64,000 nucleotides of DNA, taken from contig DYGX01000006.1 in the NCBI GenBank assembly GCA_020724465.1, forward strand, positions 131,603-195,602, in the 5' to 3' direction. The position numbers were made by a program, and so were the translations under genes. The number at the start of each line of letters is the position of its first letter. Within the stretch, counting starts at the first letter, position 1. The DNA comes from Thermoflexus sp. (lineage in GTDB: Bacteria; Chloroflexota; Anaerolineae; Aggregatilineales; Aggregatilineaceae). The notes beneath the pieces are model-generated. The model made no database searches. It was not told the origin of the DNA and saw only the letters and a list, made by a program, of their open reading frames with translations. Below, piece by piece: positions 1 to 64,000 of this stretch.

Positions 1-1359
1 TTCGCCCTGCCCGATACGCACGCCGAACCGCTGTGGATGCGCATCCCGGAAGAAGACTGGATTCGCTCGACCGTCAAGGCGCCGATCGTGCTCGAAGACC
101 GCGTCATCGGCATCCTGCACCTCGACAGCACCGAACCGGGCTTCTTCGACGCTGCCGACGCCGAGCGCCTGCAAGCCTTCGCGGATCAGGCCGCGATCGC
201 GATCCGCAACGCGCAGTTGTACGACGCGGTCCAGCACCACGCCAGCGAGTTGGAATTGCGCGTCCGCGAGCGTACAGCAGAGGTCGAGGCGCAGCGCGCC
301 CAGCTTCAAGCCGTGCTCGATTCGATGGGCGAGGCAGTGATCTTCACGCTGGGCGGCCAGGTGATGTACATCAACGCGGCCTTTACCGAACTGCTCGGCT
401 ACGAGCCGGACGACCTGATCGGGCGCTCGCTGGTCATTGAAGACAGCCTGATCGCACCCTCGCCCAACGGCAGCCGCCAGATCAATGCCATCCGCACCGG
501 CCTGGCGCAGCAGCGTAGCTGGCGCGGCGACGTCGCCGCCCTGCGACGGGACGGCAGCACCATCGACGCCGCGCTGACGATCACTCAGGTCCCCGGCGTG
601 ACGCGCGAGCAGGACTCCGGCCTGGTCGCCATCTTCCGCGACATCAGCCAGGAGAAGGCGCTGCAAGCCCAAAAGGACCGCTTCATCGCCCACGCCTCGC
701 ACGAATTGCGCACGCCGCTGGCAAACATCAAGACGCGGCTGTATCTTCTGCGCAGGCAGCCGGACAAGCTGTCCGCCCATCTTGAGGTCATCGACCGCGT
801 GACGAACAGCATGACCGAACTGATCGAAAACCTGCTGGATATCTCCCGTTTCGAGCGCGGCATTATCCCGCTCTACCAGCGCCCGGTGTCGCTGAACGAG
901 CTGGTCGAAGAAGTGCTCGTCATCCAACGCGCCGAAGCCGAGCACAAAGCGATCACCCTGTGCGCGGCGCTGCCCGACCGGCCGCTGATGGTCGAGGCCG
1001 ACCCGCAGCGTATGATGCAAGTCATCACCAATCTGGTGATCAACGCTATCAATTACACGCCCGAAGGCGGGACGGTCACGGTTGAGCTGGAGGCGCTCGA
1101 ACCCACCGCCGAAGCCGAACACGGCCGGGCCGTGCTGCGCATCCGCGACACCGGGATCGGCATCCCGCAGGAAATGCTTGCCCAGGTCTTCGAGCCATTC
1201 TTCCGCGCCAACGAAGATATCGCGGTGGGGACCGGGCTGGGGCTGACCATCGCCCGCGAGATCGTGAACCTGCACCGTGGCACGGTCGGGGTCGAGAGCA
1301 CGGTCGGCCAGGGGAGCGTTTTCACCGTCACACTTGATCTTATTGAGCACAGCGAGTAG
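1..1359 (+). CDS. sensor histidine kinase, GAF-PAS-HisKA-HATPase (5' end missing)
   Basis: The frame is open from base 1, so the N-terminus lies outside the window; 452 residues are visible. In order there is the end of a GAF domain (residues 1-75), a coiled linker, a PAS domain (about 110-215), a HisKA dimerisation domain with H-box SHELRTP (phospho-acceptor His at about 234), and a HATPase_c domain with N-box (NLVINAINYTPEGG), G1 box (DTGIGIP), F-box (FEPFFR) and G2 box (GTGLGL). No membrane segment is visible, so this part is cytoplasmic. No receiver domain or response regulator follows; the next gene, a thiolase, starts 9 bases downstream and may be co-transcribed. The signal sensed is unknown. 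Family assignment is certain; function is inference. Confidence 0.93.
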   Translation, partial: FALPDTHAEPLWMRIPEEDWIRSTVKAPIVLEDRVIGILHLDSTEPGFFDAADAERLQAFADQAAIAIRNAQLYDAVQHHASELELRVRERTAEVEAQRAQLQAVLDSMGEAVIFTLGGQVMYINAAFTELLGYEPDDLIGRSLVIEDSLIAPSPNGSRQINAIRTGLAQQRSWRGDVAALRRDGSTIDAALTITQVPGVTREQDSGLVAIFRDISQEKALQAQKDRFIAHASHELRTPLANIKTRLYLLRRQPDKLSAHLEVIDRVTNSMTELIENLLDISRFERGIIPLYQRPVSLNELVEEVLVIQRAEAEHKAITLCAALPDRPLMVEADPQRMMQVITNLVINAINYTPEGGTVTVELEALEPTAEAEHGRAVLRIRDTGIGIPQEMLAQVFEPFFRANEDIAVGTGLGLTIAREIVNLHRGTVGVESTVGQGSVFTVTLDLIEHSE

Positions 1360-1368
1360 GAGGTTCTG

Positions 1369-2547
1369 ATGCGAGAAGCGGTCATTGTCGCGATGGCGCG
1401 CACCGCGGTGGGCCGGGCCAAAAAGGGCACGACCCGCACGACACGCCCGGAAGCACTGATGGGCGCTGTGCTGCACAGCCTGCTCGACCAGGCGGGCGAG
1501 CGGCTCGATCCGGCGCTGATCGACGATTTCATCCTCGGCTGCGCCATGCCCGAAGGCCCGCAGGGCCTCAACCCCGCCCGCCTGATGGCGCTGCAAGCCG
1601 GTCTGCCGGTCAGCGTCCCCGCCCAGACGATCAACCGGTTCTGCTCCAGCGGCCTGCAATCGATCGCGATCGGAGCGGAGCGGATCATGGCTGGTGGCGC
1701 CGACGTGATCATCGCCGGCGGCGTCGAAACGATGAGCCTGGTGCCCATGACCGGCTTCCGCCTCAGCCCGGACTATGCGACGACTTTCGTCCAGCCGGAG
1801 ATGTACATGGGCATGGGCCTGACGGCAGAGCGCGTGGCGGAGCAGTACGGCATCTCGCGCGAGGAGCAAGATCGGTTCGCCTGCGACAGCCACCGCAAAG
1901 CCGCCGCCGCCACGGACGCGGGCAAGTTCGCCGAGGAGATCGTGCCGGTCAGCTTCGACCAGGTCAGCCTGCGCGACGGGCGGCGCCATGTCGAGCGCAT
2001 CGTCTTCGACACCGACGAGCACCTGCGCCGCGATACCACGCTGGAAGCGCTCGGCAAGCTCAAGCCGGCCTTCAAGCAGAACGGGACCGTCACCGCCGGC
2101 AATTCCAGCCCGCTCAGCGACGGCGCCGCCGCCGTGCTGCTGATGGACGGCGACACCGCCGCGCGCCTGGGCTTCGAGCCGATCGCGCGGTTCGTCGGCT
2201 TTAACGTCGCGGGCGTCGCGCCTGAGATCATGGGGATCGGGCCGGTGGCAGCCGTGCCACGCGTCCTGAAGCGCACCGGGCTGACGCTGGCCGACCTGGA
2301 CCTGATCGAACTGAACGAGGCGTTCGCAGCCCAGGCGCTGGCCGTGATCCGCGAGCTGGACCTGGACCCGGCGCGCGTCAACGTCAACGGCGGGGCGATC
2401 GCGCTCGGCCACCCGCTCGGCTGCACCGGCGCCAAGCTGACCGTCCAGCTTCTGCACGAGCTGCGACGGCGCGGCGGCAAATACGGCATGGTGACGATGT
2501 GCATCGGCGGGGGTCAGGGCGCGGCAGGCATCTTCGAGCGGCTCTAG
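1369..2547 (+). CDS. acetyl-CoA acetyltransferase / 3-ketoacyl-CoA thiolase
   Basis: Thiolase of 392 residues, the normal length for the family. It condenses two acetyl-CoA or cleaves 3-ketoacyl-CoA in beta-oxidation. The nucleophilic Cys is C92 ([10 protein letters not shown]), the catalytic His is H348 in [10 protein letters not shown], and the second Cys is C378 in [11 protein letters not shown] strong SD (AGGAGG) sits just before the ATG. It lies 9 bases behind the kinase gene, and its stop faces the acyltransferase gene on the other strand 27 bases away. Sequence alone does not separate a degradative (FadA) from a biosynthetic (AtoB) role. Two acyl-CoA dehydrogenases at 19-21 kb would fit beta-oxidation. 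Confidence 0.95.
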
Positions 2548-2574
2548 CGCGACGATCTGGGCGCGCCGGCGCGA

Positions 2575-3597
2575 TCATTCCTCAACCGTCACGGCGAAGG
2601 CAACGCGGGTGCTGCCCGGCTCCAGCACGTCGATCCGGCCAATGATGGCCCGCAGCGCGGCGCGCACGCGATCGGCCTTGTCCTCGCCGAGCCGGTACTC
2701 AAGATAGCCCGCGAAATCCCCCTCGGCGAACGCGCCGAGCAGCGACGCCGCGGCCAGGCGCATCGTGCCGGGTGGGTAGAAGCGCCCCGGATGCAGGAAC
2801 GGCGCGACCGGCAGCCGCGCAATTCGGTGCAGCGGGCGAAACAGGTTGGGCTTGCTGACCAGCTCCGCCAGCGCGTCGAACGACACCCGCGGGGCGCTGC
2901 TCTGCGGCGGGTCGAACACCAGCCGCCCGGCGTAGCGTGCCCGCCCGAAGTAATCGTAGTGCGCCTGTGTCTCAGGCGGCAGCAAGTCATAGATGCGGCC
3001 CATCAGCGAGACGGACGCGGCTTGCAGCGCGTCCTGGCGCCGGTGGCGATCGCCGGACACGCGGACCGGCGGCAGAGGCGGGCCAACCCGCACGCTGATC
3101 GCCGGGCGCCGCAGCCGGAAGACAGCCTCCCACACCCGGTAGGTGCCCCCTAACCCGATCGGCACAATGCGCGCGCCGGTCGTCAGCGACAGATACGCCA
3201 CGCCCGATTTCACGTCATCGATCGGCTTCTCCCAGGTTCCCCCCTCCGGAAACAGCGCCAGCCGCCCCCCGTCCTTCAGCACGGCGGCCATCTGTTTCAA
3301 GCCCTCGCGGTCGACCGACCCGCGCCTGACACGGATCAGGCCCAGGTGGTCGGCCAGCCACTCGCCGGGCTGCTCCAGTGGAAAATCGCCCGGCCCGACA
3401 AACATTGTGTCCGGCGGCAGGAGCGTGAAGATCAGGAACGCGTCGAAGGTCGAGACGTGGTTGGCGGCGAAGATGGCCGGTCCGGGCGTGTTCAGAAAGC
3501 GCATCCCCTCGACCGCGGTGCGGGTCAGCAAATGCAGCGCCGCGCGCCCTATCCCCCGCGCGAGTGCGCGTCGCGCCCGCGTGCGTGCATCGAGCAT
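2575..3597 (-). CDS. PlsC-family lysophospholipid acyltransferase
   Basis: This 340-residue protein belongs to the PlsC/LPLAT acyltransferases, which transfer fatty acyl groups to glycerolipids at the inner face of the membrane. The HX4D motif is seen as NHVSTFD (H47, D52) and the acyl-acceptor motif as FPEGG (116-120, a variant of FPEGTRS). The open frame extends to 3861, but the upstream part is Arg-rich and unlike a protein. The start at 3597 was chosen because GAAGGG lies about 9 bases before it; ATG 3606 is the alternative. The C-terminal third after the acyltransferase domain has no motif I recognise. It is divergent from the small gene at 3756, with a 158-bp shared promoter region. Confidence 0.85.
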   Translation of the reverse strand: MLDARTRARRALARGIGRAALHLLTRTAVEGMRFLNTPGPAIFAANHVSTFDAFLIFTLLPPDTMFVGPGDFPLEQPGEWLADHLGLIRVRRGSVDREGLKQMAAVLKDGGRLALFPEGGTWEKPIDDVKSGVAYLSLTTGARIVPIGLGGTYRVWEAVFRLRRPAISVRVGPPLPPVRVSGDRHRRQDALQAASVSLMGRIYDLLPPETQAHYDYFGRARYAGRLVFDPPQSSAPRVSFDALAELVSKPNLFRPLHRIARLPVAPFLHPGRFYPPGTMRLAAASLLGAFAEGDFAGYLEYRLGEDKADRVRAALRAIIGRIDVLEPGSTRVAFAVTVEE

Positions 3598-3755
3598 GGC
3601 AGCCATCCCTTCTGTGACACAGGCGCTTCCACACGCGCCGAGTGTTTTTACCAGCGAACAGGCTGCCGCGCTACTCTTGGTGAATTGGGGCAAAGCGCGC
3701 CGGTTCGCGCTACAATCGGGCGCCACATTCTGTTTCGGGCACAGGAGGGGGTATC

Positions 3756-4043
3756 GTGCAGGACGACATCCGGACCACCCAGGAGATCTTCGGGGACCTG
3801 TTCGGCGGGCTGGCCAGCCTCGGCGCGCGCGGCGTGGACGGGTTTGTGATCGCCAAAGCACTGGCGCGGCTGCTGATCCAGCAAGGGCTAATCTCGCGCG
3901 AAACCTTCATCGAGACCATGCGCGATATCGCCCGCGAGGAGCTTGAAGAGTCCGACGAGATCAACAAGTTCCTCAGCACCACCTTCGCCGAAATTCTGGA
4001 TCAGCTTAAAGAGCGGGCCGAGCGCGGGCAGTCCTCGCACTGA
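3756..4043 (+). CDS. small conserved-looking protein, unknown function
   Basis: A 95-residue soluble, acidic, mostly helical protein. The GTG start is fixed by a strong SD (AGGAGGGG, 3743-3750) five bases upstream. A TACAAT -10 box is at 3711-3716, 40 bases before the start. Residues 40-95 form a long charged helix (Glu/Arg-rich, ending in DQLKERAERG) that could be a coiled coil. No motif gives a function. It is transcribed away from the PlsC-type gene. Codon use and the SD support a real gene. Confidence 0.7.
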   Translation: MQDDIRTTQEIFGDLFGGLASLGARGVDGFVIAKALARLLIQQGLISRETFIETMRDIAREELEESDEINKFLSTTFAEILDQLKERAERGQSSH

Positions 4044-4170
4044 GCCGGGCGGCCGGCTGGCGATCCGTGTCCGGCCCCGCTGCACACCAGCACACGCTAT
4101 CCCGCGCGGTCAGGACCGGCCGGGGCAGCGAGTGCAGCCACATGCGGAGCCGGACGGCGGTGAATGCCGC

Positions 4171-5073
4171 TTAGTAGCAGCGTGCGGCCAGTGCGCTGAG
4201 GACCGTCTGCCGGTCCGGCGCGCCGAAGTCGGTCGAGATCGGCGTCAGGTTGGCGCCGATGATCGCCCAGGCGGGCACGCGCCAGGGATCATAATTCAGC
4301 CGGAAACAGCCGCGAAAAGCCACGACGTTCCCGTCTGAATGGAAGCCCATCAACACCACCGGCACCCGACCCGCCTCATAAGCGCTCGGCGCGCCGCTGT
4401 ACTGATAGTCGCCGTAGAACATCGCGACTTCGGTTGTGCCGGCGAACCCGGAGACGAACTGCGGGTAGGTTTGCGGCGGGTTGCGCCACAGGCCGTAGGC
4501 CGCCGCGTAGTCTCGATCGTTGATCGCGTCGTAGTAGGCCCCCAGCATACTCTGGACGCTCAGGAAGTCCCCGCCGGACGCGCGGCGCGCGTAACACTGC
4601 GTACTTTTGATCAGCGCGTCGGCGCCTTCCAGCGTCGGCACGTAGCTCAAGGGCCGCAGATCGGCGTGGGCGATCGACCAGACATCCATCCCCGAGCCGC
4701 TGCCGTTATAAAGCAGATAGTAGCAGCCGCTGTAGGCCGCCACCGTCCCGTTGAAGCGGTAGCCGTATAGCACGGCGGGCACGCCGCCCAGCAGGTTATT
4801 GACCTCGCCCGGCTGCAAACCGCCGAAATAGCCCTGCACCCATTGCGTATCGGCGTACCCGGCGGCGAACTGATCGTACGTCTGGGGCGGGTTGACCCAC
4901 TCGACATAGGCCGCGCCGTAGTTCCGCGTGTTGATCAGGTCGAAATAGGCGTTCATGTAGGCGCTGGGCGACAGAAACCCACCCGCGGCCGCAGGCGCCG
5001 GACCCCACACGCCCGGCCCCAAGACCACGATCAACACGCCGAGCAGCCAGAGCAAACCCGTTCGTGAACGCAT
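4171..5073 (-). CDS. secreted protein with two tandem NTF2-like-looking domains
   Basis: A 300-residue protein with an N-terminal signal sequence (MRSRTGLLWLL then a hydrophobic stretch ending near AAAGG). The rest is a clear internal duplication of about 110 residues. Each copy begins with a helix like YDAINDRDYAAAYGLW or FDLINTRNYGAAYVEW, then NPPQTYPQF or NPPQTYDQF, and later has VAFRGCFRL or VAAYSGCYYL. The pattern resembles NTF2-like/SnoaL cone folds; this is inference. One conserved Cys per repeat could pair with the C-terminal Cys residues. Start 5073 was chosen over 5121 because GAAAGG lies 9 bases before it and the signal peptide begins there. A TATAAT -10 box lies at 5110-5115 (minus strand). 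Confidence 0.8.
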   Translation of the reverse strand: MRSRTGLLWLLGVLIVVLGPGVWGPAPAAAGGFLSPSAYMNAYFDLINTRNYGAAYVEWVNPPQTYDQFAAGYADTQWVQGYFGGLQPGEVNNLLGGVPAVLYGYRFNGTVAAYSGCYYLLYNGSGSGMDVWSIAHADLRPLSYVPTLEGADALIKSTQCYARRASGGDFLSVQSMLGAYYDAINDRDYAAAYGLWRNPPQTYPQFVSGFAGTTEVAMFYGDYQYSGAPSAYEAGRVPVVLMGFHSDGNVVAFRGCFRLNYDPWRVPAWAIIGANLTPISTDFGAPDRQTVLSALAARCY

Positions 5074-5109
5074 CCGGCTCACCCTTTCTCCACAGCCATC
5101 TTGATCCAG

Positions 5110-5115
5110 ATTATA
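5110..5115 (-). promoter_or_regulatory. -10 box (TATAAT) of the secreted-protein gene
   Basis: A perfect TATAAT reads on the minus strand 37 bases before the ATG at 5073. No good -35 box is visible at 16-18 bases. Confidence 0.45.
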
Positions 5116-5210
5116 GGCCAATGTAGCAGGACGGACTTACACGACTATGCGCCGCCTGGGCAGCGGCTCCGAGACGCTCATCCGGCGCTCCGGCGCGGCC
5201 CAAAGCCGCA

Positions 5211-5228
5211 TTTGCCTGATCAGGCAAA
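5211..5228. promoter_or_regulatory. 18-bp perfect palindrome in a divergent intergenic region
   Basis: TTTGCCTGATCAGGCAAA is a perfect inverted repeat midway between the divergent genes starting at 5073 (-) and 5307 (+). A weak plus-strand promoter (TTGCCT 5212-5217, then TAATAG 5236-5241, spacer 18) would overlap it, so it is a good candidate operator. The protein that binds is unknown. Confidence 0.45.
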
Positions 5229-5306
5229 GCGCCAATAATAGGGGATACACATCAGTGCCCCAAAAGCTGGGGGCCTCACGCTCAATGGGCAGGTTATGCT
5301 GAGAAC

Positions 5307-6347
5307 ATGGCGCCAGAACGGATCGGAGAGAATGTGACTGGCAGACAGCCCCCCGCCGCCTCAAGCGACGGCCAGCTTCCGCTGTACGAGTGGGCCTTCG
5401 ACGACCAGGGCCAGCCGGTCCCGATCGAGCAGGCGCGGCGCGGCGTTGAATACCGCTGCCCGCTGTGCGGCGGCAGGATGATTGCTCGCCAAGGCGAGAT
5501 CAAGCAGCATCATTACGCGCACGACGAGGAAGCCAACTGCCCGCCTGAGGCGGTGGCGCGGGCCGCTGCGGCGCGCTGGATCGCGCTGCGCCTGCAGGAC
5601 TGCCTCGCCCGGCATCAGGCGGTGTTGATCACCTGGCCCTGCCACCTCTGCGAGCAGCCGCACACCGCTAACCTGCTCGAAGGCGTCGTCGAGGTCCACG
5701 AGGGGCACGCCTGGCACGACTGGACGGCGGACCTGGCGCTGCTCGATGCGCACGGACAGCCCCGCGCGATCATCGCACTGGCGCCACCCGCCCCAGACGC
5801 ACTGCAGGCGTACACGGCTTGCTCGATCACCACGCTGAGCGTCATGCCGGATCGTTTGCGCGGCCAGCCGTTTGGCCTGACCCGGCTGTTGACAGGCGCG
5901 ATCATCCACGGCGGGGCGTGCACCACCCAGCAGGCCATCGCCCGGCAGGGCATCGTGACCGACATTCAGACGCTGCGCACCCTGCTGGGTACCGCCGTGC
6001 TGCACCACCCGTTCTATGCCTATGGCCTGCTCGAAACCCACGCCGGCGTGACCAACATCCTGACCCTGGGCGACCGCAAGCTGTGGCTGCCGCCGGTGCT
6101 CTGGCAGCGCGCCATTGGCGGCCTGCTGCATACCGTCAGGCCGGGCGTGCAGGTCATCACCCAGGAATGGCCGCAGGACGACGGCTCGACCATCGCGCTG
6201 TACTACATCACCGTCAAGGAAGCCAGCGCGGTTGCGGTCCGCCGCTTTGCGCCGGGCGAGCCGGTACAGGCACAGCTCGCCAGCACCTCACTGCGCGAGC
6301 CTGAGGCGGCGGCGCTGCAAATCGCAGCGGGATTCGCGCGCTCCTAG
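5307..6347 (+). CDS. CoiA-like protein with N-terminal zinc ribbon
   Basis: A 346-residue protein. Residues 48-77 hold CPLCGGRMIARQGEIKQHHY followed by AH and a Cys (EEANC), closely like the N-terminal Cys-x2-Cys...His-Tyr-Ala-His motif of CoiA/competence-type proteins. Further Cys pairs (CHLC near 112) suggest more zinc binding. The region DWTADLALLDAHGQPRAI resembles the PD-(D/E)XK-like core that follows in CoiA relatives, but where those usually have E-x-V/I this protein reads IIALAPP, so nuclease activity may be lost. The C-terminal half is not recognised. The ATG lies exactly where transcription from TATGCT (5295-5300) would start and no SD is visible, so it may be a leaderless message. 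Confidence 0.7.
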   Translation: MAPERIGENVTGRQPPAASSDGQLPLYEWAFDDQGQPVPIEQARRGVEYRCPLCGGRMIARQGEIKQHHYAHDEEANCPPEAVARAAAARWIALRLQDCLARHQAVLITWPCHLCEQPHTANLLEGVVEVHEGHAWHDWTADLALLDAHGQPRAIIALAPPAPDALQAYTACSITTLSVMPDRLRGQPFGLTRLLTGAIIHGGACTTQQAIARQGIVTDIQTLRTLLGTAVLHHPFYAYGLLETHAGVTNILTLGDRKLWLPPVLWQRAIGGLLHTVRPGVQVITQEWPQDDGSTIALYYITVKEASAVAVRRFAPGEPVQAQLASTSLREPEAAALQIAAGFARS

Positions 6348-6430
6348 CCGGCCGCGTACCGGCGTCCTCTTTCACTGCCGGCGCAAGCTGAATACAATGA
6401 GAGAAGCGCGTGCAGCAGCAAGGGGCAGCT

Positions 6431-7171
6431 ATGGCACAGGATCGGAACGACCGGCTCCAACAGGCGATTGCGCTTATCCAGGCGGGCCGCCCCGCTGAGG
6501 CGCGTCCGCTGCTCGAAGCGATGCTGGCCGCCGACCCCGACTATGCACCCGCATGGCTGTGGCTGGCGGCCGCGTCGCCGGACCGCGCCGAGCGAATTCG
6601 CCTCTTGGAGCGCGCGCTGGCGCTGGACCCGACCAGCGAAACGGCCCGCGCCGCCTACGAGCGCCTGACCGGCACACCCTACGCCGGTCCGCGAACCGCG
6701 CCGCCGCCCGCTGCTCCGGCGGCGGGGCGCGCTGCCATCACCCCTGGCGCGCTGCTGATCGTGATGGCCGTGGTTGCCGTCGCCGTGGCTGCCGTCCTGG
6801 TCGCGCTCTATCTGCGCGACCGCAACAGCGCAGCGGCAGACGCCACGCCCGCGGCGACGCTCTTCCCCCTGGCGACGCTCACCCCGACGTCGCGCTTTTC
6901 GCCCACGCCGAGCAACACACCCCGGCCCACCAATACGCCGGGGCCGTCGCCGACCTCGGTGTGGGACGCTGTCGTGCCGACCTGGACTCCTGCGCCCAGC
7001 CGGACCCCCGCGCCCACGCTGCGGGTCGCAACCTGGACGCCGCGCCCGCCTACGGCGACTCGCACCGAGCCGCCCCCCGCCCCGTCCGACACGCCCGCCC
7101 CGCCGGCAGAGACGGCGGAGGCAGCCGGCCCAGACGAGGAGATGACGCCGCTTGCTGAGGGAGACAACTAG
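6431..7171 (+). CDS. TPR-domain protein with one membrane segment and Thr/Pro-rich outer stalk
   Basis: A 246-residue protein. Residues 5-80 are two tetratricopeptide-like helix pairs (DYAPAWLWLAAASPDRAERIRLLERALALDPTSETA). Residues about 105-128 form one membrane segment, and the remaining 115 residues are a low-complexity Pro/Thr/Ser stalk (repeats like TPTSRFSPTPSNTP). With arginines just after the segment and a TPR before it, the TPR is likely cytoplasmic and the stalk outside. ATG 6431 was chosen because AAGGGG lies 6 bases before it; a GTG at 6410 has no SD. A TACAAT -10 box is at 6393-6398. Function unknown; perhaps scaffolding at the envelope. Confidence 0.8.
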   Translation: MAQDRNDRLQQAIALIQAGRPAEARPLLEAMLAADPDYAPAWLWLAAASPDRAERIRLLERALALDPTSETARAAYERLTGTPYAGPRTAPPPAAPAAGRAAITPGALLIVMAVVAVAVAAVLVALYLRDRNSAAADATPAATLFPLATLTPTSRFSPTPSNTPRPTNTPGPSPTSVWDAVVPTWTPAPSRTPAPTLRVATWTPRPPTATRTEPPPAPSDTPAPPAETAEAAGPDEEMTPLAEGDN

Positions 7172-7225
7172 GCACTTTGAGAGAAAACAGGTAAACTCGT
7201 GATATGCACTCGCCGCAAGCCGTGC

Positions 7226-7231
7226 TACAAT
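7226..7231 (+). promoter_or_regulatory. -10 box (TACAAT) before the small basic protein gene
   Basis: TACAATCG lies about 70 bases before the GTG at 7302, in a 130-bp gap that otherwise holds no gene. The same TAYAATCG form recurs before other genes of the window. Confidence 0.4.
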
Positions 7232-7301
7232 CGATTTTGTGTACGCTACGCGGCACACTTACCTGAATAGGGGTACATCTCATTAGCAAGGAGATCTAGC
7301 C

Positions 7302-7499
7302 GTGGCAGATATTGAGTTCTACGATGTCAAGACTCGCAAGAAGGTGAAGCTGCCGGAATCCGATGTGGTGAAGACGACGTTCACCACCAAGAACGGTCAG
7401 ACCCGCTACGGCCTTCGTGGCAAGACCAAGGACGGCCGTACCCTGACCAAGTTCATCAGCAAGAAGGACTGGGACGAGTCCAAGCTCAAAGAGGGCTAA
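7302..7499 (+). CDS. small lysine-rich protein, unknown function
   Basis: A 65-residue basic protein rich in Lys and Thr (FTTKNGQTRYGLRGKTKDGR), unlike its Arg/Ala-rich neighbours. It starts with GTG behind an ideal SD (AAGGAG, 7288-7293) and is closed by a strong intrinsic terminator, so it looks like a well-expressed single gene. Alternating polar and hydrophobic residues suggest a small beta-sheet domain. I do not recognise the family. A nucleic-acid-binding role is possible from the charge but is only a guess. Confidence 0.75.
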   Translation: MADIEFYDVKTRKKVKLPESDVVKTTFTTKNGQTRYGLRGKTKDGRTLTKFISKKDWDESKLKEG

Positions 7500-7523
7500 A
7501 CCCACGTCTTCTGCACCAACGGA

Positions 7524-7557
7524 ACCCGCGCCTCCTGACAGGTGCGGGTTTCGTTTC
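7524..7557 (+). terminator. intrinsic terminator
   Basis: A 10-bp stem (ACCCGCGCCT with AGGTGCGGGT, one G-U pair) and a 6-base loop are followed by TTTCGTTTC. It lies 24 bases after the stop of the small basic protein gene. Confidence 0.85.
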
Positions 7558-7575
7558 TCGTGGCGGGAGCCGCTA

Positions 7576-7860
7576 ATGACCGACCCCACGCTGATCGACG
7601 AGCTGGCCGAGCTGCTGCGCGAGGCAGGGCGTGTCCACCACCAGGCGTTTGCGGATGTCGACGGCGAGGACCCCGAATGGCCCCTGTGGTACGCCGGCTA
7701 TCTGCTGGAGCGTTTCCGCGCGCTGCTGGGTCCGGGGCTGACGCGCAGCCGGCTTATCTGCTGGCTGGTGCTGGCTGCCGACGAGCACACCCGCCAAGCG
7801 CCCGATACCGAGTGGGCCGCGTACTACGCCCAGTTTCTCGCCGCGCAGCGCCCCACCTGA
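7576..7860 (+). CDS. small conserved protein of unknown function
   Basis: A 94-residue acidic helical protein with the distinctive core DPEWPLWYAGYLLERFRALL. I recall proteins of this shape as a small uncharacterised family found in several phyla; this recollection is not a search result. GGGAG lies 8 bases before the ATG. It starts just after the terminator of the preceding gene, whose tail overlaps its promoter region. No signal peptide or membrane segment. Function unknown. Confidence 0.75.
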   Translation: MTDPTLIDELAELLREAGRVHHQAFADVDGEDPEWPLWYAGYLLERFRALLGPGLTRSRLICWLVLAADEHTRQAPDTEWAAYYAQFLAAQRPT

Positions 7861-7992
7861 CCGCTCTGGGCAACCCCCCGCTCTCTCGTTATAATCGGGC
7901 GAACCCGCCGGGCCAGCCAATCCTTTTCGCGGCGCGGCTAGCCAAGCAGGTTGCCAAACACCGGGTAGAAGTTCTGTGCAATGGAGTCAACA

Positions 7993-9186
7993 ATGCGCAA
8001 TCGATTTTCTCTTATTGTGATGGTGGTTGTGGCACTGGCTGCGCTGCTATCGGCTGCTCCATCCCAGGCGGTGGGTGTTCCGACCGGTCTGGATAACGCT
8101 TCTCAGCAAGGCGGGGACTCCCCGCGGATGTACGAGTACGAGCTGCTCGGTCTGACGGTCGAGCTGCCGCCCGGGTGGGACGCGGTGTCTGGAGGCCAGG
8201 AATTCGATCTGGCGTTCGTTTCGCCTGAGGCGCTGGCCGGTGGACCGGGCGCGTTCATTACCCTGCAGAACATCCCGGGGCTGGGGCCAGACGCCACGCT
8301 CGAAAGCGCCCTGGAGCCGCTGGCGGAGCAGGTCAACAGCCGCGTCGAACCGCTGACCGCCGGTGCGAACGAAGGCTTTCACGTCCAGTTCGCCGATGGG
8401 AGCGGCAACACGCAGTATCTGATCCTGTTCCCCTATGGCAACGCGGGCGAAGTCTTTTACATCCAGGCGCTGGCTCCCAACGGGCAGGATGGCACGATCC
8501 TGGGCATCCTGGACAGCCTGCAAATCGAGCCGCCACAGCCCGATTACGAGGCGATCAACGCCGCCTGGCAGGCCAGTGTGGCCGACACCGGCCGGATGAT
8601 CTACGGCGATCCCGACGCGCCGATCCAGATCGTCGAGTTCTACAGCTTCACCTGCCCGCACTGCGCCAACTACAGTTATCCCATGAACCGCCTGATCGCG
8701 CTCGATGTGGAGAGTGGCCGCGCCCAGATCGAGCTGGTCCCCATTGCCGGGGACGCGCTGGCCGACCGGGCAACGCGGGCGACCTTCTGCGCCGCCGAGC
8801 AGGGCGCGGGCTACAGCGCGTACAAAGCCCTCTTCTCCGGCTCGATCAACCTGGGCCGCGAGTACGCCTATAGCGAAGAGGGGATTGCCGAGATTCTGAG
8901 CGGCCTGGACGTCACAATCGATCGGGACGCGCTGGAAACCTGCATGGCGGACGACCGCTACACCGCAGCGATGGACGAGGCGCGCGTGCGCTTTACCGAT
9001 TACGGCCTGACCGGCACGCCGACCGTCCTGCTGGGGGCGAATGGCGACGACGTGCAGCCGCTGCTCTTGCCCGATGGCCGCGTGTGGAGCGGCAGCATCC
9101 CGGTCGAGATCCTGCGCACGATCTTTACGCTGATCACTGAGGAAGGCGTCGCGGTCGAAGATGTCGTCAGTCACCTGATGCAGTAG
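7993..9186 (+). CDS. secreted DsbA-like thiol oxidoreductase with extra N-terminal domain
   Basis: A 397-residue exported protein. The signal peptide (residues 1-25, ending near APSQA) is followed by a domain of about 150 residues that resembles PsbP/DUF1795-like folds (YELLGLTVELPPGWDAVSG). Then comes a thioredoxin_4/DsbA domain (about 195-395) with redox motif C221-P-H-C224 and a cis-proline loop TGTPT. It should form or isomerise disulfides outside the membrane. The N-terminal domain is an unusual partner and may present a substrate or bind the membrane surface. ATG 7993 was chosen over 7981 because GGAG lies 6 bases before it. A TATAAT is at 7890-7895. Confidence 0.87.
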   Translation: MRNRFSLIVMVVVALAALLSAAPSQAVGVPTGLDNASQQGGDSPRMYEYELLGLTVELPPGWDAVSGGQEFDLAFVSPEALAGGPGAFITLQNIPGLGPDATLESALEPLAEQVNSRVEPLTAGANEGFHVQFADGSGNTQYLILFPYGNAGEVFYIQALAPNGQDGTILGILDSLQIEPPQPDYEAINAAWQASVADTGRMIYGDPDAPIQIVEFYSFTCPHCANYSYPMNRLIALDVESGRAQIELVPIAGDALADRATRATFCAAEQGAGYSAYKALFSGSINLGREYAYSEEGIAEILSGLDVTIDRDALETCMADDRYTAAMDEARVRFTDYGLTGTPTVLLGANGDDVQPLLLPDGRVWSGSIPVEILRTIFTLITEEGVAVEDVVSHLMQ

Positions 9187-9232
9187 GCCGTGCCGCCTGT
9201 CGTGCCAGGCATCCGACATCACCAGAGCACTT

Positions 9233-9258
9233 CGCGAGGGGCCTGATAGCCCCTCGCG
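9233..9258. terminator. hairpin after the DsbA-like gene (no U-tract)
   Basis: CGCGAGGGGC and GCCCCTCGCG form a perfect 10-bp stem with a 6-base loop, 47 bases after the stop at 9186. No run of T follows, so it may be a Rho-dependent or RNA-stabilising element rather than an intrinsic terminator. Confidence 0.5.
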
Positions 9259-9298
9259 CCGTGTCTGGGCAGAACTCTCGCGTTCGCGCCCCGCATGC

Positions 9299-9304
9299 TA
9301 TACT
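9299..9304 (+). promoter_or_regulatory. -10 box (TATACT) of the TPR membrane protein gene
   Basis: TATACT lies 36 bases before the ATG at 9341. No convincing -35 box is present. Confidence 0.45.
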
Positions 9305-9340
9305 TAGCGCGATGCCGTGTGTCGCCCTGGTGAGGCTTCG

Positions 9341-10384
9341 ATGAGCTTGCAGAATCTCCACTTCGACCGCGTGTTCCGCGCGGTTCTGATTGTGACGGCG
9401 ATCGGCTCGCTGCTCAGCTTCGGCGCGTGCTACTGCTTTCTGATCAGCGAACTGCTCGACGAAGTTGATCCCAACGCGGATCTCAGCACCCAGCAGGAGC
9501 AGCTTCAACGGCGCGCGCCGGAAATTGTTGAAAACGTGCTGAGAAACCCACCCGCCGGGCTGAACATACTCTTCCTGACCCAGCTTGGGCTGATCGTGCT
9601 GCTCGCGTTCTGGCAGAGCTATTGGGCGGCGCGCGCGGCCCGCACGCCCGAGCAGGCGGGGGGATATGGTCTGGCGGTTGGAGTGGGCGTGCTGGTCACC
9701 TATGGGATGCTGCTGCTCATTTTTGGGCCGGTCGCGTTCGTGTACAAGCTGGCCTTCTACGCCGTCCTGCTGGCCGGCACGCTGACCGGCGGGCGGCTGG
9801 CGGGCCAGCGGATTGATCGCTTCGGCCCTGCCCCAGAAGCGCCGCTGACCTCGGCGTTCCCCGCCGCCCCGCTGCCGAGCGCGTCGGCGCGCGCCGAGAA
9901 CGCCCAGATTTACTACAACATGGGCGTCACCGCGGCGCAGGGCGGGCGGCGCGACGAAGCGCGCCAGCACTTCACCCGCGCGCTACAGCTCAATCCCCGC
10001 TTCCTGCTCGCCTGGCTGGAACTGGCGAACCTGGCCGAGACCCCCGAACAGGCATGGGACTATATTCAGCAAGCCCGCGCGCTGGAGCCGGACCATCCGG
10101 GCGTCGTCCAGGCGGTGAACATCATCTGGCCGCAGATCGCGGACAAAGCGGGCCGGGGTGCCGCCGAGCCACCCACCGCCCGGCCGCCGTTTCGCGGCGC
10201 GCCGCCCGACGATCCGGGCATCATCCGCTCGCAGCTTCCGCCCCAGGCACCGCCGCAACCGCTCCCGGCTGCCGATGTGATTCAGTTTCCGGTCGAGGCG
10301 CCGCCCGAACTGGCCGGGGATCAGCCCGAGAGCAGCGAGCCGCCGCCCTCGCCGGATGACAACGAGGACGAGCGCCCTACCTGA
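9341..10384 (+). CDS. multi-pass membrane protein with TPR domain
   Basis: A 347-residue protein. An N-terminal membrane segment (about 14-36) and a second group at about 70-90 and 110-150 (hydrophobic runs LTQLGLIVLLAF and VLVTYGMLLLIFGPVAF) are followed by a soluble part with two TPR repeats (about 188-260, QIYYNMGVTAAQGGRRDEAR). It ends in a Pro/Glu-rich tail. ATG 9341 fits GAGG five bases before it. The TPR region likely faces the cytoplasm. Function unknown; the layout resembles envelope scaffolding proteins. It is preceded by a hairpin and its own -10 box, so it is a separate transcript. Confidence 0.8.
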   Translation: MSLQNLHFDRVFRAVLIVTAIGSLLSFGACYCFLISELLDEVDPNADLSTQQEQLQRRAPEIVENVLRNPPAGLNILFLTQLGLIVLLAFWQSYWAARAARTPEQAGGYGLAVGVGVLVTYGMLLLIFGPVAFVYKLAFYAVLLAGTLTGGRLAGQRIDRFGPAPEAPLTSAFPAAPLPSASARAENAQIYYNMGVTAAQGGRRDEARQHFTRALQLNPRFLLAWLELANLAETPEQAWDYIQQARALEPDHPGVVQAVNIIWPQIADKAGRGAAEPPTARPPFRGAPPDDPGIIRSQLPPQAPPQPLPAADVIQFPVEAPPELAGDQPESSEPPPSPDDNEDERPT

Positions 10385-10482
10385 GCCGGTTCAACGGACG
10401 CGAGCGCAAAGACAGTTGTGGGTCAAGGCGGCGGGTGCGGATCTCGCCGCTCATTCATGCATTTTGAGGAGGCACAAGCTCA

Positions 10483-11457
10483 ATGGCGCTGTTTGACAAA
10501 CCCCTGGAAGAACTGCGCGACTACAGGCCGGAGCGCAGCGAGCCGGCCGATTTCGACACGTTCTGGGCGCGCACTCTGAACGACACGCGCCGCCACCCGC
10601 TCGACCCACGCTTCGAGCCGGTCGAAGGGCTGCTGGAGACGGTTGAGGTCTTCGACGTGACCTTTTCGGGCTACGGCGGGCAGCGCATCAAGGGCTGGCT
10701 GCTGCTACCACGCCAGCGCGACGGACGCCTGCCGTGTGTGGTCGAATTCATCGGCTACGGCGGCGGGCGCGGGCTGCCTTTGGAGTGGCTGGACTGGAGC
10801 GCGGCGGGCTTCGCGCATCTGGTGATGGATACGCGCGGGCAGGGCAGCACGTGGAGCAAGGGCGACACGCCGGATATCCCCGACGCGGGCGCCAACCCCT
10901 CGGTCCCCGGCTTCATGACCCAGGGGGTGCTCCACCCCGATACATACTACTACCGCCGCGTCTTTGCCGACGCCGTGCGCGCCGTCGAGACGGCCCGCGC
11001 TCACCCGGCCGTCGACCCGGAGCGCATCGTCGCGACGGGCGCCAGTCAGGGCGGCGGGATCGCGCTGGCGGTCGGCGGGCTGATCCCCGGCGAAGTTCGC
11101 GCCGTGATGCCCGACGTGCCGTTTCTGTGCCATTTCCGCCGCGCGACTGAGCTGGTCGATACCCGGCCGTACCAGGAGATCGCGACCTTCTGCCGCATCC
11201 ACCGCGATCGGGTCGAGGATGTGTTCCACACGCTGAGCTATTTCGACGGGATGAACTTCGCCGCGCGCGCGCAGGCCCCGGCGCTGTTCTCGACCGCGAT
11301 GATGGATGACATCTGCCCGCCTTCGACCGTCTTCGCCGCGTACAACCACTACGCCGGGCCGAAGGATATCCGCGTCTACCCGTACAACCAGCACGAGGGC
11401 GGCGGCGTCTTTCAGCTCATCGAGCAGATCCGCTTCCTGCGCGCTCATCTGGCGTGA
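10483..11457 (+). CDS. acetylxylan esterase / cephalosporin-C deacetylase family (AXE1)
   Basis: A 324-residue alpha/beta hydrolase of the AXE1/CAH family (carbohydrate esterase family 7 type), which removes acetyl groups from xylo-oligosaccharides. The nucleophile S188 is in GASQGGG, the acid is D275 in [10 protein letters not shown] and the base is H304 in NQHEGGG. The family signature RGQGST is also present. Length matches the family (about 320). There is no signal peptide, so it acts in the cytoplasm on imported acetylated sugars. SD GAGGAGG sits 10 bases before the ATG. It stands alone but fits the polysaccharide-degrading lifestyle shown by the locus at 45-64 kb. Confidence 0.92.
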
Positions 11458-11483
11458 GCGGCGCGCACCGCCAGCAGCAAATA

Positions 11484-11524
11484 GCCCCACGCCATCCACC
11501 TGCTCCGGGCATGTGGCGTGGGGC
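11484..11524. terminator. long-stem hairpin between convergent genes
   Basis: GCCCCACGCCA (11484-11494) and TGGCGTGGGGC (11514-11524) form a perfect 11-bp stem with a 19-base loop between the convergent esterase and SlyD-type genes. On the minus strand TATTTGCTG follows, a weak U-tract; on the plus strand there is none. Confidence 0.5.
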
Positions 11525-11556
11525 CGCGACGGGCACGGGTCGAAGCGCGCTGCCCC

Positions 11557-11985
11557 TTAGCGGATTTCGACCAGCTCGATATCGAAGGTCAGGTCCTGGC
11601 CGGCGAGCGGGTGGTTGGCATCGAGCTTGACGGCCGTCTCGCTCACCTCGGACACGGTGACGATCAGCGACTCGCCGTTAGACTGCTGGACTTGAAGCGC
11701 CTGGCCGACCTGCGGGTCGATGTCGGGCGGGAACTGATCGCGCTGGACGGTCAGCACCATCTCGTCCCGGTACGGGCCGTAAGCCTCGTCGGACGGGATC
11801 CGCACCGTTTTTTCCTCGCCGGGGTTCATGCCGACCACCGCCTGCTCGAAGCCGGGGATCACCTGCCCGCCCCCAATCGTGAACTCAATCGGCTCGCGCC
11901 CTCTGGAGCTGTCGAAGACCGAGCCATCGTCCAGCCTCCCGGTATAGTGCACGCGCACCGTGTCGAACTGCTTTGCCTCAGACAT
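11557..11985 (-). CDS. slyD: FKBP-type peptidyl-prolyl isomerase, SlyD-like
   Basis: A 142-residue cytoplasmic FKBP of the SlyD/FkpA-short type, which speeds cis-trans isomerisation of prolyl bonds and acts as a chaperone. Typical blocks are VRVHYTGRLDDGSVFDSS, the GGGQVIPGFEQAVVGM core, an inserted IF domain (about 70-120: AYGPYRDEMVLTVQRDQFP) and NHPLAGQDLTFDIELV. It lacks the His-rich metal-binding tail of E. coli SlyD. An AAGGA SD precedes the ATG. It converges with the esterase gene. Confidence 0.93.
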   Translation of the reverse strand: MSEAKQFDTVRVHYTGRLDDGSVFDSSRGREPIEFTIGGGQVIPGFEQAVVGMNPGEEKTVRIPSDEAYGPYRDEMVLTVQRDQFPPDIDPQVGQALQVQQSNGESLIVTVSEVSETAVKLDANHPLAGQDLTFDIELVEIR

Positions 11986-12196
11986 CGGAGAATCCTTCCT
12001 TTTTAGGCTTGCTTTGCGCGGGAGCGCCGCCGGACGACGACCCGCTCTGTTACGAGTATCTCATATTCGAGGCCGCGCGTCCAAATCATGCCGGGCTTGC
12101 GGCGCTCTGGTTGCCACCCGGCGCCCGGATTCGCTAGACTATGCCTGTGCCGAGCGCGAAGGAACGACACCCTGGGTGTGTAGCGGAGAGAGCAGA

Positions 12197-12901
12197 ATGA
12201 AACATCGAACGCGTTGGTGGTGGTGGGTTGTTGGGACGGCGCTGGTGTTTGGATTGGCGGCGTGCGGCGGCGACGATGAGCGTGCCACCCCCACGCCCGC
12301 CCCTGCCGAGACCGCCACGCCGCAGCTCAATCTCAACGTCGGGCCGGGGCTGGCGCTGGGCGGCGCTGACAGCGGCGACAGCGGCGAGCCGCGGCTTGTG
12401 GGCCGTCTGCCCGGCTGCAGCGACGGTGACGACGAAGAGTGCCCCGCGCCTATCAACCTGCCGCTGGATGCCGAAGCCTCTGCCGGCGGAATCACCGTCC
12501 GCTACCTGTCGCGCTATTTCGACGCCGCCACCGCTGAGGAGAACTCCGCCGGCGTCCCGGTCCGAATCAGCCCCGGCGAGCGCTTCGCCTTCGACGAGCA
12601 AGCCGTCTTCGACGTGTATCTGGCCGACAGTATCGACGCCGCGCTGTCCGAGATCGAGCCGACCGACTCGGGTGCGTGGACCTCGGCGCAAGGGTGGCAT
12701 GGCACAATTGCCGTCCAGAAGGACGATACGCAGGAACCGCCGGTAAACACGTCGATCGGCGCGTTCGAGCTGCCGGATGGCCGCGTGATCGTGCTCAAAG
12801 CCGTCACGACTGGCAAATATGGCTGGGACCTGTGGTCGGTGATCTACGAGCAGATGCTCGACTCGCTGGCTGTGGAACCGCCCGCTCCGCCTGCCGGTTA
12901 G
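12197..12901 (+). CDS. lipoprotein of unknown function
   Basis: A 234-residue lipoprotein. The signal peptide is short (MKHRTRWWWWVVGTALVFG) and ends in a lipobox LAAC with the lipidated Cys at about 23, followed by a Thr/Pro-rich linker. The mature domain (about 85-225) is beta-rich and resembles no family I can name. It ends in ELPDGRVIVLKAVTTGKYGWDLW, which recalls stress-response-like lipoprotein folds (inference). GGAGAG lies 6 bases before the ATG; longer frame starts lack a signal. TAGACT at 12135-12140 may be its -10 box. Confidence 0.82.
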   Translation: MKHRTRWWWWVVGTALVFGLAACGGDDERATPTPAPAETATPQLNLNVGPGLALGGADSGDSGEPRLVGRLPGCSDGDDEECPAPINLPLDAEASAGGITVRYLSRYFDAATAEENSAGVPVRISPGERFAFDEQAVFDVYLADSIDAALSEIEPTDSGAWTSAQGWHGTIAVQKDDTQEPPVNTSIGAFELPDGRVIVLKAVTTGKYGWDLWSVIYEQMLDSLAVEPPAPPAG

Positions 12902-12933
12902 GCCGCCGCATCGAAGCCGCGGGCATTCCCGTA

Positions 12934-12939
12934 TATACT
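12934..12939 (+). promoter_or_regulatory. -10 box (TATACT) in the gap before the PAP2 gene
   Basis: TATACT lies in the 239-bp gap between the lipoprotein and PAP2 genes, about 200 bases before the start codon. The rest of the gap shows no gene. Confidence 0.35.
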
Positions 12940-13140
12940 GGTAGCCGGCCCGCCCAATGAGCCGGTTCCTGTGCGCCTGGCGCGGAAACATGCAGGACAC
13001 TCGCGACTCCGCCCGCGCCTGTGCGATCACCCGCCGCAACGACGCGGGGCGCGCCGTCCGGGAACCGCGCGCCGGGCCGGGGCAGCCCGGCAAATGTGCG
13101 GCAGATCGACCCGGGACGAAAACCGGTGATGGGGCAACCT

Positions 13141-13890
13141 ATGACCCTACGGCAGATTGCGAAACGACTCGTTCAAAACCGGCTGGCGCTGTTTCTGGCG
13201 CTGCTGGCGATCCAATCGCTGTTCTTTGTGACCAACGGGCTGAACAGCGTGCTGCGCGAGCCAACCGAGGGCTGGGAGCTGGAGATCGAGCCGTTCGATG
13301 ACCAGATCACGCCCAACGGCTACTGGTTGATTCCCTACTTTCTGGGCTTCGGGTTCGCGGCGCTGGTTCCCCTCTGGGCGGCCTATCATATGCCGATCCG
13401 GCTGTACCGCCAGTTCATCTTCGCCATGGCGAGTGCCGCGCTTGCCAGCTATGTGCTGTATATGCTCTTTCCCACCTATGTCACCAAGCCGGCGCCCGAA
13501 CAGGTGCCCGGTGACGACATCTTCGCCGAGTTCCTGCGCCACACCTATAAGCTGGACGCAGCCGCCAGCACCCACAACGCGGCACCGAGCCAGCACGTCT
13601 TCTACGCGTTGCTGAACATGGCCTTCATGATTCGCTTTCGCCCGCGCCCGCGCGTGTTCCTCATCTGGGTGCTGCTGGGCGCGTTGATCTCGGCCTCGAC
13701 TGTGCTCACCCAGCGCCACAACCTGCCGGACCTGATCACAGGCTACCTGATGGCTATCGCGGCCTATTATTTCGGGTTGTGGCTGGGCGAGCGCGTCACA
13801 GAGCGCCTGGGCGACGCCGCCGAAGCCTATCCCATGCCGCTGGGTCCGCTTGCCCGGCGAATGCGGCGCGTGCGCGCCCGCGCCACTTAG
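13141..13890 (+). CDS. PAP2-superfamily integral membrane phosphatase-like protein
   Basis: A 249-residue protein with about six membrane segments. Motifs of the PAP2/inositolphosphotransferase superfamily are degenerate: PSQH (in AAPSQHVFYAL) stands for PSGH, and TQRHNLPD supplies the His and Asp of the third motif. Members act on lipid phosphates or inositol phospholipids at the outer membrane face. GGGG lies 6 bases before ATG 13141; ATG 13129 is an alternative. The C-terminus is Arg-rich and likely cytoplasmic. A catalytic role is likely but the Gly-to-Gln change in motif 2 makes it uncertain. Confidence 0.82.
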   Translation: MTLRQIAKRLVQNRLALFLALLAIQSLFFVTNGLNSVLREPTEGWELEIEPFDDQITPNGYWLIPYFLGFGFAALVPLWAAYHMPIRLYRQFIFAMASAALASYVLYMLFPTYVTKPAPEQVPGDDIFAEFLRHTYKLDAAASTHNAAPSQHVFYALLNMAFMIRFRPRPRVFLIWVLLGALISASTVLTQRHNLPDLITGYLMAIAAYYFGLWLGERVTERLGDAAEAYPMPLGPLARRMRRVRARAT

Positions 13891-13938
13891 CGCGCGTGAC
13901 GCGTTCGACGGCGAGCATTTGCCCCGTCTTGTCACACA

Positions 13939-14028
13939 GGCCGCGGGAAGAAGGGGAGCGCGCGGCGACACCAACAGCCCCTCTCCCCGCGGCGCAGTCG
14001 CAGAGGGAGAGGGGTTGGGGGTGAGGGG
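13939..14028. repeat. dispersed repeat, copy 1
   Basis: About 90 bp, closely matching the inverted copy at 34545-34634. Shared blocks include GAAGGGGAGC, the core CGCAGTCGCAGAGGGAGA and the end GGGGTGAGGGG. Both copies are intergenic and internally able to form a hairpin (CCCCTCTCC with GGAGAGGGG). This copy fills most of the 279-bp gap between the PAP2 and aminotransferase genes. Confidence 0.75.
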
Positions 14029-14169
14029 AAGACCGCGCCGAATTTGTTTGGTCTGACCAAGCCCATTTCGTGCGCGATCCGCTACGATCAGGCATCGGGC
14101 GGCGCAGCGGCGTCTGACCGGCGCGGCGGCGCGCCCGCACTCAGCCACACGCGATCGGAGGAAACCACC

Positions 14170-15516
14170 ATGACCGCCTATGACACCCCTCGTTTCGCCG
14201 TCCCCGACGACAACCTGATCCCGGTGCACGCCTATCCGAGCACGCTGGCCGAGATCCCGCCCTCGCGCATGTTCTTGATCAAGCAGTCGCTCGCCCGCTA
14301 CCGGGCCAAGATGGGCGCGGACGCGGTCATCTATGACGCGTCCCAGGGCGACGGCGGGGCATCGCTGCCAGGCGTCCCGGCGAGCCTGCTCGACCGGGCG
14401 CACGAGCTGGTCAAGGCGCACGGCACCGGCTACGACTCACCGTACGGCAGCGATGCGTTTCGCCGGGCGGTTGTCGAGCAGTACTGGGCGCTGGATCCGG
14501 CGCTGGGCTGGGGGCCGCAGAACGTGCTGGCGGCGGTCGGCGGGCGCGACGCGCTGCTCAAAGCCTACGAGGCGATGATCCATCTGGGGACCGGGCGCGT
14601 GGGCGACGCGGTGCTGGTCTCGCGCGTGCCGTGGATCAGTTACAACTGGGGGCCATACGCGCTGGGCGCCAACGTCCTGCTGGCGCCGGGCGACGAGGCC
14701 GAGGCGTGGCAATACACCGAGGACAGCCTGACCGAATCGGTCCGCTTTTGCGAGCGGCAGGGCGGGCGGCGCCTGGCGGGCGTGGTGATCACCTCGCCGG
14801 ACAACCCCACCGGCAACACGCTGTCGCTGGAGCGGCAGGTCGCGCTGGGCAAACACGCGCTGGCGCTGGGCGTCCCGTTCGTGCTCTACGACTGGATCTA
14901 CCACTACGTGACCGAAGGCGAGCCGATGGACGCCAACCGTTTTCTGGCGTCGTTCAGCCCTGAAGAACGCGAGCGCGTGATGATTCTCGACGGGCTGACC
15001 AAGTCGCTGGGCGGCTCGAATGTGCGCTGCGCGCATTTGCTCGCCAGCAAAACCGTGATCTCGTTCATCAACAGCCGGGCGTCGCACGGGGTGATCCCCG
15101 CCTTTCACGGGCAGGCGGTCGCCATCGCCGCCTTCGAGCGCGGTTTCCGTGCCGCTGCCGAGCCGATCATCGGGCCGACCAACGCCAGCCGCCGCATCGT
15201 GCGGCGCTTCCTCAGCGAGCGCGGCTATCGCTTCATCATGGGGGACGGCGGGTACTATGCCTTCGTGAATGTCGCCCCCTGGATGGATGCCGCCGGGATG
15301 GCGGACAGCTTCGAGATCGGGGAATATCTGGCCGGGGAGCACGGCGTCGCGGTTGTGCCGGGCGCGGCCTTCTCGGACGAAGGCAACGGCTGGATCCGCT
15401 TCTCGTACGCCACTCCGCCGGAGATCACCGAAGGGGCGCTGGCGCGTCTGCACGCCGGGCTGCAGGCGCTGGCCGCCGCGCCAGAGTCCGCTGCGCCAGC
15501 CCAAACCGGGGATTGA
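14170..15516 (+). CDS. PLP-dependent aminotransferase, class I/II
   Basis: A 448-residue fold-type I aminotransferase. The PLP-binding Lys is in LTKSLGGSN and the cofactor Asn in SPDNPTGN; YDWIYHY supplies the Asp and Tyr that hold the pyridoxal ring. Length and motifs fit the aspartate/aromatic aminotransferase superfamily. The window contains complete Phe and Tyr pathways but no other transaminase, so this could supply the last step; that is only an idea, as it is 20 kb away. GGAGG lies 8 bases before ATG 14170; upstream in-frame codons overlap non-coding repeat sequence. Confidence 0.9.
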   Translation: MTAYDTPRFAVPDDNLIPVHAYPSTLAEIPPSRMFLIKQSLARYRAKMGADAVIYDASQGDGGASLPGVPASLLDRAHELVKAHGTGYDSPYGSDAFRRAVVEQYWALDPALGWGPQNVLAAVGGRDALLKAYEAMIHLGTGRVGDAVLVSRVPWISYNWGPYALGANVLLAPGDEAEAWQYTEDSLTESVRFCERQGGRRLAGVVITSPDNPTGNTLSLERQVALGKHALALGVPFVLYDWIYHYVTEGEPMDANRFLASFSPEERERVMILDGLTKSLGGSNVRCAHLLASKTVISFINSRASHGVIPAFHGQAVAIAAFERGFRAAAEPIIGPTNASRRIVRRFLSERGYRFIMGDGGYYAFVNVAPWMDAAGMADSFEIGEYLAGEHGVAVVPGAAFSDEGNGWIRFSYATPPEITEGALARLHAGLQALAAAPESAAPAQTGD

Positions 15517-15535
15517 TAGCCGGCGCGGATCCGTC

Positions 15536-15541
15536 TACAAT
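15536..15541 (+). promoter_or_regulatory. -10 box (TACAAT) after the aminotransferase gene
   Basis: TACAAT lies just past the aminotransferase stop, in a 160-bp gap before the FecR/SH3 gene. A second -10 candidate, TATAGT (15659-15664), sits 7 bases before ATG 15671. Confidence 0.35.
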
Positions 15542-15676
15542 GCGCAGGGAGCGCGGCGAGCCGCCTGTCTCGAACAGGTGCTTGCGGTGCGGAACGTGGG
15601 CGGCAGCGTGGCCCCGTGTATTTCAGACTCCTGGTGCGCGGCTGCTGTGGCAGCCGCGTATAGTGAGGATATGCGC

Positions 15677-16672
15677 ATGATGCAGCGACATTCCCTTTGC
15701 CTGATTTTGGCGGCGATGATTCTGGCAACCCTCAGCGCCTTCTCCGGGCCAGCAGCGCAGGCCCAAGAGCCGGGGCGCGGCGCGATCAACATCATCAGCC
15801 CGGAAATCTTCCTGACCCCGGCAGACGGCAGCGAAACCCGCATCGGCATGCCGACCTCGATCTCCGTCGGCGAGCGCCTGCGCACCAACGAGACCGGCGT
15901 CGCGCTGATCACCTGGCTGCCCGATGGGACCGAGTTCGCAGTCGGGCCGAACACCCGGCTGACGCTTAAAGAATTCGACGGCGATCGCGAGAGCGGCTTT
16001 CACGTCCTCATCGCGCAGGACAGCGGCCAGCTTCGCCTTGGCATCGGCGAGATCGGCGCGGCAGGCAGCGCCAGCGTGTGGCAAGTGGCCCTGCCCGCGT
16101 TCACCGTGTACCTGCACCAGGGGCGCTTCGAGCTGCGCGTGGCCGACGACGAGACCAGCACGCTGATCGTCACCGAAGGGCGCGCCGAGGTCGGCGGCAC
16201 AGGCCCGGACGCGTTGCAGATCGGTCCCCACGAGTTCGTCAGCGTACCGGTCGGCGCTCCCCTGCCCGCCCAGGCCGAGCGGCTGAGTCCGGACGGCGTG
16301 GAAGTCAACCTGACGGATGTGTGCATCGGCCAGGCCAAAGCCAACGTCAACGTGCGCATCGCCCCCAGCGAAAACAGCCGCCGCCTGGGCGGGCTGGTGG
16401 AAGGTCAGCGCTTCTGGGTGCGCGCCATGACTGAAGGGCGGCTCTGGCTGCAGATCTACTACCGCACCGGCGAGGAAGACCTGGCCGCTCACCATTATGG
16501 CTGGATCTACGGGCCTATCGTTGAGCTGGACGAGCAGCACTGCGACAGCCTGCTGCGCGCCCCGCTCGATGCTCAGATCTTTGGCGGTCCGGGCGCCGGC
16601 CACGCTACCGACACGGACGATAGCACCGAGCCTGAGACCGAAGGCGAATCCCCCGAAGATAGCGGCAGCTAA
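15677..16672 (+). CDS. exported FecR-like plus SH3b-like domain protein
   Basis: An exported protein of about 331 residues with a signal peptide ending near AQAQ. Residues about 40-170 resemble a FecR-type beta domain (LPDGTEFAVGPNTRLTLKEF; then VYLHQGRFELRV and TLIVTEGRAEVGG). Residues about 205-290 resemble a bacterial SH3 domain (ANVNVRIAPSENSRRLGGLVEGQRFWV), a fold that often binds peptides of the cell envelope. The tail is acidic (TDTDDSTEPETEGESPED). ATG 15677 has GAGG 8 bases upstream. ATG 15671 is also possible, since it lies exactly at the expected start of transcription from TATAGT and would make a leaderless message. Function unknown. Confidence 0.8.
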   Translation: MMQRHSLCLILAAMILATLSAFSGPAAQAQEPGRGAINIISPEIFLTPADGSETRIGMPTSISVGERLRTNETGVALITWLPDGTEFAVGPNTRLTLKEFDGDRESGFHVLIAQDSGQLRLGIGEIGAAGSASVWQVALPAFTVYLHQGRFELRVADDETSTLIVTEGRAEVGGTGPDALQIGPHEFVSVPVGAPLPAQAERLSPDGVEVNLTDVCIGQAKANVNVRIAPSENSRRLGGLVEGQRFWVRAMTEGRLWLQIYYRTGEEDLAAHHYGWIYGPIVELDEQHCDSLLRAPLDAQIFGGPGAGHATDTDDSTEPETEGESPEDSGS

Positions 16673-16695
16673 CTGCCACGCAAGGACCAGGCACA

Positions 16696-17487
16696 ATGAC
16701 GCTTGAGCTGGACATCGACCAGATACGCGGCTGGGTGGCCGAGGCCGGGCAGATCGCCCTGCGCTATTTCGGCAACGTCACCGCCGAGTGGAAGGGCATC
16801 GCCGATCCCGTCACCGAGGCCGACCGCGAGATCGAGCGGCTGCTGGCGCGCCGCATCCGCGAGACGTACCCGCGCCACGGCATCCTGGGCGAGGAATACG
16901 GCGGCGAGACGCTCGACCACAGCCTGATCTGGACCATCGACCCGATCGACGGCACGCGGGTGTTTGTGGACGGCCTGCCAACCTGGAGCATCACCATCGC
17001 CCTGCTGGAAGACCGCGTTCCGACCTTTGGGCTGGTCTACATCCCGCTTTACGATGACTGGACCTACACCGACGGAGACGACGTGATCTGCAACGGGCGG
17101 TCGGTGCGCGGGCGGCTGAAGACGCGCTGGTCCGACGACTCGATCGTGCTCTCGCGCAGCGACGCGCACTCGTGGTTCGAGATGACCTTCACTCGCGTGG
17201 TGGCGCTGGGCAGCACGGCGACGCACTTCGCGTACACGGCGCGCGGCTCGGCCCTGGCGACGGTCGCGCACGGCTCGTATGTGTGGGATATTGCGGCGGG
17301 CGCCGCGATCCTTGCCAAGCAAGGCGGCGAGCTGCGGCTGCACTCCGGCAAGCTGCTCGACTGGCAGACGCTTGACCTGCACGCGCGCATCGACGAGGCG
17401 TTCTTCGGCGGGCATCCGGCCGTCGTCGAGCGCCTGATCCCGCTCTTTCACCGCCGGCCCGAACCGATCCGGCACCCCGGCTGGTAG
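16696..17487 (+). CDS. inositol-monophosphatase-family phosphatase
   Basis: A 263-residue member of the Mg-dependent, Li-sensitive phosphatase family (inositol monophosphatase, histidinol-phosphatase HisN and CysQ types). Metal-binding motifs are GEEYGG (about 65-70), DPIDGT (about 82-87) and the C-terminal WDIAAG. A lone TDPVTEAD-like stretch (ADPVTEADREIE) completes the site. The substrate cannot be told from sequence; histidinol phosphate or inositol phosphate are the usual ones. AAGGA lies before the ATG. The gene follows the FecR/SH3 gene by 23 bases and may share its transcript. Confidence 0.88.
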   Translation: MTLELDIDQIRGWVAEAGQIALRYFGNVTAEWKGIADPVTEADREIERLLARRIRETYPRHGILGEEYGGETLDHSLIWTIDPIDGTRVFVDGLPTWSITIALLEDRVPTFGLVYIPLYDDWTYTDGDDVICNGRSVRGRLKTRWSDDSIVLSRSDAHSWFEMTFTRVVALGSTATHFAYTARGSALATVAHGSYVWDIAAGAAILAKQGGELRLHSGKLLDWQTLDLHARIDEAFFGGHPAVVERLIPLFHRRPEPIRHPGW

Positions 17488-17491
17488 GCGC

Positions 17492-17531
17492 GCAAACAAA
17501 ACGGCCCTGCGGAGCGCATCCACAGGGCCGT
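17492..17531 (-). terminator. terminator between convergent genes
   Basis: ACGGCCCTG (17501-17509) and CAGGGCCGT (17523-17531) form a perfect 9-bp stem. On the minus strand it is followed by TTTTGTTTGCG, so it should end the WD40 gene; on the plus strand it may help end the phosphatase gene. Confidence 0.75.
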
Positions 17532-17551
17532 TCGCATGCCAGGTCCGGCTC

Positions 17552-18745
17552 TTACTGGGTTGGCGGGTTGGGGTTCGGCGACAACCGCCACGTGCCGCCC
17601 AGGCAGTCCCCGCGAATCTCGCCCTCGTAGAACGAGATCACGTCGTTATAGAGCGTCGTCAGGCGGTGCTCGCCAGGGCCGGGCACGTACTGGCCATCCT
17701 GCATCTGGCCGCCCGCGATGTAGGTATAGTCGCTCAACAGCTCGAATTCAGGCGTCAGCGCCCAGCCAAGCCGCTCGCGGATGCCCTCTTTCTCGCGCCA
17801 GATCAAGCCGAAGCCGCGCTTGGGCTGGTAGAGGCCCTCAGGCGGGACGAGGCTGGGATCGGTCTCCGGATCGCCTTCCTGGAACAGGTCGTTGAAGCAG
17901 AACCAGTCGCCGCTGTTCTCGTCCGGTCCGGCTGCCATGACCCACACCTGGCGCAAGTGACGGATCCAGAACATGCGCCCGTGTTCAAAGACCTGCTCGG
18001 CGCCCTGAACCTGAGCCGTCACCGGGGTCGGGAAGCCGGCGGGGGCAGGGGTTGGCTCGGCAGGCGGGGGCGGCGTGGGCGTCGGCGGCGCCACTTCGCC
18101 GGCCATCTCCGGGCTGGCGGGGACGCTCCAGACGCGCACCGTGCCATTCGACCCCATCGCCAGCAGCAGCGTGCCGTCCGGGCTGAAGGCAACGCGGCTC
18201 ACGACGTTGGCCGGGCCAGCGAGCACGGCCAAGCCCTGGCCGTCGACCGGGCTCCACAGCCGGGCCGAGCCGTCCACGCTGGCGCTTGCCAGCAGGGCGC
18301 CGTCCGGGCTGAAGGCGACATCCGTCACGATCGCGTTGTGCGCGTTGATCAGCGCGCGGCGCTCGCCTGAGGCGGTATCCGTCACGCGCACGCCGCCGTC
18401 GGCACTGCCGGTTGCCAGCAGCGAGCCATCCGGGCTGAAGGCCAGGCTGGTCACCAGCGTCGCGTCTTCGTCCAGCTTGCGCGCGCCCGCGCTCAGATCG
18501 GCCGTGTTATAGAGCCATACGCCATTGGAGTTCGCCACGGCCAGCCAGCGCCCGTCCTCAGACCACGCAGTGTCGTAGGCTTCCTGCGACTGCGTATCCA
18601 GGACCGCCAGCTCGGCGAGCTGCGCGGCGTTCGCCGGGCTGATCGGCTGGCGCTCGCCGCCGTCCTGGGCCATCACCATCATGCCACCGGCCAGCGCCGC
18701 GATCAGCGCCAGGCCGATGATCACCCATTCTCGTCGTTTCACCAT
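17552..18745 (-). CDS. membrane-anchored or exported WD40-repeat protein
   Basis: A 397-residue protein. An N-terminal hydrophobic segment (about 8-27, WVIIGLALIAALAGGMMVMA) is a signal or anchor. It is followed by about four WD40 blades (60-220) with repeated VAFSPDGTLLLAMGSNGTVRVW-like units, then a Pro-rich linker (TPTPPPPAEPTPAP). The C-terminal domain of about 150 residues holds Cys and Trp residues (DWFCFNDLF, GDCLGGTW) and is of a type I do not recognise, perhaps ligand-binding. Four blades are too few for a closed propeller, so the fold may be completed otherwise. Start 18745 is set by AAGGAGAG three bases upstream and by the signal segment. Confidence 0.83.
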   Translation of the reverse strand: MVKRREWVIIGLALIAALAGGMMVMAQDGGERQPISPANAAQLAELAVLDTQSQEAYDTAWSEDGRWLAVANSNGVWLYNTADLSAGARKLDEDATLVTSLAFSPDGSLLATGSADGGVRVTDTASGERRALINAHNAIVTDVAFSPDGALLASASVDGSARLWSPVDGQGLAVLAGPANVVSRVAFSPDGTLLLAMGSNGTVRVWSVPASPEMAGEVAPPTPTPPPPAEPTPAPAGFPTPVTAQVQGAEQVFEHGRMFWIRHLRQVWVMAAGPDENSGDWFCFNDLFQEGDPETDPSLVPPEGLYQPKRGFGLIWREKEGIRERLGWALTPEFELLSDYTYIAGGQMQDGQYVPGPGEHRLTTLYNDVISFYEGEIRGDCLGGTWRLSPNPNPPTQ

Positions 18746-18956
18746 TGTCTCTCCTTGTACAGCAACAAAGTGCAGCGAGCACCTGCCACCGCAGCGGCCA
18801 ACTGCTCGCCAGTGTCTCACAGCGCCGGCAGCGCGCGCGAAGCACCGCCGGTATGAGCAGCTTGCTCAACCACTGACGGCATAGATTATGGCAGATTTTA
18901 GCAACGCCTGCCCTACTGCTCGCCCGACGCTCGCCCCACGCGTGCCCGCGCTGCGG

Positions 18957-20207
<1,251 letters not shown>

Positions 20208-20231
20208 TTTCTGACGCTCCTCGCTCACGCT

Positions 20232-20262
20232 AAGCAAAAAGCAGCAATCAAGCAGCTAAAAC
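20232..20262. repeat. short run of 10-bp GCAGC(A/T)AAAA-type repeats
   Basis: Three imperfect decamers lie between the two acyl-CoA dehydrogenase genes: GCAAAAAGCA, GCAATCAAGCA and GCTAAAACC-like units. They match the large inverted array at 25541-25690. Confidence 0.5.
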
Positions 20263-20308
20263 CGTCGAGTGCCAGGTCCGCACAGGGCTGCGGCTGGCTG
20301 TATTTCGC

Positions 20309-21412
20309 TCAAACAATCGCCAGCCCTTCGAAAGCCGCGAAGCCGCGCGCGTTGCGCAGCCAGCGCTCGACCGGATGCTCGCGGATGTAGCCGTGCCCGC
20401 CCAGCGTCTGGACGGCGCTGTCGGTCACCATCAGCGCGGCTTTGGCGGCGTATTCCTTTGCCAGATAGGCTTCTTTGCCGCCCGCCTGGCCCTGATCCAG
20501 CTTCCAGGCGGCTTCCCAGGCCATCAGGCGTGCAGAGTCGATCTCAATCGCGCAGTCGGCCAGCATGAAGGCGATCGCCTGCTTGGTGGCGATCGGCACG
20601 CCGAACTGCACGCGCTCCTTGGCGTAGGTGATCGCGTAGTCGAGCGCGGCGCGCATCACGCCCACCGCCAGCGCAGCCAACGCCACGCGGCTGTGCGCCA
20701 GGATGCGTCCGAAGTCGATTCCCGCCTCTCCGCCCAGCCGCTGAGCCGGGTCGACGCGCACGTTCTCCAGCGTCAGCGTGTGGGTAGGAAGCGCGCGAAT
20801 GCCCATCAGCTTCTCGCGTGGCCCGATCGTCAGCCCGTCCGCGCCCCCGTTCACAAAGAACCCGTCCACCTGCCCGGCATCCGCATTCCACGCATAGACC
20901 AGGATCGTCTCCGCGCCCTCGGCCAGGGGTACATAGGCTTTCTTGCCGTTGAGCACATAGCAGCCGTCGCCGTCGCGGGTGGCGGTCGTGGCAGGGTGCA
21001 GCGGGTCGAACGCGATCGCCGGTTCCAGCAGCGCGGCGCTGACGGGCGGCGGCGTCTCGCTCAGGAACAGATCCATCATCTGCTCGCGCTGCGCATCCGT
21101 CCCGGCCAGCACCAGCGGCACCGCCACCAGAGCCGGCGCCATCAGCCGCAGCGCCAGCGCCAGATCGCCATAGGCCAGCTCTTCATAAGCCAGGACGCCG
21201 GTCACCGCGCTGTAGGTCTCGGCGAAACCGCCCAGGCTCTCTGGGATGCTGCCGGGCAGGATGCCCAGCTCCCAGCCGGTCTGCACGACGCGGTCCGGAA
21301 AGGCGCCGCTCTCGTCGGCGTCGTGCGCGGCGGGGCGCACAACCTCGGCGCTGTAGCGGCGCACCGCGTCAATGAGCATTTGTTGTTCCGATGTGGGAGT
21401 CAGACTGATCAT
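20309..21412 (-). CDS. acyl-CoA dehydrogenase (second copy)
   Basis: A 367-residue acyl-CoA dehydrogenase, distinct from its neighbour. N-terminal helical domain (SEQQMLIDAVRRYSAEVV), middle beta domain (NGKKAYVPLAEGAETILVY) and C-terminal helices (RVQFGVPIATKQAIAFMLAD; GYIREHPVERWLRNARGFA). It ends at EGLAIV, right after the usual catalytic-Glu position, so it is shorter at the C-terminus than the other enzyme. Adjacent unlike acyl-CoA dehydrogenases can act as heteromers in steroid or branched-chain degradation in other bacteria; whether this pair does is unknown. AAGGAGG lies 7 bases before the ATG. It follows tetR by 51 bases. Confidence 0.92.
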   Translation of the reverse strand: MISLTPTSEQQMLIDAVRRYSAEVVRPAAHDADESGAFPDRVVQTGWELGILPGSIPESLGGFAETYSAVTGVLAYEELAYGDLALALRLMAPALVAVPLVLAGTDAQREQMMDLFLSETPPPVSAALLEPAIAFDPLHPATTATRDGDGCYVLNGKKAYVPLAEGAETILVYAWNADAGQVDGFFVNGGADGLTIGPREKLMGIRALPTHTLTLENVRVDPAQRLGGEAGIDFGRILAHSRVALAALAVGVMRAALDYAITYAKERVQFGVPIATKQAIAFMLADCAIEIDSARLMAWEAAWKLDQGQAGGKEAYLAKEYAAKAALMVTDSAVQTLGGHGYIREHPVERWLRNARGFAAFEGLAIV

Positions 21413-21463
21413 GCTTGTGCCTCCTTAACCAATCTTTCGTTGCGCTATGAATCAAAGCCGTCT

Positions 21464-22081
21464 TTAACGGGGAGTATCGTCCGCGGGCAGCGGGCGCAGC
21501 GCGGCAAGAAAGGTCCCGGCGATCTCGTCGGCGATCTCGCGCCCGGTCAGGCGCCCGCCCTCGCGGTACCACAGGCTGACCCAGTTCAACGCGCCGAACA
21601 GTGTCTTGACGAAGATCCCGACATCCACCGGGCGAAAATCCCCGGCGGCGATACCCTCTTCGACCACCTGCCGGTATAGCCCTTCGAGCGTGTCGCGCTG
21701 GCGAACGTACTGGTCGCGCACGCCGGGCATCTCCAGCAGCGCGCGCCCCTCAAAGATCACCGCCGCGGCGATATTGACATGTTCGATCTCGCTCAGCACA
21801 TGGATCTGCACGATCGCGCGCAGCTTCTCCGCCGGGGGATCGGCGCTGTTGACCACCGCGCGCACACTGCGGGTAATCTGCGTGAGACCGTGGTCTAGCA
21901 CGGCGCATAGCAGGTCTTCCTTGCTGGGGAAGTGATGATACAGGCTGCCAGCAGTCAGGTGCACCTCAGCAGCGATCTCGGCCATGGTCGCGCCGTGATA
22001 GCCTTTGCGGTAAAACACCGTCGCTGCCGCCTTGAGAATGGCATCAGGCTGGACTGTCTGCTCAGCCGGTTTGCGGGGCAT
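21464..22081 (-). CDS. TetR-family transcriptional repressor
   Basis: A 205-residue TetR regulator. The helix-turn-helix is at residues about 14-60 (ILKAAATVFYRKGYHGATMAEIAAEVHLTAGSLYHHF pattern, shown in part), followed by an all-helical ligand domain. It heads an operon with two acyl-CoA dehydrogenases, and a near-perfect palindrome covers its own -10 box, so it very likely represses itself and both enzymes. By analogy with FadR/KstR2-like TetR proteins the inducer may be an acyl-CoA; this is inference. GGAG lies 8 bases before the ATG. Confidence 0.93.
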   Translation of the reverse strand: MPRKPAEQTVQPDAILKAAATVFYRKGYHGATMAEIAAEVHLTAGSLYHHFPSKEDLLCAVLDHGLTQITRSVRAVVNSADPPAEKLRAIVQIHVLSEIEHVNIAAAVIFEGRALLEMPGVRDQYVRQRDTLEGLYRQVVEEGIAAGDFRPVDVGIFVKTLFGALNWVSLWYREGGRLTGREIADEIAGTFLAALRPLPADDTPR

Positions 22082-22100
22082 GGCGCGCTCCGTCCATCAA

Positions 22101-22125
22101 ATAATCAAATGTAAATTTGATTATA
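22101..22125 (-). promoter_or_regulatory. TetR operator overlapping the -10 box
   Basis: A 24-bp inverted repeat (22101-22124) has perfect 10-bp arms, ATAATCAAAT and ATTTGATTAT, around a GTAA centre. It is AT-rich in a GC-rich setting and lies 20 bases before the tetR start. TATAAT on the minus strand (22120-22125) overlaps one arm, so bound repressor would block RNA polymerase. Confidence 0.8.
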
Positions 22126-22162
22126 GACGAACTATCGCGCGTCTGGCAATGGGTCTGAGGGC

Positions 22163-22190
22163 GCAAAAAGAGCAGGCGGCGCGCCTGCTC
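22163..22190 (-). terminator. intrinsic terminator of the lipoprotein gene
   Basis: GAGCAGGCG and CGCCTGCTC form a perfect 9-bp stem with a 3-base loop. On the minus strand TTTTTGCG follows. It sits 34 bases after the lipoprotein stop at 22224. Confidence 0.85.
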
Positions 22191-22223
22191 CTGGATGAAT
22201 CCCCCTCGGTGCGTGCCGGGAGA

Positions 22224-22946
22224 TCAGTTGACGACCTGAAACTGCGCCTGGGAATAAAGCTGGCCGTCCAACAACAACTCGACCGACCACTCGCCGACGT
22301 CAAAAACGTAATTCGGCGCGTCCGGGACGATCGAGCAGTAGGCGCAGACCTGATCCCAGTCGCGATTGGGGATCCAGCACTCTCGCTCCTCGTGGAACAG
22401 CACACCGTTGGCGAACCACCGCACCCCGAAGACCGCTCCCGCCTTCAGATTGGTCAGCGTGGTGACGACGTAGATCTGGTCTTCGGTGGAGTTGAAGACC
22501 GAGGTCCGGTCGACGGCACAGCCATCCTGAGAGCGGATGCCGGTGGTGGTCGTCGTGTCGGAGAACGTCGTGCCGCTGGCGGGCGGAGGTGTCGCGCCCG
22601 GCTCGGGTGTGGCGCCGGGCATTGTCCCCGCGCCGCCTGCCACGTTCGGCTGAACCGGGACGCCGCCGCGATTCATGGCCGTCAGGGTTGCCTGGGCGGC
22701 AAAAGCGGTCGCCTCGGCGCTGTTGCGCTCGGTTTCGAGTACCAGGCTTTGGTCGGCGGTGAGCTGAAGTTCGGCGATCGCCGTTCCTGACTGGCCCATC
22801 TGATCCAGTGTCGCCTTGATCTGGAACACTTCCGTCTCAAGATCACTCACCGAAGTCGTATCCATGAACGTATCACAGGCGCCCAGGGTTAGCGATAGCG
22901 GTACCAACAACAACATCCCCCGTTTCGCCCAAGAAGTAAAACGCAT
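22224..22946 (-). CDS. lipoprotein with coiled-coil region
   Basis: A 240-residue lipoprotein. The signal (WAKRGMLLLVPLSLTLG) ends in lipobox LGAC with the lipid Cys at about 24. Residues about 30-90 form a helical, probably coiled-coil segment (SVSDLETEVFQIKATLDQMG). A Pro/Thr/Gly linker follows, then a beta-rich C-terminal domain (about 145-240) with several Cys and aromatic residues (WIPNRDWDQVCAYC), which may bind a ligand. GGAGG lies 9 bases before ATG 22946. TACACT (22994-22999) may be the -10 box. Function unknown. Confidence 0.82.
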   Translation of the reverse strand: MRFTSWAKRGMLLLVPLSLTLGACDTFMDTTSVSDLETEVFQIKATLDQMGQSGTAIAELQLTADQSLVLETERNSAEATAFAAQATLTAMNRGGVPVQPNVAGGAGTMPGATPEPGATPPPASGTTFSDTTTTTGIRSQDGCAVDRTSVFNSTEDQIYVVTTLTNLKAGAVFGVRWFANGVLFHEERECWIPNRDWDQVCAYCSIVPDAPNYVFDVGEWSVELLLDGQLYSQAQFQVVN

Positions 22947-23057
22947 CCTGCCGATCCTCCAAACACTGAAACGGTTTCCCCCCAAGCCCGGCTAGTGTAC
23001 CGCAACTGTAGCGAGGTTGACCAAGAACCGCCAGCAAACGAGAGCAGGAAGCGAGGG

Positions 23058-23090
23058 TGAAAAAACTGAAACCCCGCACGCAGCGGGGCT
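23058..23090 (-). terminator. intrinsic terminator of the Flp pilin gene
   Basis: On the minus strand CCCCGC and GCGGGG form a 6-bp stem with a 5-base loop, followed by TTTCAGTTTTTTC. It lies 31 bases after the pilin stop. Confidence 0.75.
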
Positions 23091-23120
23091 TCTGGCACAG
23101 CATAACGAAACGAGTGAGAT

Positions 23121-23267
23121 TTAGAGGGCGTTGACGATGTTCGAGAAGACGTTCCCGATGGCCGGGCCAAGCAGGGCCAGGATGATGATCACCACGACGG
23201 CGACCAGGACCAGAATGAGCGCGTACTCGACCAGACCTTGACCTTCTTCACGAGGCAGATACAACAT
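23121..23267 (-). CDS. Flp/Fap-type type IVb pilin
   Basis: A 48-residue protein too short for usual ORF cut-offs. It reads MLYLPREEGQGLVEYALI, then a run of about 20 hydrophobic residues, then GPAIGNVFSNIVNAL. This is the class IVb prepilin pattern: a short basic leader, cleavage after Gly within EEGQ, Glu at position +4 or +5 (VEY) and a long hydrophobic helix. AAGGAG lies 8 bases before the ATG and a terminator follows, so it is a compact, well-expressed unit. No tad assembly genes or prepilin peptidase are in the window, so export must use machinery encoded elsewhere. Recognition is by motif only. Confidence 0.9.
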   Translation of the reverse strand: MLYLPREEGQGLVEYALILVLVAVVVIIILALLGPAIGNVFSNIVNAL

Positions 23268-23861
23268 GGTGGATTACTCCTTGATGGATAATTAATGAAT
23301 GAGCCATCGATTGATGCGACCTCATCGTAACACGGAAGACCGGGCGAATCAAGGTGAGCGGAGCGGCTTTCACAAAATATTCACTGTTGACTCGGGAGCC
23401 GTATAGAAATCTTGACACAATTTTATCTTAATTTAAAAATGTAAAGATCGCTGGGCCGTGCGCAGGTCAAGATGTTAACATTGCGCTTCGAAGGACGGTG
23501 GCGTCACCTCGCTCGTCGGCCCCCCGATCCACCACCTGTCCTATTCGAAAACCGTCAAGATTACTCATGCGCCGCCGCATCCCGGATCGTACACTGAAAC
23601 CAGACGCGGCAAAAACCCGCGTTGGGCGCTTTTGACGGCGAGCAGAGAGCCGGGCAGACCGGGCGAGGTAGCGGGGTGGGTGGAGTTGGGCGGCGTCGTC
23701 CCGGGCGCTCGTGGGTGGCAGTCTGATTTGTCCTATGCTCTCTCTTCCGAAAGCGCTCGCCAGCGCCGGACGGCGCACGCCAGAGGGCAGCCGCTCAACC
23801 CTGGGCTGCCCTCTTCGCTTGGATCGCGGCTGTGATCCTGCCCGGCGCGTGCCGGCCCCGT
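23268..23861. other. 594-bp region with no supported gene; AT-rich island
   Basis: Bases 23380-23450 are unusually AT-rich. A plus-strand promoter-like pair TTGACA (23412-23417) and TAAAAA (23434-23439, spacer 16) is present, and a hairpin (AGAGGGCAGCC 23782-23792 with GGCTGCCCTCT 23804-23814) lies near the end. Open frames here have no SD and Arg-rich random-looking products. A small RNA is possible but not shown. I tested by eye for tmRNA, RNase P, SRP and 6S RNA signatures and saw none. Confidence 0.4.
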
Positions 23862-24536
23862 TCACTCGCCCCAGATCGACGCAATCCGGCGCAACGTGGT
23901 GCGCATCAGGTCTTCGATCGCGCCGAAATCGCGCGCGTCGACCCAGTCTTTGCGGACCAGGTTGCTGCCCATGCCCACGCACGCTGCCCCTGCCCGGAAC
24001 CACGCGCGCAGGTTGTCTTCATCTGGTGTGACCCCCCCGGTCGGCATGATCCGCGTCCAGGGACGCGGCCCGCGCACTGCCTTGACGAAGTCCGGCCCGC
24101 CGACCGACTCGCCGGGAAAGATTTTGACGATTTCCGCGCCGAACTCCTCGGCCCGCGCGATCTCGGTCACCGTCCCGCAGCCCGGCAAATATGCCACCTT
24201 GCGCCGGTTGCACAGCCGCGCCACCTCTTCGTTGAAGTTCGGCCCCACGACGAAATTCGCGCCCAGCGCCAGATACAATCCGGCGGTCGGCGCGTCTTCC
24301 ACCGAGCCAACGCCGACGATCAGATCGGGATGCTCAACGGCGCAGTATTTGACCAGCGGGCCAAAGACCTCGAAGGCAAAATCGCCCCGGTTGGTGAACT
24401 CCAGCACGCGCCCGCCCCCGCGCATCAGCGCCCCGGCGACCTGCTGCGCCACGTCGAGATCGGGGTGGTAGAACAGGGGGACCAGCCGTGTTTCGAGCAT
24501 CGTGTTATAGACCGTCAGGCGGTCAAAACGGGCCAT
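23862..24536 (-). CDS. KDPG/KHG aldolase family protein
   Basis: A 224-residue class I aldolase of the Eda family, which cleaves 2-keto-3-deoxy-6-phosphogluconate (or related keto acids) to pyruvate and an aldehyde. The Schiff-base Lys is in EIVKIFPGE, the catalytic Glu in LEFTNRG, and the phosphate loop is PTGGVTPDE. Start 24536 fits GGAGGAG just upstream; the longer frame is Arg-rich noise. TATACT on the minus strand (24600-24605) is a good -10 box. No Entner-Doudoroff partner genes are adjacent. It is divergent from the thioesterase gene. Confidence 0.9.
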   Translation of the reverse strand: MARFDRLTVYNTMLETRLVPLFYHPDLDVAQQVAGALMRGGGRVLEFTNRGDFAFEVFGPLVKYCAVEHPDLIVGVGSVEDAPTAGLYLALGANFVVGPNFNEEVARLCNRRKVAYLPGCGTVTEIARAEEFGAEIVKIFPGESVGGPDFVKAVRGPRPWTRIMPTGGVTPDEDNLRAWFRAGAACVGMGSNLVRKDWVDARDFGAIEDLMRTTLRRIASIWGE

Positions 24537-24673
24537 GTGCTCCTCCTCCGCGCGGCGCTCGCCAGCCGCCGCGTCTGGCAAAACAGGGATGCGAGCGTTA
24601 GTATAGCACGGACCCGTCCGGCAACGCCCGGCGCGGGATGTTGCTGCGGCATCATGACACCGGACACGAGACC

Positions 24674-25555
24674 ATGCCACGCATTCACGAGCGCGCCTTT
24701 CGCGTGCGGCACTACGAGTGCGACGCGTACGGCCATGTGAACCACGCCAACTATTTGCGCTACATGCAAGAAGCCGCGATGGATGCCTCTGCTGCGGCAG
24801 GCTACGACTTCGCACGGTACGAGGCGATTCGCCGTCAGTGGTGGATCCGCGAGACCGAGATCGAGTATCTTCGCCCGCTGGCCTATGGCGACACGGTCAT
24901 CGTGAAAACCTGGGTGGCGGACTTTCACCGCGTGCGTTCCCGGCGCGCCTACGAGCTGCGCCGCGCAGACACGGGGGAGATCGTCGCGCAAGCGCACACC
25001 GACTGGGTCTTTCTTGACTCCGACACCATGCGCCCGGTGACCATCCCGGACGAGATGATCGCCGCGTTCTTCCCCGAAGGGATGCCCAACGAGCGCACCG
25101 CGCGCGAGCCGTTCCCCCCGGCGCCGCCCCCGCCGCCGGGCGCGTACACCCTGCGCCGCGAGGTCGAGTGGCGCGATCTAGACGCCGCCGGGCACGTCAA
25201 TAACGCGAATTACATGGCCTATTGCGAGGATGCGGGTATCCACGTCGCCGCCGCGTTCGGCTGGACCATCCGTCGCATGATCGAGGCCGGCTTCGGCATC
25301 GTGGCGCGCCACTACCGGCTCGAATACAAACAGCCCGCCATGCTGGGGGACACACTCGAAATCCTGACCTACATCGGCGAGTTCGGGCGCACCTCGGCCG
25401 TGCGCCATTACCTCATCACGCGCGCGAGCGATGGCGCGCTGCTGGCGCGGGCACGGGCGCGCTGGGTGTGGGTCGACCTCAAGACCGGCCGCCCGATCCG
25501 CATCCCGCCGGAGTTCGCGGCAGATTTCGCGGCAAACATAGCCAAAAGCAGCTAA
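24674..25555 (+). CDS. acyl-CoA thioesterase with two hotdog domains
   Basis: A 293-residue protein made of two 4HBT hotdog domains in tandem. The first (residues about 5-130) has YECDAYGHVNHANYL and the second (about 160-285) has EWRDLDAAGHVNNANYM; both keep the Asp and HVN residues of YbgC/4HBT thioesterases. Such double-hotdog enzymes hydrolyse acyl-CoA or acyl-ACP. A Pro-rich linker (PPAPPPPPG) joins the halves. ATG 24674 was chosen because similarity starts there; the SD is weak. The last residues, AKSS, are encoded by the start of a 10-bp repeat array. Confidence 0.88.
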   Translation: MPRIHERAFRVRHYECDAYGHVNHANYLRYMQEAAMDASAAAGYDFARYEAIRRQWWIRETEIEYLRPLAYGDTVIVKTWVADFHRVRSRRAYELRRADTGEIVAQAHTDWVFLDSDTMRPVTIPDEMIAAFFPEGMPNERTAREPFPPAPPPPPGAYTLRREVEWRDLDAAGHVNNANYMAYCEDAGIHVAAAFGWTIRRMIEAGFGIVARHYRLEYKQPAMLGDTLEILTYIGEFGRTSAVRHYLITRASDGALLARARARWVWVDLKTGRPIRIPPEFAADFAANIAKSS

Positions 25556-25690
25556 CTGCAGCGAAAAGCAGCTAGAAACAGCTAAGAGCAGCTAGAAGCA
25601 CCGAAAACAGTATTGCTGCCCTTTGCTGCCCTTTGCTGTCTTTTGCTGTCTTTCGCTGCCTTTTGCTGTCTTTAGCTGCTCTTTGCTGAT
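25541..25690. repeat. inverted array of 10-bp repeats between convergent genes
   Basis: The left arm (25541-25610) holds about six copies of a GCAGC(T/G)AAAA-type decamer. The right arm (25613-25690) holds about eight copies of its complement, CTTTTGCTGT/CTTTGCTGCC. Together they can fold into an imperfect hairpin of about 65 bp. The arms reach into the 3' ends of both flanking genes, and both proteins end in AKSS. A smaller plus-orientation piece is at 20232-20262. Confidence 0.85.
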
Positions 25691-26370
25691 CTGTGCTCGC
25701 GGTACCAGTCGCAGATATCTGTCAGCGGGCAGCGGCGGCAGCGCGGGCTGCTCCAGGTGCAGATCTGCTGGCCGTGACGCAGCAGCGCCTTGTGGAAATT
25801 GAACAGCACGTACGCGTCGCGCGGCAGCAGTGCGAGCAGGGCCGCGTGCGCGGCATCCGGCCCGACCGTCGCGCCGATCAGCCCGACCCGCTGGCTGACG
25901 CGGTGCACGTGCGTATCGACCGGCAGCACCGGCCGGGCGAAGCAAAACAGCAGCACCAGCGACGCCGTCTTGATCCCGACGCCGGGCAGCGCCATCAGCC
26001 ACGCCAGCGCGTCGTCGGGCGGCCAGTCGCGCAGGAAGTCGATGGACGGCTCGCCGCGCGCGTCGATGATGCGCCGCAGCGCCGCCTGGATGCGCGGCGC
26101 TTTCGTCTCGGGATAGTTCGCCGGGCGGATGGCGTCGATCAGATCGTCCAGCGGCGCGTCGCGGATCGCTTCCCACGAGCCGAAGCGGTCCCACATCCGC
26201 TTGAAGGCCAGGGCTTCGTCGGCCTCGGTGGTGCGGTGCGAGAGCATGGTCGAGATCAGCTCGTGCATCGGCTCGCGGCGCGGCACGAGCGGCAGCGCGC
26301 CATGCAGCGCGACCAGCCGCTCGTACACGATCTGCGTTTTGGCGCGCAAGGCGTCGGCGGCGTCGGTCAT
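25672..26370 (-). CDS. endonuclease III-like DNA glycosylase (HhH-GPD, Fe-S)
   Basis: A 232-residue base-excision repair enzyme of the Nth family. The helix-hairpin-helix is LPGVGIKTASLVL with the catalytic Lys, followed by PVDTHVHRV with the catalytic Asp. The C-terminal [4Fe-4S] loop is C-x6-C-x2-C-x5-C (CTWSSPRCRRCPLTDIC). It would remove oxidised pyrimidines and nick the abasic site. TATAAT on the minus strand (26423-26428) is the likely -10 box. Its C-terminus runs into the 10-bp repeat array. Other HhH-GPD members (MutY) differ in motifs; Nth-like is the better fit. Confidence 0.9.
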   Translation of the reverse strand: MTDAADALRAKTQIVYERLVALHGALPLVPRREPMHELISTMLSHRTTEADEALAFKRMWDRFGSWEAIRDAPLDDLIDAIRPANYPETKAPRIQAALRRIIDARGEPSIDFLRDWPPDDALAWLMALPGVGIKTASLVLLFCFARPVLPVDTHVHRVSQRVGLIGATVGPDAAHAALLALLPRDAYVLFNFHKALLRHGQQICTWSSPRCRRCPLTDICDWYREHRSAKSS

Positions 26371-26443
26371 CTGCGCGTCCTTTCAGCCGGTCCGGGTCTA
26401 TCCAGCGCCCGGCTCTGATCGGATTATAGACGCGCCAGCCGCC

Positions 26444-27256
26444 TTACGCCTCGTCGAGCGCGTGGCGCAGCGTCAGGGCCAGGTCGCGCACCGCTTCGAC
26501 GCCCGCGGCGGCTGCGCGCACCAGCGCGCTGCCCACGATGAACCCGTCCACCCACGCGCTCACCTGCTGGACCTGCTCCGGCCGGCTGATGCCGAACCCC
26601 AGCACCAGCGGCGTGCTCGTCGCGGCGCGGACGCGGGTGATGAACGCCTGCAGGTCAAGCGGCAGCGAGTCACGCGCGCCGGTCACGCCCGTCACCGACA
26701 CGAGATAGATGAACCCCTGCGCCCGTTGCGCCACCAGGGCGATCCGTTCCGGACTGCTGGTCGGCGCCAGGAAGACGATCTGCGCCAGCCCCTCGCGAGC
26801 GCACGCCTCGGCCAGCGGACCCGCTTCTTCCGGCGGCAGGTCGGGGACGATCACGCCCGCCGCGCCCGCCGCCCGCGCGTCCCGCGCGAAGCGCTCCAGC
26901 CCGTATGCCAGCAGCGGGTTGAGATAGCCCATCAGCAGCATCGGCTGGGTCACGCCGCGCGCGCGCAACTCGCCTACCGCGTCCAGGCAGCGCCCGACCG
27001 TCACCCCGTTCTCCAGCGCGATCTGCGTCGCCGCCTGGATCGTCGGGCCGTCCGCCAGCGGATCGCTGAACGGCATTCCGATCTCGAACCCGTCTACACC
27101 GGCCCGCGCCAGCGCCTCGATCGCGTCCAGCGAGTCGGCGACCGTCGGGTAGCCGATGGGGAAGTAGGGCAGAAACGCGGCGCGGCTCTCGCGGCGAGCG
27201 CGGGCAAACATGGCCGCGAGCGCGTCTGGCCCGGTCGTTTCTCTGGCGCCGCTCAT
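26444..27256 (-). CDS. trpA: tryptophan synthase alpha chain
   Basis: A 270-residue TIM barrel that splits indole-3-glycerol phosphate to indole and glyceraldehyde 3-phosphate. The catalytic Glu and Asp are in [16 protein letters not shown], and the phosphate loop lies near [10 protein letters not shown]. It is the last gene of the trp operon and overlaps trpB by 4 bases (ATGA), as expected for the alpha-beta complex partners. No terminator is obvious before the nth promoter, so some read-through to nth is possible. Confidence 0.97.
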
Positions 27257-28491
27257 GGCCGCCGCTCCAACGCGCCCAACACCGTGTCGAGGTCCTTGTC
27301 GCCGCGCCCGGATAGGTTGACCAGCACGATCGCGTCGGGGGGCAGCTTGGGCGCCAGTTTCACCGCCTCGGCGATGGCGTGCGCGCTCTCCAGCGCCGGG
27401 ATAATGCCTTCCAGGTGGCAGAGTAGCTCGAAGGCGGCCAGCGCCTCGTCGTCCGTGGCGACGGTGTAGTGCGCGCGCTCAAGCTGGCGCAGATAGGCGT
27501 GCTCCGGCCCGACCGAGGCGTAATCCAGCCCGGCGGAGATGCTGTGCGTCTCGCGGATCTGCCCGTCGGCGTCTTGCAGGACGAACGAGCGCGTCCCGTG
27601 CAGCACGCCGGGCCGCCCGAGCGACGGATCGGCGAAGCGCGCCGCGTGCTGGCCGCTGGCGACCCCGCGCCCCCCGGCCTCGACGCCGATCAGCTCGACG
27701 TCCTCGTCGTCGCGGAAGGCATGGAACAGCCCGATCGCGTTGCTGCCGCCGCCCACGCACGCGATACAGACATCCGGCAGGCGCCCGGCCTGCTCCAGCA
27801 TCTGGGCGCGCGCTTCGACGCCGATCACGCTCTGGAAGTCGCGCACCATCAGCGGATAGGGGTGTGGGCCAAGCGCCGAGCCGAGCAGGTAATGCGTCGT
27901 CTCGACATTGGTCACCCAGTCGCGGATCGCCTCGGTGATCGCGTCCTTGAGCGTGCGGCTGCCGCTATCGACCGGGATCACGTCCGCGCCGAGCAGCTTC
28001 ATGCGGAAGACGTTGGGCCGCTGGCGCGCCATGTCCACACTGCCCATATAGACATGACACTCCAACCCCAGCAACGCACAGACGGTGGCGCTGGCGACGC
28101 CGTGCTGGCCCGCACCGGTTTCGGCCACGATGCGCCGCTTGCCCATGCGTCGCGCCAGCAGCGCCTGGCCGAGCGCGTTGTTGATCTTGTGCGCGCCGGT
28201 GTGCGCCAGGTCTTCGCGCTTGAGGTAGATGCGCGCGCCGCCCAGGTAATCGCTCAGCCGCGCTGCGTAGCTGATCGGCGTCGGGCGGCCGCTGTAAGTA
28301 GCCTGAAGGTGCGCCAGCTCGGCCTGAAAGGCCGGGTCGGCCTGCGCCTCGAAATAGGCGGCGGTCAGCTCGTCCAGCGCCGGGACGAGCGTCTCCGGCA
28401 CGAAGCGCCCGCCGAACTCGCCGAAGTAGCCGCGCGCGTCCGGCACTTCCGCCTGCCCCACGCCGATCTTGACCGTTTGCCGTTCCATCAT
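27253..28491 (-). CDS. trpB: tryptophan synthase beta chain
   Basis: A 412-residue PLP enzyme that joins indole and serine to tryptophan. The PLP Lys is in [11 protein letters not shown], the phosphate-binding loop is GGGSNAIG, and the catalytic Glu lies in AETGAGQHG. It is of the TrpB1 type that pairs with TrpA. Two adjacent ATG codons (28491, 28488) follow GAGGAA. It lies 39 bases after the GNAT gene. Confidence 0.97.
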
Positions 28492-28530
28492 CGCTTCCTC
28501 ACTTCCAGACGGACCACGTGAAGACCCGTG

Positions 28531-29028
28531 TCAGATCCCAACGACCCGGCTGCGCCGCTCCAGAAACACGACGTCTTTCCAGACACCGTGAAGCTGCCCG
28601 ATGCGCTCGCGGATACCGACTATGCGAAAGCCGCACGCCTGGTGCAACGCCAGACTGGCCGCGTTCTCCGGAAAAATGCCCGTTTGCAGCGTCCAGACGC
28701 CCGCCGCCTCGCTGGCTTCGACCAGCGCGCGCAGCAGCGCCTTGCCGATGCCCTGCCCCCGCGCCGCCGCCGCGATATAGATGCTGTTCTCCGCCACGCC
28801 CGCATAGACGCACCGGTCCGAGACGGGCGACAGCGCCGCCCAGCCGAGCACGCGCTCGCCGGCCCGCACCACCAGGCGGCAGTCGGGGCGGTGCGCGGCA
28901 TCCCACCGCTCCCAGGATGGCGTCTCCGTCTCGAAGGTGGCGAGACCGGTCGCGATTCCCTCGCGGTAAATCGCCTCGACCGCCGGCCAGTCGCCCGGCT
29001 GCATGGCGTCGATCACAACCTCGTTCAT
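28531..29028 (-). CDS. GNAT N-acetyltransferase, phosphinothricin/MddA-like
   Basis: A 165-residue GNAT enzyme with the acetyl-CoA loop ARGQGIGKALL and the family blocks YREGIATGLATFE, SIYIAAAARGQ and GIFPENAASLALHQACGF. These match the phosphinothricin/methionine-sulfoximine acetyltransferase group (Pat, MddA/YncA). It is placed between trpF and trpB. Its ATG overlaps the trpF stop by 4 bases, so it is translated with the pathway genes. Its role in tryptophan synthesis is unknown; it may detoxify amino-acid analogues or acetylate an intermediate. Confidence 0.9.
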   Translation of the reverse strand: MNEVVIDAMQPGDWPAVEAIYREGIATGLATFETETPSWERWDAAHRPDCRLVVRAGERVLGWAALSPVSDRCVYAGVAENSIYIAAAARGQGIGKALLRALVEASEAAGVWTLQTGIFPENAASLALHQACGFRIVGIRERIGQLHGVWKDVVFLERRSRVVGI

Positions 29029-29705
29029 ACGGCTTCTCCGGCTGCATCGACGGCGCGCACCGCCGCGATAAAGGCCCGCACCCGCGCCAGGTCTTTGACG
29101 CCCGGCGTGCCGTTCTCGACCCCGCTCGCCACATCGACGCCCCAGGGCCGGACCGCGCGCACGCGCTCGCCCACATTGCCCGGCGCCAGACCGCCCGCCA
29201 GCATCAGCCGGGGAACGCGCGCCATCACCGCCTGCGCGACCTCGACGCTGGCTGACTCGCCCGTGCCCCCGTACAGCGCGGGATGGTAGGCGTCCACCAG
29301 CAGCGCGGGCAGCCGCTCGTCGCGCGGGGCATCCGTCCGGTAGAGCGCCGCCTGCTCTCCCGCATCCGCCGGATCGCGCGGTCGCAGCGCCTTGAACGCG
29401 CGCCCGTGTAACGCCCGCAGCGTGTCGGGCGGCTCGTCGCCGCTGAGCTGGGCCGCGTCCAGCCCGGCCGCCGCGAGCGTCGCCGCGATCATGTCCGCCG
29501 GCGCGTTGACGAACACGCCGACCAGCAGCGGACAGCGCTCGCCCAGCGCGGCGCGCAGCCCATTCGCGATGTCTTGCGCCGCGTCAGGCGTCACATAGCG
29601 CGGGCTGCGCGGGTAGAAGTTGAAGCCGAGCAGATCGGCCCCGGCCTCGGCGCACGCCAGCGCGTTGTCGAGCGCCGTCAGGCCGCAGATCTTGATACGC
29701 GTCAT
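29025..29705 (-). CDS. trpF: phosphoribosylanthranilate isomerase
   Basis: A 226-residue TIM barrel that isomerises phosphoribosylanthranilate. The N-terminal KICGLT supplies the catalytic Cys, and the GVDVASGVEN loop holds the catalytic Asp. It overlaps trpC by 4 bases and the GNAT gene by 4 bases. It is a separate protein, not fused to TrpC as in E. coli. Confidence 0.96.
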   Translation of the reverse strand: MTRIKICGLTALDNALACAEAGADLLGFNFYPRSPRYVTPDAAQDIANGLRAALGERCPLLVGVFVNAPADMIAATLAAAGLDAAQLSGDEPPDTLRALHGRAFKALRPRDPADAGEQAALYRTDAPRDERLPALLVDAYHPALYGGTGESASVEVAQAVMARVPRLMLAGGLAPGNVGERVRAVRPWGVDVASGVENGTPGVKDLARVRAFIAAVRAVDAAGEAV

Positions 29706-30520
29706 CGAACCCGCTCCTTGGGCTGGCGGCTGAGCGCCTTGACCAGCTTGCCGCGATGCTCCGCCTGGATCAGCGCCTCGCCCACCAACACCGCGTCCGC
29801 GCCTGCCGCGCCCATGCGCGTCACGTCTTCGGGCGTGTGGATCCCGCTCTCGGCGACGAGCGTCACACCGGGCGGGACCAGCGGCGCCAGCCGCTCGGTG
29901 ACGGCGAGATCGACCGCGAAGGTTTTCAGGTCGCGGTTGTTGATGCCGATCAGCGCCGGGTCGACGCGCAGCGCCCGCTCCAGCTCAGCCTCGTTGTGCA
30001 CCTCGACCAGCGCCGCCATCCCCAGCGAGACGCTTTGCGCGTGCAGCGCCTCAAGCTGCGCGTCGGACAGCGCGGCCACAATCAGCAGGATCGCGTCGGC
30101 GCCCGCCGCCCGGCCCTCGTAGACCTGGTAGGGGTCAATCACGAACTCCTTGCGCAGCACCGGCAGGGGGACCGCGTTCCGCACCGCCGACAGGTGGTTC
30201 AGGTGGCCCTGGAAGAAACGCTCGTCGGTGAGGACCGAGATCGCCGCCGCGCCGTTCCCCGCGTAGACCGTGCCCAGCGCCACCGGGTCAAACGGATCAA
30301 TCAGCACGCCTTTCGACGGCGAAGCGTGCTTGACCTCGGCGATCAGCGCAACGGTCGCCCGCTGGAGCGCGGCGCAGAAGTCGCGCGGGGGGCTGACGAG
30401 GCTCGCCGCCTGCTCGAAGCGCCGGAGCGGGACGCTCTGGCGGCGCGCGGCGACTTCTTCGACCTTATGCGCCAGAATCGTGTCGAGGATGGTGCCGGTA
30501 TGCAGGAACGGGTCAGGCAT
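29702..30520 (-). CDS. trpC: indole-3-glycerol phosphate synthase
   Basis: A 272-residue TIM barrel that closes the indole ring. Signature regions are IAEVKHASPSKG with a catalytic Lys, LRKEFVIDPYQVYE, and GINNRDLKTFAVDL. It overlaps trpD by 8 bases and trpF by 4 bases, so the operon is tightly coupled. Confidence 0.97.
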   Translation of the reverse strand: MPDPFLHTGTILDTILAHKVEEVAARRQSVPLRRFEQAASLVSPPRDFCAALQRATVALIAEVKHASPSKGVLIDPFDPVALGTVYAGNGAAAISVLTDERFFQGHLNHLSAVRNAVPLPVLRKEFVIDPYQVYEGRAAGADAILLIVAALSDAQLEALHAQSVSLGMAALVEVHNEAELERALRVDPALIGINNRDLKTFAVDLAVTERLAPLVPPGVTLVAESGIHTPEDVTRMGAAGADAVLVGEALIQAEHRGKLVKALSRQPKERVR

Positions 30521-31550
30521 AGGCCAGCTCCTGGGTCAGCGCGATCAGCTCGTCCAGCTTGTTCAGCGCCGCGCCGCTGTCGATCGTCTCGCGGGCCAGC
30601 GCGATCCCGTCGCGGAAATCCGCGCACAGCCCGCCGGCTACCAGCGCCGCCCCGGCGTTGAGCACCACGACATCATGTTTGGCGCCGTCCACCTCCCCGC
30701 TCAGCACGCCGCGCAGGATGCGCGCGTTCTCCGGCGGGTCTCCACCCAGCAGTTCGGAGATGTGCGCGGGCTTGAGGTCGTAATCGAACGGGTCGAGGTC
30801 TATCGTCTCGACGGCCCCGTTTTCGTAGATGCTGACGCGGTTGGGGCCGGTGGTGGTCAGCTCGTCCAGCCCGCCGTACCCGCAGACGACGATCGCCTTC
30901 TTCGAGCCGAGCGCGCCCAGCACGTGCGCCAGAAAGTCGGTCAGGTCGGGCGCGAAGACGCCCATGAGCTGGCGCTGCGCCCCGGCGGGGTTGGTCAGCG
31001 GGCCGAGGATGTTGAAGATAGTCCGCACGCCGACCTGGCGGCGCGGCCCGATGGCGTGCTTCATGGCAGGGTGCAGCCTGGGCGCGAACAGGAAGCCGAT
31101 CCCGATGGTGTCGATGCAGTGCCCCACCTGCTCCGGCGTCAGGTCCAGGTTGACGCCCAGTTCCGCCAGCACGTCCGCGCTGCCACACCGGCTGGTCGCG
31201 GCGCGGTTGCCGTGCTTGGCGATGCGCAGCCCCGCCGCTGCCGCGACGAACGCCACCGTCGTGCTGATGTTGAACGTGCCGGATTTATCCCCGCCCGTCC
31301 CGCAGGTGTCGAGCAGGTCCCCGTTGAACCGGGTGGGGACGCGGACGGCGTTGGCGCGCATGGCGCGGGCGCTGCCGAGGATTTCCTCATGCGTCTCGCC
31401 CTTCATGCGCAGGCCCATCAGGTAGGCGCCGATCTGCGCCTCGGTCGCCTGCCCGGACATGATCTGGTGCATCACAGCTTCCGCTTCGTCGGTTTGCAGG
31501 TGCCCGAAGCGGCTGATGATCTCGATCGCGCGCTGGATGTCGATGCTCAT
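30513..31550 (-). CDS. trpD: anthranilate phosphoribosyltransferase
   Basis: Transfers the phosphoribosyl group to anthranilate. The glycine-rich PRPP site is CGTGGDKSGTFN, followed by KHGNRAATSRCGSADVL; GPLTNPAGAQRQLMGVF is the anthranilate-side signature. ATG 31550 gives 345 residues and has GAGG 8 bases upstream; ATG 31571 (352 residues) has GGAG only 3 bases before it. It follows trpG closely and is not fused to it. Confidence 0.96.
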   Translation of the reverse strand: MSIDIQRAIEIISRFGHLQTDEAEAVMHQIMSGQATEAQIGAYLMGLRMKGETHEEILGSARAMRANAVRVPTRFNGDLLDTCGTGGDKSGTFNISTTVAFVAAAAGLRIAKHGNRAATSRCGSADVLAELGVNLDLTPEQVGHCIDTIGIGFLFAPRLHPAMKHAIGPRRQVGVRTIFNILGPLTNPAGAQRQLMGVFAPDLTDFLAHVLGALGSKKAIVVCGYGGLDELTTTGPNRVSIYENGAVETIDLDPFDYDLKPAHISELLGGDPPENARILRGVLSGEVDGAKHDVVVLNAGAALVAGGLCADFRDGIALARETIDSGAALNKLDELIALTQELAYA

Positions 31551-31582
31551 GGCGGTGTCCTCGCTACTCATGCTCTCCTACC

Positions 31583-32149
31583 TTACAAGCGGTTTTCGAG
31601 GAAATTCTGCAGCAGGCGCGGCCCAAACTGGGTCAGGATGCTTTCCGGGTGGAACTGCACGCCGACAATCGGGTGCTCGCGGTGGCGCAGGGCCATCACC
31701 TCGCCGGCTTCGGTGAAGGCGGTGACTTCGAGCGCGTCCGGCAGCGGCTCCTCGACGATCAGGCTGTGGTAGCGCGTCGCCACGAACGGGTTGGGGATGC
31801 CGGTAAACAGCGGCGTGCCCTTGTGGTAGATGGGGCTGGTTTTGCCATGCATCAGGCGCGGCGCGCGCACCACCCGCCCGCCGAACGCCTGCCCGATCGC
31901 CTGCTGGCCCAGGCAGACGCCCAGCGTCGGCGTGGTGGGGCCAAGCTCGCGGATCAGGTCAAGCGAGATCCCGCCGTCGTCGGGCGTGCCGGGTCCGGGC
32001 GAGATCACGATGTGGCTGGGCCGCAGCGCGCGCGCCTCGTCGAGCGTGATGCGGTCGTTGCGGACGACACACAGCTCGGCGCCCAGCTCGCCCAGAAGCT
32101 GCACCAGGTTGTAGGTGAAGCTGTCGTAGTTGTCGATGACGAGAATCAT
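31583..32149 (-). CDS. trpG: anthranilate synthase glutaminase subunit
   Basis: A 188-residue class I glutamine amidotransferase. The nucleophile Cys is in [10 protein letters not shown], and the His-Glu pair is in QFHPESILT. It supplies ammonia to TrpE. It lies 17 bases after trpE. In some bacteria the same subunit also serves PabB; no pabB-like gene is seen here. Confidence 0.97.
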
Positions 32150-32166
32150 TGCGCTGCTCCCATGAA

Positions 32167-33711
32167 CTAGCTCAACCCTGCCTCGGCGTTTTCGACCGCC
32201 GCCGCGACGGCCCGCGCCTTGTTGACCGTTTCCTCATATTCGCGGGCCGGGTCGCTGTCCGCCACGATCCCCGCGCCCGCCTGGAAGTAGACCGTGTCGC
32301 CGCGCATCACCATCGTGCGGATCGTGATGCAGGTATCCATCGAGCCGTCGAAGCTGAAATAGCCGACCGCGCCGCCATACGGCCCGCGCCGTGTGCCTTC
32401 CAGTTCCTCGATGATCTCCATCGCGCGGACCTTCGGCGCGCCGCTCAGCGTCCCGGCGGGGAAGGTCGCGCGCAGCAGGTCGAACGCGTCCAACCCCTCG
32501 CGCAGCCGCCCCTCGACCTGGCTGACGATGTGCATCACGTGCGAATAGCGCTCGACGACCATCATCTCCGGCACGTGCACCGATCCGTACTCGCACACGC
32601 GCCCCAGATCGTTGCGCCCCAGGTCCACCAGCATGACGTGCTCGGCGCGTTCTTTCTCGTCGGCCAACAGCTCGGCGGCCAGCGCCGCGTCTTCGGCTTC
32701 GGTCGCGCCGCGCGGGCGCGTCCCGGCGATGGGGCGCACCGTCGCGACGCCGTCTTCCAGGCGGACCATCATCTCCGGCGAGGCACCGATCAGGCTCAGG
32801 TCGTCGCCAAAATGCAGGAAGAACATATAGGGCGAGGGGTTGAGCGCGCGCAGGGCGCGGTAGATAGTGAAGGGCCGGGCGGTGGTCGTGCGGTTGAACC
32901 GCTGCGAAAGCACGATCTGGAAGGCGTCGCCGGCGGCGATGTATTCCTTGGCGGCGCGCACCATCCCCTCAAAATGCGCGCGCGTCATGTTCGAGCGCAG
33001 GTCACTGCCGGGGCCGGGCGCGGCGGGCGCTTCGGGCTGGAGTTGTAGCGGCTGGCGCAGCAGCGCGTCGATCGCGTCAATGCGCGCCAGCGCGTCGTCA
33101 TAGGCCGCGTCGGGGTCGCCGGTGTTGTGCGCGTTCGCCAACAGGATCAACTGGTGCTTGACGTGGTCGAAGATAACCAGCGTATCGGCCAGCAGAAAGG
33201 CGGCGTCCGGCAGATCGAGATCGTCGCTGGCGGTCGCGGGCAGGTCCTCGATGGCGCGCACGATGTCGTAGGCCAGATAGCCGACCGCCCCGCCCACAAA
33301 GCGCGGCAGCCCGTCCAGCTTGACCGGGCGGACGCGCTCGAACTCGCGCGCGATGGCGTGCAGCGCATCCTCGCCCGGCTCCAACACGCGTTCGGCAGTC
33401 TGCCCGTTGCGCGTGACGCGGACCGCGCCGTCCTTGACGGTCAGAATGCCTTTCGGGTTGACGCCGAGAAACGAATAGCGCCCGATCTGCTCGCCCCCTT
33501 CGACGCTCTCCAGCAGAAAGGATACCGGGTTGGCGCGGGTCAGCTTGAGGAAGACAGACACCGGCGTCTCCAGGTCCGCCAGCAGCGTGCGATACACCGG
33601 GACCAGATCGCCCTGCTCGAACAGCCGGCGGACGGTGTCGCGATCGGGCGTGACCTGCGCGCGGGCTGGTTGCGCGGCGGGTGAATGAACGGTCTGTGTT
33701 GAAAGTGCCAT
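32167..33711 (-). CDS. trpE: anthranilate synthase component I
   Basis: A 514-residue chorismate-using enzyme that commits chorismate to tryptophan. The feedback-inhibition motif LLES is present ([20 protein letters not shown]), so the enzyme is probably inhibited by Trp. C-terminal blocks are [19 protein letters not shown] and [15 protein letters not shown]. The start at 33711 begins the conserved part; upstream codons lie in the T-box terminator. Transcription is controlled by the tryptophan T-box leader directly upstream. Confidence 0.96.
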
Positions 33712-33746
33712 GAGTGCGCTCGCTCCGGATAGCTGCATCGGACGGC

Positions 33747-33787
33747 AAACAAAAATCCCCTTCGCGCTCAAGGACGAGAAAGGGGAT
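33747..33787 (-). terminator. T-box-controlled intrinsic terminator before trpE
   Basis: ATCCCCTT and AAGGGGAT form an 8-bp stem (33755-33787), followed on the minus strand by TTTTTGTT. The left arm begins immediately after the T-box, so antiterminator and terminator exclude each other. Confidence 0.92.
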
Positions 33788-34095
33788 CCCGCGGTGCCAC
33801 CTTGCTTAAGCCGCCCGACCCCCAAAAACAAAAAAATCCACGGTGAACGCAGATTTTTGGGGAGAGCCAGCTTCACTCATTGGGGTACGGACCCGGACGA
33901 GTCGATACCCGCTGCCCTGATAACGGTGGCGTCTCCGGTGCGGGCTACTGGGCGTGGTCGCCGTTCGACCGCACAGCTCCCTGGTCCATTCCGCGCCCGC
34001 GCATGTATCGCCTTCGCAGCACCCGGCGACTCTCTGAACACCGCCCTGACGCGTACTATCCCAGATCGCAGCTTTTGATGTATGCGATTGGTTAG
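33747..34095 (-). promoter_or_regulatory. tryptophan T-box riboswitch of the trp operon
   Basis: On the minus strand the leader holds the T-box AAGGTGGCACCGCGG (33789-33803) directly before a terminator. Upstream is an AGAGAG motif (34030-34035) leading into a stem I tip with GGGTGCTGCGAA. On the 3' side of stem I is a specifier GAATGGACC, whose codon TGG is at 33986-33988. The bulge TGGC pairs with a tRNA ending GCCA, matching the G discriminator of tRNA-Trp. So uncharged tRNA-Trp should stabilise the antiterminator and turn on trpE-A. The class is well established; the assignment here is from sequence. Confidence 0.93.
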
Positions 34096-34100
34096 GTAAC

Positions 34101-34129
34101 AAAGTAGCAGGGAACGCGCGTCTTGTCAA
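34101..34129 (-). promoter_or_regulatory. trp operon promoter
   Basis: TTGACA (34124-34129) and TACTTT (34101-34106) with a 17-base spacer on the minus strand. This is one of the best sigma-70-type promoters in the window; transcription should start near 34094. Confidence 0.85.
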
Positions 34130-34249
34130 GCAGGTCGCCGCCAATTCGCGATCGGCATTCTGTCCAAAAGCGACGTCCGGTCGCCGCCGGAAGGCCGGAA
34201 TTCTTATAATCGTGGTGAAGAAAACTGTTCGATTAGAGGAGTACCGGGC

Positions 34250-34498
34250 ATGACGCGTGTCACAGTAACAGATCCCGTGTTCCGCTCAGTCGGCTACGAT
34301 GCGGACGATCAAACGATGGAAGTCACCTTCCGAGATGGCCGCGTGCTGCTGTATCGCGGCGTGCCGATGGCGATTTACAACCACTTCATGCGCGCCAACC
34401 AGCGCGCCGACACGACGATGGAAGCATACTATCGCACCGTGATCGACGGGCAGTTCCCGGCGCGCGAGATCCGGCCCGCCCGTGCAGCGGCGGTCTAG
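34250..34498 (+). CDS. KTSC-domain protein
   Basis: An 82-residue protein matching the short KTSC domain: SVGYDADDQTMEVTFRDGRVLLYRGVP, then IYNHFMRANQRADTTMEAYYRTVI. This domain is found alone or fused to lysyl-tRNA-synthetase-like or nuclease modules; its role is unclear. AGAGGAG lies 8 bases before the ATG, and TATAAT is at 34205-34210. It is divergent from the trp operon, with their promoters about 120 bases apart. Confidence 0.88.
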   Translation: MTRVTVTDPVFRSVGYDADDQTMEVTFRDGRVLLYRGVPMAIYNHFMRANQRADTTMEAYYRTVIDGQFPAREIRPARAAAV

Positions 34499-34544
34499 GC
34501 ATCTATAGGGGCGCACGAGCTGCGCCTGCTGGCGCCGGTGCCGC

Positions 34545-34634
34545 CCCTCACCCCAAACCCTTCTCCCTCTGCGACTGCGTCGCGGGGCGAGGGGCTTGAT
34601 CTGCGGCGCTGTGCTCCCCTTCTCCCCGCGGCGA
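34545..34634. repeat. dispersed repeat, copy 2 (inverted)
   Basis: The reverse complement matches copy 1 at 13939-14028 over about 90 bp, with shared core TCTCCCTCTGCGACTGCG on this strand. It lies between the KTSC gene and the aro operon promoter. Confidence 0.75.
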
Positions 34635-34691
34635 GGATGAGGGGTACACAGAATGCACCCTCGTCATTTTGCACCAAAATACACGGACGGA

Positions 34692-34721
34692 TTGACAGCG
34701 CCCGCCGGGCTGTGTTACTCT
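34692..34721 (+). promoter_or_regulatory. aromatic operon promoter
   Basis: TTGACA (34692-34697) and TTACTC/TACTCT (34715-34721), spacer 17-18. The form matches the trp operon promoter. Transcription should start near 34728 and produce a leader of about 220 bases before the terminator. Confidence 0.85.
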
Positions 34722-34758
34722 GTGGGCTAACATACGAACAGGAAGAACCAAACTCGCC

Positions 34759-34893
34759 ATGCAGGCTCGTCAGCGCTCTATCCGCTCCAACCACCTCGAC
34801 CAGAACACCGCCTGGGTCTGGTTCGGCTTTTATTTCTACTTTGAGCGCCATACGACAGGTCCGAGCTTGGCGACCGCCCCAGGTGGCTGCTAG
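34759..34893 (+). CDS. aromatic-amino-acid leader peptide of the aro operon
   Basis: A 44-codon frame between the aro promoter and a strong terminator. Codons 19-28 (34813-34842) read W-V-W-F-G-F-Y-F-Y-F: two Trp, four Phe and two Tyr codons in ten. The stop is TAG at 34891, 24 bases before the terminator hairpin. AGGAAG (34740-34745) is the only SD-like site and is 13 bases from the ATG, which is long. The frame is too short and odd to be an enzyme; its place and content are those of an attenuator leader, like E. coli pheL or trpL but covering all three aromatic amino acids. A ribosome stalled on these codons would signal low charging of aromatic tRNAs. Confidence 0.88.
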   Translation: MQARQRSIRSNHLDQNTAWVWFGFYFYFERHTTGPSLATAPGGC

Positions 34894-34948
34894 TCCCAGT
34901 TTCAAGCGAGAAATACGGGGCGCCGAGCACAAGCTCGGCGCCCTTTTT
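34808..34948 (+). promoter_or_regulatory. ribosome-mediated attenuator of the aro operon
   Basis: Four pairing segments are visible. Segment 1 (34808-34816, CCGCCTGGG) pairs with CCCAGGTGG (34878-34886). Segment 2 (34865-34880, GCTTGGCG, then CCCC after a bulge) pairs with segment 3 (34917-34928, GGGGCGCCGAGC). Segment 3 also pairs with segment 4 to form the terminator. Segment 1 contains the first Trp codon. Stalling in 34813-34842 frees segment 2 to hold segment 3 (antitermination); a ribosome reaching the stop at 34893 covers segment 2 and lets the terminator form. Pairings were derived by eye. Confidence 0.85.
34918..34948 (+). terminator. attenuator terminator before aroH
   Basis: GGGCGCCGAGC (34918-34928) and GCTCGGCGCCC (34933-34943) form a perfect 11-bp stem with loop ACAA, followed by TTTTT. 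It stands 46 bases before the aroH start, so it can only serve to control the operon downstream. Confidence 0.95.
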
Positions 34949-34994
34949 GGTGTCAGGGAAGCGCTCGAAGACGACCGCGTGAAGGAGAGAGACC

Positions 34995-35396
34995 GTGACC
35001 ACTGCCCAGCCCGAACGACCGATCCGCTGCCGGGGCGTGCGCGGCGCGATCAGCGTTGAGGCCAACACCGCCGACGCCATCCTCAGCGCCACGCGCGAAT
35101 TGCTCGAAGCGATGATCGCGGCCAACGGAATCGAGCCGGACGACGTGTGCAGCCTGATGCTGACCACCACGCCCGATCTAACCGCGGAATATCCGGCCAT
35201 CGCCGCGCGCCAGCTTGGCTGGCTGGATGTGGCGATCCTGTGCGGGCACGAAATGGCCGTGCCGCATGGCCTGCCGCGCTGCGTGCGTGCGTTGATCCAT
35301 TGGAATACGGACCGCACGCCTCAGGAGATTCAGCACGTTTACTTACGGGACGCAGAGACACTGCGTCCCGATCGTGTGACCCGCCCTGCCCTGTAA
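34995..35396 (+). CDS. aroH: chorismate mutase, AroH type
   Basis: A 133-residue monofunctional chorismate mutase of the AroH (trimeric alpha/beta barrel) class, converting chorismate to prephenate. Blocks are [52 protein letters not shown] and the C-terminal [11 protein letters not shown]; the Arg and Glu residues expected in the active site lie in these. GTG start with AGGAG 7 bases upstream. It is the first gene of the aro operon, just behind the attenuator. Confidence 0.95.
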
Positions 35397-35435
35397 CCGA
35401 GCGATACCATCCAGCACGACCAGGAGAGCACACCC

Positions 35436-36482
35436 ATGATCGTTGTGATGAACGCCAACGCCAACGCCCGCGATATTTCCGAGGTCATCGCCCGCATCCG
35501 CGCCATGGGCTACGACGTGCACCTGTCGCATGGCAAGGAGCGGACCATCATCGGCGTGATCGGGCGCGGCACGCCCATCGATCGCGACAAGCTTAGCTTG
35601 CTGCCGGGCGTGCAGCAGGTCGTGCCCGTCACGCACCCGTACAAGATCGCCAGCCGCGAATTCCACCCCGACGACACCCTGGTGCCGCTCAACGGGATCG
35701 AGGTCGGCGGCCCGAACCTGGCGATTATCGCCGGACCGTGCTCGGTTGAGAGCCGCGAGCAGATCATCGAGACCGCCCACGCCGTGCGCGAGGCCGGCGC
35801 GACCGCCCTGCGCGGGGGCGCCTTCAAGCCGCGCACCTCGCCCTACAGCTTCCAGGGGCTGGGCGAAGAGGGCCTGCGCTATCTGGCCGAAGCCCGCGAG
35901 GCGACCGGCCTGCCGGTCGTCACCGAGGTCATGGACCCGGCGCTTGTCTCCCTGGTGTGCGACTATGCGGACGTGCTGCAGGTGGGGGCGCGCAATATGC
36001 AGAACTACGCCCTGCTGCACGCCGTCGGCGAGAGCCAGCATCCCGTGCTGCTCAAACGCGGCATGAGCAATACCATTGAGGAGCTGCTCATGGCTGCCGA
36101 GTACATCTTGAGCCACGGTAATATGCGGGTGATGCTCTGCGAGCGCGGCATCCGCACCTTCGAGACGTATACGCGCAACACGTTCGACATCAACGCCATC
36201 CCCGTCCTCAAGCACATCTCGCACCTGCCCGTGATCGCGGATCCGAGCCACGCCGTCGGCAAGTGGGAATATGTTGAGGCCGTCGCGATGGGCGCGGTCG
36301 CTGCGGGAGCGGACGGGATCATCGTGGAAGTGCACATGCACCCGGAAATCGCGCAGTCGGACGGGCAGCAGTCGCTCAAGCCGGAGCGGTTCGCCGCCCT
36401 GGTCGAAAAGCTGCGCCAGCTTGCACCGGTCGTTGGGCGCCAGGTCGCGCCTAGCCCGCAGGCGGTGGGGCCACATGCCTGA
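35436..36482 (+). CDS. aroF: 3-deoxy-7-phosphoheptulonate (DAHP) synthase
   Basis: A 348-residue type I-beta DAHP synthase, first step of the shikimate pathway. Residues 1-70 are the extra ferredoxin-like/ACT-type domain ([20 protein letters not shown]) that gives feedback inhibition in Thermotoga-like enzymes. The catalytic barrel has [34 protein letters not shown] and [12 protein letters not shown] with metal ligands. AGGAGAG precedes the ATG. Its stop overlaps tyrA by 8 bases. Enzyme inhibition and attenuation together would give two layers of control. Confidence 0.96.
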
Positions 36483-37338
36483 AGCGCTGGCCGGCTGCAC
36501 CGTCCACATCGTCGGGCTAGGGCTGATGGGCGGCTCGCTGGCGCTGGCGCTGCGCGGTCATGTCGAGCGCCTGACCGGCCACGATCTGAGCCGCGAAGCG
36601 GCCGAGCACGCCCGGCGGACGGGCGCCATTGACGAGGAGTCCGCCAGCGCGTGGGGCGCCGACATCATTGTGCTGGCGATTCCCGCCGACCGGATCGTGA
36701 GCCAGGTCGCCGCCCTGGACGCCCGGCCCGGCGCGCTGGTCATCGACCTGGGCAGCACCAAGACGCAGATCTGCGCCGCGCTGGATCGCCTGCCGGACGG
36801 CGTGCGCGCCGTCGGCGGGCACCCGATGTGCGGGCTGGCAGAAAACGGCTACCAGCACGCCATCCCGACACTCTACCGGGGCGCGCGTTTCGTGCTGTGC
36901 GAAACGGCGCGCACCACGCCCGACGCCCGCGCGCTGGCCGAGGCGCTTGTGCGCGCTGTTGGAGCGCATCCGCTGTGGATGGACCGGTGCCGCCACGACG
37001 AGCTGGCTGCCCTGACCAGCCATCTGCCGCACCTGCTCAATTTCGCCCTGATGCGGCTGGCGATGGCGCGCGCGGCCCAGGATCCGGACGTTTACGCCCT
37101 GGCTGCGGGCGGGTTTGACGGGGCGACCCGCCTGGCCCGCACCGCCGAGAGCATGATCGCGGGGATGTTCAGCACCAATGCCGACGAGCTTCGCCGGGCC
37201 GCCGCCGAGCTGCGCGAGCATCTGGATGCGCTGGAATGTCTGCTCGACGACGCGCCCGCGCTCCAGCGCGAGCTGGGGGCCATCGTCGAAGCCCGCCGGG
37301 CCTATACCACCGCCTATGGAGAGCGTCTGATCACATGA
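36475..37338 (+). CDS. tyrA: prephenate dehydrogenase
   Basis: A 287-residue NAD(P)-dependent enzyme making 4-hydroxyphenylpyruvate (or the arogenate equivalent). The Rossmann motif [13 protein letters not shown] is at about 14-26; [14 protein letters not shown] and the C-terminal helical domain ([13 protein letters not shown]) carry the catalytic His and substrate site. ATG 36475 overlaps the aroF stop; GTGGGG is the SD. There is no C-terminal ACT domain. Specificity for prephenate over arogenate cannot be told. Confidence 0.94.
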
Positions 37339-38687
37339 GCGAGCCTCTAACCCACGACGTTCAGGTTCGGGTGCGTCCGGGGCGCACGCTACAGGGCGCC
37401 TGCCACGTGCCCGGCGACAAGTCGATCTCGCACCGCGCGCTGATCCTCGGCGCGCTGGCGGACGGCACCAGCCAGGTGCGCGGGAGCCTGTCCGCCGGGG
37501 ACACCCGCGCCACCCTGGGCGTGATGCGGGCACTGGGCGTGGCGATCGAGACGCCCGACCCGACGACGTTAATCGTGCACGGGCGCGGGCTGCGCGGCCT
37601 GGAACCGCCCGCCGCGGCGCTCGACTGCGGCCACGCGGGAACCGCGATCCGGCTTCTGGCAGGCGTGCTGGCCGGGCAGCGCTTCACCAGCGTGCTGGAC
37701 GGCAGCGCCCAGCTTCGCCGCCGCCCGATGCGCCGCGTGGTCGAGCCGCTGCGCCAGATGGGCGCCCAGATCACGGACACACGCGGCTGTGCCCCCTTAC
37801 GGGTGGTCGGGTCGCCGCTGCACGGGATCGCCTACCGGATGCCGGTCGCCAGCGCCCAGGTCAAGAGCAGCATTTTGCTGGCCGGGCTGCTTGCCAGCGG
37901 GCCGACCGCCGTGATCGAACCCGGCCCGGCGCGCGATCACACCGAGCGGATGCTGCGCGCGATGGGCGTCGATGTGGAGACGGCGGACGGCTGCTGCGTG
38001 ACACTCATCCCGCCCGCCCGATTGCACCCCCTTGACCTGAGCGTGCCGGGTGATCTATCCTCTGCAACGTTCGTGCTGGTGGCGGCGCTGCTCGCCGGCG
38101 CCGGCGACGTGACGATCGCGGATGTGGGCGTCAACCCCACACGCACCGGCATCCTCGATATTCTGGGCGCCATGGGCGCCAGCATCGCGCAGCAAGACCC
38201 CCGCGCGGAATCGGGCGAGCCGGTGGCGGATCTGGTCGTCCGCCCGTCGGCGCTGCGCGGCACCGCGATCGCGGGCGATTGGGTGGTGCGCGCCATCGAC
38301 GAGTTCCCGGCGCTGATGATCGCCGCGACTCAGGCCGAGGGCGTGACCGAGGTGCGCGGCGCGGGAGAGCTGCGCGTCAAGGAAACGGATCGCATCGCGG
38401 TGATGGCGGCAGAGCTGCGCAAGCTGGGCGCCAGCATCGAGGAGTGGCCGGACGGGTTCCGCATCACCGGGCCGCAGCGGCTGCGCGGCGCCACCGTCGA
38501 CGGGCACGACGATCACCGCGTGGCGATGGCGCTGGTGCTGGCCGGGCTGGTCGCCGAGGGGCCGACTACCGTCGCCAACGCGCGCTGCATTGAGGATTCC
38601 TTTCCGGGGTTTGTCGAGACGCTGCAGGCGCTCGGCGCGGACGTGGCACAGGTCATCGCGGGCGAGCGCAGTGAGCGAACAGCATGA
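37335..38687 (+). CDS. aroA: 3-phosphoshikimate 1-carboxyvinyltransferase (EPSP synthase)
   Basis: A 450-residue enzyme that adds enolpyruvate to shikimate 3-phosphate. Signature blocks are PGDKSISHRALILGAL, the DCGHAGTAIRLLAG region, RRRPMRRVVEPLRQMG and VKETDRIAVMAAELRKLG. The LDCGHAGTAIR form (GNAGT in many class I enzymes) shows an unusual His in the loop near the glyphosate-site Gly-Ala; its effect is unknown. ATG 37335 overlaps the tyrA stop by 4 bases. Confidence 0.96.
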   Translation: MSEPLTHDVQVRVRPGRTLQGACHVPGDKSISHRALILGALADGTSQVRGSLSAGDTRATLGVMRALGVAIETPDPTTLIVHGRGLRGLEPPAAALDCGHAGTAIRLLAGVLAGQRFTSVLDGSAQLRRRPMRRVVEPLRQMGAQITDTRGCAPLRVVGSPLHGIAYRMPVASAQVKSSILLAGLLASGPTAVIEPGPARDHTERMLRAMGVDVETADGCCVTLIPPARLHPLDLSVPGDLSSATFVLVAALLAGAGDVTIADVGVNPTRTGILDILGAMGASIAQQDPRAESGEPVADLVVRPSALRGTAIAGDWVVRAIDEFPALMIAATQAEGVTEVRGAGELRVKETDRIAVMAAELRKLGASIEEWPDGFRITGPQRLRGATVDGHDDHRVAMALVLAGLVAEGPTTVANARCIEDSFPGFVETLQALGADVAQVIAGERSERTA

Positions 38688-39532
38688 ATGAGCAGGCCAA
38701 CCAGACGACGCGGGTCGGGCTGTTCGGCTGGCCGGTGGAGCACAGTCTTTCGCCCGCCATGCACAACGCGGCCTTTCTGGCCCTGAAGATGAACTGGCGC
38801 TACGAGCTGCTGCCCGTCCCGCCGGGGCGGCTGGCGGACGAGGTCGCGCGGCGGGTGGATGAGGGCTTCCGCGGCTTCAACGTGACCGTGCCGCACAAGC
38901 GCGCCGTCCTCGACCTGCCGCAGATCAGCGAGGTGACGCCCGCCGCCCAGGCCATCGGCGCGGCCAACACGCTCACCGTCCTGCCGGACGGCACGCTGCA
39001 GGCCGACAACACCGACTGGGAAGGCTTCCAGCGCGATCTGCAGATGTATCGCGTCGCGCCCGACCGGCTCAACTGTCTGGTGCTGGGCACAGGCGGCAGC
39101 GCGCGGGCGGTGATCTACGCGCTGGAGCAGATGGGCGCGCGCTCGATTGTGAGCGTCAGCCGCCAGCCGGACGGCAGCGCCAGGGTGATCGGCTACGACG
39201 AGCTGGCCGCGCACGCGCCGGGGGCCAACCTGGTCATCAACTGCACGCCGCTCGGCCTGGCGCCGGATGTCGAGCGCTCGCCCTGGCCGGACGGCGTCCC
39301 GCTGCCGGAGCACGCGATGCTGTACGATCTGGTTTACAACCCGCCGGTCACCGCGCTGATGCGCCGCTTCATGGCGGCGGGGCTGCGCGCGTTCGGCGGG
39401 CTGGGGATGCTGGTGTGGCAGGGCGCGCTGGCCTGGATACGCTGGACCGACGCCCGCCCGCCAGTGGACATTATGTTTGCTGCGGCGCGCAACGCGTTGC
39501 GCGCCATGACTGCCCCGCCTGGGGCTGGATAG
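38684..39532 (+). CDS. aroE: shikimate dehydrogenase
   Basis: A 282-residue NADP-dependent enzyme reducing 3-dehydroshikimate. N-terminal substrate site [17 protein letters not shown] and [10 protein letters not shown] with the catalytic Lys; DNTDWEGF holds the Asp. The Rossmann loop is [14 protein letters not shown]. It overlaps aroA by 4 bases (ATGA). Confidence 0.96.
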
Positions 39533-39543
39533 GAGCAATCTGC

Positions 39544-40836
39544 ATGACGACGGCAGAACTCACCGGCACCCTCGTCGACGAACTGCGCTGGCGAGGGCTG
39601 ATCCACAACACGACCGAGGGCGCTGAGGACGTCCTGGCCCGCGAGAAGGTCACCGCCTACATCGGCTTCGATCCCAGCGCCGACAGCCTGCATGTCGGCC
39701 ACCTGGTGCCGATCATGGTGCTGGTGCACCTGCAACGCTACGGCCACCACCCGATCGCGCTGGCGGGCGGCGGCACCGGGATGATCGGCGACCCCGGCGG
39801 CAAGACCAAGGAACGCCCCTTGCTCTCGGAAGAAGAGCTGGCGCACAACCTGGAAGGCATCAAGCGCCAGCTCAGCCAGTTCCTGAAGTTCGAAGGCGTG
39901 CCCAACCCGGCGCGGCTTCTCAACAACGCGGACTGGCTGACGAAGCTGAACCTGATCGGCTTCCTGCGCGACATCGGCAAGCACTTCACCGTCAACTACA
40001 TGATCGCCAAGGATTCGGTCCGCATGCGGCTGGAAAGCGAGGAAGGCATCTCGTTCACCGAGTTCAGCTACATGCTGCTCCAGGCCTACGACTTCCTGCG
40101 GCTCTACCAGGATTACGGCTGCACGTTCCAGATGGGCGGCAGCGACCAGTGGGGCAACATCACCGCCGGGGTCGAGCTGATCCGCAAGGTGGCGGATGGC
40201 AAAGCGCACGCCGTGACCGTCCCCCTCGTCACGTCGTCCAGCGGCGTGAAATTCGGTAAGACCGTGGCCGGGGCTGTCTGGCTCGACCCCAGGCGGACGT
40301 CGCCGTTCCGCTTCTACCAGTTCTGGATCAACACCCCCGACGCGGACGTGATCACGTACCTCAAGTACTTCACGCTGCTCGACCGCGAGACCATCGCGGC
40401 GCTGGAGCACGCCGTCGCCACCGAGCCGCACCGGCGCGCCGCCCAGATCCGTCTGGCCGAAGAAGTGACGCGCATGGTTCACGGCGAATCCGGGCTGCAA
40501 GCCGCCCAGGCCGCGACCGAAGTCCTGTTCGGCGACCGCGATCTGGCCGGCCTGAGCGCGGACGATCTGCTGGATATCTTCGCCGAGGTGCCGTCCACCA
40601 CGCTCGACGCGGCGGCGCTGCGCGGCGAGGGAATGAGCCTGGTCGATCTGGTGGCGCAGACCGGCCTGGAAAGCTCCAAGGCGCAGGCGCGGCGGCTGAT
40701 CGAAAGCGGCGGGCTGTCGCTCAATAACCGCCGCGTGGACGACACCGCCGCCCGCGTCACGCTGGCAGACGCGATCGAGGGGCGCGTGCTGGTCCTGCGC
40801 AAGGGCAAGAAGTCGTACCATCTGATCCGCGTGTGA
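39544..40836 (+). CDS. tyrS: tyrosyl-tRNA synthetase
   Basis: A 430-residue class I synthetase. The HIGH motif reads HVGH (50-53) and the KMSKS motif reads KFGKT (236-240), as in bacterial Tyr[11 protein letters not shown] is the tyrosine-site signature. A C-terminal S4 RNA-binding domain is at about 360-425 ([20 protein letters not shown]). AGGAG lies 8 bases before ATG 39544. It sits inside the aromatic operon, so tyrosine charging and tyrosine synthesis respond to the same attenuator. Confidence 0.97.
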
Positions 40837-40863
40837 TGCGAGCGCCGCGCGAGGGAGCCTGAC

Positions 40864-42048
40864 ATGCTGCGCTTTCTGACGGCCGGAGAGAGTCACGGGC
40901 CGCTGCTCACCGCCATCCTCGAAGGGATGCCCGCCGGGCTGCCGCTGTCGCCGGACGACCTGGCGCGCGACCTGGCACGCCGCCAGCAGGGCTACGGCAG
41001 CGGCGGGCGGATGCAGATCGAGCGCGACCGCGCGCGCCTGACCGGCGGCGTGATGAACGGTCAGACCACCGGCGGGCCGATCAGCCTGGAGATCGAAAAC
41101 CGCGACTGGAAAAACTGGGCGCAGAAGGACATCGAACCGCTGGTCACGCCGCGCCCCGGCCACGCCGACCTGACCGGCGCGATCAAGTACGGCTATCGCG
41201 ACCTGCGGCTGGCGCTGGAACGCTCCAGCGCGCGCGAAACGGCGGCCCGCGTGGCGGTAGGGGCGATCTGCAAGCGGCTGCTGGCGGAGTTCGGCGTCAC
41301 CGTCGGCGGCTATGTGATCGCCATCGGCGGCGAGGCCGCCCACCTGCCGGAGCCGCCCGACTACCCGGCGCGCTTCGCCGCGGCGGAAGAGTCGCCGGTG
41401 CGCTGCCCCGATCCGGACGCCTCGGCGCGCATCGAGGCCGCCATCCGCCAGGCCAAGATCGACCGCGACACGCTCGGCGGCATCATCGAGGTCGTCGCGC
41501 TCGGCCTGCCGCCAGGGCTGGGGTCGCACGTCCACTATGACCGCCGCCTGACGGGGAGGCTGGCCGCCGCTGTGTGCAGCGTGCAGAGCATCAAGGGAGT
41601 CGAGATCGGCCCGGCCTTCGAGAACGCGGCCCGGCGCGGCACGCAGGTCCACGACGCGATCACCCGCGACGAGATGGGGCGGCTGGTCCGCGCGACCAAC
41701 CGCGCCGGCGGGCTGGAAGGCGGCATGACGACCGGCGAGCCGCTGGTCGTGCGCGCCGCCATGAAGCCGATCAGCACCACCCTCACGCCGCTGGACACGG
41801 TCAATCTGGCGACCGGCGAACCGGCCCAGACCGTCTACGAGCGCAGCGATTTCTGCGCCACGCCGCGCGCCGTCGTGGTGATCGAGGCGATGGTCGCCTT
41901 TGTGATGGCCGACGAGCTGCTGCGCAAGCTGGGCGGCGACAGCCTGGACGAGATCCGCCCGCGCTTCGCTGCGCTGCGCCAGGCGCGGGTGGATGCGCTG
42001 CCGATGGACAACGCGCCCTGGCGGTTCGGCTATGACGACTGGCTCTAA
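40864..42048 (+). CDS. aroC: chorismate synthase
   Basis: A 394-residue FMN-dependent enzyme making chorismate from EPSP. Typical blocks are TAGESHGPLLTAILEGMPAGLPL, GRPGHAD-like RPGHADLTGAIKYG, RSSARETAARVAVG and the C-terminal DFCATPRAVVVIEAMVAF. It overlaps aroK by 17 bases. Confidence 0.97.
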   Translation: MLRFLTAGESHGPLLTAILEGMPAGLPLSPDDLARDLARRQQGYGSGGRMQIERDRARLTGGVMNGQTTGGPISLEIENRDWKNWAQKDIEPLVTPRPGHADLTGAIKYGYRDLRLALERSSARETAARVAVGAICKRLLAEFGVTVGGYVIAIGGEAAHLPEPPDYPARFAAAEESPVRCPDPDASARIEAAIRQAKIDRDTLGGIIEVVALGLPPGLGSHVHYDRRLTGRLAAAVCSVQSIKGVEIGPAFENAARRGTQVHDAITRDEMGRLVRATNRAGGLEGGMTTGEPLVVRAAMKPISTTLTPLDTVNLATGEPAQTVYERSDFCATPRAVVVIEAMVAFVMADELLRKLGGDSLDEIRPRFAALRQARVDALPMDNAPWRFGYDDWL

Positions 42049-42559
42049 CACGCCGCGCAACCTGGTGCTGGCCGGGTTCATGGGCGCGGGCAAGACGACC
42101 GTCGGGCGGCTGGTCGCGGCGCGGCTGGGCTGGCCGTTCATCGACACGGACGAACTGGTCGAGCGGGCTGCCGGGCGCTCGATCGCGGCCATCTTCGCGC
42201 AGGACGGCGAGGCGGTCTTCCGACGCCTGGAACGCGACGCCTGCCAGCAGGCCGCGCTGCTGGACGCGCACGTGATCGCCACCGGCGGCGGCGCGCTGCT
42301 CGACCCGGAAACGCGCACCGCGTTTCTGGCGCGGGGCGTGGTGGTCTGGCTTAGCGCGGAGCTAGACACGATCATCGAGCGCCTGGGGCGCGGCGCCGAT
42401 CGCCCGCTCTTTGCCGGCGATCACACCCGGCTGGCAACGCTCTTCGCGGCGCGCGCCCCGCTCTACGCCGCGCTGCCGCACCGGGTCAAGACGGACGGGC
42501 GTCCGCCGGAAGCGATCGCCGAGGAGATTGTGACGCTGTGGCAAACCTGCACGAGCTGA
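42032..42559 (+). CDS. aroK: shikimate kinase
   Basis: A 175-residue P-loop kinase that phosphorylates shikimate. Walker A is GFMGAGKTT; substrate residues are in FIDTDELVE and the GGGALL loop (ATGGGALLDPET). The lid Arg is in GADRPLF. ATG 42032 is inside the end of aroC, and aroB starts 22 bases before its stop, so the three are translationally coupled. Confidence 0.95.
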   Translation: MTTGSNTPRNLVLAGFMGAGKTTVGRLVAARLGWPFIDTDELVERAAGRSIAAIFAQDGEAVFRRLERDACQQAALLDAHVIATGGGALLDPETRTAFLARGVVVWLSAELDTIIERLGRGADRPLFAGDHTRLATLFAARAPLYAALPHRVKTDGRPPEAIAEEIVTLWQTCTS

Positions 42560-43596
42560 CCGTGCGCGGCGCAGAACGCGAGTACCCGGTTCTGATCGGG
42601 CCGGGGGCGCTCGAAGGCGCGCTGCCCGAATTTGTGCGGCGCGGCGGGTTCTCGCGGGTGGCGATCGTCACCAACACGCCGCTCGCCCCGCTCTACGGTC
42701 TGGCGCTGGTCGAGCGTTTGCCCGGCGCGCGCCTGATCACCCTGCCCGACGGAGAGCAGTACAAGACGCTCCAGACGCTCGCCGGGCTATACGGCGAGCT
42801 GCTGGCGATCGGGGCAGACCGCGCCAGCCTGCTGATCGCGCTCGGCGGCGGAGTGATCGGCGACCTGGCAGGCTTCGCGGCGGCGACCTTCATGCGCGGA
42901 ATCGCGCTCGTCCAGGCGCCGACCAGCCTGCTGGCGATGGTGGACGCCAGCATCGGCGGCAAGGTCGGTGTCGATCTGCCCCAGGGCAAGAACCTCGCCG
43001 GGGCATTCAAGGACCCGCTGGCCGTCTTCGCGGACACGGACGCGCTGCGCACGCTGCCCCGCATCGAGTGGCGCTGCGGGCTGGCCGAGGTCGTCAAGGC
43101 CGCGCTGATCGCCGATCCGCCCCTGCTCGACCATCTGGCGGCGCACGGGCCGGAGCCGGTGGAAACGGTCATCGCCCGCGCCGCGCGGGTCAAGATCGAT
43201 GTGGTCAACCGGGACCGCACCGAGCAGAACGTGCGCGCCTACCTTAACCTGGGCCATACCTTCGCCCACGCCATCGAGCAGGCCAGCGGCTACGCCTGGC
43301 GGCACGGCGAGGCGGTCGCGGTGGGGCTGGTGGGCGCCGGCCTGCTCTCCGAGCGGCTGGGGATGGCCGCGCCGGGCCTGGCGGAACGGATCGAGCAGGT
43401 CCTGGCCGGGCTGGAGCTGCCCACCCGCTACACCGATCTCGATCCCGATGCGCTGTGGGCGGCGATGGCGCACGATAAAAAGTGGCGCGGCGGCGCGGCG
43501 ACGTTTGTGCTGCTGGACGGGATCGGGCGTCCGCGCGTGGCGCGCGACGTGCCGCGTTCGGATGTCATGGCGGTGCTGGAGGCGCTGCGCGCATGA
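42538..43596 (+). CDS. aroB: 3-dehydroquinate synthase
   Basis: A 352-residue NAD- and metal-dependent enzyme forming dehydroquinate from DAHP. Blocks are [40 protein letters not shown], and [11 protein letters not shown] plus [10 protein letters not shown] with the metal-binding His and Glu. GTG start with GAGGAG about 12 bases upstream, overlapping aroK. Confidence 0.97.
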
Positions 43597-44045
43597 AGAT
43601 TCTGGTGTTGCACGGCCCCAACCTGAACCTGCTCGGCACGCGCGAGCCGGATGTCTACGGTCGGGTGACGCTCGACGAGATCGACACCCGTCTGCGCGCC
43701 TACGCCGCCGGGCGCGGCGCGGAAGTCCGCACGCTGCAAAGCAACCACGAGGGTGCGCTGATCGACGCGCTTCATGAGGCGCGCGGCTGGGCGGACGCGA
43801 TCATCCTCAACCCCGGCGCCTACACGCACACCAGCGTCGCCCTGCGCGACGCGCTGAGCGCGGTCGGCCTGCCGGCGATCGAGGTGCACCTGAGCAACAT
43901 CCATGCCCGCGAGCCGTTCCGCCACACCTCGCTGATCGCGCCGGTCTGCGTGGGGCAGATCAGCGGGCTGGGCTGGCTCGGCTACCGGCTGGCGCTTGAG
44001 GCGCTGCTTGAGCGCGGCCCGGCGGGCGAGCCTGAGGAGACATGA
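43593..44045 (+). CDS. aroQ: 3-dehydroquinate dehydratase, type II
   Basis: A 150-residue type II dehydroquinase. The catalytic Tyr/Arg region is [17 protein letters not shown], with [16 protein letters not shown] and [15 protein letters not shown] further on. It overlaps aroB by 4 bases. With this gene all seven shikimate steps are present in the operon. Confidence 0.97.
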
Positions 44046-44049
44046 GACA

Positions 44050-44889
44050 TTGAGCGAACTCATCGTTGCGTTCCAGGGCGTACACGGCGCCTATTCCGAA
44101 GAGGCGATCCGCTGCTTTTTTGGGCCAGACGCCCACACGCTGCCGTGCGAGACATTCGCGGGCATTTTCGAGGCGATCAAGTCCGGCGAGGCGACCGCCG
44201 GGATGCTGCCGGTCGAAAACGCGCTGGCGGGGACGGTCTCCCAGGCGTACGAGCTGTTGATGGAACATGACTTCCGCGTGCAGGGCGAGCATATCCTGCC
44301 GGTGCGGCACTGCCTGCTGGCACCCCCCGGCACGACGCTGCAAGACGTGCGCAAAGTGCGCTCGCACCCGCAGGCGCTGGCCCAGTGCGCCGCCACACTG
44401 CGCCGCCGGGGTTGGGAACCGGTCGCCTGGAACGACACCGCCGGGGCCGCGCGCGATCTCGCCGCCCAACCGGAGCCGCACACCGCCGCCATCGCCAGCG
44501 CGTTGGCCGGAGAGTTATATGGCCTGAACGTGCTGGAGCGTTCCGTCGAAGACGACCCCAACAATTCGACCCGCTTCTTCATCATCGGCTCGACCGACGC
44601 GCCCCGCCGCGACCCCAGCAAGACCTCGCTGGTCTTCGCCGTGCGGCACGGGCCGGGCGCGCTGGTTCGCTGCCTGGACGCCTTCGCCAAGCGCGGGATC
44701 AACCTGACCAAGATCGAGTCGCGCCCGATGCGGGGGCGCCCCTGGCAGTACTGGTTCTATCTCGACTTCGAGGGCCACTGGCAGGACCCGCCCGCCGAGG
44801 CTGCCCTGATCGAGCTGCTGCGGCAGGCGTCGATGGTCAAGATGCTCGGCTCGTACCCGGCGGCGACGGGCGGCCCCAACAGCGTCTGA
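44050..44889 (+). CDS. pheA: prephenate dehydratase
   Basis: A 279-residue enzyme turning prephenate to phenylpyruvate. The catalytic domain (1-180) has AFQGVHGAYSEEAI, LPVENALAGTV and the diagnostic NSTRFFII. A C-terminal ACT domain (about 192-270; KTSLVFAVRHGPGALVRCL, then LTKIESRPMRGRPWQYWFYLDF) should bind Phe for feedback inhibition. The start is TTG 44050 in frame, with GAGGAG 10 bases upstream; no ATG fits. It is the last gene of the operon and ends 26 bases from the convergent GH65 gene. Confidence 0.95.
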   Translation: MSELIVAFQGVHGAYSEEAIRCFFGPDAHTLPCETFAGIFEAIKSGEATAGMLPVENALAGTVSQAYELLMEHDFRVQGEHILPVRHCLLAPPGTTLQDVRKVRSHPQALAQCAATLRRRGWEPVAWNDTAGAARDLAAQPEPHTAAIASALAGELYGLNVLERSVEDDPNNSTRFFIIGSTDAPRRDPSKTSLVFAVRHGPGALVRCLDAFAKRGINLTKIESRPMRGRPWQYWFYLDFEGHWQDPPAEAALIELLRQASMVKMLGSYPAATGGPNSV

Positions 44890-44915
44890 CCTGCCCGCCT
44901 TCGGACGCCGCGTAA

Positions 44916-47234
44916 TCACCCGGCCGCGTGCGCCAGCGTCAGGTCCCGGCCGGGGACGAGCGTCTGCGTCCCGCCGGGGAAGATCAGCGGGACCGTGCCG
45001 GTCGCGCTCTGGAAGGTGGTGCGCGCGCCGTCGCTGCTGACGCGCACCAGCCGCCCATGCCAGAAGAAGCTGAATGCGACCCGCGTCCAGCGGGCGGGCA
45101 GCGCCGGCCAGGTCCGCAGATGCACGCCCTTTTCTGTCAGCTCGATCTGGCAGAAGCCGCGCACAATCGCCTGCCACGCCCCGCCCATTGCCGCCGTGTG
45201 CACGCCCAGATTCCAGTGCGGGCCGGTCCCCAGCAGGTCCATCAGCGCGGCCTGCATAAAGTAGCGGTACGCCCAATCCGTCTGCCCGATCTCCGCCGCC
45301 ACCAGCGCGTAGGCCATCGGGCTGAGGCTCGAGTCGTGCGCCGTGCGCGGCTCGTAATAGGCCCAGTTGGCACGCTTGACCGCCTCCGGATACGCGTCGC
45401 GCAGCAGGAAAAGCAGCAGCACGACGTCCGCCTGCTTGATCGCCTGCGTGGTCTGAAACGGCCCCAGCGGCCCGCCGGGGTGTAGATCGGGGTGCGCCAG
45501 CCGGGCGCGGACTACTTCGGGCGGCGCGTCTTCCAGCGCGAAATAGCCGTCGAACTGCTCGATCAGGCCGGTGTCCGGCTCCGGCTGCGGGACGTACAGC
45601 CGGGCGTGTACCTCGCGCCAGTGCGCGATCTCGACCTCGTCCAGGCCCGTGCGCGCCTGCACCTGCGCGCAGGCGTCTGGCTGGTGGGCGCGCAGATCGT
45701 CCAGGGCGGCCAGGGCGATCCCCAGGCAGTGCCGGGCGAGCGCGTTGGTGTAGGCGTTGTTGTCCACGCGCTCGTGATACTCGTCCGGGCCGAGCACGGT
45801 GCGCAGTTCATAGCGCCCGCTGATCGGGTTCAGCGTCGCCCGCGACACGAAGAAGCGCGCCACCTCAATCGCGATCGGCAGCCCGTATTCCACCAGAAAC
45901 GCGGTGTCGCCCGTCGCCTGGACGTACTGCCACAGCGCGTAGGCAACATCCGCCGAGATGTGGATCTGCTCGTCGGCGAAGTAGGAGCGGATCTTCTCGC
46001 CGGTCAGCGGGTTGTCGAAGACGTACAGCGCGCAGGTCTCGTCGCCGGTTTCCTGGCTCTGCCAGGCGTAATACGCGCCCTGGTAGCCGAGGCCGGCGGC
46101 TTTGCGCCGCGCGCCGGGCAGGGTGTGATAGCGGTAGAGCAGGCAGCGGCGGGCGTATTCGGGCTGGGTGTAGGTCAAGAACGGCAGGACATAAATCTCG
46201 TTGTCCCAGAAGATCGATCCCCAGTAGTCCTGCCCTTGCAGGCCGCGCGCCGAGATGCTGACCCGCTCGTCGTGCGGCAGGTTGGCGAGCAGATGATAGA
46301 GGCAAAAACGGATCGCCATCTGCGCGTCCGGATCGCCGTCGATCTCCACATCCGAGACGAGCCACAGCGCCGCCCAGGCGCGCTCGTGCGCGGCACGGAC
46401 CGCCTCGTATCCGTCGCGCCCGGCCTGCGCCAGCTCGTCCCGCGCCAGCGCCAGCAGATCGCCGCTCGAGAAGCGGCTGTCGTAGATGGCGGCGAACTTG
46501 GCGAGCGCCGCTTCCTGGCCGGGCACCAGGTCGAACGCGATCGCGGCATCCAGCCGGTGCGCGCCGGCGGTGACTTCCCAGGCTGTGCCAGGGGCTGCGC
46601 CCGTCAGGTGGTGCGCCGCCGCGACGACCGCCCGATAGCCTTCCTGGACGGTCGTGATCGTGACGGAGCCGCCCGCGTCCCAGGGCGCAAGCGCGACCTG
46701 CGCGAAGTGCGTGTCCGCGAAGCGATTGTTGACGCGCGCGTCGATCGAGGAGCGCAGCGCAACGGTGCAGGGCGCGTCCGCCCGCAAGCGCCAGTGGATC
46801 GCGCCCAGGTGCAGCCGATCCATGCTGACCAGCCGCTCGCTCTCCAGCGTGACGCGCACGCCGCGCCGCGTGCGCCAGCGGTAGCTTTGCAGCAGCAAGG
46901 CGCGGCGCAGGTCCAGCGCGCGGGTATAGCGTTCGAGCGATGGCGCGGTGAGGTTCAACGTTTCGCCGTCCACCACCAGCGCCAGCGGCGACCACGCGGG
47001 CAGATTGATCATCTCGCGGTCGAGGATGCCGCCAGTGGGGGAGTCATAGAGGCCGTTGATGGCGTGCCCGACCATGCCCGGCGCGTCCGGTGGCAGAAAC
47101 TCCGACGCGCCGCGCGAGCCGGTGTAGCCATTCGCCACGGCGAAGACCGTCGCCTTGCTCACTTCGTCGCCCGCGACGTAGCCGGCCCGGTCGCGGATCA
47201 CCCAGCCATCGAGAAAGTCGTAGGCATAGGTCAT
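44916..47234 (-). CDS. glycoside hydrolase family 65 (disaccharide phosphorylase type)
   Basis: A 772-residue GH65 enzyme. The catalytic acid Glu is in VLGPDEYHERVDNNAYTN, phosphate-site residues are in KQADVVLLLF and DSSLSP, and the N-terminal beta-sandwich (1-270) precedes the (alpha/alpha)6 barrel. Members phosphorolyse maltose, kojibiose, trehalose or nigerose; the exact sugar is not clear. No signal peptide, so it acts on imported sugars. It is the last gene of the transporter operon, 16 bases after the GH2 gene. Confidence 0.93.
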   Translation of the reverse strand: MTYAYDFLDGWVIRDRAGYVAGDEVSKATVFAVANGYTGSRGASEFLPPDAPGMVGHAINGLYDSPTGGILDREMINLPAWSPLALVVDGETLNLTAPSLERYTRALDLRRALLLQSYRWRTRRGVRVTLESERLVSMDRLHLGAIHWRLRADAPCTVALRSSIDARVNNRFADTHFAQVALAPWDAGGSVTITTVQEGYRAVVAAAHHLTGAAPGTAWEVTAGAHRLDAAIAFDLVPGQEAALAKFAAIYDSRFSSGDLLALARDELAQAGRDGYEAVRAAHERAWAALWLVSDVEIDGDPDAQMAIRFCLYHLLANLPHDERVSISARGLQGQDYWGSIFWDNEIYVLPFLTYTQPEYARRCLLYRYHTLPGARRKAAGLGYQGAYYAWQSQETGDETCALYVFDNPLTGEKIRSYFADEQIHISADVAYALWQYVQATGDTAFLVEYGLPIAIEVARFFVSRATLNPISGRYELRTVLGPDEYHERVDNNAYTNALARHCLGIALAALDDLRAHQPDACAQVQARTGLDEVEIAHWREVHARLYVPQPEPDTGLIEQFDGYFALEDAPPEVVRARLAHPDLHPGGPLGPFQTTQAIKQADVVLLLFLLRDAYPEAVKRANWAYYEPRTAHDSSLSPMAYALVAAEIGQTDWAYRYFMQAALMDLLGTGPHWNLGVHTAAMGGAWQAIVRGFCQIELTEKGVHLRTWPALPARWTRVAFSFFWHGRLVRVSSDGARTTFQSATGTVPLIFPGGTQTLVPGRDLTLAHAAG

Positions 47235-47250
47235 CGAGCGCGTGCCCTCG

Positions 47251-49944
47251 TCACAAGGCAGCCAGCAGCCCGGCCAGCAGGGTGCGCCCCGCGATATTGT
47301 CGCGCAGGCCGCTGACCTGATCGCCCTGGCCGCCGCCGAAGCGCAGCGTCGAGGCGATCAGCTTGCCCCCGCCCACGTTCGCCTCGACGATATAGTCCAG
47401 CCAGTAGAACTGGCGCGCATCCAGCCGGCCAAAGATCGAGCGCACGTTCGAAACTTCGTCGCCCAATGCGGCCCCCAACTGCGCCGTGTCCAGCGCATAA
47501 TCGGTCGCCAGATGATAGAACTGCACGTCCGCGAACCCGCCATGCTGCAGCGCGTCCATCGCCGGGTGGCTGCCCGGCAGGTTGATGGCCTCGCGCCAGA
47601 AGGAGCAAGCGCGGGCGGGCAGCGGTCCAGCGCCGGATTGGAGCAGCAGGACGTTCCCGCCCTGACGCAGGTAATCGAGCACGGACATGGTCAGCGCGCT
47701 GGCGATCACGCGGCGCGGCCAGGTGTGCGTCTTCGAGGCGCGTGCCAGACGCGGCACCGTCTCGTACAGATCGTCCAGCGAAGCCAGCGTGCCGCAGGGG
47801 TCCAAAATGGCAAGCGACTCCGGCCACGCGCTGATGGCGGGGTGAATCCACAACGACCACTCGTTCTTGATGTGGTGCGCGCCGCTTTGCAGCTCGACAT
47901 AGAGCGTGACGCGGTACACGCGCCGGCGGGCGGGGGGCGTGAAGTCGATCGTGCCGATCGTCGCCGGATCGCCCAGCGGCAGCCAGCCGGTGAGCGTCTG
48001 CTGGCCATAGCCCACGCTGTCGCCCGCGTCGTCGACCGCCTGCCAGCTCAGGTCGCCACCCAGCAGACGCGGCCCGATATGCGCCAGAATCACCGAAAAG
48101 CGCACCGGCTGGCCGCCGACGTGGTTTGCCATATCGCGCCGGCGGGGCCGGTCGCCGCCGCGCACCCAATCGCGCAAGCGCCCCTGCCCCAGGACCAAGA
48201 CCGAGTCCGCGTTGAACTGGGTGAAGCGGTCCGCGTCGTATTTGGGCTGCATCCGGTCATCGAACAGGGACGACGTCGCCAGGCCCGTCTGATGGATGCC
48301 GGTCACCACATAGCCGCCCATCCCGGCGCGGGCGCGCACCTTCTCCAGAATCGTCTTGCGCACCATCAGCGACTGCTGGCGCGAGATGCGCTGCAAATCG
48401 GCCTGCGAATAAGGCAACATCAGGCGGGCGACCCGTGCTTCCTGCTCGTGATAGCCCAGCTTGCCGGTGTGAATGGGGTGCGGCTCTGTCAGCCACCAGG
48501 GCAGCCGCCCGTGATAGGCGCGGCGCAGCGTGTCGAGATCGCGGTAATCGTCGGCATCGCAGAACTCGCCGAAGATCCAGGGCCGCTGCTCGCGCCAGTC
48601 GCGCCGGAAGTGATCGACCAGCGGGTCGAAGTAATGCAGGTCGCAGTAGAAGTGATAGTCGTAAAAATCGCTGGCGTCGGCGGTCTGCGCGCCATATGCC
48701 TCGCCCGAACCGCTGTTGTCGCACAGCAGCATCCCCGCCGCCGAGCCACGCACGGCGTCGTCGAGGCTCTGCACAAACTCGGCGTCCACGTCGCGTCCCA
48801 GCTCGCAGCCCAGGCTGACCAGCACGACCGACGGGTGCGGCGCGACCAGCGCCATGATCGCGCGGTATTCGTCCGGCGCGCGCCGGCGCAGATCGGGCGT
48901 GATCTCCGGCAGCCACAGCGGGAATTCCTGCCAGAGCAGCATCCCTTCCTCATCGGCGACCTTGTAGTAAGTTTGCGAGGGCACAAACAGGCACAGCTTG
49001 ACCAGGTTGAAGCCAAGCGCCCGCAGCTTGGCGAACTCGTCGCGGACGGTCGCCGCATCCGGCGCCGGGCACAGCGCATCCGGATACCAGCCCCAGTGCA
49101 GCGCCCCGCGCAGGCTGACCGGCGCCCCATTGAGCAGCACGTGCTCGCCCTGGCGTGCCAGCTCGCGGAAGCCGAAGCGCCGCGTGACCTGGAGCAGCGG
49201 GTCGCCGGGCGCGTCCTCGATGACCAGCTCAGCGCTATAGAGCGCCGGATGTTCGGGCGACCAGGCGAGCGGGTGATCGATAGCCAGCGTCGCGTCGAGC
49301 CTGTCCGAGCGGACCGGCAGGCGGTTGAGCGCGGCGATGCTGCCATTGGGCGCGCGCAGCGTGAGCAGCGCCTGGGCCTGCGGCGAGAGGCCCGCCGGGG
49401 CGCGGATGGTTGCCTGGACCGCGACCTTCCCGCTGTGCAGGTCGGCCCGCACGTGCAGGTCATCCAGGGTGCAGCCGCGATGCGCGACCAGCCGCACGCC
49501 CTGCCAGATCCCGCCGAACGGCAGCGACACATCCGGGATGAACCCGGCGAGAGCCTGGCGCATCGGGAAGCGACTCTCCGCGGGCAGACCGGGCGCGGTC
49601 ACCACAACCTCGATCAGGTTGCTGTGCCCAAGCTGGAGCGCGTCTGTCACATCGAACGCGAACGGGGTCCACATCCCTTGATGCTCGCCGACGCGCTGCC
49701 CGTTGACCAGCACCTCGGCGTGATAGCTGACCGCGTCGAACGCCAGCTCAATCCTGCGCCCCTGCCAGTAGCTGGGGACGCGCACGGTCCGGCGATAGCG
49801 GCCGGGGCCTTCGCTCCAGCGCGGCACATCCGTCTGCGCCTGCCATGTGCCGGGCACCCGGATCGGCCGCCAGGGGCCGCCCGCGAAGGAAAACTCCCAC
49901 TCACCGTCCAGGCTGTGCACCTCGGCGCGCTCGTTGCGCAGCAT
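47251..49944 (-). CDS. glycoside hydrolase family 2 protein
   Basis: An 897-residue GH2-type enzyme. N-terminal jelly roll (LDGEWEFSFAGGPWRPIRVPGTW), Ig-like domain, and TIM barrel with LNGAPVSLRGALHWGWYPD. The acid/base Glu lies in VSLGCELG where most relatives have SLGNE, and the nucleophile Glu is in WIFGEFCD. The C-terminal 250 residues form a ThuA/GATase-like or beta-rich module I cannot name. There is no signal peptide. The substrate is unknown (galactoside, mannoside or glucuronide types occur in the family). It lies between the beta-helix and GH65 genes. Confidence 0.88.
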   Translation of the reverse strand: MLRNERAEVHSLDGEWEFSFAGGPWRPIRVPGTWQAQTDVPRWSEGPGRYRRTVRVPSYWQGRRIELAFDAVSYHAEVLVNGQRVGEHQGMWTPFAFDVTDALQLGHSNLIEVVVTAPGLPAESRFPMRQALAGFIPDVSLPFGGIWQGVRLVAHRGCTLDDLHVRADLHSGKVAVQATIRAPAGLSPQAQALLTLRAPNGSIAALNRLPVRSDRLDATLAIDHPLAWSPEHPALYSAELVIEDAPGDPLLQVTRRFGFRELARQGEHVLLNGAPVSLRGALHWGWYPDALCPAPDAATVRDEFAKLRALGFNLVKLCLFVPSQTYYKVADEEGMLLWQEFPLWLPEITPDLRRRAPDEYRAIMALVAPHPSVVLVSLGCELGRDVDAEFVQSLDDAVRGSAAGMLLCDNSGSGEAYGAQTADASDFYDYHFYCDLHYFDPLVDHFRRDWREQRPWIFGEFCDADDYRDLDTLRRAYHGRLPWWLTEPHPIHTGKLGYHEQEARVARLMLPYSQADLQRISRQQSLMVRKTILEKVRARAGMGGYVVTGIHQTGLATSSLFDDRMQPKYDADRFTQFNADSVLVLGQGRLRDWVRGGDRPRRRDMANHVGGQPVRFSVILAHIGPRLLGGDLSWQAVDDAGDSVGYGQQTLTGWLPLGDPATIGTIDFTPPARRRVYRVTLYVELQSGAHHIKNEWSLWIHPAISAWPESLAILDPCGTLASLDDLYETVPRLARASKTHTWPRRVIASALTMSVLDYLRQGGNVLLLQSGAGPLPARACSFWREAINLPGSHPAMDALQHGGFADVQFYHLATDYALDTAQLGAALGDEVSNVRSIFGRLDARQFYWLDYIVEANVGGGKLIASTLRFGGGQGDQVSGLRDNIAGRTLLAGLLAAL

Positions 49945-49960
49945 GGCTCCCCATCCTTAT

Positions 49961-51277
49961 TCAGCGAATCCGCGTGTCCGCCGCGTTGCCCTCAAACGTG
50001 TTGTCTTCCAGCGCGATCTGCGTGGCATCTTCCAGCTCCAGCGCGGCGACGGCATGGTTCGCAAAATGATTGCCTGCCACCGCCCCGCCGTCGATCTGCG
50101 CCAGCCGCAGCCCGACCCGGTTGCCGGCGAACGTGTTGGCGCGCAGGCGGTAATCGCGGCAGCGGGCGTCGACCGTCACCTTGCCGGTGTAGCCGTTAAA
50201 GCCCAGCCAGTTCTCCTCGAACAGGTTCTGTTCGATGTCGAAATCATAGGATACCTCGTATCCCGGCCAGTACTCCAGAACAGCGATGCCCCGCGTCCAA
50301 AGGCGGATGCCCTCACGATTGCGCCGGATCTGGTTGCCGCGGAAGGTGATGGCGTGGGCGTGTTCGGCAGCCACCCCCGCAATAAAGTTATCCTCAATGA
50401 TATTGTCTTCGACCAGATTATCCCACGAAAAACCGAGCCAGAAGCCATAATTCGATTTGCTGCAAATGTTACGCCGGAAGACGTTGTTCTGCGAAAATGT
50501 CGCTTCGATGGCGTTGTTGGGGCTGTACGAGCAGTCGTTGTCCTCGAACAGGTTATCGTTACACGGTTCGATCACGCCGGGATGCTCGTACCCCGCGATG
50601 AAGATCCCGTCACCGCCGCCCCGGCAGGCGTTTTTGAACACGCGGTTGCGGCTGGACCCGCGCACCATCACCAGCCCGGCGGCGTCTGCCTCGATGCGCT
50701 CTTCACCGCTCTCGCGCCGGTAGACGCGGTTGCAGAAATCCAGCACATTGCGCTCGATCAGGTTGTCGTGCGAGGCGGATAGATAAACGCCCCATCCGCT
50801 GTTAAAGGACGCGTTGTTATCGCGGACGGTCAGGCCCGTGCAGGCATAGAGCATCACGCCGTTTTGCTGGTGCTGAAGATCGTTCCCGGCCACCAGCCCG
50901 CCCTGCACCCGGTGGAGCAAGATCGCGCCGCCGTACGCTTCCTCGACTGGCTTCCACAGATAGAGGAAGTGCTTGAACGGCTCCAGCTCGGCGGTGCGCG
51001 TGATGGTGTTGCCGGTCAGCGTCAGGTCCTGGCAGTCATCGGCACGGATGCCATACTGATAGTGGGCAATCGCCAGGCCGCGCACCGTCACGCCGCGGCA
51101 CCCCTCGATCCGCACCGCGACGCCTTGTGCCCCCTGGCCGATCAGCGTCGCGCCGGTCCCGTCGAGCGTCACGCCATCCGTCGCGATCCGCAAGCCGCGC
51201 GGCAAAACGTACACACCCGGCGCCAGGCGCGCATCCTCGCGGATTTCCATCCCGTCGGTGGGGGTGATAGTGATCAT
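49961..51277 (-). CDS. right-handed parallel beta-helix protein
   Basis: A protein of 438 residues made of about 14 short repeats with Asn ladders (DNLIERNVLDF, NNVFRRNICSKSN, DNLVEDNIIEDNF, HAITFRGNQIRRN), the pattern of NosD/pectate-lyase-like right-handed beta-helices. Such proteins bind or cleave polysaccharides or epimerise sugars. No signal peptide is seen, so it is probably cytoplasmic. The repeats leave no evident catalytic motif. ATG 51277 has GGAG 8 bases upstream; ATG 51283 is the alternative. Its place suggests a role on the imported glycan. Confidence 0.83.
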   Translation of the reverse strand: MITITPTDGMEIREDARLAPGVYVLPRGLRIATDGVTLDGTGATLIGQGAQGVAVRIEGCRGVTVRGLAIAHYQYGIRADDCQDLTLTGNTITRTAELEPFKHFLYLWKPVEEAYGGAILLHRVQGGLVAGNDLQHQQNGVMLYACTGLTVRDNNASFNSGWGVYLSASHDNLIERNVLDFCNRVYRRESGEERIEADAAGLVMVRGSSRNRVFKNACRGGGDGIFIAGYEHPGVIEPCNDNLFEDNDCSYSPNNAIEATFSQNNVFRRNICSKSNYGFWLGFSWDNLVEDNIIEDNFIAGVAAEHAHAITFRGNQIRRNREGIRLWTRGIAVLEYWPGYEVSYDFDIEQNLFEENWLGFNGYTGKVTVDARCRDYRLRANTFAGNRVGLRLAQIDGGAVAGNHFANHAVAALELEDATQIALEDNTFEGNAADTRIR

Positions 51278-51315
51278 GGTCATTGCTCCTCGTCCACGAT
51301 AGGTCTCAGCAGCCG

Positions 51316-52926
51316 TCAGCCGCCGGGCAGGGCGGCGGCATAGGCCCGCGCGCGCTCGATCATCGCGTCCACGGCCTGCGGAGCGCGCTCCAGCGTGCCG
51401 TCGACAAACGCGATCGTTGGGATGTAGTGCGGCTCGGGCGGCAGCGGCTCGTAGGGCGCAAAACCGCTCTCAAACACGCCCGTGCTGCCCCGGCTCGGTT
51501 CGGAGTCCGCGATATGCTCGAAGAAGCGGGCGTAGCGCCCGGCCCAGGCCGGAACAGGCCGCCACTTGCGCGTGGTCTGGCACATGGGCAGCACGTCGAG
51601 AATGCCGTCCCACCAGTCCTCACCCGTAACCAGCAGGTTCGGGCGCGCGGCGCGCAGGTCGCGAACCAGCGCGTGCAACCCTTCGCGCAGGTTGTAATCC
51701 GGGTCGTTGGTCCACACTTCGGGACAGTCCAGGAAGACCGCGTCGAGGTCGTAGCTGTCCAGCGTGCGCTGAATCTGGCGCTGCAACTCGGCTCGCCACA
51801 GCGGCGCGCCGATGTTCAGCCACGCCTGCCAGGTCGTGTCGCGCCCGCGCGAGAGGTCCCAGTCCGGCCGGTTACCGACGTACACGGTGCGCGTCGGGCT
51901 TTTCATGCGCGAGGTAGCGCCCAGCTTTTCGAAACCGGGCGTGGTCCAGGCATTGGCGCAGGTGACGCCGAAGAACGGCATCAGATGCACACCGCGCGCC
52001 TGCGCCTCGTCGGCCAGCCGCGCGAATCCTTCCACGCCGCCCAGCAGTGGCTCGGGGCGGTAATCACCGTATTGCCAGTAGTAGCGACCTTCCCAGCCGG
52101 GCAGCAGCGCCAGCACGTGTTCGCCCGGCAGGCGATCGGTCACGTGGCGGATAATCGCGCGGGCGTCTTCGTAGGTGTTGAAGGTATAACCGGTCCAGTG
52201 CATGCAGTGGATGGTCAGCACCAGGCTGATCCGTCGCGCCCAGGCAGGCACGTCGCCGCGGCGCTCCCAGGGCTTCAAGCCCATCTGCGCCTCGGCAAAT
52301 GCCAACTGGGCCTCGCGGAAGGCGTCGAGGTCCGGCGCCGGGGCAATGACCCAGTCCGGCAGCTCGACGTGCGGCGCGAAGAAGCGCGCATCTTCCTCGT
52401 GGATCAGCTCGACGGCATAGCGCCCGGCCAGCGGCCCGAAGCGCTCGGCGTAGACCGCGAAGCGCTTGGCGCGGCCCTGAGCATCTTCGCAGCGCACCCC
52501 GATCGTCCCGGCGTCGTGCTGGACGAATAACAGCGGCAGGCGCAGGTAATTGGGGTAGCGCAGCAGCGTTCCGGCCTCAGGAACCGGCTCGGGATGGTCG
52601 AGCAAATCCAGCGTGTGCAACGTGGGCAGATCGCGCAGCAGAACCTTCACGCAGCGGATGGTCGTGGCCGCGTCCGCCGTGATCGAGAGGCGCAGCCCGC
52701 CGTCCGCCCGTCGAATCAGCGCGACCAGCCCGCCCGGCGCGCGGCGCTGCTGGCCTGCCCAGCTCAGCTCGTCGCAGACCAGCCGCCAGCTTTCGCCCTG
52801 CCGGGTAATAGTCGTGCGCGCCGGATTCAGCCCGTAAGTGTTCTCCAGGGTGATCACCTGGAAGCTGAGCTGCCATCCGTCAAACGCGAATAGCGGATCG
52901 CAGGTATCAAAGCTGTGGAACTGCAT
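51316..52926 (-). CDS. putative TIM-barrel glycoside hydrolase (DUF6259-like)
   Basis: A 536-residue protein. The N-terminal half (1-210) is beta-rich and may be a sugar-binding sandwich. The second half looks like a TIM barrel of the GH36/GH-like superfamily: LVLTIHCMHWTGYTFNTYEDA, LPGWEGRYYWQYGDY, AVFLDCPEVWTND and LLVTGEDWWDG. Asp in FLDCPE and Glu in TGEDWW are the candidate catalytic pair. The family resemblance is from memory and modest. It starts inside the end of the preceding membrane protein gene (20-bp overlap), so the two are coupled. Confidence 0.7.
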   Translation of the reverse strand: MQFHSFDTCDPLFAFDGWQLSFQVITLENTYGLNPARTTITRQGESWRLVCDELSWAGQQRRAPGGLVALIRRADGGLRLSITADAATTIRCVKVLLRDLPTLHTLDLLDHPEPVPEAGTLLRYPNYLRLPLLFVQHDAGTIGVRCEDAQGRAKRFAVYAERFGPLAGRYAVELIHEEDARFFAPHVELPDWVIAPAPDLDAFREAQLAFAEAQMGLKPWERRGDVPAWARRISLVLTIHCMHWTGYTFNTYEDARAIIRHVTDRLPGEHVLALLPGWEGRYYWQYGDYRPEPLLGGVEGFARLADEAQARGVHLMPFFGVTCANAWTTPGFEKLGATSRMKSPTRTVYVGNRPDWDLSRGRDTTWQAWLNIGAPLWRAELQRQIQRTLDSYDLDAVFLDCPEVWTNDPDYNLREGLHALVRDLRAARPNLLVTGEDWWDGILDVLPMCQTTRKWRPVPAWAGRYARFFEHIADSEPSRGSTGVFESGFAPYEPLPPEPHYIPTIAFVDGTLERAPQAVDAMIERARAYAAALPGG

Positions 52927-55210
52927 GGCGCCCCCCGATCACGCCCCAGGCGTAGAGCGCGACGACCAGGTAGATCGCTGCGCCGAGAAGTAGAGCCGCG
53001 CGAAAGCCGTAGGACATGGCGAGGGCCGTCGCCAGGGTCGAGCCGAGCGTCGAAGCGACGGCGTTCGCGCCCCAGTGCGCCGGGATGCCGCCGGGATCCG
53101 CGACCCCGGCCAGGCGCATCCCGCTCGGAAAGGCAGTGCCCATCGCCACGCCAAGCGGCGCGAGCATAAGCACGGTCAGGGCGAGACGCAACGCCAGCGG
53201 CAGCGGCAGCGCGCGGGCGATCAGCGCCGGATAGAGAGCCGCACCCGCCAGCACGCCGAGCCCGGTCGCCAGCGCAGCGACTGTCACCAGCCGGGGCAGC
53301 CGCGCCAGCGGGACCCGCCCCGACAGCAGGCTGCCCGCGCTCGCGCCGAGCAGCAGCCCGCCGATCACCGCGATGAGCGCCAGCGCCGGCGCGCCCAACA
53401 GCAGGTTGAAACGCTGGATCAACGGGATCTCGACCAGCATAAAGCCCGCCCCCAGCAACGCGAAATAGCCCAGCCACGCCGCCCGCCGGCCCAACGCGGC
53501 CTGGCGCGGGTTCCACGCGATGATCACCACCATCACGTACAGCAGCCCCAGGGCGATCACAGCGCGCAAGAGCGTCGCCAGCGCATCCGGCAGGCCGGGC
53601 TGCAGGTGGTAAAAGAAGGGCCGGTCGTCGGTCGTGGGGAAGTAGTTGAACTCCTCGTTGCCGGCGATGTACTGCGCCAGCGTCACGTCGCCGGTCGCCA
53701 GCCCGCCCAGAAGCTGCTCATTGACATGCGGGATGTAGAGGATGCTCATCCCGCGCCCGGCGATCAGATCGCGCAGCGCCTGGGCGCGCTCAGGCGTCCA
53801 CGGCGCGCGGTCAACGGTGACCACGGTCGTCCGCGTCTGCGGATCGGTCGTGCGCCGGGCGGTGAGCGTCACGCGGTCGAGCGCCTCGCGCAGCGAGTAG
53901 CCCTCGCGCTGGAGCATATCGAGCGCGCCGAGGAACAGGCGGATGCCTTCCGGCCCGTTGTGCGTCACCGCGCCGATGCGCCCTTCCGCGCTCAGGTGAT
54001 CCCAATAGGCGGCCAGCGCCTCGCGCGTGAAGATATAATTCTCGGCCAGCGCCGCCGCACCGGGGGTTGCCGCCTGGCTGTAGACCAGGTTGAGATAAAT
54101 GAGATCATACTCCGCGTTCGACCGCTCGACGTAGTTGCGCCCATCGGTGACGATCGTCGTCACGCCGGGCAGGCGGAAGACATCGCCGGTGTACCCGGCG
54201 TAGTCGTTGGTCAACGCGACCATCGTCGGGTTGATCTCAACAGCGGTGATCGCTTCGGCACCGGCCAGACGCGCCTGGATCACGTCCTTGCCCGCGCCTG
54301 CGCCGAGGATCAGCACGCGGCGGGGGCGGGGCGCGATGGCAAACGGCAGATTATCGGTGTTGGCCTCAAGCCAGGCCGCCTCATCCGGGTTGGCGGGGTC
54401 ATAGCGCACCATGACGCTGCCTGCCCCGCCGTCGGTGAAGACGTAGCGCAGCGCCTCGTCGGCAATGCGCACCAGGTCCACCCGCGCGAAGGCGCTCCAG
54501 CGGGTGTCGATCAGCTCCGCCCGGGCCGCCGGGTCGCGCAGCACGTGCGTCATGGTCTTGTCCGGCGGGGCATCGCGCAAGGCGGCGGGGTCAAAGCGCA
54601 CCACGTCCGCCGCCGCCAGTCCAACCCCCAGCACGGCCAGAGTCCCCGCCGCCAGCAGGACCGCGCGCCGCCCATCCCAGGCCAGCAGCGCCGCCGCCAG
54701 AGCGACCACGCTCGCCAGCGCCAGCACGCTGCCGAACGCGCCCACCGTCTGGACCAGCGCCAAAGACGCAGCCAGCCCCAGCGCCGCGCCGAACAGGTCC
54801 GCGCCGTAGAGCAGCGCGCTGTGGGGAGCATAGCGCCCGAAGATGGTGGCATTCAGCCAGCCCAGCACCAGGAACGGCACCAGTCCGATCGCCGCGGCGA
54901 GGCCGGTCAGGCTGGCCGAGCGGATCGCCGCCAGGGCCACCGCCGTGCCGATCAGCGCCGCGCTCAGCCCCAGCGCGACGGGGCCAAGCGCCCCGGCCTG
55001 GGCGCGCCCGCGCGTCAGATAGCCGAGCGCGGCACCGATCCCCAGGCCGAAGACGGCCAGCGACACGATCAGAAACACGTAGTGGTATTGGAAGATAAGG
55101 GAGAACAGCCGTGTGAGCGTCACCTCATAGGCCAGACCGACAGCGGCGAGCGCCATCACGGCGCCCGCCACCCGAAACAACTCTCGCCTGGAGCGAAGCT
55201 GGCTGGTCAC
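52907..55210 (-). CDS. membrane protein with spermidine-synthase-like methyltransferase domain
   Basis: A protein of 767 residues with about eight N-terminal membrane segments, a soluble SAM-binding domain (about 290-520) and about seven C-terminal membrane segments. The soluble part has VLILGAGAGKDVIQARLAGA, TAVEINPTMVAL and YDLIYLNLV, typical of spermidine-synthase-like folds. Such fused membrane proteins are common in bacteria but their substrates are poorly known. GTG 55210 was chosen: AAGGG, overlapping the permease stop, lies 11 bases before it and the upstream frame is noise. Its place inside a sugar transport operon is odd. Confidence 0.83.
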   Translation of the reverse strand: MTSQLRSRRELFRVAGAVMALAAVGLAYEVTLTRLFSLIFQYHYVFLIVSLAVFGLGIGAALGYLTRGRAQAGALGPVALGLSAALIGTAVALAAIRSASLTGLAAAIGLVPFLVLGWLNATIFGRYAPHSALLYGADLFGAALGLAASLALVQTVGAFGSVLALASVVALAAALLAWDGRRAVLLAAGTLAVLGVGLAAADVVRFDPAALRDAPPDKTMTHVLRDPAARAELIDTRWSAFARVDLVRIADEALRYVFTDGGAGSVMVRYDPANPDEAAWLEANTDNLPFAIAPRPRRVLILGAGAGKDVIQARLAGAEAITAVEINPTMVALTNDYAGYTGDVFRLPGVTTIVTDGRNYVERSNAEYDLIYLNLVYSQAATPGAAALAENYIFTREALAAYWDHLSAEGRIGAVTHNGPEGIRLFLGALDMLQREGYSLREALDRVTLTARRTTDPQTRTTVVTVDRAPWTPERAQALRDLIAGRGMSILYIPHVNEQLLGGLATGDVTLAQYIAGNEEFNYFPTTDDRPFFYHLQPGLPDALATLLRAVIALGLLYVMVVIIAWNPRQAALGRRAAWLGYFALLGAGFMLVEIPLIQRFNLLLGAPALALIAVIGGLLLGASAGSLLSGRVPLARLPRLVTVAALATGLGVLAGAALYPALIARALPLPLALRLALTVLMLAPLGVAMGTAFPSGMRLAGVADPGGIPAHWGANAVASTLGSTLATALAMSYGFRAALLLGAAIYLVVALYAWGVIGGRHAVPQL

Positions 55211-55217
55211 AACGTGG

Positions 55218-57191
55218 CTATCCCTTGAGACCGGTAAGCTGAATACCCTCGATAAAGTAACGCTGCAGCAGGAAGAAGAGCACAATGGTCGGTGTGATGA
55301 CGATGGTCGACGCCGCCATGAGCACTTCATAGTTGGTTGTAAAGTGGCCCTTGAACAGGTTAAGGCCCAGCGTCGCGGTGAACTTGCTCGGACTGTTGAT
55401 GAAGACGTAGGGCGTGAAGAAGTCGTTCCACGAGCCGAGGAAAGTGAAGATCGCCATGGTCGCCAGAGCGGGCATGCTCAGGGGCAGGACGATGCGCGTG
55501 AGAATCTGCGCGGTGTTGGCGCCGTCGATGCGCGCCGCTTCTTCCAGCTCAACCGGGATCGACATGAAAAACTGGCGCAGCAGAAAAATGAAGAAGGCGT
55601 TGCCGAAGAACGAGCGCAAGAACAGCGGCCAGAGCGAGTCGATCATCCCCATGTTGCGGAAGATCTCATAGACCGGGATCAGCGTGACCGGGAACGGCAG
55701 CATCAGCGTGCTGAGCAGAATCGCGAACAGCACATTCTTGCCGGGCGCCCGCAGGCGCGCAAAGGCATAGGCGACAATCGTGCACGACAGGAAGTTGCCG
55801 ACCAGGTTGAGCGCGACGACGATCCCGGAGTTTTTGAAGAACGTCAGGAAGTTCGCCCCGCCGATCTCGGCGGTGAGCGCGCGGCGGTAGTTCTGGATGC
55901 GCAGGCTTGGGCGCGTGCGGCGCTGCAACGCGTCGGCATCGACCTCGAATGCGTCGGGAATATCCCGCAGGGGAACGAGCAGCGCCATTTCCTGCGGCTG
56001 GCTGAGCAATGCCACGTCGAGGATATGGCCGAATTCTTCAAAGCCGCGCTTGACGCGAACCACCCCGCCGCCGCGGATGCGCATCGAGGTCTGATCCTGC
56101 GTCAGCTTCGCCAGCGGCCCGATGCGGATACCGTCAGCGTACTCGACAGGAAGCACAATCGTCTCGCTGGAGCCGGGCAGCAGCCCGACAACTTCTCGCG
56201 GCTCGCCGTCCTCAGCCTGGACGGTGAAACGGCTGAGGGTGAAATATTTGCCGGTGTATGGCTCGTCCAGCGGCGTGAGGTCGCTGTTTGGCACGGTGAA
56301 GGCGTGGTCCAGCACGGTTTCCAGCTCCAGGACCGGCTGCCAGCTTTCGTCGCTGACGCGCACGTACTCCGTTCCCGATTCATCTCCGGCGATGGTGTAC
56401 ACATCGAGTTCGGTCGAGCCGACGGCAACGGCCCCGGCGGGCCGGACCTCATCCTTGCCGGCCAGAATAGCGTGCTCGGCCACGTCCGGCGTCGAGACGA
56501 CCACCAGCTCGCTTTCCGGTCCCAGCTCCACCAGCACCTGACGGACGCCATCCACGTCCATCTCGCGCGCCTGCAGCGGGACTTCCTGCACGGTGACGTT
56601 GGCGCGTTTGGCGGCGCGGATCACGGTCAGCGGCAGGACGTGCGCGCTGGTCAGCTTATCCACCTCGACCACCGCCAGATCGTCCCCGACGCGGCCCACC
56701 GCCACGACCTCGCGGCGGCCTTCGGGGCTGGCCCACACGCGCACGTTCAGCGGCACCCCGGCTTCGCCCACTTCCTGCAACGACGCGGAACTGAGCTGAG
56801 CCTGAGGCACGGCGATCATATGCTGCTCCAGGTCGCTGATGCTGGCGACAGTCGTGTAGCGCCGCCGGCCCAGGCGGATGACGGCGGTGTCTTCGCCGCC
56901 GCGCTTGACGGTATAGGTGTTGATGCCTGTGTTCTCATTCCCGGCCGGCTCCTGGATCCACTCCTGCGGGATCCAGATTGGCGGGCGGGTGAAGATCTGC
57001 CATTCGGGCTTGAAACTGGCCGAAAGCATCCACAGCAGCGGGAAGAGCATAAAGCACGCGCCCACAGTCAGAAAGAAATAGCTGACCGCCAGGCGGATGC
57101 GCTTGAAACCGGCCTTACCAAAGCGCGAGGGGCGCAGTTGATAGGCGTCAAGCTGAGAGGATCGCGCGGGGGTCGCTGGTCCGGCAGCCAT
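55218..57191 (-). CDS. sugar ABC transporter permease (MalG-type) with large extracytoplasmic insertion
   Basis: A 657-residue inner-membrane permease. Family members have about 280 residues. TM1 is at about 33-58, then about 355 residues (78-433) are inserted before TM2. The rest (434-657) is a normal MalG core with NSGIVVALNLVGNFLSC, the EAA loop EEAARIDGANTAQILTRIVL and SWNDFFTPYVF. The insertion is acidic, beta-rich, without membrane segments, and by topology lies outside. It has several similar stretches ending in V-L-P, which hint at repeats. Start 57191 fits GGGAGGGAG 5 bases upstream. It partners the MalF-type permease 2 bases before it. Confidence 0.92.
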   Translation of the reverse strand: MAAGPATPARSSQLDAYQLRPSRFGKAGFKRIRLAVSYFFLTVGACFMLFPLLWMLSASFKPEWQIFTRPPIWIPQEWIQEPAGNENTGINTYTVKRGGEDTAVIRLGRRRYTTVASISDLEQHMIAVPQAQLSSASLQEVGEAGVPLNVRVWASPEGRREVVAVGRVGDDLAVVEVDKLTSAHVLPLTVIRAAKRANVTVQEVPLQAREMDVDGVRQVLVELGPESELVVVSTPDVAEHAILAGKDEVRPAGAVAVGSTELDVYTIAGDESGTEYVRVSDESWQPVLELETVLDHAFTVPNSDLTPLDEPYTGKYFTLSRFTVQAEDGEPREVVGLLPGSSETIVLPVEYADGIRIGPLAKLTQDQTSMRIRGGGVVRVKRGFEEFGHILDVALLSQPQEMALLVPLRDIPDAFEVDADALQRRTRPSLRIQNYRRALTAEIGGANFLTFFKNSGIVVALNLVGNFLSCTIVAYAFARLRAPGKNVLFAILLSTLMLPFPVTLIPVYEIFRNMGMIDSLWPLFLRSFFGNAFFIFLLRQFFMSIPVELEEAARIDGANTAQILTRIVLPLSMPALATMAIFTFLGSWNDFFTPYVFINSPSKFTATLGLNLFKGHFTTNYEVLMAASTIVITPTIVLFFLLQRYFIEGIQLTGLKG

Positions 57192-57193
57192 GG

Positions 57194-58144
57194 CTACTCC
57201 CTCCCTCCCGCCTCGTAATAGACCCAGAACGCCGACGAGCGGATCACCAGCAGCGTCAGGGCCATGATCACGGCAAACAGAAACCACGCCATCGCCGAGG
57301 CATAGCCGAAGTGAATGAAGCGAAACGCCTGGTTGTACAGGTTCAGCACATACGTCAGGGTGGCGTTGTTCGGGCCGCCGGACGTCAGCACCAGCGGGCC
57401 TTCAAACACCTGGAACGCCCCGATCAGCCCCAACACCAGGTTGAAAAAGATGGTGGGCGTCAGCATCGGCACCGTGACATGACGGAACTTGGCCCATTCG
57501 CCGGCGCCGTCGATCTCCGCCGCCTCGTACAGCGACTGGGGGATGCCCTTCAGCCCGGCCAGATAGATCACCATCTGGCCGCCGATGCTCCACCAGCTCA
57601 TCAGGATCAGCGACGGCAAGGCCCACGTCGGGCTGGCGATCCAGCCCGGCCCGCGCACGCCAACCATATTCAGAAGCTGGTTGACCAGCCCATACTCCGG
57701 GTTGAGCAGATAAGTCCACATCACGGCCACGGCCACGCCGCTAACCATGGTCGGCATGAAGTAGATCGTACGCCAGAAGTTCACGCCGCGCAGCGCCTGC
57801 GCCAGGATCATCGCGACCATCAGCGCGAAAAGCGTCCCCGCCGGCACGCTCCCAATGACATAGAGCGTCGTCACCTTAAACGACTGCCAGAAGAGGGGGT
57901 CTTTGGTGAACATCTGGACGAAATTGTCGAAGCCCACCCACTGCGGAGCGGAGCGCAGGTTATAGCGCGTGAAGGCCAGGTAGAAGGAGCGAACCATCGG
58001 GTAGGCGATGAACAGCAGAAACCCGGCCACCCACGGCAGGATCATCACGTAGAAGGTGATGGCCTCCTGCCGGCGCATAGGGCTTCGGCCCAGCCAGCGA
58101 AGATACGTGGGCGGATCGTTGTGAGGGTGTTGGGCAGCGACCAC
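57194..58144 (-). CDS. sugar ABC transporter permease (MalF-type)
   Basis: A 316-residue permease with six membrane segments, normal for the family. The EAA loop is YEAAEIDGAGEWAKFRHVTVPMLTPT, which docks to the ATPase. GTG start with AGGAGGT 4 bases upstream. It forms the membrane channel with the MalG-type partner. No ATPase gene is in the operon, so a shared MsmK/UgpC-like ATPase encoded elsewhere is expected. Confidence 0.95.
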   Translation of the reverse strand: MVAAQHPHNDPPTYLRWLGRSPMRRQEAITFYVMILPWVAGFLLFIAYPMVRSFYLAFTRYNLRSAPQWVGFDNFVQMFTKDPLFWQSFKVTTLYVIGSVPAGTLFALMVAMILAQALRGVNFWRTIYFMPTMVSGVAVAVMWTYLLNPEYGLVNQLLNMVGVRGPGWIASPTWALPSLILMSWWSIGGQMVIYLAGLKGIPQSLYEAAEIDGAGEWAKFRHVTVPMLTPTIFFNLVLGLIGAFQVFEGPLVLTSGGPNNATLTYVLNLYNQAFRFIHFGYASAMAWFLFAVIMALTLLVIRSSAFWVYYEAGGRE

Positions 58145-58296
58145 AAGACCTCCTGCAGGACACTTCAGTTCCCTGTGTCAGCGGCGCGTTCGATAACACA
58201 GGCACAGCAGGGCAACCCTTCGACGCGCGGCCCGTTCCGCACCAGCCTCTGGCAGCCGGCTCAGGCACCGCACCGCGCTCGCGCGCGATCGCGGCG

Positions 58297-58334
58297 CGAT
58301 CGCTCCCCGGCGTTGGCGCGCCGGGGAGCGATCG
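58297..58334. repeat. strong stem-loop between binding-protein and permease genes
   Basis: A perfect 16-bp stem (CGATCGCTCCCCGGCG with CGCCGGGGAGCGATCG) and a 6-base loop, without a U-tract, lie in the 211-bp gap. Such hairpins often protect the upstream message and give more binding protein than permease. Confidence 0.7.
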
Positions 58335-58355
58335 GATATGCCGCAGATCGGACGG

Positions 58356-59675
58356 TTACTCGGCAGACTGCGCCAGACATGCCTCGGAATTGGCGGCGAT
58401 TTCGTCGAGATAGGGCTTGGGATCGACGTCCGCGCCTTCCTCGCCCAGCAGCAGCTCAAGCAGATCGATCACCGGTTCCTCGATGCACTCGACATAGTGC
58501 GGGTTGAGCGCGTCGTCGTGCACGCCTACATGCTCGGCCTCGGCCAGGAAGACCCCGAAGAAGGGATGATCCACCATGCCGGTTTCTTCCATCAACGGCC
58601 GGTAGGCAGACAGCGCATAGCCGCCGCCGTAGGCTTTCTGGCCCGGCTCGCTGGCCAGCTCGCGCAGCAGCAGCCACGCCTCATCGGGGTGTTCGGTCGC
58701 CTTGTTGATGCCGAACCCGGCCCAGCAGATCGTGCTCTCGCGGAAGCCATCCTCGCGCGAGGGCGGCGGGACCGCGGCGAACGACAGGTCGGGGTTCTCG
58801 GTCCACGCGGTGTAGAACCACGGCCCGTACCACGGATACATGGCGACGAACTGATCGCCCATCATGTTGCCCTGGAACGCATCCGCCACCGCCAGCGAGG
58901 GCGCGACATGATATTTGTGCACCAGGTCGCGGTACCACTCAAACGCGGCCACCGCTTCGGGGCTGTTGATGTAGCCCTCGGCCGTGGTGCCGTCGGGGCT
59001 GATGGTGTGCGAGCCAAAGGTGAAGATCGCGGTCTGGAAGGCGCGCGCCCAGGTGCCCATCGTCCGCGTGCCGTACTGGACGATGTTGTTCGGGTCGAAG
59101 TCTGGGCTGAGCGCGTTGTTGCCGTTGGCGTCAAGCGTCATCAACTGCGCGTAGTAGAGGAAGTCGTCGTAGGTCCAGCCATCCTGAGGCAATTCCAGGC
59201 CGGCGGCTTCCAGCATCCCCGTGTTGACGATGGTGACCGTGGTGGCGTAGTCCTTGTTGAGCAGATACTGAACGCCGTCGATATTCCCCACCGCCAGGAT
59301 CTCAGGATAGTAGTCATCCAGGTTGATGCCAACTTCCGGATCGGCAATGAAATCGTCGAGCGGCATCAAGAAGTCTTTCATCAGGCCGAGGAAGCCCGAG
59401 TCGACCATGACGACATCCGCGGCGGTCCCGGCGGCAAGCTGGGTCAGCAGCTTGACATGGGCATCGTCACCGAGCGGCTCGTTGACGACCGAGATATTCG
59501 GGTACTTTTCCATGAAGCCGTCGAGCACCACCTGCGTGACTTTGGCGGCGTTTTCGTCGTCCCAGGTCGCCAGACGGAGATTGATCTGCTCCTGGGCGGC
59601 CGCCGGGCCAAACGCGACCAGCGCGGCACTGATCAGCAGCACCAGCGCCACGCTCAGCGAAAGTTTGCGAAACAT
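58356..59675 (-). CDS. sugar ABC transporter substrate-binding protein
   Basis: A 439-residue exported solute-binding protein of family 1 (MalE/UgpB-like). The signal peptide covers about residues 1-26 (MFRKLSLSVALVLLISAALV, then AAAQ). It begins INLRLATWDDENAAKVTQVV and carries the typical hinge and aromatic ligand-site residues (YPWYGPWFYTAW). No lipobox Cys, so it is free or anchored otherwise. Start 59675 has GGAGG 9 bases upstream. It is the first gene of the operon and lies behind a promoter with a LacI-type operator. Confidence 0.94.
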   Translation of the reverse strand: MFRKLSLSVALVLLISAALVAFGPAAAQEQINLRLATWDDENAAKVTQVVLDGFMEKYPNISVVNEPLGDDAHVKLLTQLAAGTAADVVMVDSGFLGLMKDFLMPLDDFIADPEVGINLDDYYPEILAVGNIDGVQYLLNKDYATTVTIVNTGMLEAAGLELPQDGWTYDDFLYYAQLMTLDANGNNALSPDFDPNNIVQYGTRTMGTWARAFQTAIFTFGSHTISPDGTTAEGYINSPEAVAAFEWYRDLVHKYHVAPSLAVADAFQGNMMGDQFVAMYPWYGPWFYTAWTENPDLSFAAVPPPSREDGFRESTICWAGFGINKATEHPDEAWLLLRELASEPGQKAYGGGYALSAYRPLMEETGMVDHPFFGVFLAEAEHVGVHDDALNPHYVECIEEPVIDLLELLLGEEGADVDPKPYLDEIAANSEACLAQSAE

Positions 59676-59865
59676 CACTTGGTTCCTCCTGATAAGAAAA
59701 TTCGGACGAGTTGGCTTTTGCGACAGCAAGAGCGGGGACGCAGGTGCCGGGACCCGCCGATCCCCATGTGGAACCTTTGAATAGCATTGAGCTTGGGCAC
59801 TGCGCTGCGGTCGTGAGTGCGTGCTGTCCCTCCTTCCCGGATATGTCAGAAGAGAGGCTCCAGTT

Positions 59866-59879
59866 TTATACGTATAAAT
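59866..59879. promoter_or_regulatory. LacI-type operator 1 (transporter operon)
   Basis: TTTATACGTATAAA is a perfect 14-bp palindrome with the central CG of LacI/GalR operators. It lies about +4 to +17 from the expected transcription start, the usual place for repression. Confidence 0.8.
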
Positions 59880-59889
59880 AACTTGCCCG

Positions 59890-59919
59890 ACTATAGCATG
59901 CTTTTTTTGGTTCCGTCAA
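59890..59919 (-). promoter_or_regulatory. promoter of the sugar transporter operon
   Basis: On the minus strand TTGACG (59914-59919) and TATAGT (59890-59895) with an 18-base spacer. Expected start of transcription near 59883, giving a leader of about 208 bases that contains the operator. Confidence 0.75.
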
Positions 59920-59961
59920 GTAGATGTTATCCTTGTCCATGCTCTTACAGGGGGGTCAAGC

Positions 59962-60588
59962 ATGCCCGACACGCAACCAGGTCCGATGATCACCGCCGGG
60001 CGGCTGGCGTGGCAAAACGCCGACGCGATCGTGCGCATCAACGTGCTGTGGTTCGCGCTGACGGTGCCACTGATCACGGCGCCGCAAGCGCTGGCCGGTC
60101 TGTACGCGTATACGCACCAGCTCGCCCGCGAGCAGGGCTTTCCCACCACCGACGACTTCTGGAACGGCTTCCACACCCTGCGCGGCGCGGCGTGGCGCTG
60201 GACCCTGCTCAATCTGTTTGCGGCGGTCGTGCTGGCGAGCAACCTGTTGTTTTACGGGAGGATCGACGCGCAGGCGGCGCGCGTCCTGACCTGGGGATGG
60301 GCCATCGCCGGCGCAAACTGGTTCGCGCTGCAAGGCTACGTCTTCCCTCTGTTCCTGCTCCAGGAGCAGCCGCGCCTGCGAACGGCCCTGCGCAACGCGC
60401 TGGTGATCTACATCCGCCACCCCATCCGCACCGTCGCGCACACCGGGATCGCTCTCGCCATCGCGGTTGCCAGCAGCGCGGCGCTGCTCCCCTGGGTGCT
60501 GTTCAGCGGCGCCGTCCTCGCGCTGCTGGGCAACCAGGTCGTCCTGCACAGCGTGCGTCTGGAGCGCGGGCGCCGGGCACGGACTTGA
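59962..60588 (+). CDS. YesL-family (DUF624) membrane protein
   Basis: A 208-residue protein with about five membrane segments. The pattern matches the YesL/DUF624 family, whose members are regularly encoded with sugar ABC transporters and glycan-degrading genes in Gram-positive bacteria and Chloroflexota; the function is unknown. AGGGGGG lies before the ATG. It is divergent from the transporter operon, and the lacI promoter overlaps its stop. Confidence 0.82.
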   Translation: MPDTQPGPMITAGRLAWQNADAIVRINVLWFALTVPLITAPQALAGLYAYTHQLAREQGFPTTDDFWNGFHTLRGAAWRWTLLNLFAAVVLASNLLFYGRIDAQAARVLTWGWAIAGANWFALQGYVFPLFLLQEQPRLRTALRNALVIYIRHPIRTVAHTGIALAIAVASSAALLPWVLFSGAVLALLGNQVVLHSVRLERGRRART

Positions 60589-60613
60589 CAGAGATTCCAG
60601 GGCAGGGTTTAAT
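60585..60613 (+). promoter_or_regulatory. lacI-type regulator promoter
   Basis: TTGACA (60585-60590, overlapping the YesL-gene stop) and TTTAAT (60608-60613), spacer 17. Confidence 0.75.
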
Positions 60614-60622
60614 ACGTAACAA
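60609..60622. promoter_or_regulatory. LacI-type operator 2 (autoregulation)
   Basis: TTAATACGTAACAA matches operator 1 at 11 of 14 positions and overlaps the -10 box of the regulator's own promoter. Confidence 0.6.
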
Positions 60623-60639
60623 CATCCCTGTTCCATCAG

Positions 60640-60666
60640 CTTACTTTACTGTCCTTACTTTACTGT
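60640..60666 (+). repeat. 13-bp direct repeat before the LacI regulator gene
   Basis: CTTACTTTACTGT occurs twice, separated by one base, just before the lacI start. It may be slippage or a binding site. Confidence 0.6.
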
Positions 60667-60673
60667 GAGAGGC

Positions 60674-61717
60674 ATGAGTAAAAAACGGGTCACCCAAGCC
60701 GATGTCGCGCAGCGCGCGGGCGTCTCCCAGGCGGCAGTCTCGCAGATTCTGGGCGGGCAGCCCGAAGAAGTCGCCGCCTTCCGCGACACGACGCGCGAAA
60801 AAGTCTTGCAGGCCGCCCGCGAGCTAGGCTACGCGCCCAGCCTGCCGGCGCGCGCCCTGCGCACCAACCGCACCATGACCATCGGCGTGATCCTGGGCTG
60901 GATCACGGACGAGCTGTCGCTGCGGGTGGCGCGCGGCATCCAGAGCGTCGCGCACGAGCGCGGGTACGGCATCCTGATCGGCGATACGGAGCAGGATACC
61001 GATCTCGAAACGCAGCTTCTGCACCGCTTTACGCAACATCAGGTCGACGGGTTGATTTTCATCGACAGCTGGTCGGATCTCGACCACATCCTCGACGACG
61101 AAGACTTCCCACCCACGATCTTCGTCAACCTGCGCAACAGCCTGCGCCCGCGCAACTGTGTCGGGGTAGACCACGTGCGCGCGGGCTACGAAGCGACCCG
61201 CCATCTGCTCGACCTCGGCTATCGCCCTGTGGCGCACATCAGCGGCCCGCAGAACTGGCCGACCGCGATGGAGCGGCTGGACGGCTATCGCCGGGCGCTG
61301 GAAGACTACGGCATCGCCTTCGATCCGGACCTGGTCGAAGCCGGCGAGTGGACGATGGAATGCGGCATGACCGCCACCGAGCGCCTGCTCGACCGCCACC
61401 CCGATCTGCGCGCCATCTTCTGCGCCAACGACCATATGGCCGCCGGGGCGATTCACGTCGCCATGCGGCGCGGGCGGCGGGTCCCGCAGGATCTGGCGCT
61501 GGTCGGTTACGACGACCGCCGTTTCGCCCGCCTGCTCTACCCCTCGCTGACCAGCTTCGCGCTGCCGCTGAACATGATGGGCCAGAAGGCCGCCCACCTG
61601 CTGATCGACGGCCTGCTCACTCAGGACCAGACGACCGTCCCCTCGATCGCCGTGCCGGGCATTATGGCGATCCGCGCCTCGTGCGGATCGCGCCCCCTGC
61701 TCGACGGCAGCCCGTGA
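60674..61717 (+). CDS. LacI-family transcriptional regulator
   Basis: A 347-residue repressor. The helix-turn-helix (about 4-25, KRVTQADVAQRAGVSQAAVSQ) and hinge helix (SLPARALRTNRT) are followed by a periplasmic-binding-type sugar domain (TMTIGVILGWITDEL to the end). ATG 60674 was chosen as the start of similarity; GTG 60665 is the alternative, and the SD GAGAGG is close. It probably senses a sugar released by the GH enzymes and represses the transporter operon, itself and perhaps GH38, given three similar operators. Confidence 0.93.
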   Translation: MSKKRVTQADVAQRAGVSQAAVSQILGGQPEEVAAFRDTTREKVLQAARELGYAPSLPARALRTNRTMTIGVILGWITDELSLRVARGIQSVAHERGYGILIGDTEQDTDLETQLLHRFTQHQVDGLIFIDSWSDLDHILDDEDFPPTIFVNLRNSLRPRNCVGVDHVRAGYEATRHLLDLGYRPVAHISGPQNWPTAMERLDGYRRALEDYGIAFDPDLVEAGEWTMECGMTATERLLDRHPDLRAIFCANDHMAAGAIHVAMRRGRRVPQDLALVGYDDRRFARLLYPSLTSFALPLNMMGQKAAHLLIDGLLTQDQTTVPSIAVPGIMAIRASCGSRPLLDGSP

Positions 61718-61754
61718 TCCTGAACCATCGCATCTGCTGCTGGGAGAAATGCAC

Positions 61755-63650
61755 ATGTTTCCCGAACGCACGGCTGTTGTGGACACGACGCGCAGCCCTT
61801 ATGCACGTCTCCGCCCGATTCCGGCCGGGGCCGTCCGGCTGGAAGGCGGGTTCTGGCAGGCCCGCCGGGCGGCCAACACGGCTGCCGGCATTCCGCAGCA
61901 GTTCGACATCCTCAAAGCGCGCGGCGCGCTGGAGAACTTCCGCCGGCTGGCCGCGGGCATCGAAGCCAACACAGAAGACTTTGTCTTCCGCGACAGCGAC
62001 CTCTACAAGTGGATGGAAGCCGCCGCCTACGCCTTGCTCGACGACGATCCACAGACGGCGGTCATCCGCGCCCGGCTCGACGAGGCGATCGACGCCGTTT
62101 TGCCTGCCCAGGGCGCCGACGGGTACCTCAACACCTATTTCGGCAACGACCCGAGCCGCCGCTTCCACAACATCGCCGTCGATCACGAGCTGTACTGCGC
62201 GGGGCATTTCATCCAGGCGGCCATCGCGCATCACCGCGTCACCGGCGAGCGCCGCCTGCTCGACGCCGCGATCCGCTTCGCGGATTATCTGACGACCGTC
62301 TTCGGACCCGGCCTGCGCCAGGAGCCGCCCGGCCATCCGGAGATCGAGCTGGCCCTCGTCGAGCTGTACCGCGAGACGGGTGAGCGGCGCTATCTGGATC
62401 TGGCCGGCTTCTTTCTGGAGCGCATCGGCATCGCGGATTTCACACGCTTCGAGGGACACGCCGTCCGCGCGGCGTACTGCGCCGCCGGCGCGACCGACTA
62501 CTTCCTGGAAACAGGCGATCCGCGCTGGCGTGACGGGCTGGAGCGCCAGTGGGACGATATGGTTCGCACCAAGCTGTACGTCACCGGCGGGATCGGCGGG
62601 CGCTATCGCGGCGAGTCGGTCGGCACGGCCTACGAGCTGCCCAACCAGCGCGCCTATGCCGAAACCTGCGCCGCGCTGGCGACGATTTTCTGGAACTGGC
62701 GCCTGATGCAGATCGCGGGCGAGGCGCGCTACGCCGACGAGCTGGAGCGCACGCTGTACAATGGCGCGCTGGCGGGCGTCTCGCTGGACGGCACGCGCTA
62801 CTTCTACGTCAATCCGCTGGCCGATCATGGCCAGGCCGAGGGCGATCCCTGGTATCCGTGGGCGCGGCGCGAGCCGTACCAGCGCCAGACCGATTTCCCT
62901 TGCAACTGCTGCCCGCCCAACGTCGAGCGGTTCCTCGCCTCGCTGCCGGGGTACTTCGCCAGCACCAGCGACGACGGCCTCTGGGTCCACCTCTACGACG
63001 CGGCGCGCATCCGCTGGCGGCTGGCGGACGGCACGCCCTTCACCCTGACGCAGCACACACGCTATCCCTGGGACGGCACGATCACGCTGGCGATTGAGCC
63101 GGAGCGCGCCGCCGAGTTCACACTCTACCTGCGCATCCCGGCCTGGGCGCCCGCTGCCACCCTCACGCTGAATGGCGAACCTGCCCCCGGTGCCGCGCCG
63201 CAGCCGGGGCGCTATCTGGCGCTGCGCCGCACCTGGCAGCCCGGCGACCGCGTCTCGCTGGCGCTGGACATGCCCGTCACCCTGCTCGAAGCCGACGCAC
63301 GCGTGCCGGAGACGCGCGGCAGTGTCGCGGTGCAGCGCGGCCCGGTCATCTACTGCGCCGAAGGGGTCGACCACGGCGGGGCGGACGTGCGCTTTGCCCG
63401 GCTGGATGCCAGCACGCCGCTGGTGCCGCATTTCGAGGCGGACCTGCTCGGCGGGGTGACGGTGCTCGACGGCGCGGGGTGGTTGCTGGCGGACGAATCG
63501 CCACCCCCGGCGCTTTACCGCCCGCGCGGCCAGCGCCCGCCGGACGTGCTGCGCCCCGCCCGGCTGCGGCTGGTGCCATACTACGCCTGGGCCAATCGCG
63601 GCCCGACCTCGATGGCTGTCTGGCTGCTGCTGGACGGGAGCGGGATATGA
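61755..63650 (+). CDS. GH127 family protein (beta-L-arabinofuranosidase-like)
   Basis: A 631-residue enzyme of the GH127 type. The (alpha/alpha)6 barrel (about 1-410) ends in the zinc-site PCNCCPPNVERF, whose Cys residues include the proposed nucleophile, and NQRAYAETCAALA holds the catalytic Glu region. C-terminal beta domains follow. It removes beta-L-arabinofuranose from plant glycans and glycoproteins. GGGAG lies 8 bases before ATG 61755. No signal peptide; cytoplasmic. It lies 37 bases after lacI. Confidence 0.9.
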   Translation: MFPERTAVVDTTRSPYARLRPIPAGAVRLEGGFWQARRAANTAAGIPQQFDILKARGALENFRRLAAGIEANTEDFVFRDSDLYKWMEAAAYALLDDDPQTAVIRARLDEAIDAVLPAQGADGYLNTYFGNDPSRRFHNIAVDHELYCAGHFIQAAIAHHRVTGERRLLDAAIRFADYLTTVFGPGLRQEPPGHPEIELALVELYRETGERRYLDLAGFFLERIGIADFTRFEGHAVRAAYCAAGATDYFLETGDPRWRDGLERQWDDMVRTKLYVTGGIGGRYRGESVGTAYELPNQRAYAETCAALATIFWNWRLMQIAGEARYADELERTLYNGALAGVSLDGTRYFYVNPLADHGQAEGDPWYPWARREPYQRQTDFPCNCCPPNVERFLASLPGYFASTSDDGLWVHLYDAARIRWRLADGTPFTLTQHTRYPWDGTITLAIEPERAAEFTLYLRIPAWAPAATLTLNGEPAPGAAPQPGRYLALRRTWQPGDRVSLALDMPVTLLEADARVPETRGSVAVQRGPVIYCAEGVDHGGADVRFARLDASTPLVPHFEADLLGGVTVLDGAGWLLADESPPPALYRPRGQRPPDVLRPARLRLVPYYAWANRGPTSMAVWLLLDGSGI

Positions 63651-63673
63651 CAGGCACCGCGTGATCCTGTATG

Positions 63674-63687
63674 ATGATACGTATAAA
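63674..63687. promoter_or_regulatory. LacI-type operator 3 (before GH38 gene)
   Basis: ATGATACGTATAAA matches operator 1 at 12 of 14 positions. It is in the gap between the GH127 and GH38 genes, 69 bases before the GH38 start. Confidence 0.65.
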
Positions 63688-63755
63688 CGCGTACCTTCCC
63701 GTGCCGGGACGCGCTCCCGGCCCGCGCTTGCCTTGTCGCAAGGACACAAACCACA

Positions 63756-64000
63756 ATGACACCCTATCACGCCACGCTGGTCAGCCATACCCACTGGGAC
63801 CGCGCCTGGTACGTGACCTTTCAGGAATACCGCATCCGGCTGGTGCGCCTGGTGGACCGGCTGCTCAGGTTGCTGGACGACAACTCCGATTTCCGCGTGT
63901 TCATGCTCGACGGCCAGATGAGCGTGCTCGAAGATTATCTTGAGGTCCGCCCCGAGCGCGCCGCCGCGCTGCAAGCCCACACCCGCGCCGGCCGGATCCA
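63756..64000 (+). CDS. alpha-mannosidase, GH38 (3' end missing)
   Basis: Only the first 81 codons are in the window. They read TLVSHTHWDRAWYVTFQEYR, LLDDNSDFRVFMLDGQMSVLEDYLEVRPER, the N-terminal signature of GH38 alpha-mannosidases; the His and Asp of HTHWD bind the catalytic zinc. AAGGA lies about 11 bases before the ATG. It would remove alpha-mannose from N-glycan- or mannan-type sugars and probably belongs to the LacI regulon. Confidence 0.9.
   Translation, partial: MTPYHATLVSHTHWDRAWYVTFQEYRIRLVRLVDRLLRLLDDNSDFRVFMLDGQMSVLEDYLEVRPERAAALQAHTRAGRI

Follow-up and report, generated by a model that had tools for sequence, protein, structure and literature searches.

Tryptophan T-boxes on trpE and trpB-like genes were reported in Dehalococcoides in 2008 (PMC2494555). 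In T-boxes generally, stem III stands within a purine motif, 5'-RRRxG-stem III-AA-3', and insertions of unknown function, found in every domain, are named among the open questions (PMC7583486). What stem III itself does is described as unclear, with a stalling role only speculated (PMC6197855); the same paper cites a report of NusG-aided pausing at stem III of glyQS. NusG-dependent pauses of Bacillus subtilis combine a hairpin with TTNTTT, and rely on an N and a T residue of NusG for the T-rich contact; the first to be discovered was that of the trp leader, in which the delay allows TRAP to bind (PMC12288461). NusG-dependent terminators often carry distal interruptions of the U-tract (PMC8060035).

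Here, we describe a leader within a 64-kb window (the whole stretch of 64,000 nucleotides that was analysed) from a Thermoflexus sp. assembly. The leader is very probably a transcriptional, tryptophan-specific T-box, a statement that covers its T-box part, and its stem III ends in a hairpin with a U-tract. This stem III arm is a real, class-wide elaboration restricted to tryptophan T-boxes.

Read from the sequence, the minus strand from 34129 to 33747 holds a promoter-like element, a complete T-box leader and a terminator. The predicted promoter (34101-34129) pairs TTGACA at 34129-34124 with TACTTT at 34106-34101 across a 17-nt spacer; an initial annotation had listed it together with AGAGAG, a specifier, a T-box and a terminator, and all five are present on the minus strand. 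Positions 34078-33767 match the T-box family RF00230 over the whole model (1-219) at 93.7 bits (cmscan, E 3.2e-19), the sole Rfam match in the window at the gathering threshold. The covariance-model hit that the annotation anticipated was thus obtained just above the cut-off. To reach this score the model absorbed two long insertions: 54 nt within stem III, and another stretch that separates stem III from the F-box.

Sequence and covariance model together establish the anatomy. The AGAGAG motif of stem I (34030-34035) aligns to the CAGAGA positions of the model, and the F-box CCGUUA of stem IIA/B (33921-33926) is identical in relatives. Between IIA/B and stem III, an extra helix, GGGUA...UACCC, is seen in the sequence at 33883-33910; it recurs as GGGUAUCG...GUACC in the trpE leaders of relatives, both with and without the stem III arm. 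GAGUG at 33874-33878 is the 5' purine motif (RRRxG) of stem III, and the flanks GAGUG ... AA satisfy the motif in full. In the RF00230 alignment the antiterminator spans 33770-33803, with the T-box sequence AAGGTGGCACCGCGG and the bulge UGGC at 33799-33796. An intrinsic terminator with its U-tract follows at 33747-33787 (-17.3 kcal/mol; d-score 15.2 by the d'Aubenton-Carafa formula in our own coding, used throughout), its arms ATCCCCTT and AAGGGGAT leading into TTTTGTTT, which ends at 33747. Because the antiterminator (33803-33770) includes AUCCCCUU, the 5' arm of the terminator, the two structures exclude each other at the sequence level.

Thermodynamic folding of the 361-nt leader alone did not rise above chance against shuffles (z 0.15), and the minimum-free-energy global fold of the whole leader disagrees with the T-box model. 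The T-box structure rests instead on the covariance model, on its conservation among relatives and on covarying pairs. One could argue from the score, only 0.7 bits above the RF00230 gathering cut-off of 93 bits, that the region is an ordinary attenuator or a chance match. We regard this reading as having next to no probability. Comparison already contradicts it: the corresponding position in relatives reaches up to 119 bits, all diagnostic elements are present, and the cognate gene and tRNA agree.

The specifier codon UGG (33986-33988, minus strand, context GAA-UGG-ACC) sits at the RF00230 specifier position in stem I, beside GAA and followed by a purine, in agreement with the UGG specifier of the annotation, and the same codon is present in trpE leaders taken from relatives. 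The genome's only tRNA-Trp (anticodon CCA) has G73 as its discriminator and hence ends in GCCA, which is complementary to the bulge UGGC, as the annotation had it for TGGC and GCCA.

Assignment of the leader to the trp operon, also part of the annotation, is borne out by the genes downstream, which Pfam orders as trpE-trpG-trpD-trpC-trpF-GNAT-trpB-trpA. All lie on the minus strand: trpE (anthranilate synthase I) at 32167-33711 (PF00425, PF04715), trpG (GATase) at 31583-32149 (PF00117), trpD at 30513-31571 (PF00591, PF02885), trpC at 29702-30520 (PF00218), trpF at 29025-29705 (PF00697), a GNAT acetyltransferase between trpF and trpB at 28531-29028 (PF00583), trpB at 27253-28491 (PF00291) and trpA at 26444-27256 (PF00290). 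The closest named TrpE relatives come from metagenome-assembled genomes labelled Chloroflexi, Anaerolineae and Caldilineaceae. Divergent from the leader, on the plus strand, is a small KTSC-domain gene (PF13619, 34250-34498). A further divergent plus-strand cluster at 35436-40836 appears, from translations only, to concern aromatic amino acids, its frames resembling DAHP synthase, prephenate dehydrogenase, EPSP synthase, shikimate dehydrogenase and tyrosyl-tRNA synthetase.

By analogy with the T-box family, uncharged tRNA-Trp would make two contacts, its CCA anticodon with the UGG of stem I and its 3' GCCA with the bulge UGGC; this binding would stabilise the antiterminator, prevent the terminator and let RNA polymerase enter trpEGDCFBA, while charged tRNA-Trp would leave the terminator intact. 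As a class I transcriptional T-box the leader shares with RF00230 members the UGG stem I, the IIA/B F-box, the stem III purine motif, the UGGN bulge, the mutually exclusive terminator and the cognate operon. This core is ordinary in kind, since tryptophan T-boxes on trpE and trpB-like genes have already been reported in Chloroflexi (PMC2494555). What the leader adds to the RF00230 plan is the extra helix before stem III and, within stem III, a conserved hairpin and U-tract arm.

An A/T-rich hairpin around 33820-33862, already seen in the annotation, proved to be real and forms the apical part of stem III, the tip of an arm in which a U-tract directly follows the hairpin. The whole of stem III (33808-33873, minus strand, outer pairs AAGC/GCUU) is matched at 86.4 bits by a stem III covariance model, R1, which was built from tryptophan T-boxes including the window sequence (cmsearch). 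The inner hairpin AAAAAUCUGCG-UUCAC-CGUGGAUUUUU (33832-33858) is covarying and reaches -8.6 kcal/mol alone; the U-tract UUUUUUUGUUUUU (33824-33836) fits TTNTTT and gives a terminator d-score of 17.9. With the window tail TTTTTTTGTTTTT, an RNA hairpin followed by TTNTTT is present.

The same plan recurs in relatives. In an alignment of 17 trpE leaders from 17 genomes (15 of the same family and two of a sister family), every arm has its outer pairs and, within them, a roughly six-pair hairpin that runs straight into a U-tract. The d-score is above zero in all 17 of the trpE leaders with extended stem III and in none with a short one, and the arms of 45 tryptophan T-boxes score above zero. Of 396 genomes of the class, 101 have an arm-bearing stem III by R1; when the phylum was sampled more widely, every match but one fell in the host's class, the exception being a genome with 8% contamination. 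All 28 of the R1 loci newly fetched from other families and inspected are UGG T-boxes, followed, where readable, by trpE, trpS or a TrpB2-like gene (representative Pfam matches). In these other families GC-rich arm hairpins are common, one being CGCGCC-AUCAC-GGCGCG with UUUUUUUGUU after it, and their d-scores, mostly 20-50, are those of full terminators. The arm was also considered as a mobile repeat and rejected, with one match only in the genome itself. We found no earlier description of it, though parts may have appeared in T-box reviews.

Because R1 was built from tryptophan T-boxes, we measured specificity independently of it. From 12 arm-bearing genomes we took 69 RF00230 matches with a recognisable T-box motif and scored each for a terminator-like hairpin located up to 95 bases upstream of the T-box. 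Such a hairpin precedes 18 of the 20 T-boxes scored UGG, against one of the 49 others. The lone positive among the latter (L352) coincides with L235, which reads GAATGG, and is a UGG T-box that the pattern missed; the two UGG-scored T-boxes lacking the arm (L294 and L301) contain further possible specifier codons, and their assignment to UGG may be wrong. In a control set of 37 T-boxes, none without the UGG pattern had a d-score above zero.

The base pairs of the arm indicate selection. MAFFT misplaced several hairpins and model-fitted alignments were too gappy, so we anchored 47 hairpins at the U-tract and used the 38 distinct ones for pair counting. Standard pairs fill 97.8% of cells, against 68% with partners shuffled, and not one of 2000 shuffles attained the 97.8%. 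This percentage is biased upward, as only sequences that fold into hairpins were selected, and the shuffles ignore relatedness. Changes on both sides occur in 68 cells, and several pairs take three or more pair types, indicating repeated compensation. Related families include tryptophan T-boxes without the arm, and so does the genome itself: a second UGG T-box (L006, G000:C4:62167-62393, plus strand), before a TrpB2-like gene, has a short stem III without the arm. The arm is thus not required. That some close families and this TrpB2 T-box manage without it might suggest neutral baggage inherited within tryptophan T-boxes, a reading that we consider very improbable, since the 68 compensatory cells, the 0/2000 shuffles and a U-tract kept across the 17-genome alignment while the outer arms drift all speak for selection.

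The hairpin loop is also patterned, with UCAC present in 27 of the 38 distinct hairpins. This goes beyond what a terminator needs and could mark, with the U-rich bulge, a protein-binding site and not a polymerase signal. We consider such a site improbable: the U-tract lies exactly where that of a terminator or pause would be, and no candidate protein is known. We also considered that the UCAC loop might form a pseudoknot with GUGA or GUGG near the T-box, but set this aside, the partner being too nearly invariant for covariation to show it. Taken broadly, a role other than pausing or termination is unlikely.

In nascent RNA, a hairpin with a U-tract beside it makes RNA polymerase either pause or let go. 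The arm stands just before the antiterminator, a position that suits a timing device, and its most likely role, at about an even chance, is that of a hairpin-stabilised RNA polymerase pause. It would then hold the polymerase, possibly with the help of NusG, just before antiterminator synthesis, and the already transcribed stems I and II would bind scarce tRNA-Trp during the wait. In NusG-dependent hairpin-stabilised pauses the RNA 3' end lies 11-12 nt from the hairpin. Of 45 arms, 41 have TTNTTT no more than 12 bases downstream of the hairpin, compared with 26 of the 54 main terminators of these leaders. The G in the U-tract of the window's arm resembles the distal interruptions of NusG-dependent terminators (PMC8060035). 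The host NusG contains RNTPGVTGFVG, with the N-T pair that is necessary, though not sufficient, for T-rich pausing; the same sequence occurs in four of five other genomes, with RDTP in G402.

The main rival to a pause makes the arm a genuine terminator, the earlier of two in series in the leader, which would be partly read through or gated by something other than the antiterminator. We retain this partial or conditional upstream terminator because the GC-rich arms look like full terminators, and in those families the arms fit termination better than a pause. The arm has the full anatomy of a terminator (hairpin, no gap, U-tract), CGCGCC-AUCAC-GGCGCG with its U-tract scores d of about 50, like main terminators, and several arm-bearing leaders of families f1 and f3 have weak main terminators (d of about 0-6 in L039, L049, L052 and L053). 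On the other hand, an unconditional strong stop before the antiterminator would shut the operon regardless of tRNA-Trp, no alternative pairing that opens the arm was found, and the hairpin in the window is weak (-3.9 kcal/mol for its core). On balance we hold an upstream terminator to be possible but rather unlikely.

A pausing arm would have partial precedents. Like the B. subtilis trp leader pause, it combines a hairpin with TTNTTT and would provide time for a regulator in a trp leader; the regulator there is the TRAP protein (PMC12288461), whereas in our T-box leader tRNA-Trp would take that part. The likeness to B. subtilis glyQS is a stem III pause before the antiterminator, seen with NusG (as cited in PMC6197855), which for our leader is a proposal from its anatomy. 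The glyQS stem III is small, while in the window the signal has a covarying hairpin of its own, followed by a long U-tract; arms of this type occurred only in tryptophan T-boxes among those tested. The Dehalococcoides T-boxes share with ours the phylum, the specificity and both kinds of target gene; the accessible portion of that report does not mention a stem III arm, and we liken the two by description, not by structure (PMC2494555).

All 61 genomes searched (the host's own and 60 relatives) contain T-boxes. The host has eight, of which seven look, from aligned specifiers and downstream reading frames, like those of trpE (UGG), a TrpB2-like gene (UGG), leuS (CUC), pheS, serS, thrS and a methyltransferase/valS-like type, the last preceding a methyltransferase and a valS-like gene.

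In the leuS T-box (L008, G000:C55:172269-172599, minus strand; specifier CUC), stem III encloses an entire tRNA-Ala(GGC) gene that reads in the same direction; no second tRNA gene with this anticodon turned up in the assembly. The arrangement is also found in relatives of three families; homologues of the leuS T-box are L070-L095 and L262-L291. A strict pattern of tRNA T-arm, 31-61 bases and T-box occurs in 31 of 396 class genomes, against one match in total for the reversed pattern that served as control. All 30 loci fetched contain tRNA-Ala(GGC), 29 have a CUC specifier by pattern, and leuS lies just downstream in 20 or so; in the remainder the sequence is truncated, leuS falls beyond it, or leuS was not recognised. 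Of the 30 loci, 26 also have a tRNA-Ala(CGC) gene immediately before stem I, and their elements run tRNA-Ala(CGC) - stem I/II - tRNA-Ala(GGC) - antiterminator - leuS. Rfam confirms the overlap of T-box and tRNA families in divergent examples. A SAM riboswitch (RF00162, 93.7 bits) lies near the leuS T-box of one relative, on the opposite strand (L074:3541-3648, plus strand). Our literature search, which covered few subscription papers, found no report of a tRNA gene inside a T-box.

The hairpin of tryptophan T-boxes, a putative polymerase-arresting element, and the tRNA-Ala gene of leuS T-boxes occupy the same spot. Stem III in T-boxes of this class might be a platform for working inserts, a tentative generalisation to which we give slightly less than an even chance. 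The tRNA-Ala gene inside the leuS T-box suggests a single leader serving as both riboswitch and tRNA precursor. As for the arm, a covarying element restricted to one specificity makes the old question of what stem III does testable, and the armless T-boxes of other specificity in the same genomes offer a clean comparison for the timing of tRNA sensing by polymerase pausing. If the proposed role is true, the arm times or gates the sensing of tRNA-Trp, and the leader would be a T-box with two transcriptional checkpoints.

Follow-up and report, generated by a model that had tools for sequence, protein, structure and literature searches.

A probable leader-peptide attenuator with Trp, Phe and Tyr codons upstream of a shikimate operon in Chloroflexota

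Organization of the aromatic amino acid locus

The window (the whole 64,000-nucleotide stretch of Thermoflexus sp. contig DYGX01000006.1 that was analysed) contains an 11-gene operon, aroH-aroF-tyrA-aroA-aroE-tyrS-aroC-aroK-aroB-aroQ-pheA, which encodes the whole shikimate pathway, the Phe and Tyr branches and a tyrosyl-tRNA synthetase. The genes were named by NCBIfam, and the names of tyrA, aroE and the shikimate kinase gene (aroK) come from best matches, all below the cutoff. An earlier note on this DNA had placed a complete shikimate operon behind a leader peptide; this was right, and the operon is slightly larger than claimed, with tyrS included and pheA as the last gene. With tyrS (39541-40833, plus strand) among the genes of the aromatic operon, the switch described below would induce the tyrosyl-tRNA synthetase as well. 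The features discussed below are as follows.

33767-34078, minus strand: T-box leader (RF00230) before trpE, found with Rfam
34692-34721, plus strand: probable promoter, with TTGACA (34692-34697), an 18-nt spacer and TACTCT (34716-34721), from the sequence
34740-34745, plus strand: possible ribosome-binding site AGGAAG of the leader ORF, from the sequence
34759-34893, plus strand: leader peptide ORF, 44 codons and TAG, from the sequence and counterparts in related loci
34808-34816, plus strand: candidate region 1, CCGCCTGGG, able to pair with 34878-34886, from the sequence
34813-34842, plus strand: control codons WVWFGFYFYF (codons 19-28), from the sequence; stalls there favour the antiterminator in the folding scan
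34861-34880, plus strand: region 2, the antiterminator 5' half, with core CCGAGCTTG at 34861-34869 and GCCCC at 34876-34880, from the cognate-pairing test and folding
34917-34948, plus strand: intrinsic terminator, with stem 34918-34928/34933-34943, loop 34929-34932 and U-tract 34944-34948, from the sequence
34995-35396, plus strand: aroH, chorismate mutase, first gene of the operon (NCBIfam TIGR01796)
35436-44889, plus strand: rest of the operon, aroF (DAHP synthase), tyrA, aroA, aroE, tyrS, aroC, aroK, aroB, aroQ and pheA (NCBIfam)

The leader peptide of 44 residues, MQARQRSIRSNHLDQNTAWVWFGFYFYFERHTTGPSLATAPGGC, can be read directly in the sequence as the earlier note had described it, with W-V-W-F-G-F-Y-F-Y-F at codons 19-28 and a TAG stop at 34891-34893. 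Trp, Phe and Tyr are the products of the pathway that the operon encodes or feeds. The AGGAAG motif lies 13 nt from the ATG, which is longer than usual, and the site is less than ideal. In a sister species, three codons of the ORF differ, all synonymously, and the peptide is identical. The perfect 11-bp terminator stem reported after the leader ORF is present at 34918-34928/34933-34943; it lies between the ORF and the first gene, aroH, and consists of 11 perfect pairs (12 with a G-T) followed by TTTTT at 34944-34948.

The TTGACA/TACTCT promoter of the earlier note is probable. Both motifs are present, and 54 of 65 relatives, versus 13 of 65 reversed controls, have TTGACA-type promoter-like pairs in the 200 nt before the run; however, the -10 element is weak, and a promoter scan of the window did not report the pair because TACTCT matches the -10 consensus at only 3 of 6 positions. 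Just upstream of the promoter, the C/G-rich intergenic sequence at 34540-34650 (ctcaccccaaacccttctccc...gcggggcgaggggcttgat) resembles a dispersed repeat.

The Trp branch genes trpE, trpG and trpD are encoded on the minus strand behind the T-box leader, and the specifier codon appears to be UGG (Trp) by our reading of the alignment. Two divergent neighbours, the Trp branch and the shikimate/Phe/Tyr operon, would thus use different tRNA-sensing mechanisms. This T-box is the only one in the window, and none was found in the aroH leader. A search of the aroH leader region (34650-35000) against Rfam, at the gathering threshold and at E ≤ 10, returned no relevant family and neither Phe_leader nor Trp_leader.

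Conservation of the leader in related loci

The leader was compared among approximately 140 related loci, which were filtered for similarity and are phylogenetically non-independent. Among named relatives, the nearest is 'Anaerolinea sp. isolate Tomsk_5_66_7' (L101; contig identical to L002), whose AroH is 96% identical. The search of related genomes for a W/F/Y-rich frame before aroH, which had been suggested as a check, gave a clear answer: a short ORF with at least six W/F/Y in 10 residues is present within 700 nt upstream of aroH in 61 of 90 loci from the same order, versus 1 of 538 reverse-strand control pieces of 700 nt. This conservation rules out a chance ORF. In the remaining loci of the order, the runs, if any, are shorter and mostly Tyr-rich (e.g., RYYYYPNC).

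The ORF extends beyond the order. With a threshold of at least five aromatic residues in 10, it was found in 31 of 31 further class-level loci, in 33 of 40 loci of a later class-level fetch, and in the Chloroflexia-like loci L210-L221, L225 and L234-L237. Neither L224 and L226-L233 nor 19 of 20 other loci from the phylum reached the threshold of six in 10. An aromatic-rich ORF before aroH therefore spans Anaerolineae and, apparently, Chloroflexia, the latter label for the loci of families f61, f71 and f96 being assigned from relatedness. Run and terminator are both present in 110 distinct loci, in which the distance from the end of the run to the terminator is 49-89 nt. In the Chloroflexia-like loci L211-L219, the post-leader hairpin shortly before aroH is kept, though with a poor U-tract (e.g., CCCTCTCTGC), and may terminate transcription in a U-poor or factor-assisted manner.

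Runs of at least five F/Y codons elsewhere in the genome of the window gave six pattern matches (two overlap), and none of those examined leads an aromatic operon. One pair is located where a long open frame becomes Y-rich towards its end, one match is antisense in a ribosomal-protein cluster, and two others lie in open frames of 107 codons (L238) and 87 codons (L239), the latter with no aromatic gene after it among the ORFs listed.

Alternative pairings and their covariation

The earlier note had proposed three mutually exclusive pairings and a covariation test of the stems in relatives. For this test, duplex energies were computed in 65 sequence-dissimilar representatives, every run-to-terminator segment being paired with its own terminator hairpin and with those of the other loci. 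Cognate duplexes were more stable, with a double-centred residual of -4.33 kcal/mol that was matched in 0 of 20,000 permutations. The signal was centred on the loop (residual -3.17; 0 of 20,000 permutations) and was weaker for the 5' arm alone (-1.54) or for the loop and 3' arm alone (-0.86). An antiterminator limited to the 5' arm of the terminator was rejected on this comparison. The stretch just before or at the run start also preferred its own downstream segment among the 65 loci (-2.90; 0 of 20,000 permutations), and the signal for pairing between regions 1 and 2 peaked from -30 to +15 nt around the run start.

In the window, the core of the predicted antiterminator is formed by CCGAGCTTG (34861-34869) and CAAGCTCGG (34930-34938), so that the loop and inner 3' arm of the terminator double as the antiterminator strand. 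All three pairings of the earlier note exist by sequence, although the best antiterminator is not confined to the one it named. The antiterminator placed at 34865-34880:34917-34928 is part of the best structure and extends the core but is not the core itself. The pairing of 34808-34816 with 34878-34886, through which region 1 might sequester region 2 in an untranslated leader, lies where the comparative signal for region 1 is found but was not decisive in folds of the window sequence.

Unlike helices occupy the same place in other loci, namely GGGCGTTATCT:GGATAACGCCC in L020, GGTGTGAGGC:GTCTCACACC in L054 and CATCGCTCCATGC:GCGTGGAGCGATG in L198, as compared with CCGAGCTTG:CAAGCTCGG in the window. 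Such dissimilar helices at one position are hard to explain without selection for pairing. The partner strand also varies: the loop and inner 3' arm tend to serve in the order to which the window belongs, and the 5' arm and loop in several other families.

Folding during transcription

Folding of the leader with and without the segment covered by a ribosome had been proposed as a further check; it revealed no switch at equilibrium and one at partial transcription. When the complete RNA was folded at equilibrium with ribosome masks, the terminator formed at every ribosome position (P ~0.98). As the terminator always wins at equilibrium, the switch must be kinetic, and this approach was replaced by a scan at partial transcription. 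The folded RNA began at the leading edge of the ribosome, set 13 nt past the first A-site base, and ended once 6 nt of the 3' arm had emerged; the scan thus has a single assumed footprint, a single assumed RNA 3' end and no kinetics.

With the A site at W19, W21, F24, F28 or H31, the hairpin sequences of the window paired with region 2 (0.71-0.77 upstream and 0.00-0.03 within the hairpin), and stalls at the two Trp codons were as permissive as those at the Phe and Tyr codons. Once the A site had reached G34, and also when no ribosome was placed on the RNA, the hairpin sequences paired mostly within themselves (0.51-0.54). Codons 19-31 are therefore permissive in the scan, and those from codon 34 onward are not.

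The same behaviour was observed in the 65 representatives. The preference for the antiterminator peaked at the last aromatic codons (0.55-0.59), fell to approximately 0 at +4 codons and reached approximately -0.3 from +6 codons, with the sign change at +4/+5 codons, and it was higher in the run than late in the leader in all 65 loci. When the run-to-terminator segment was shuffled, the profile became flat (-0.11 to -0.02). Loci fetched after the method had been fixed gave the same curve (31 of 31), at least two of which (L258 and L262) repeat genomes of the first set or have near-identical leaders. In the same scan, the E. coli trpL leader was permissive at codons 9-12, including both Trp codons, and the pheL leader at codons 4-13, a stretch spanning the majority of its Phe codons; their like behaviour validates the scan.

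Proposed mechanism

The ORF, its aromatic run, the terminator, their conserved order and spacing, the covarying pairing and the match between run position and switch are supported by sequence and comparison. With trpL and pheL as positive controls, these results support the leader-peptide attenuation put forward in the earlier note, and the element is very probably a ribosome-mediated transcription attenuator. RNA polymerase would start near 34727 and transcribe the leader, with a ribosome following on the 44-codon ORF. When aromatic charged tRNAs are plentiful, the ribosome would pass the aromatic codons and cover region 2 (~34857-34880) as the terminator emerges; the 11-bp hairpin would then form and transcription would stop at 34944-34948. 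When the ribosome is held at any aromatic codon among codons 19-28 (Trp, Phe or Tyr), presumably by uncharged tRNA, region 2 would remain free to pair with the emerging terminator through the core 34861-34869:34930-34938. The terminator would then form too late to act, and transcription would continue into the shikimate/Tyr/Phe operon, tyrS included. We infer the size of this effect, as we do the start site, the stalling on uncharged tRNA and the sensing of each of the three amino acids.

Comparison with known leaders

E. coli pheL and trpL, which had been named as precedents, follow the same logic and behave alike in the folding scan; they differ in that each reads one amino acid and controls one branch operon. 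One leader can read several related end products, as in the multivalent attenuators ilvL and thrL of E. coli, which differ from the present leader in using branched-chain or Thr/Ile codons instead of aromatic ones. The closest precedent, however, is the aroR leader of Corynebacterium glutamicum aroF, which contains Phe-Tyr-Phe and responds to Phe, not Tyr (Neshat et al. 2014 via PMC11802643, PMC4046766). It resembles the Chloroflexota leader in its mixed Phe/Tyr codons, in ribosome-mediated attenuation and in its location before a DAHP-synthase operon; it differs in having only Phe-Tyr-Phe with no Trp and in belonging to Actinobacteria, and the likeness is one of position and codons. Compared with aroR, the Chloroflexota leader has a longer run (mostly 6-10 codons) and precedes an 11-gene operon. 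No ORF with at least six aromatic residues in 10 was found in the Actinobacteria aroH loci examined. The uORFC-13-1 motif, which precedes aroF and is reported from Acholeplasma and environmental sequences alone, likewise combines a short ORF bearing at least one Phe codon with a terminator before DAHP synthase, but lacks a long mixed F/Y/W run (PMC8632094).

The earlier note knew of no described leader of this kind in Chloroflexota. In agreement, no aromatic leader peptide from this phylum was found in the open-access literature, although a subscription paper may have been missed. Ribosome-mediated attenuation as such is known from trpL and pheL. The new aspects are the apparently phylum-wide occurrence, the long mixed aromatic run with its unusually broad range of control codons, the whole-pathway operon and the loop-centred antiterminator.

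Sensed amino acids and alternative explanations

Among the 65 representatives, Tyr codons are present in 65, Phe codons in 64 and Trp codons in 20 runs; in the later-fetched set, Trp codons occur in 12 of 31 loci. The earlier claim that one attenuator reads Trp, Phe and Tyr thus fits the codons in the window, which cover all three, but does not hold for the whole family, since Trp occurs in about a third of lineages. Trp is nevertheless enriched at the run: of the residues other than Phe and Tyr, it makes up 25 of 396 in the dense stretch or immediately ahead of it, versus 15 of ~1,734 elsewhere in the same peptides. It occupies varied positions across many lineages, and 16 of the 26 Trp codons in the runs of the representatives are at clearly permissive positions.

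A plausible though doubtful alternative is that the attenuator answers to Phe and/or Tyr only, with the Trp codons building the G-rich stem of region 1 or mattering little, and with Trp shortage left to the Trp T-box before the divergent trpE operon. The near-universal Phe and Tyr codons compared with the sparse Trp codons would fit this explanation, as would the T-box on the opposite strand and the overlap of the first Trp codon with region 1 (34808-34816). The C. glutamicum leader points the same way: aroR carries Phe-Tyr-Phe and answers to Phe only (PMC11802643), so the make-up of a run is no proof that every amino acid in it is sensed. Against it stand the enrichment and scattered positions of Trp, whereas residues that a single base change would produce from Phe or Tyr codons are rare in the runs (Cys, 1; Leu, 2), and the stalls at W19 and W21, which are as permissive as those at Phe and Tyr codons. 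On this evidence, we infer that Trp codons are under selection in the leaders that have them and that the lineage of the window probably senses all three aromatic amino acids.

Two further explanations concern the peptide itself. The run is densely aromatic, and nascent-chain arrest of the TnaC type, perhaps with a free amino acid as ligand, would be expected to give the same RNA outcome as stalling on uncharged tRNA. We consider it improbable, as no residue or spacing is fixed across loci (e.g., FYFYYYF, YFGYWFSYF and WVWFGFYFYF) and the trpL/pheL logic suffices; to our knowledge, arrest peptides have fixed residues and spacing, unlike these runs. Even less credible is a small functional hydrophobic peptide with a terminator that merely insulates the operon. 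The identity of the peptide in the sister species would agree with such a function, but the peptide shows no conservation across families outside the run, its length and stop position vary, and the codons that follow the run specify RNA able to pair with the terminator of the same locus.

Beyond attenuation at the single locus, we are inclined, with some reserve, to a wider reading: a phylum-wide attenuator family (Anaerolineae and Chloroflexia) in which one leader would integrate the charging levels of tRNA-Phe and tRNA-Tyr and, in the third of lineages to which that of the window belongs, of tRNA-Trp as well. It would thereby form an OR gate for the entire shikimate pathway, with a loop-capturing antiterminator whose sequence has been rewritten repeatedly while its complementarity was kept. 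If true, classical leader-peptide attenuation would extend to Chloroflexota, and the common pathway as a whole would lie under a natural sensor with three inputs, the aromatic aminoacyl-tRNAs. The many divergent leaders that keep the pairing make a good comparative system for attenuator evolution, and Trp-containing versus Trp-lacking leaders allow a direct test of the contribution of each control codon. In the family f2 loci (L056-L088), the run is reduced to mostly Tyr codons (RYYYYPNCIDRSG), which suggests a change of the sensed amino acid.
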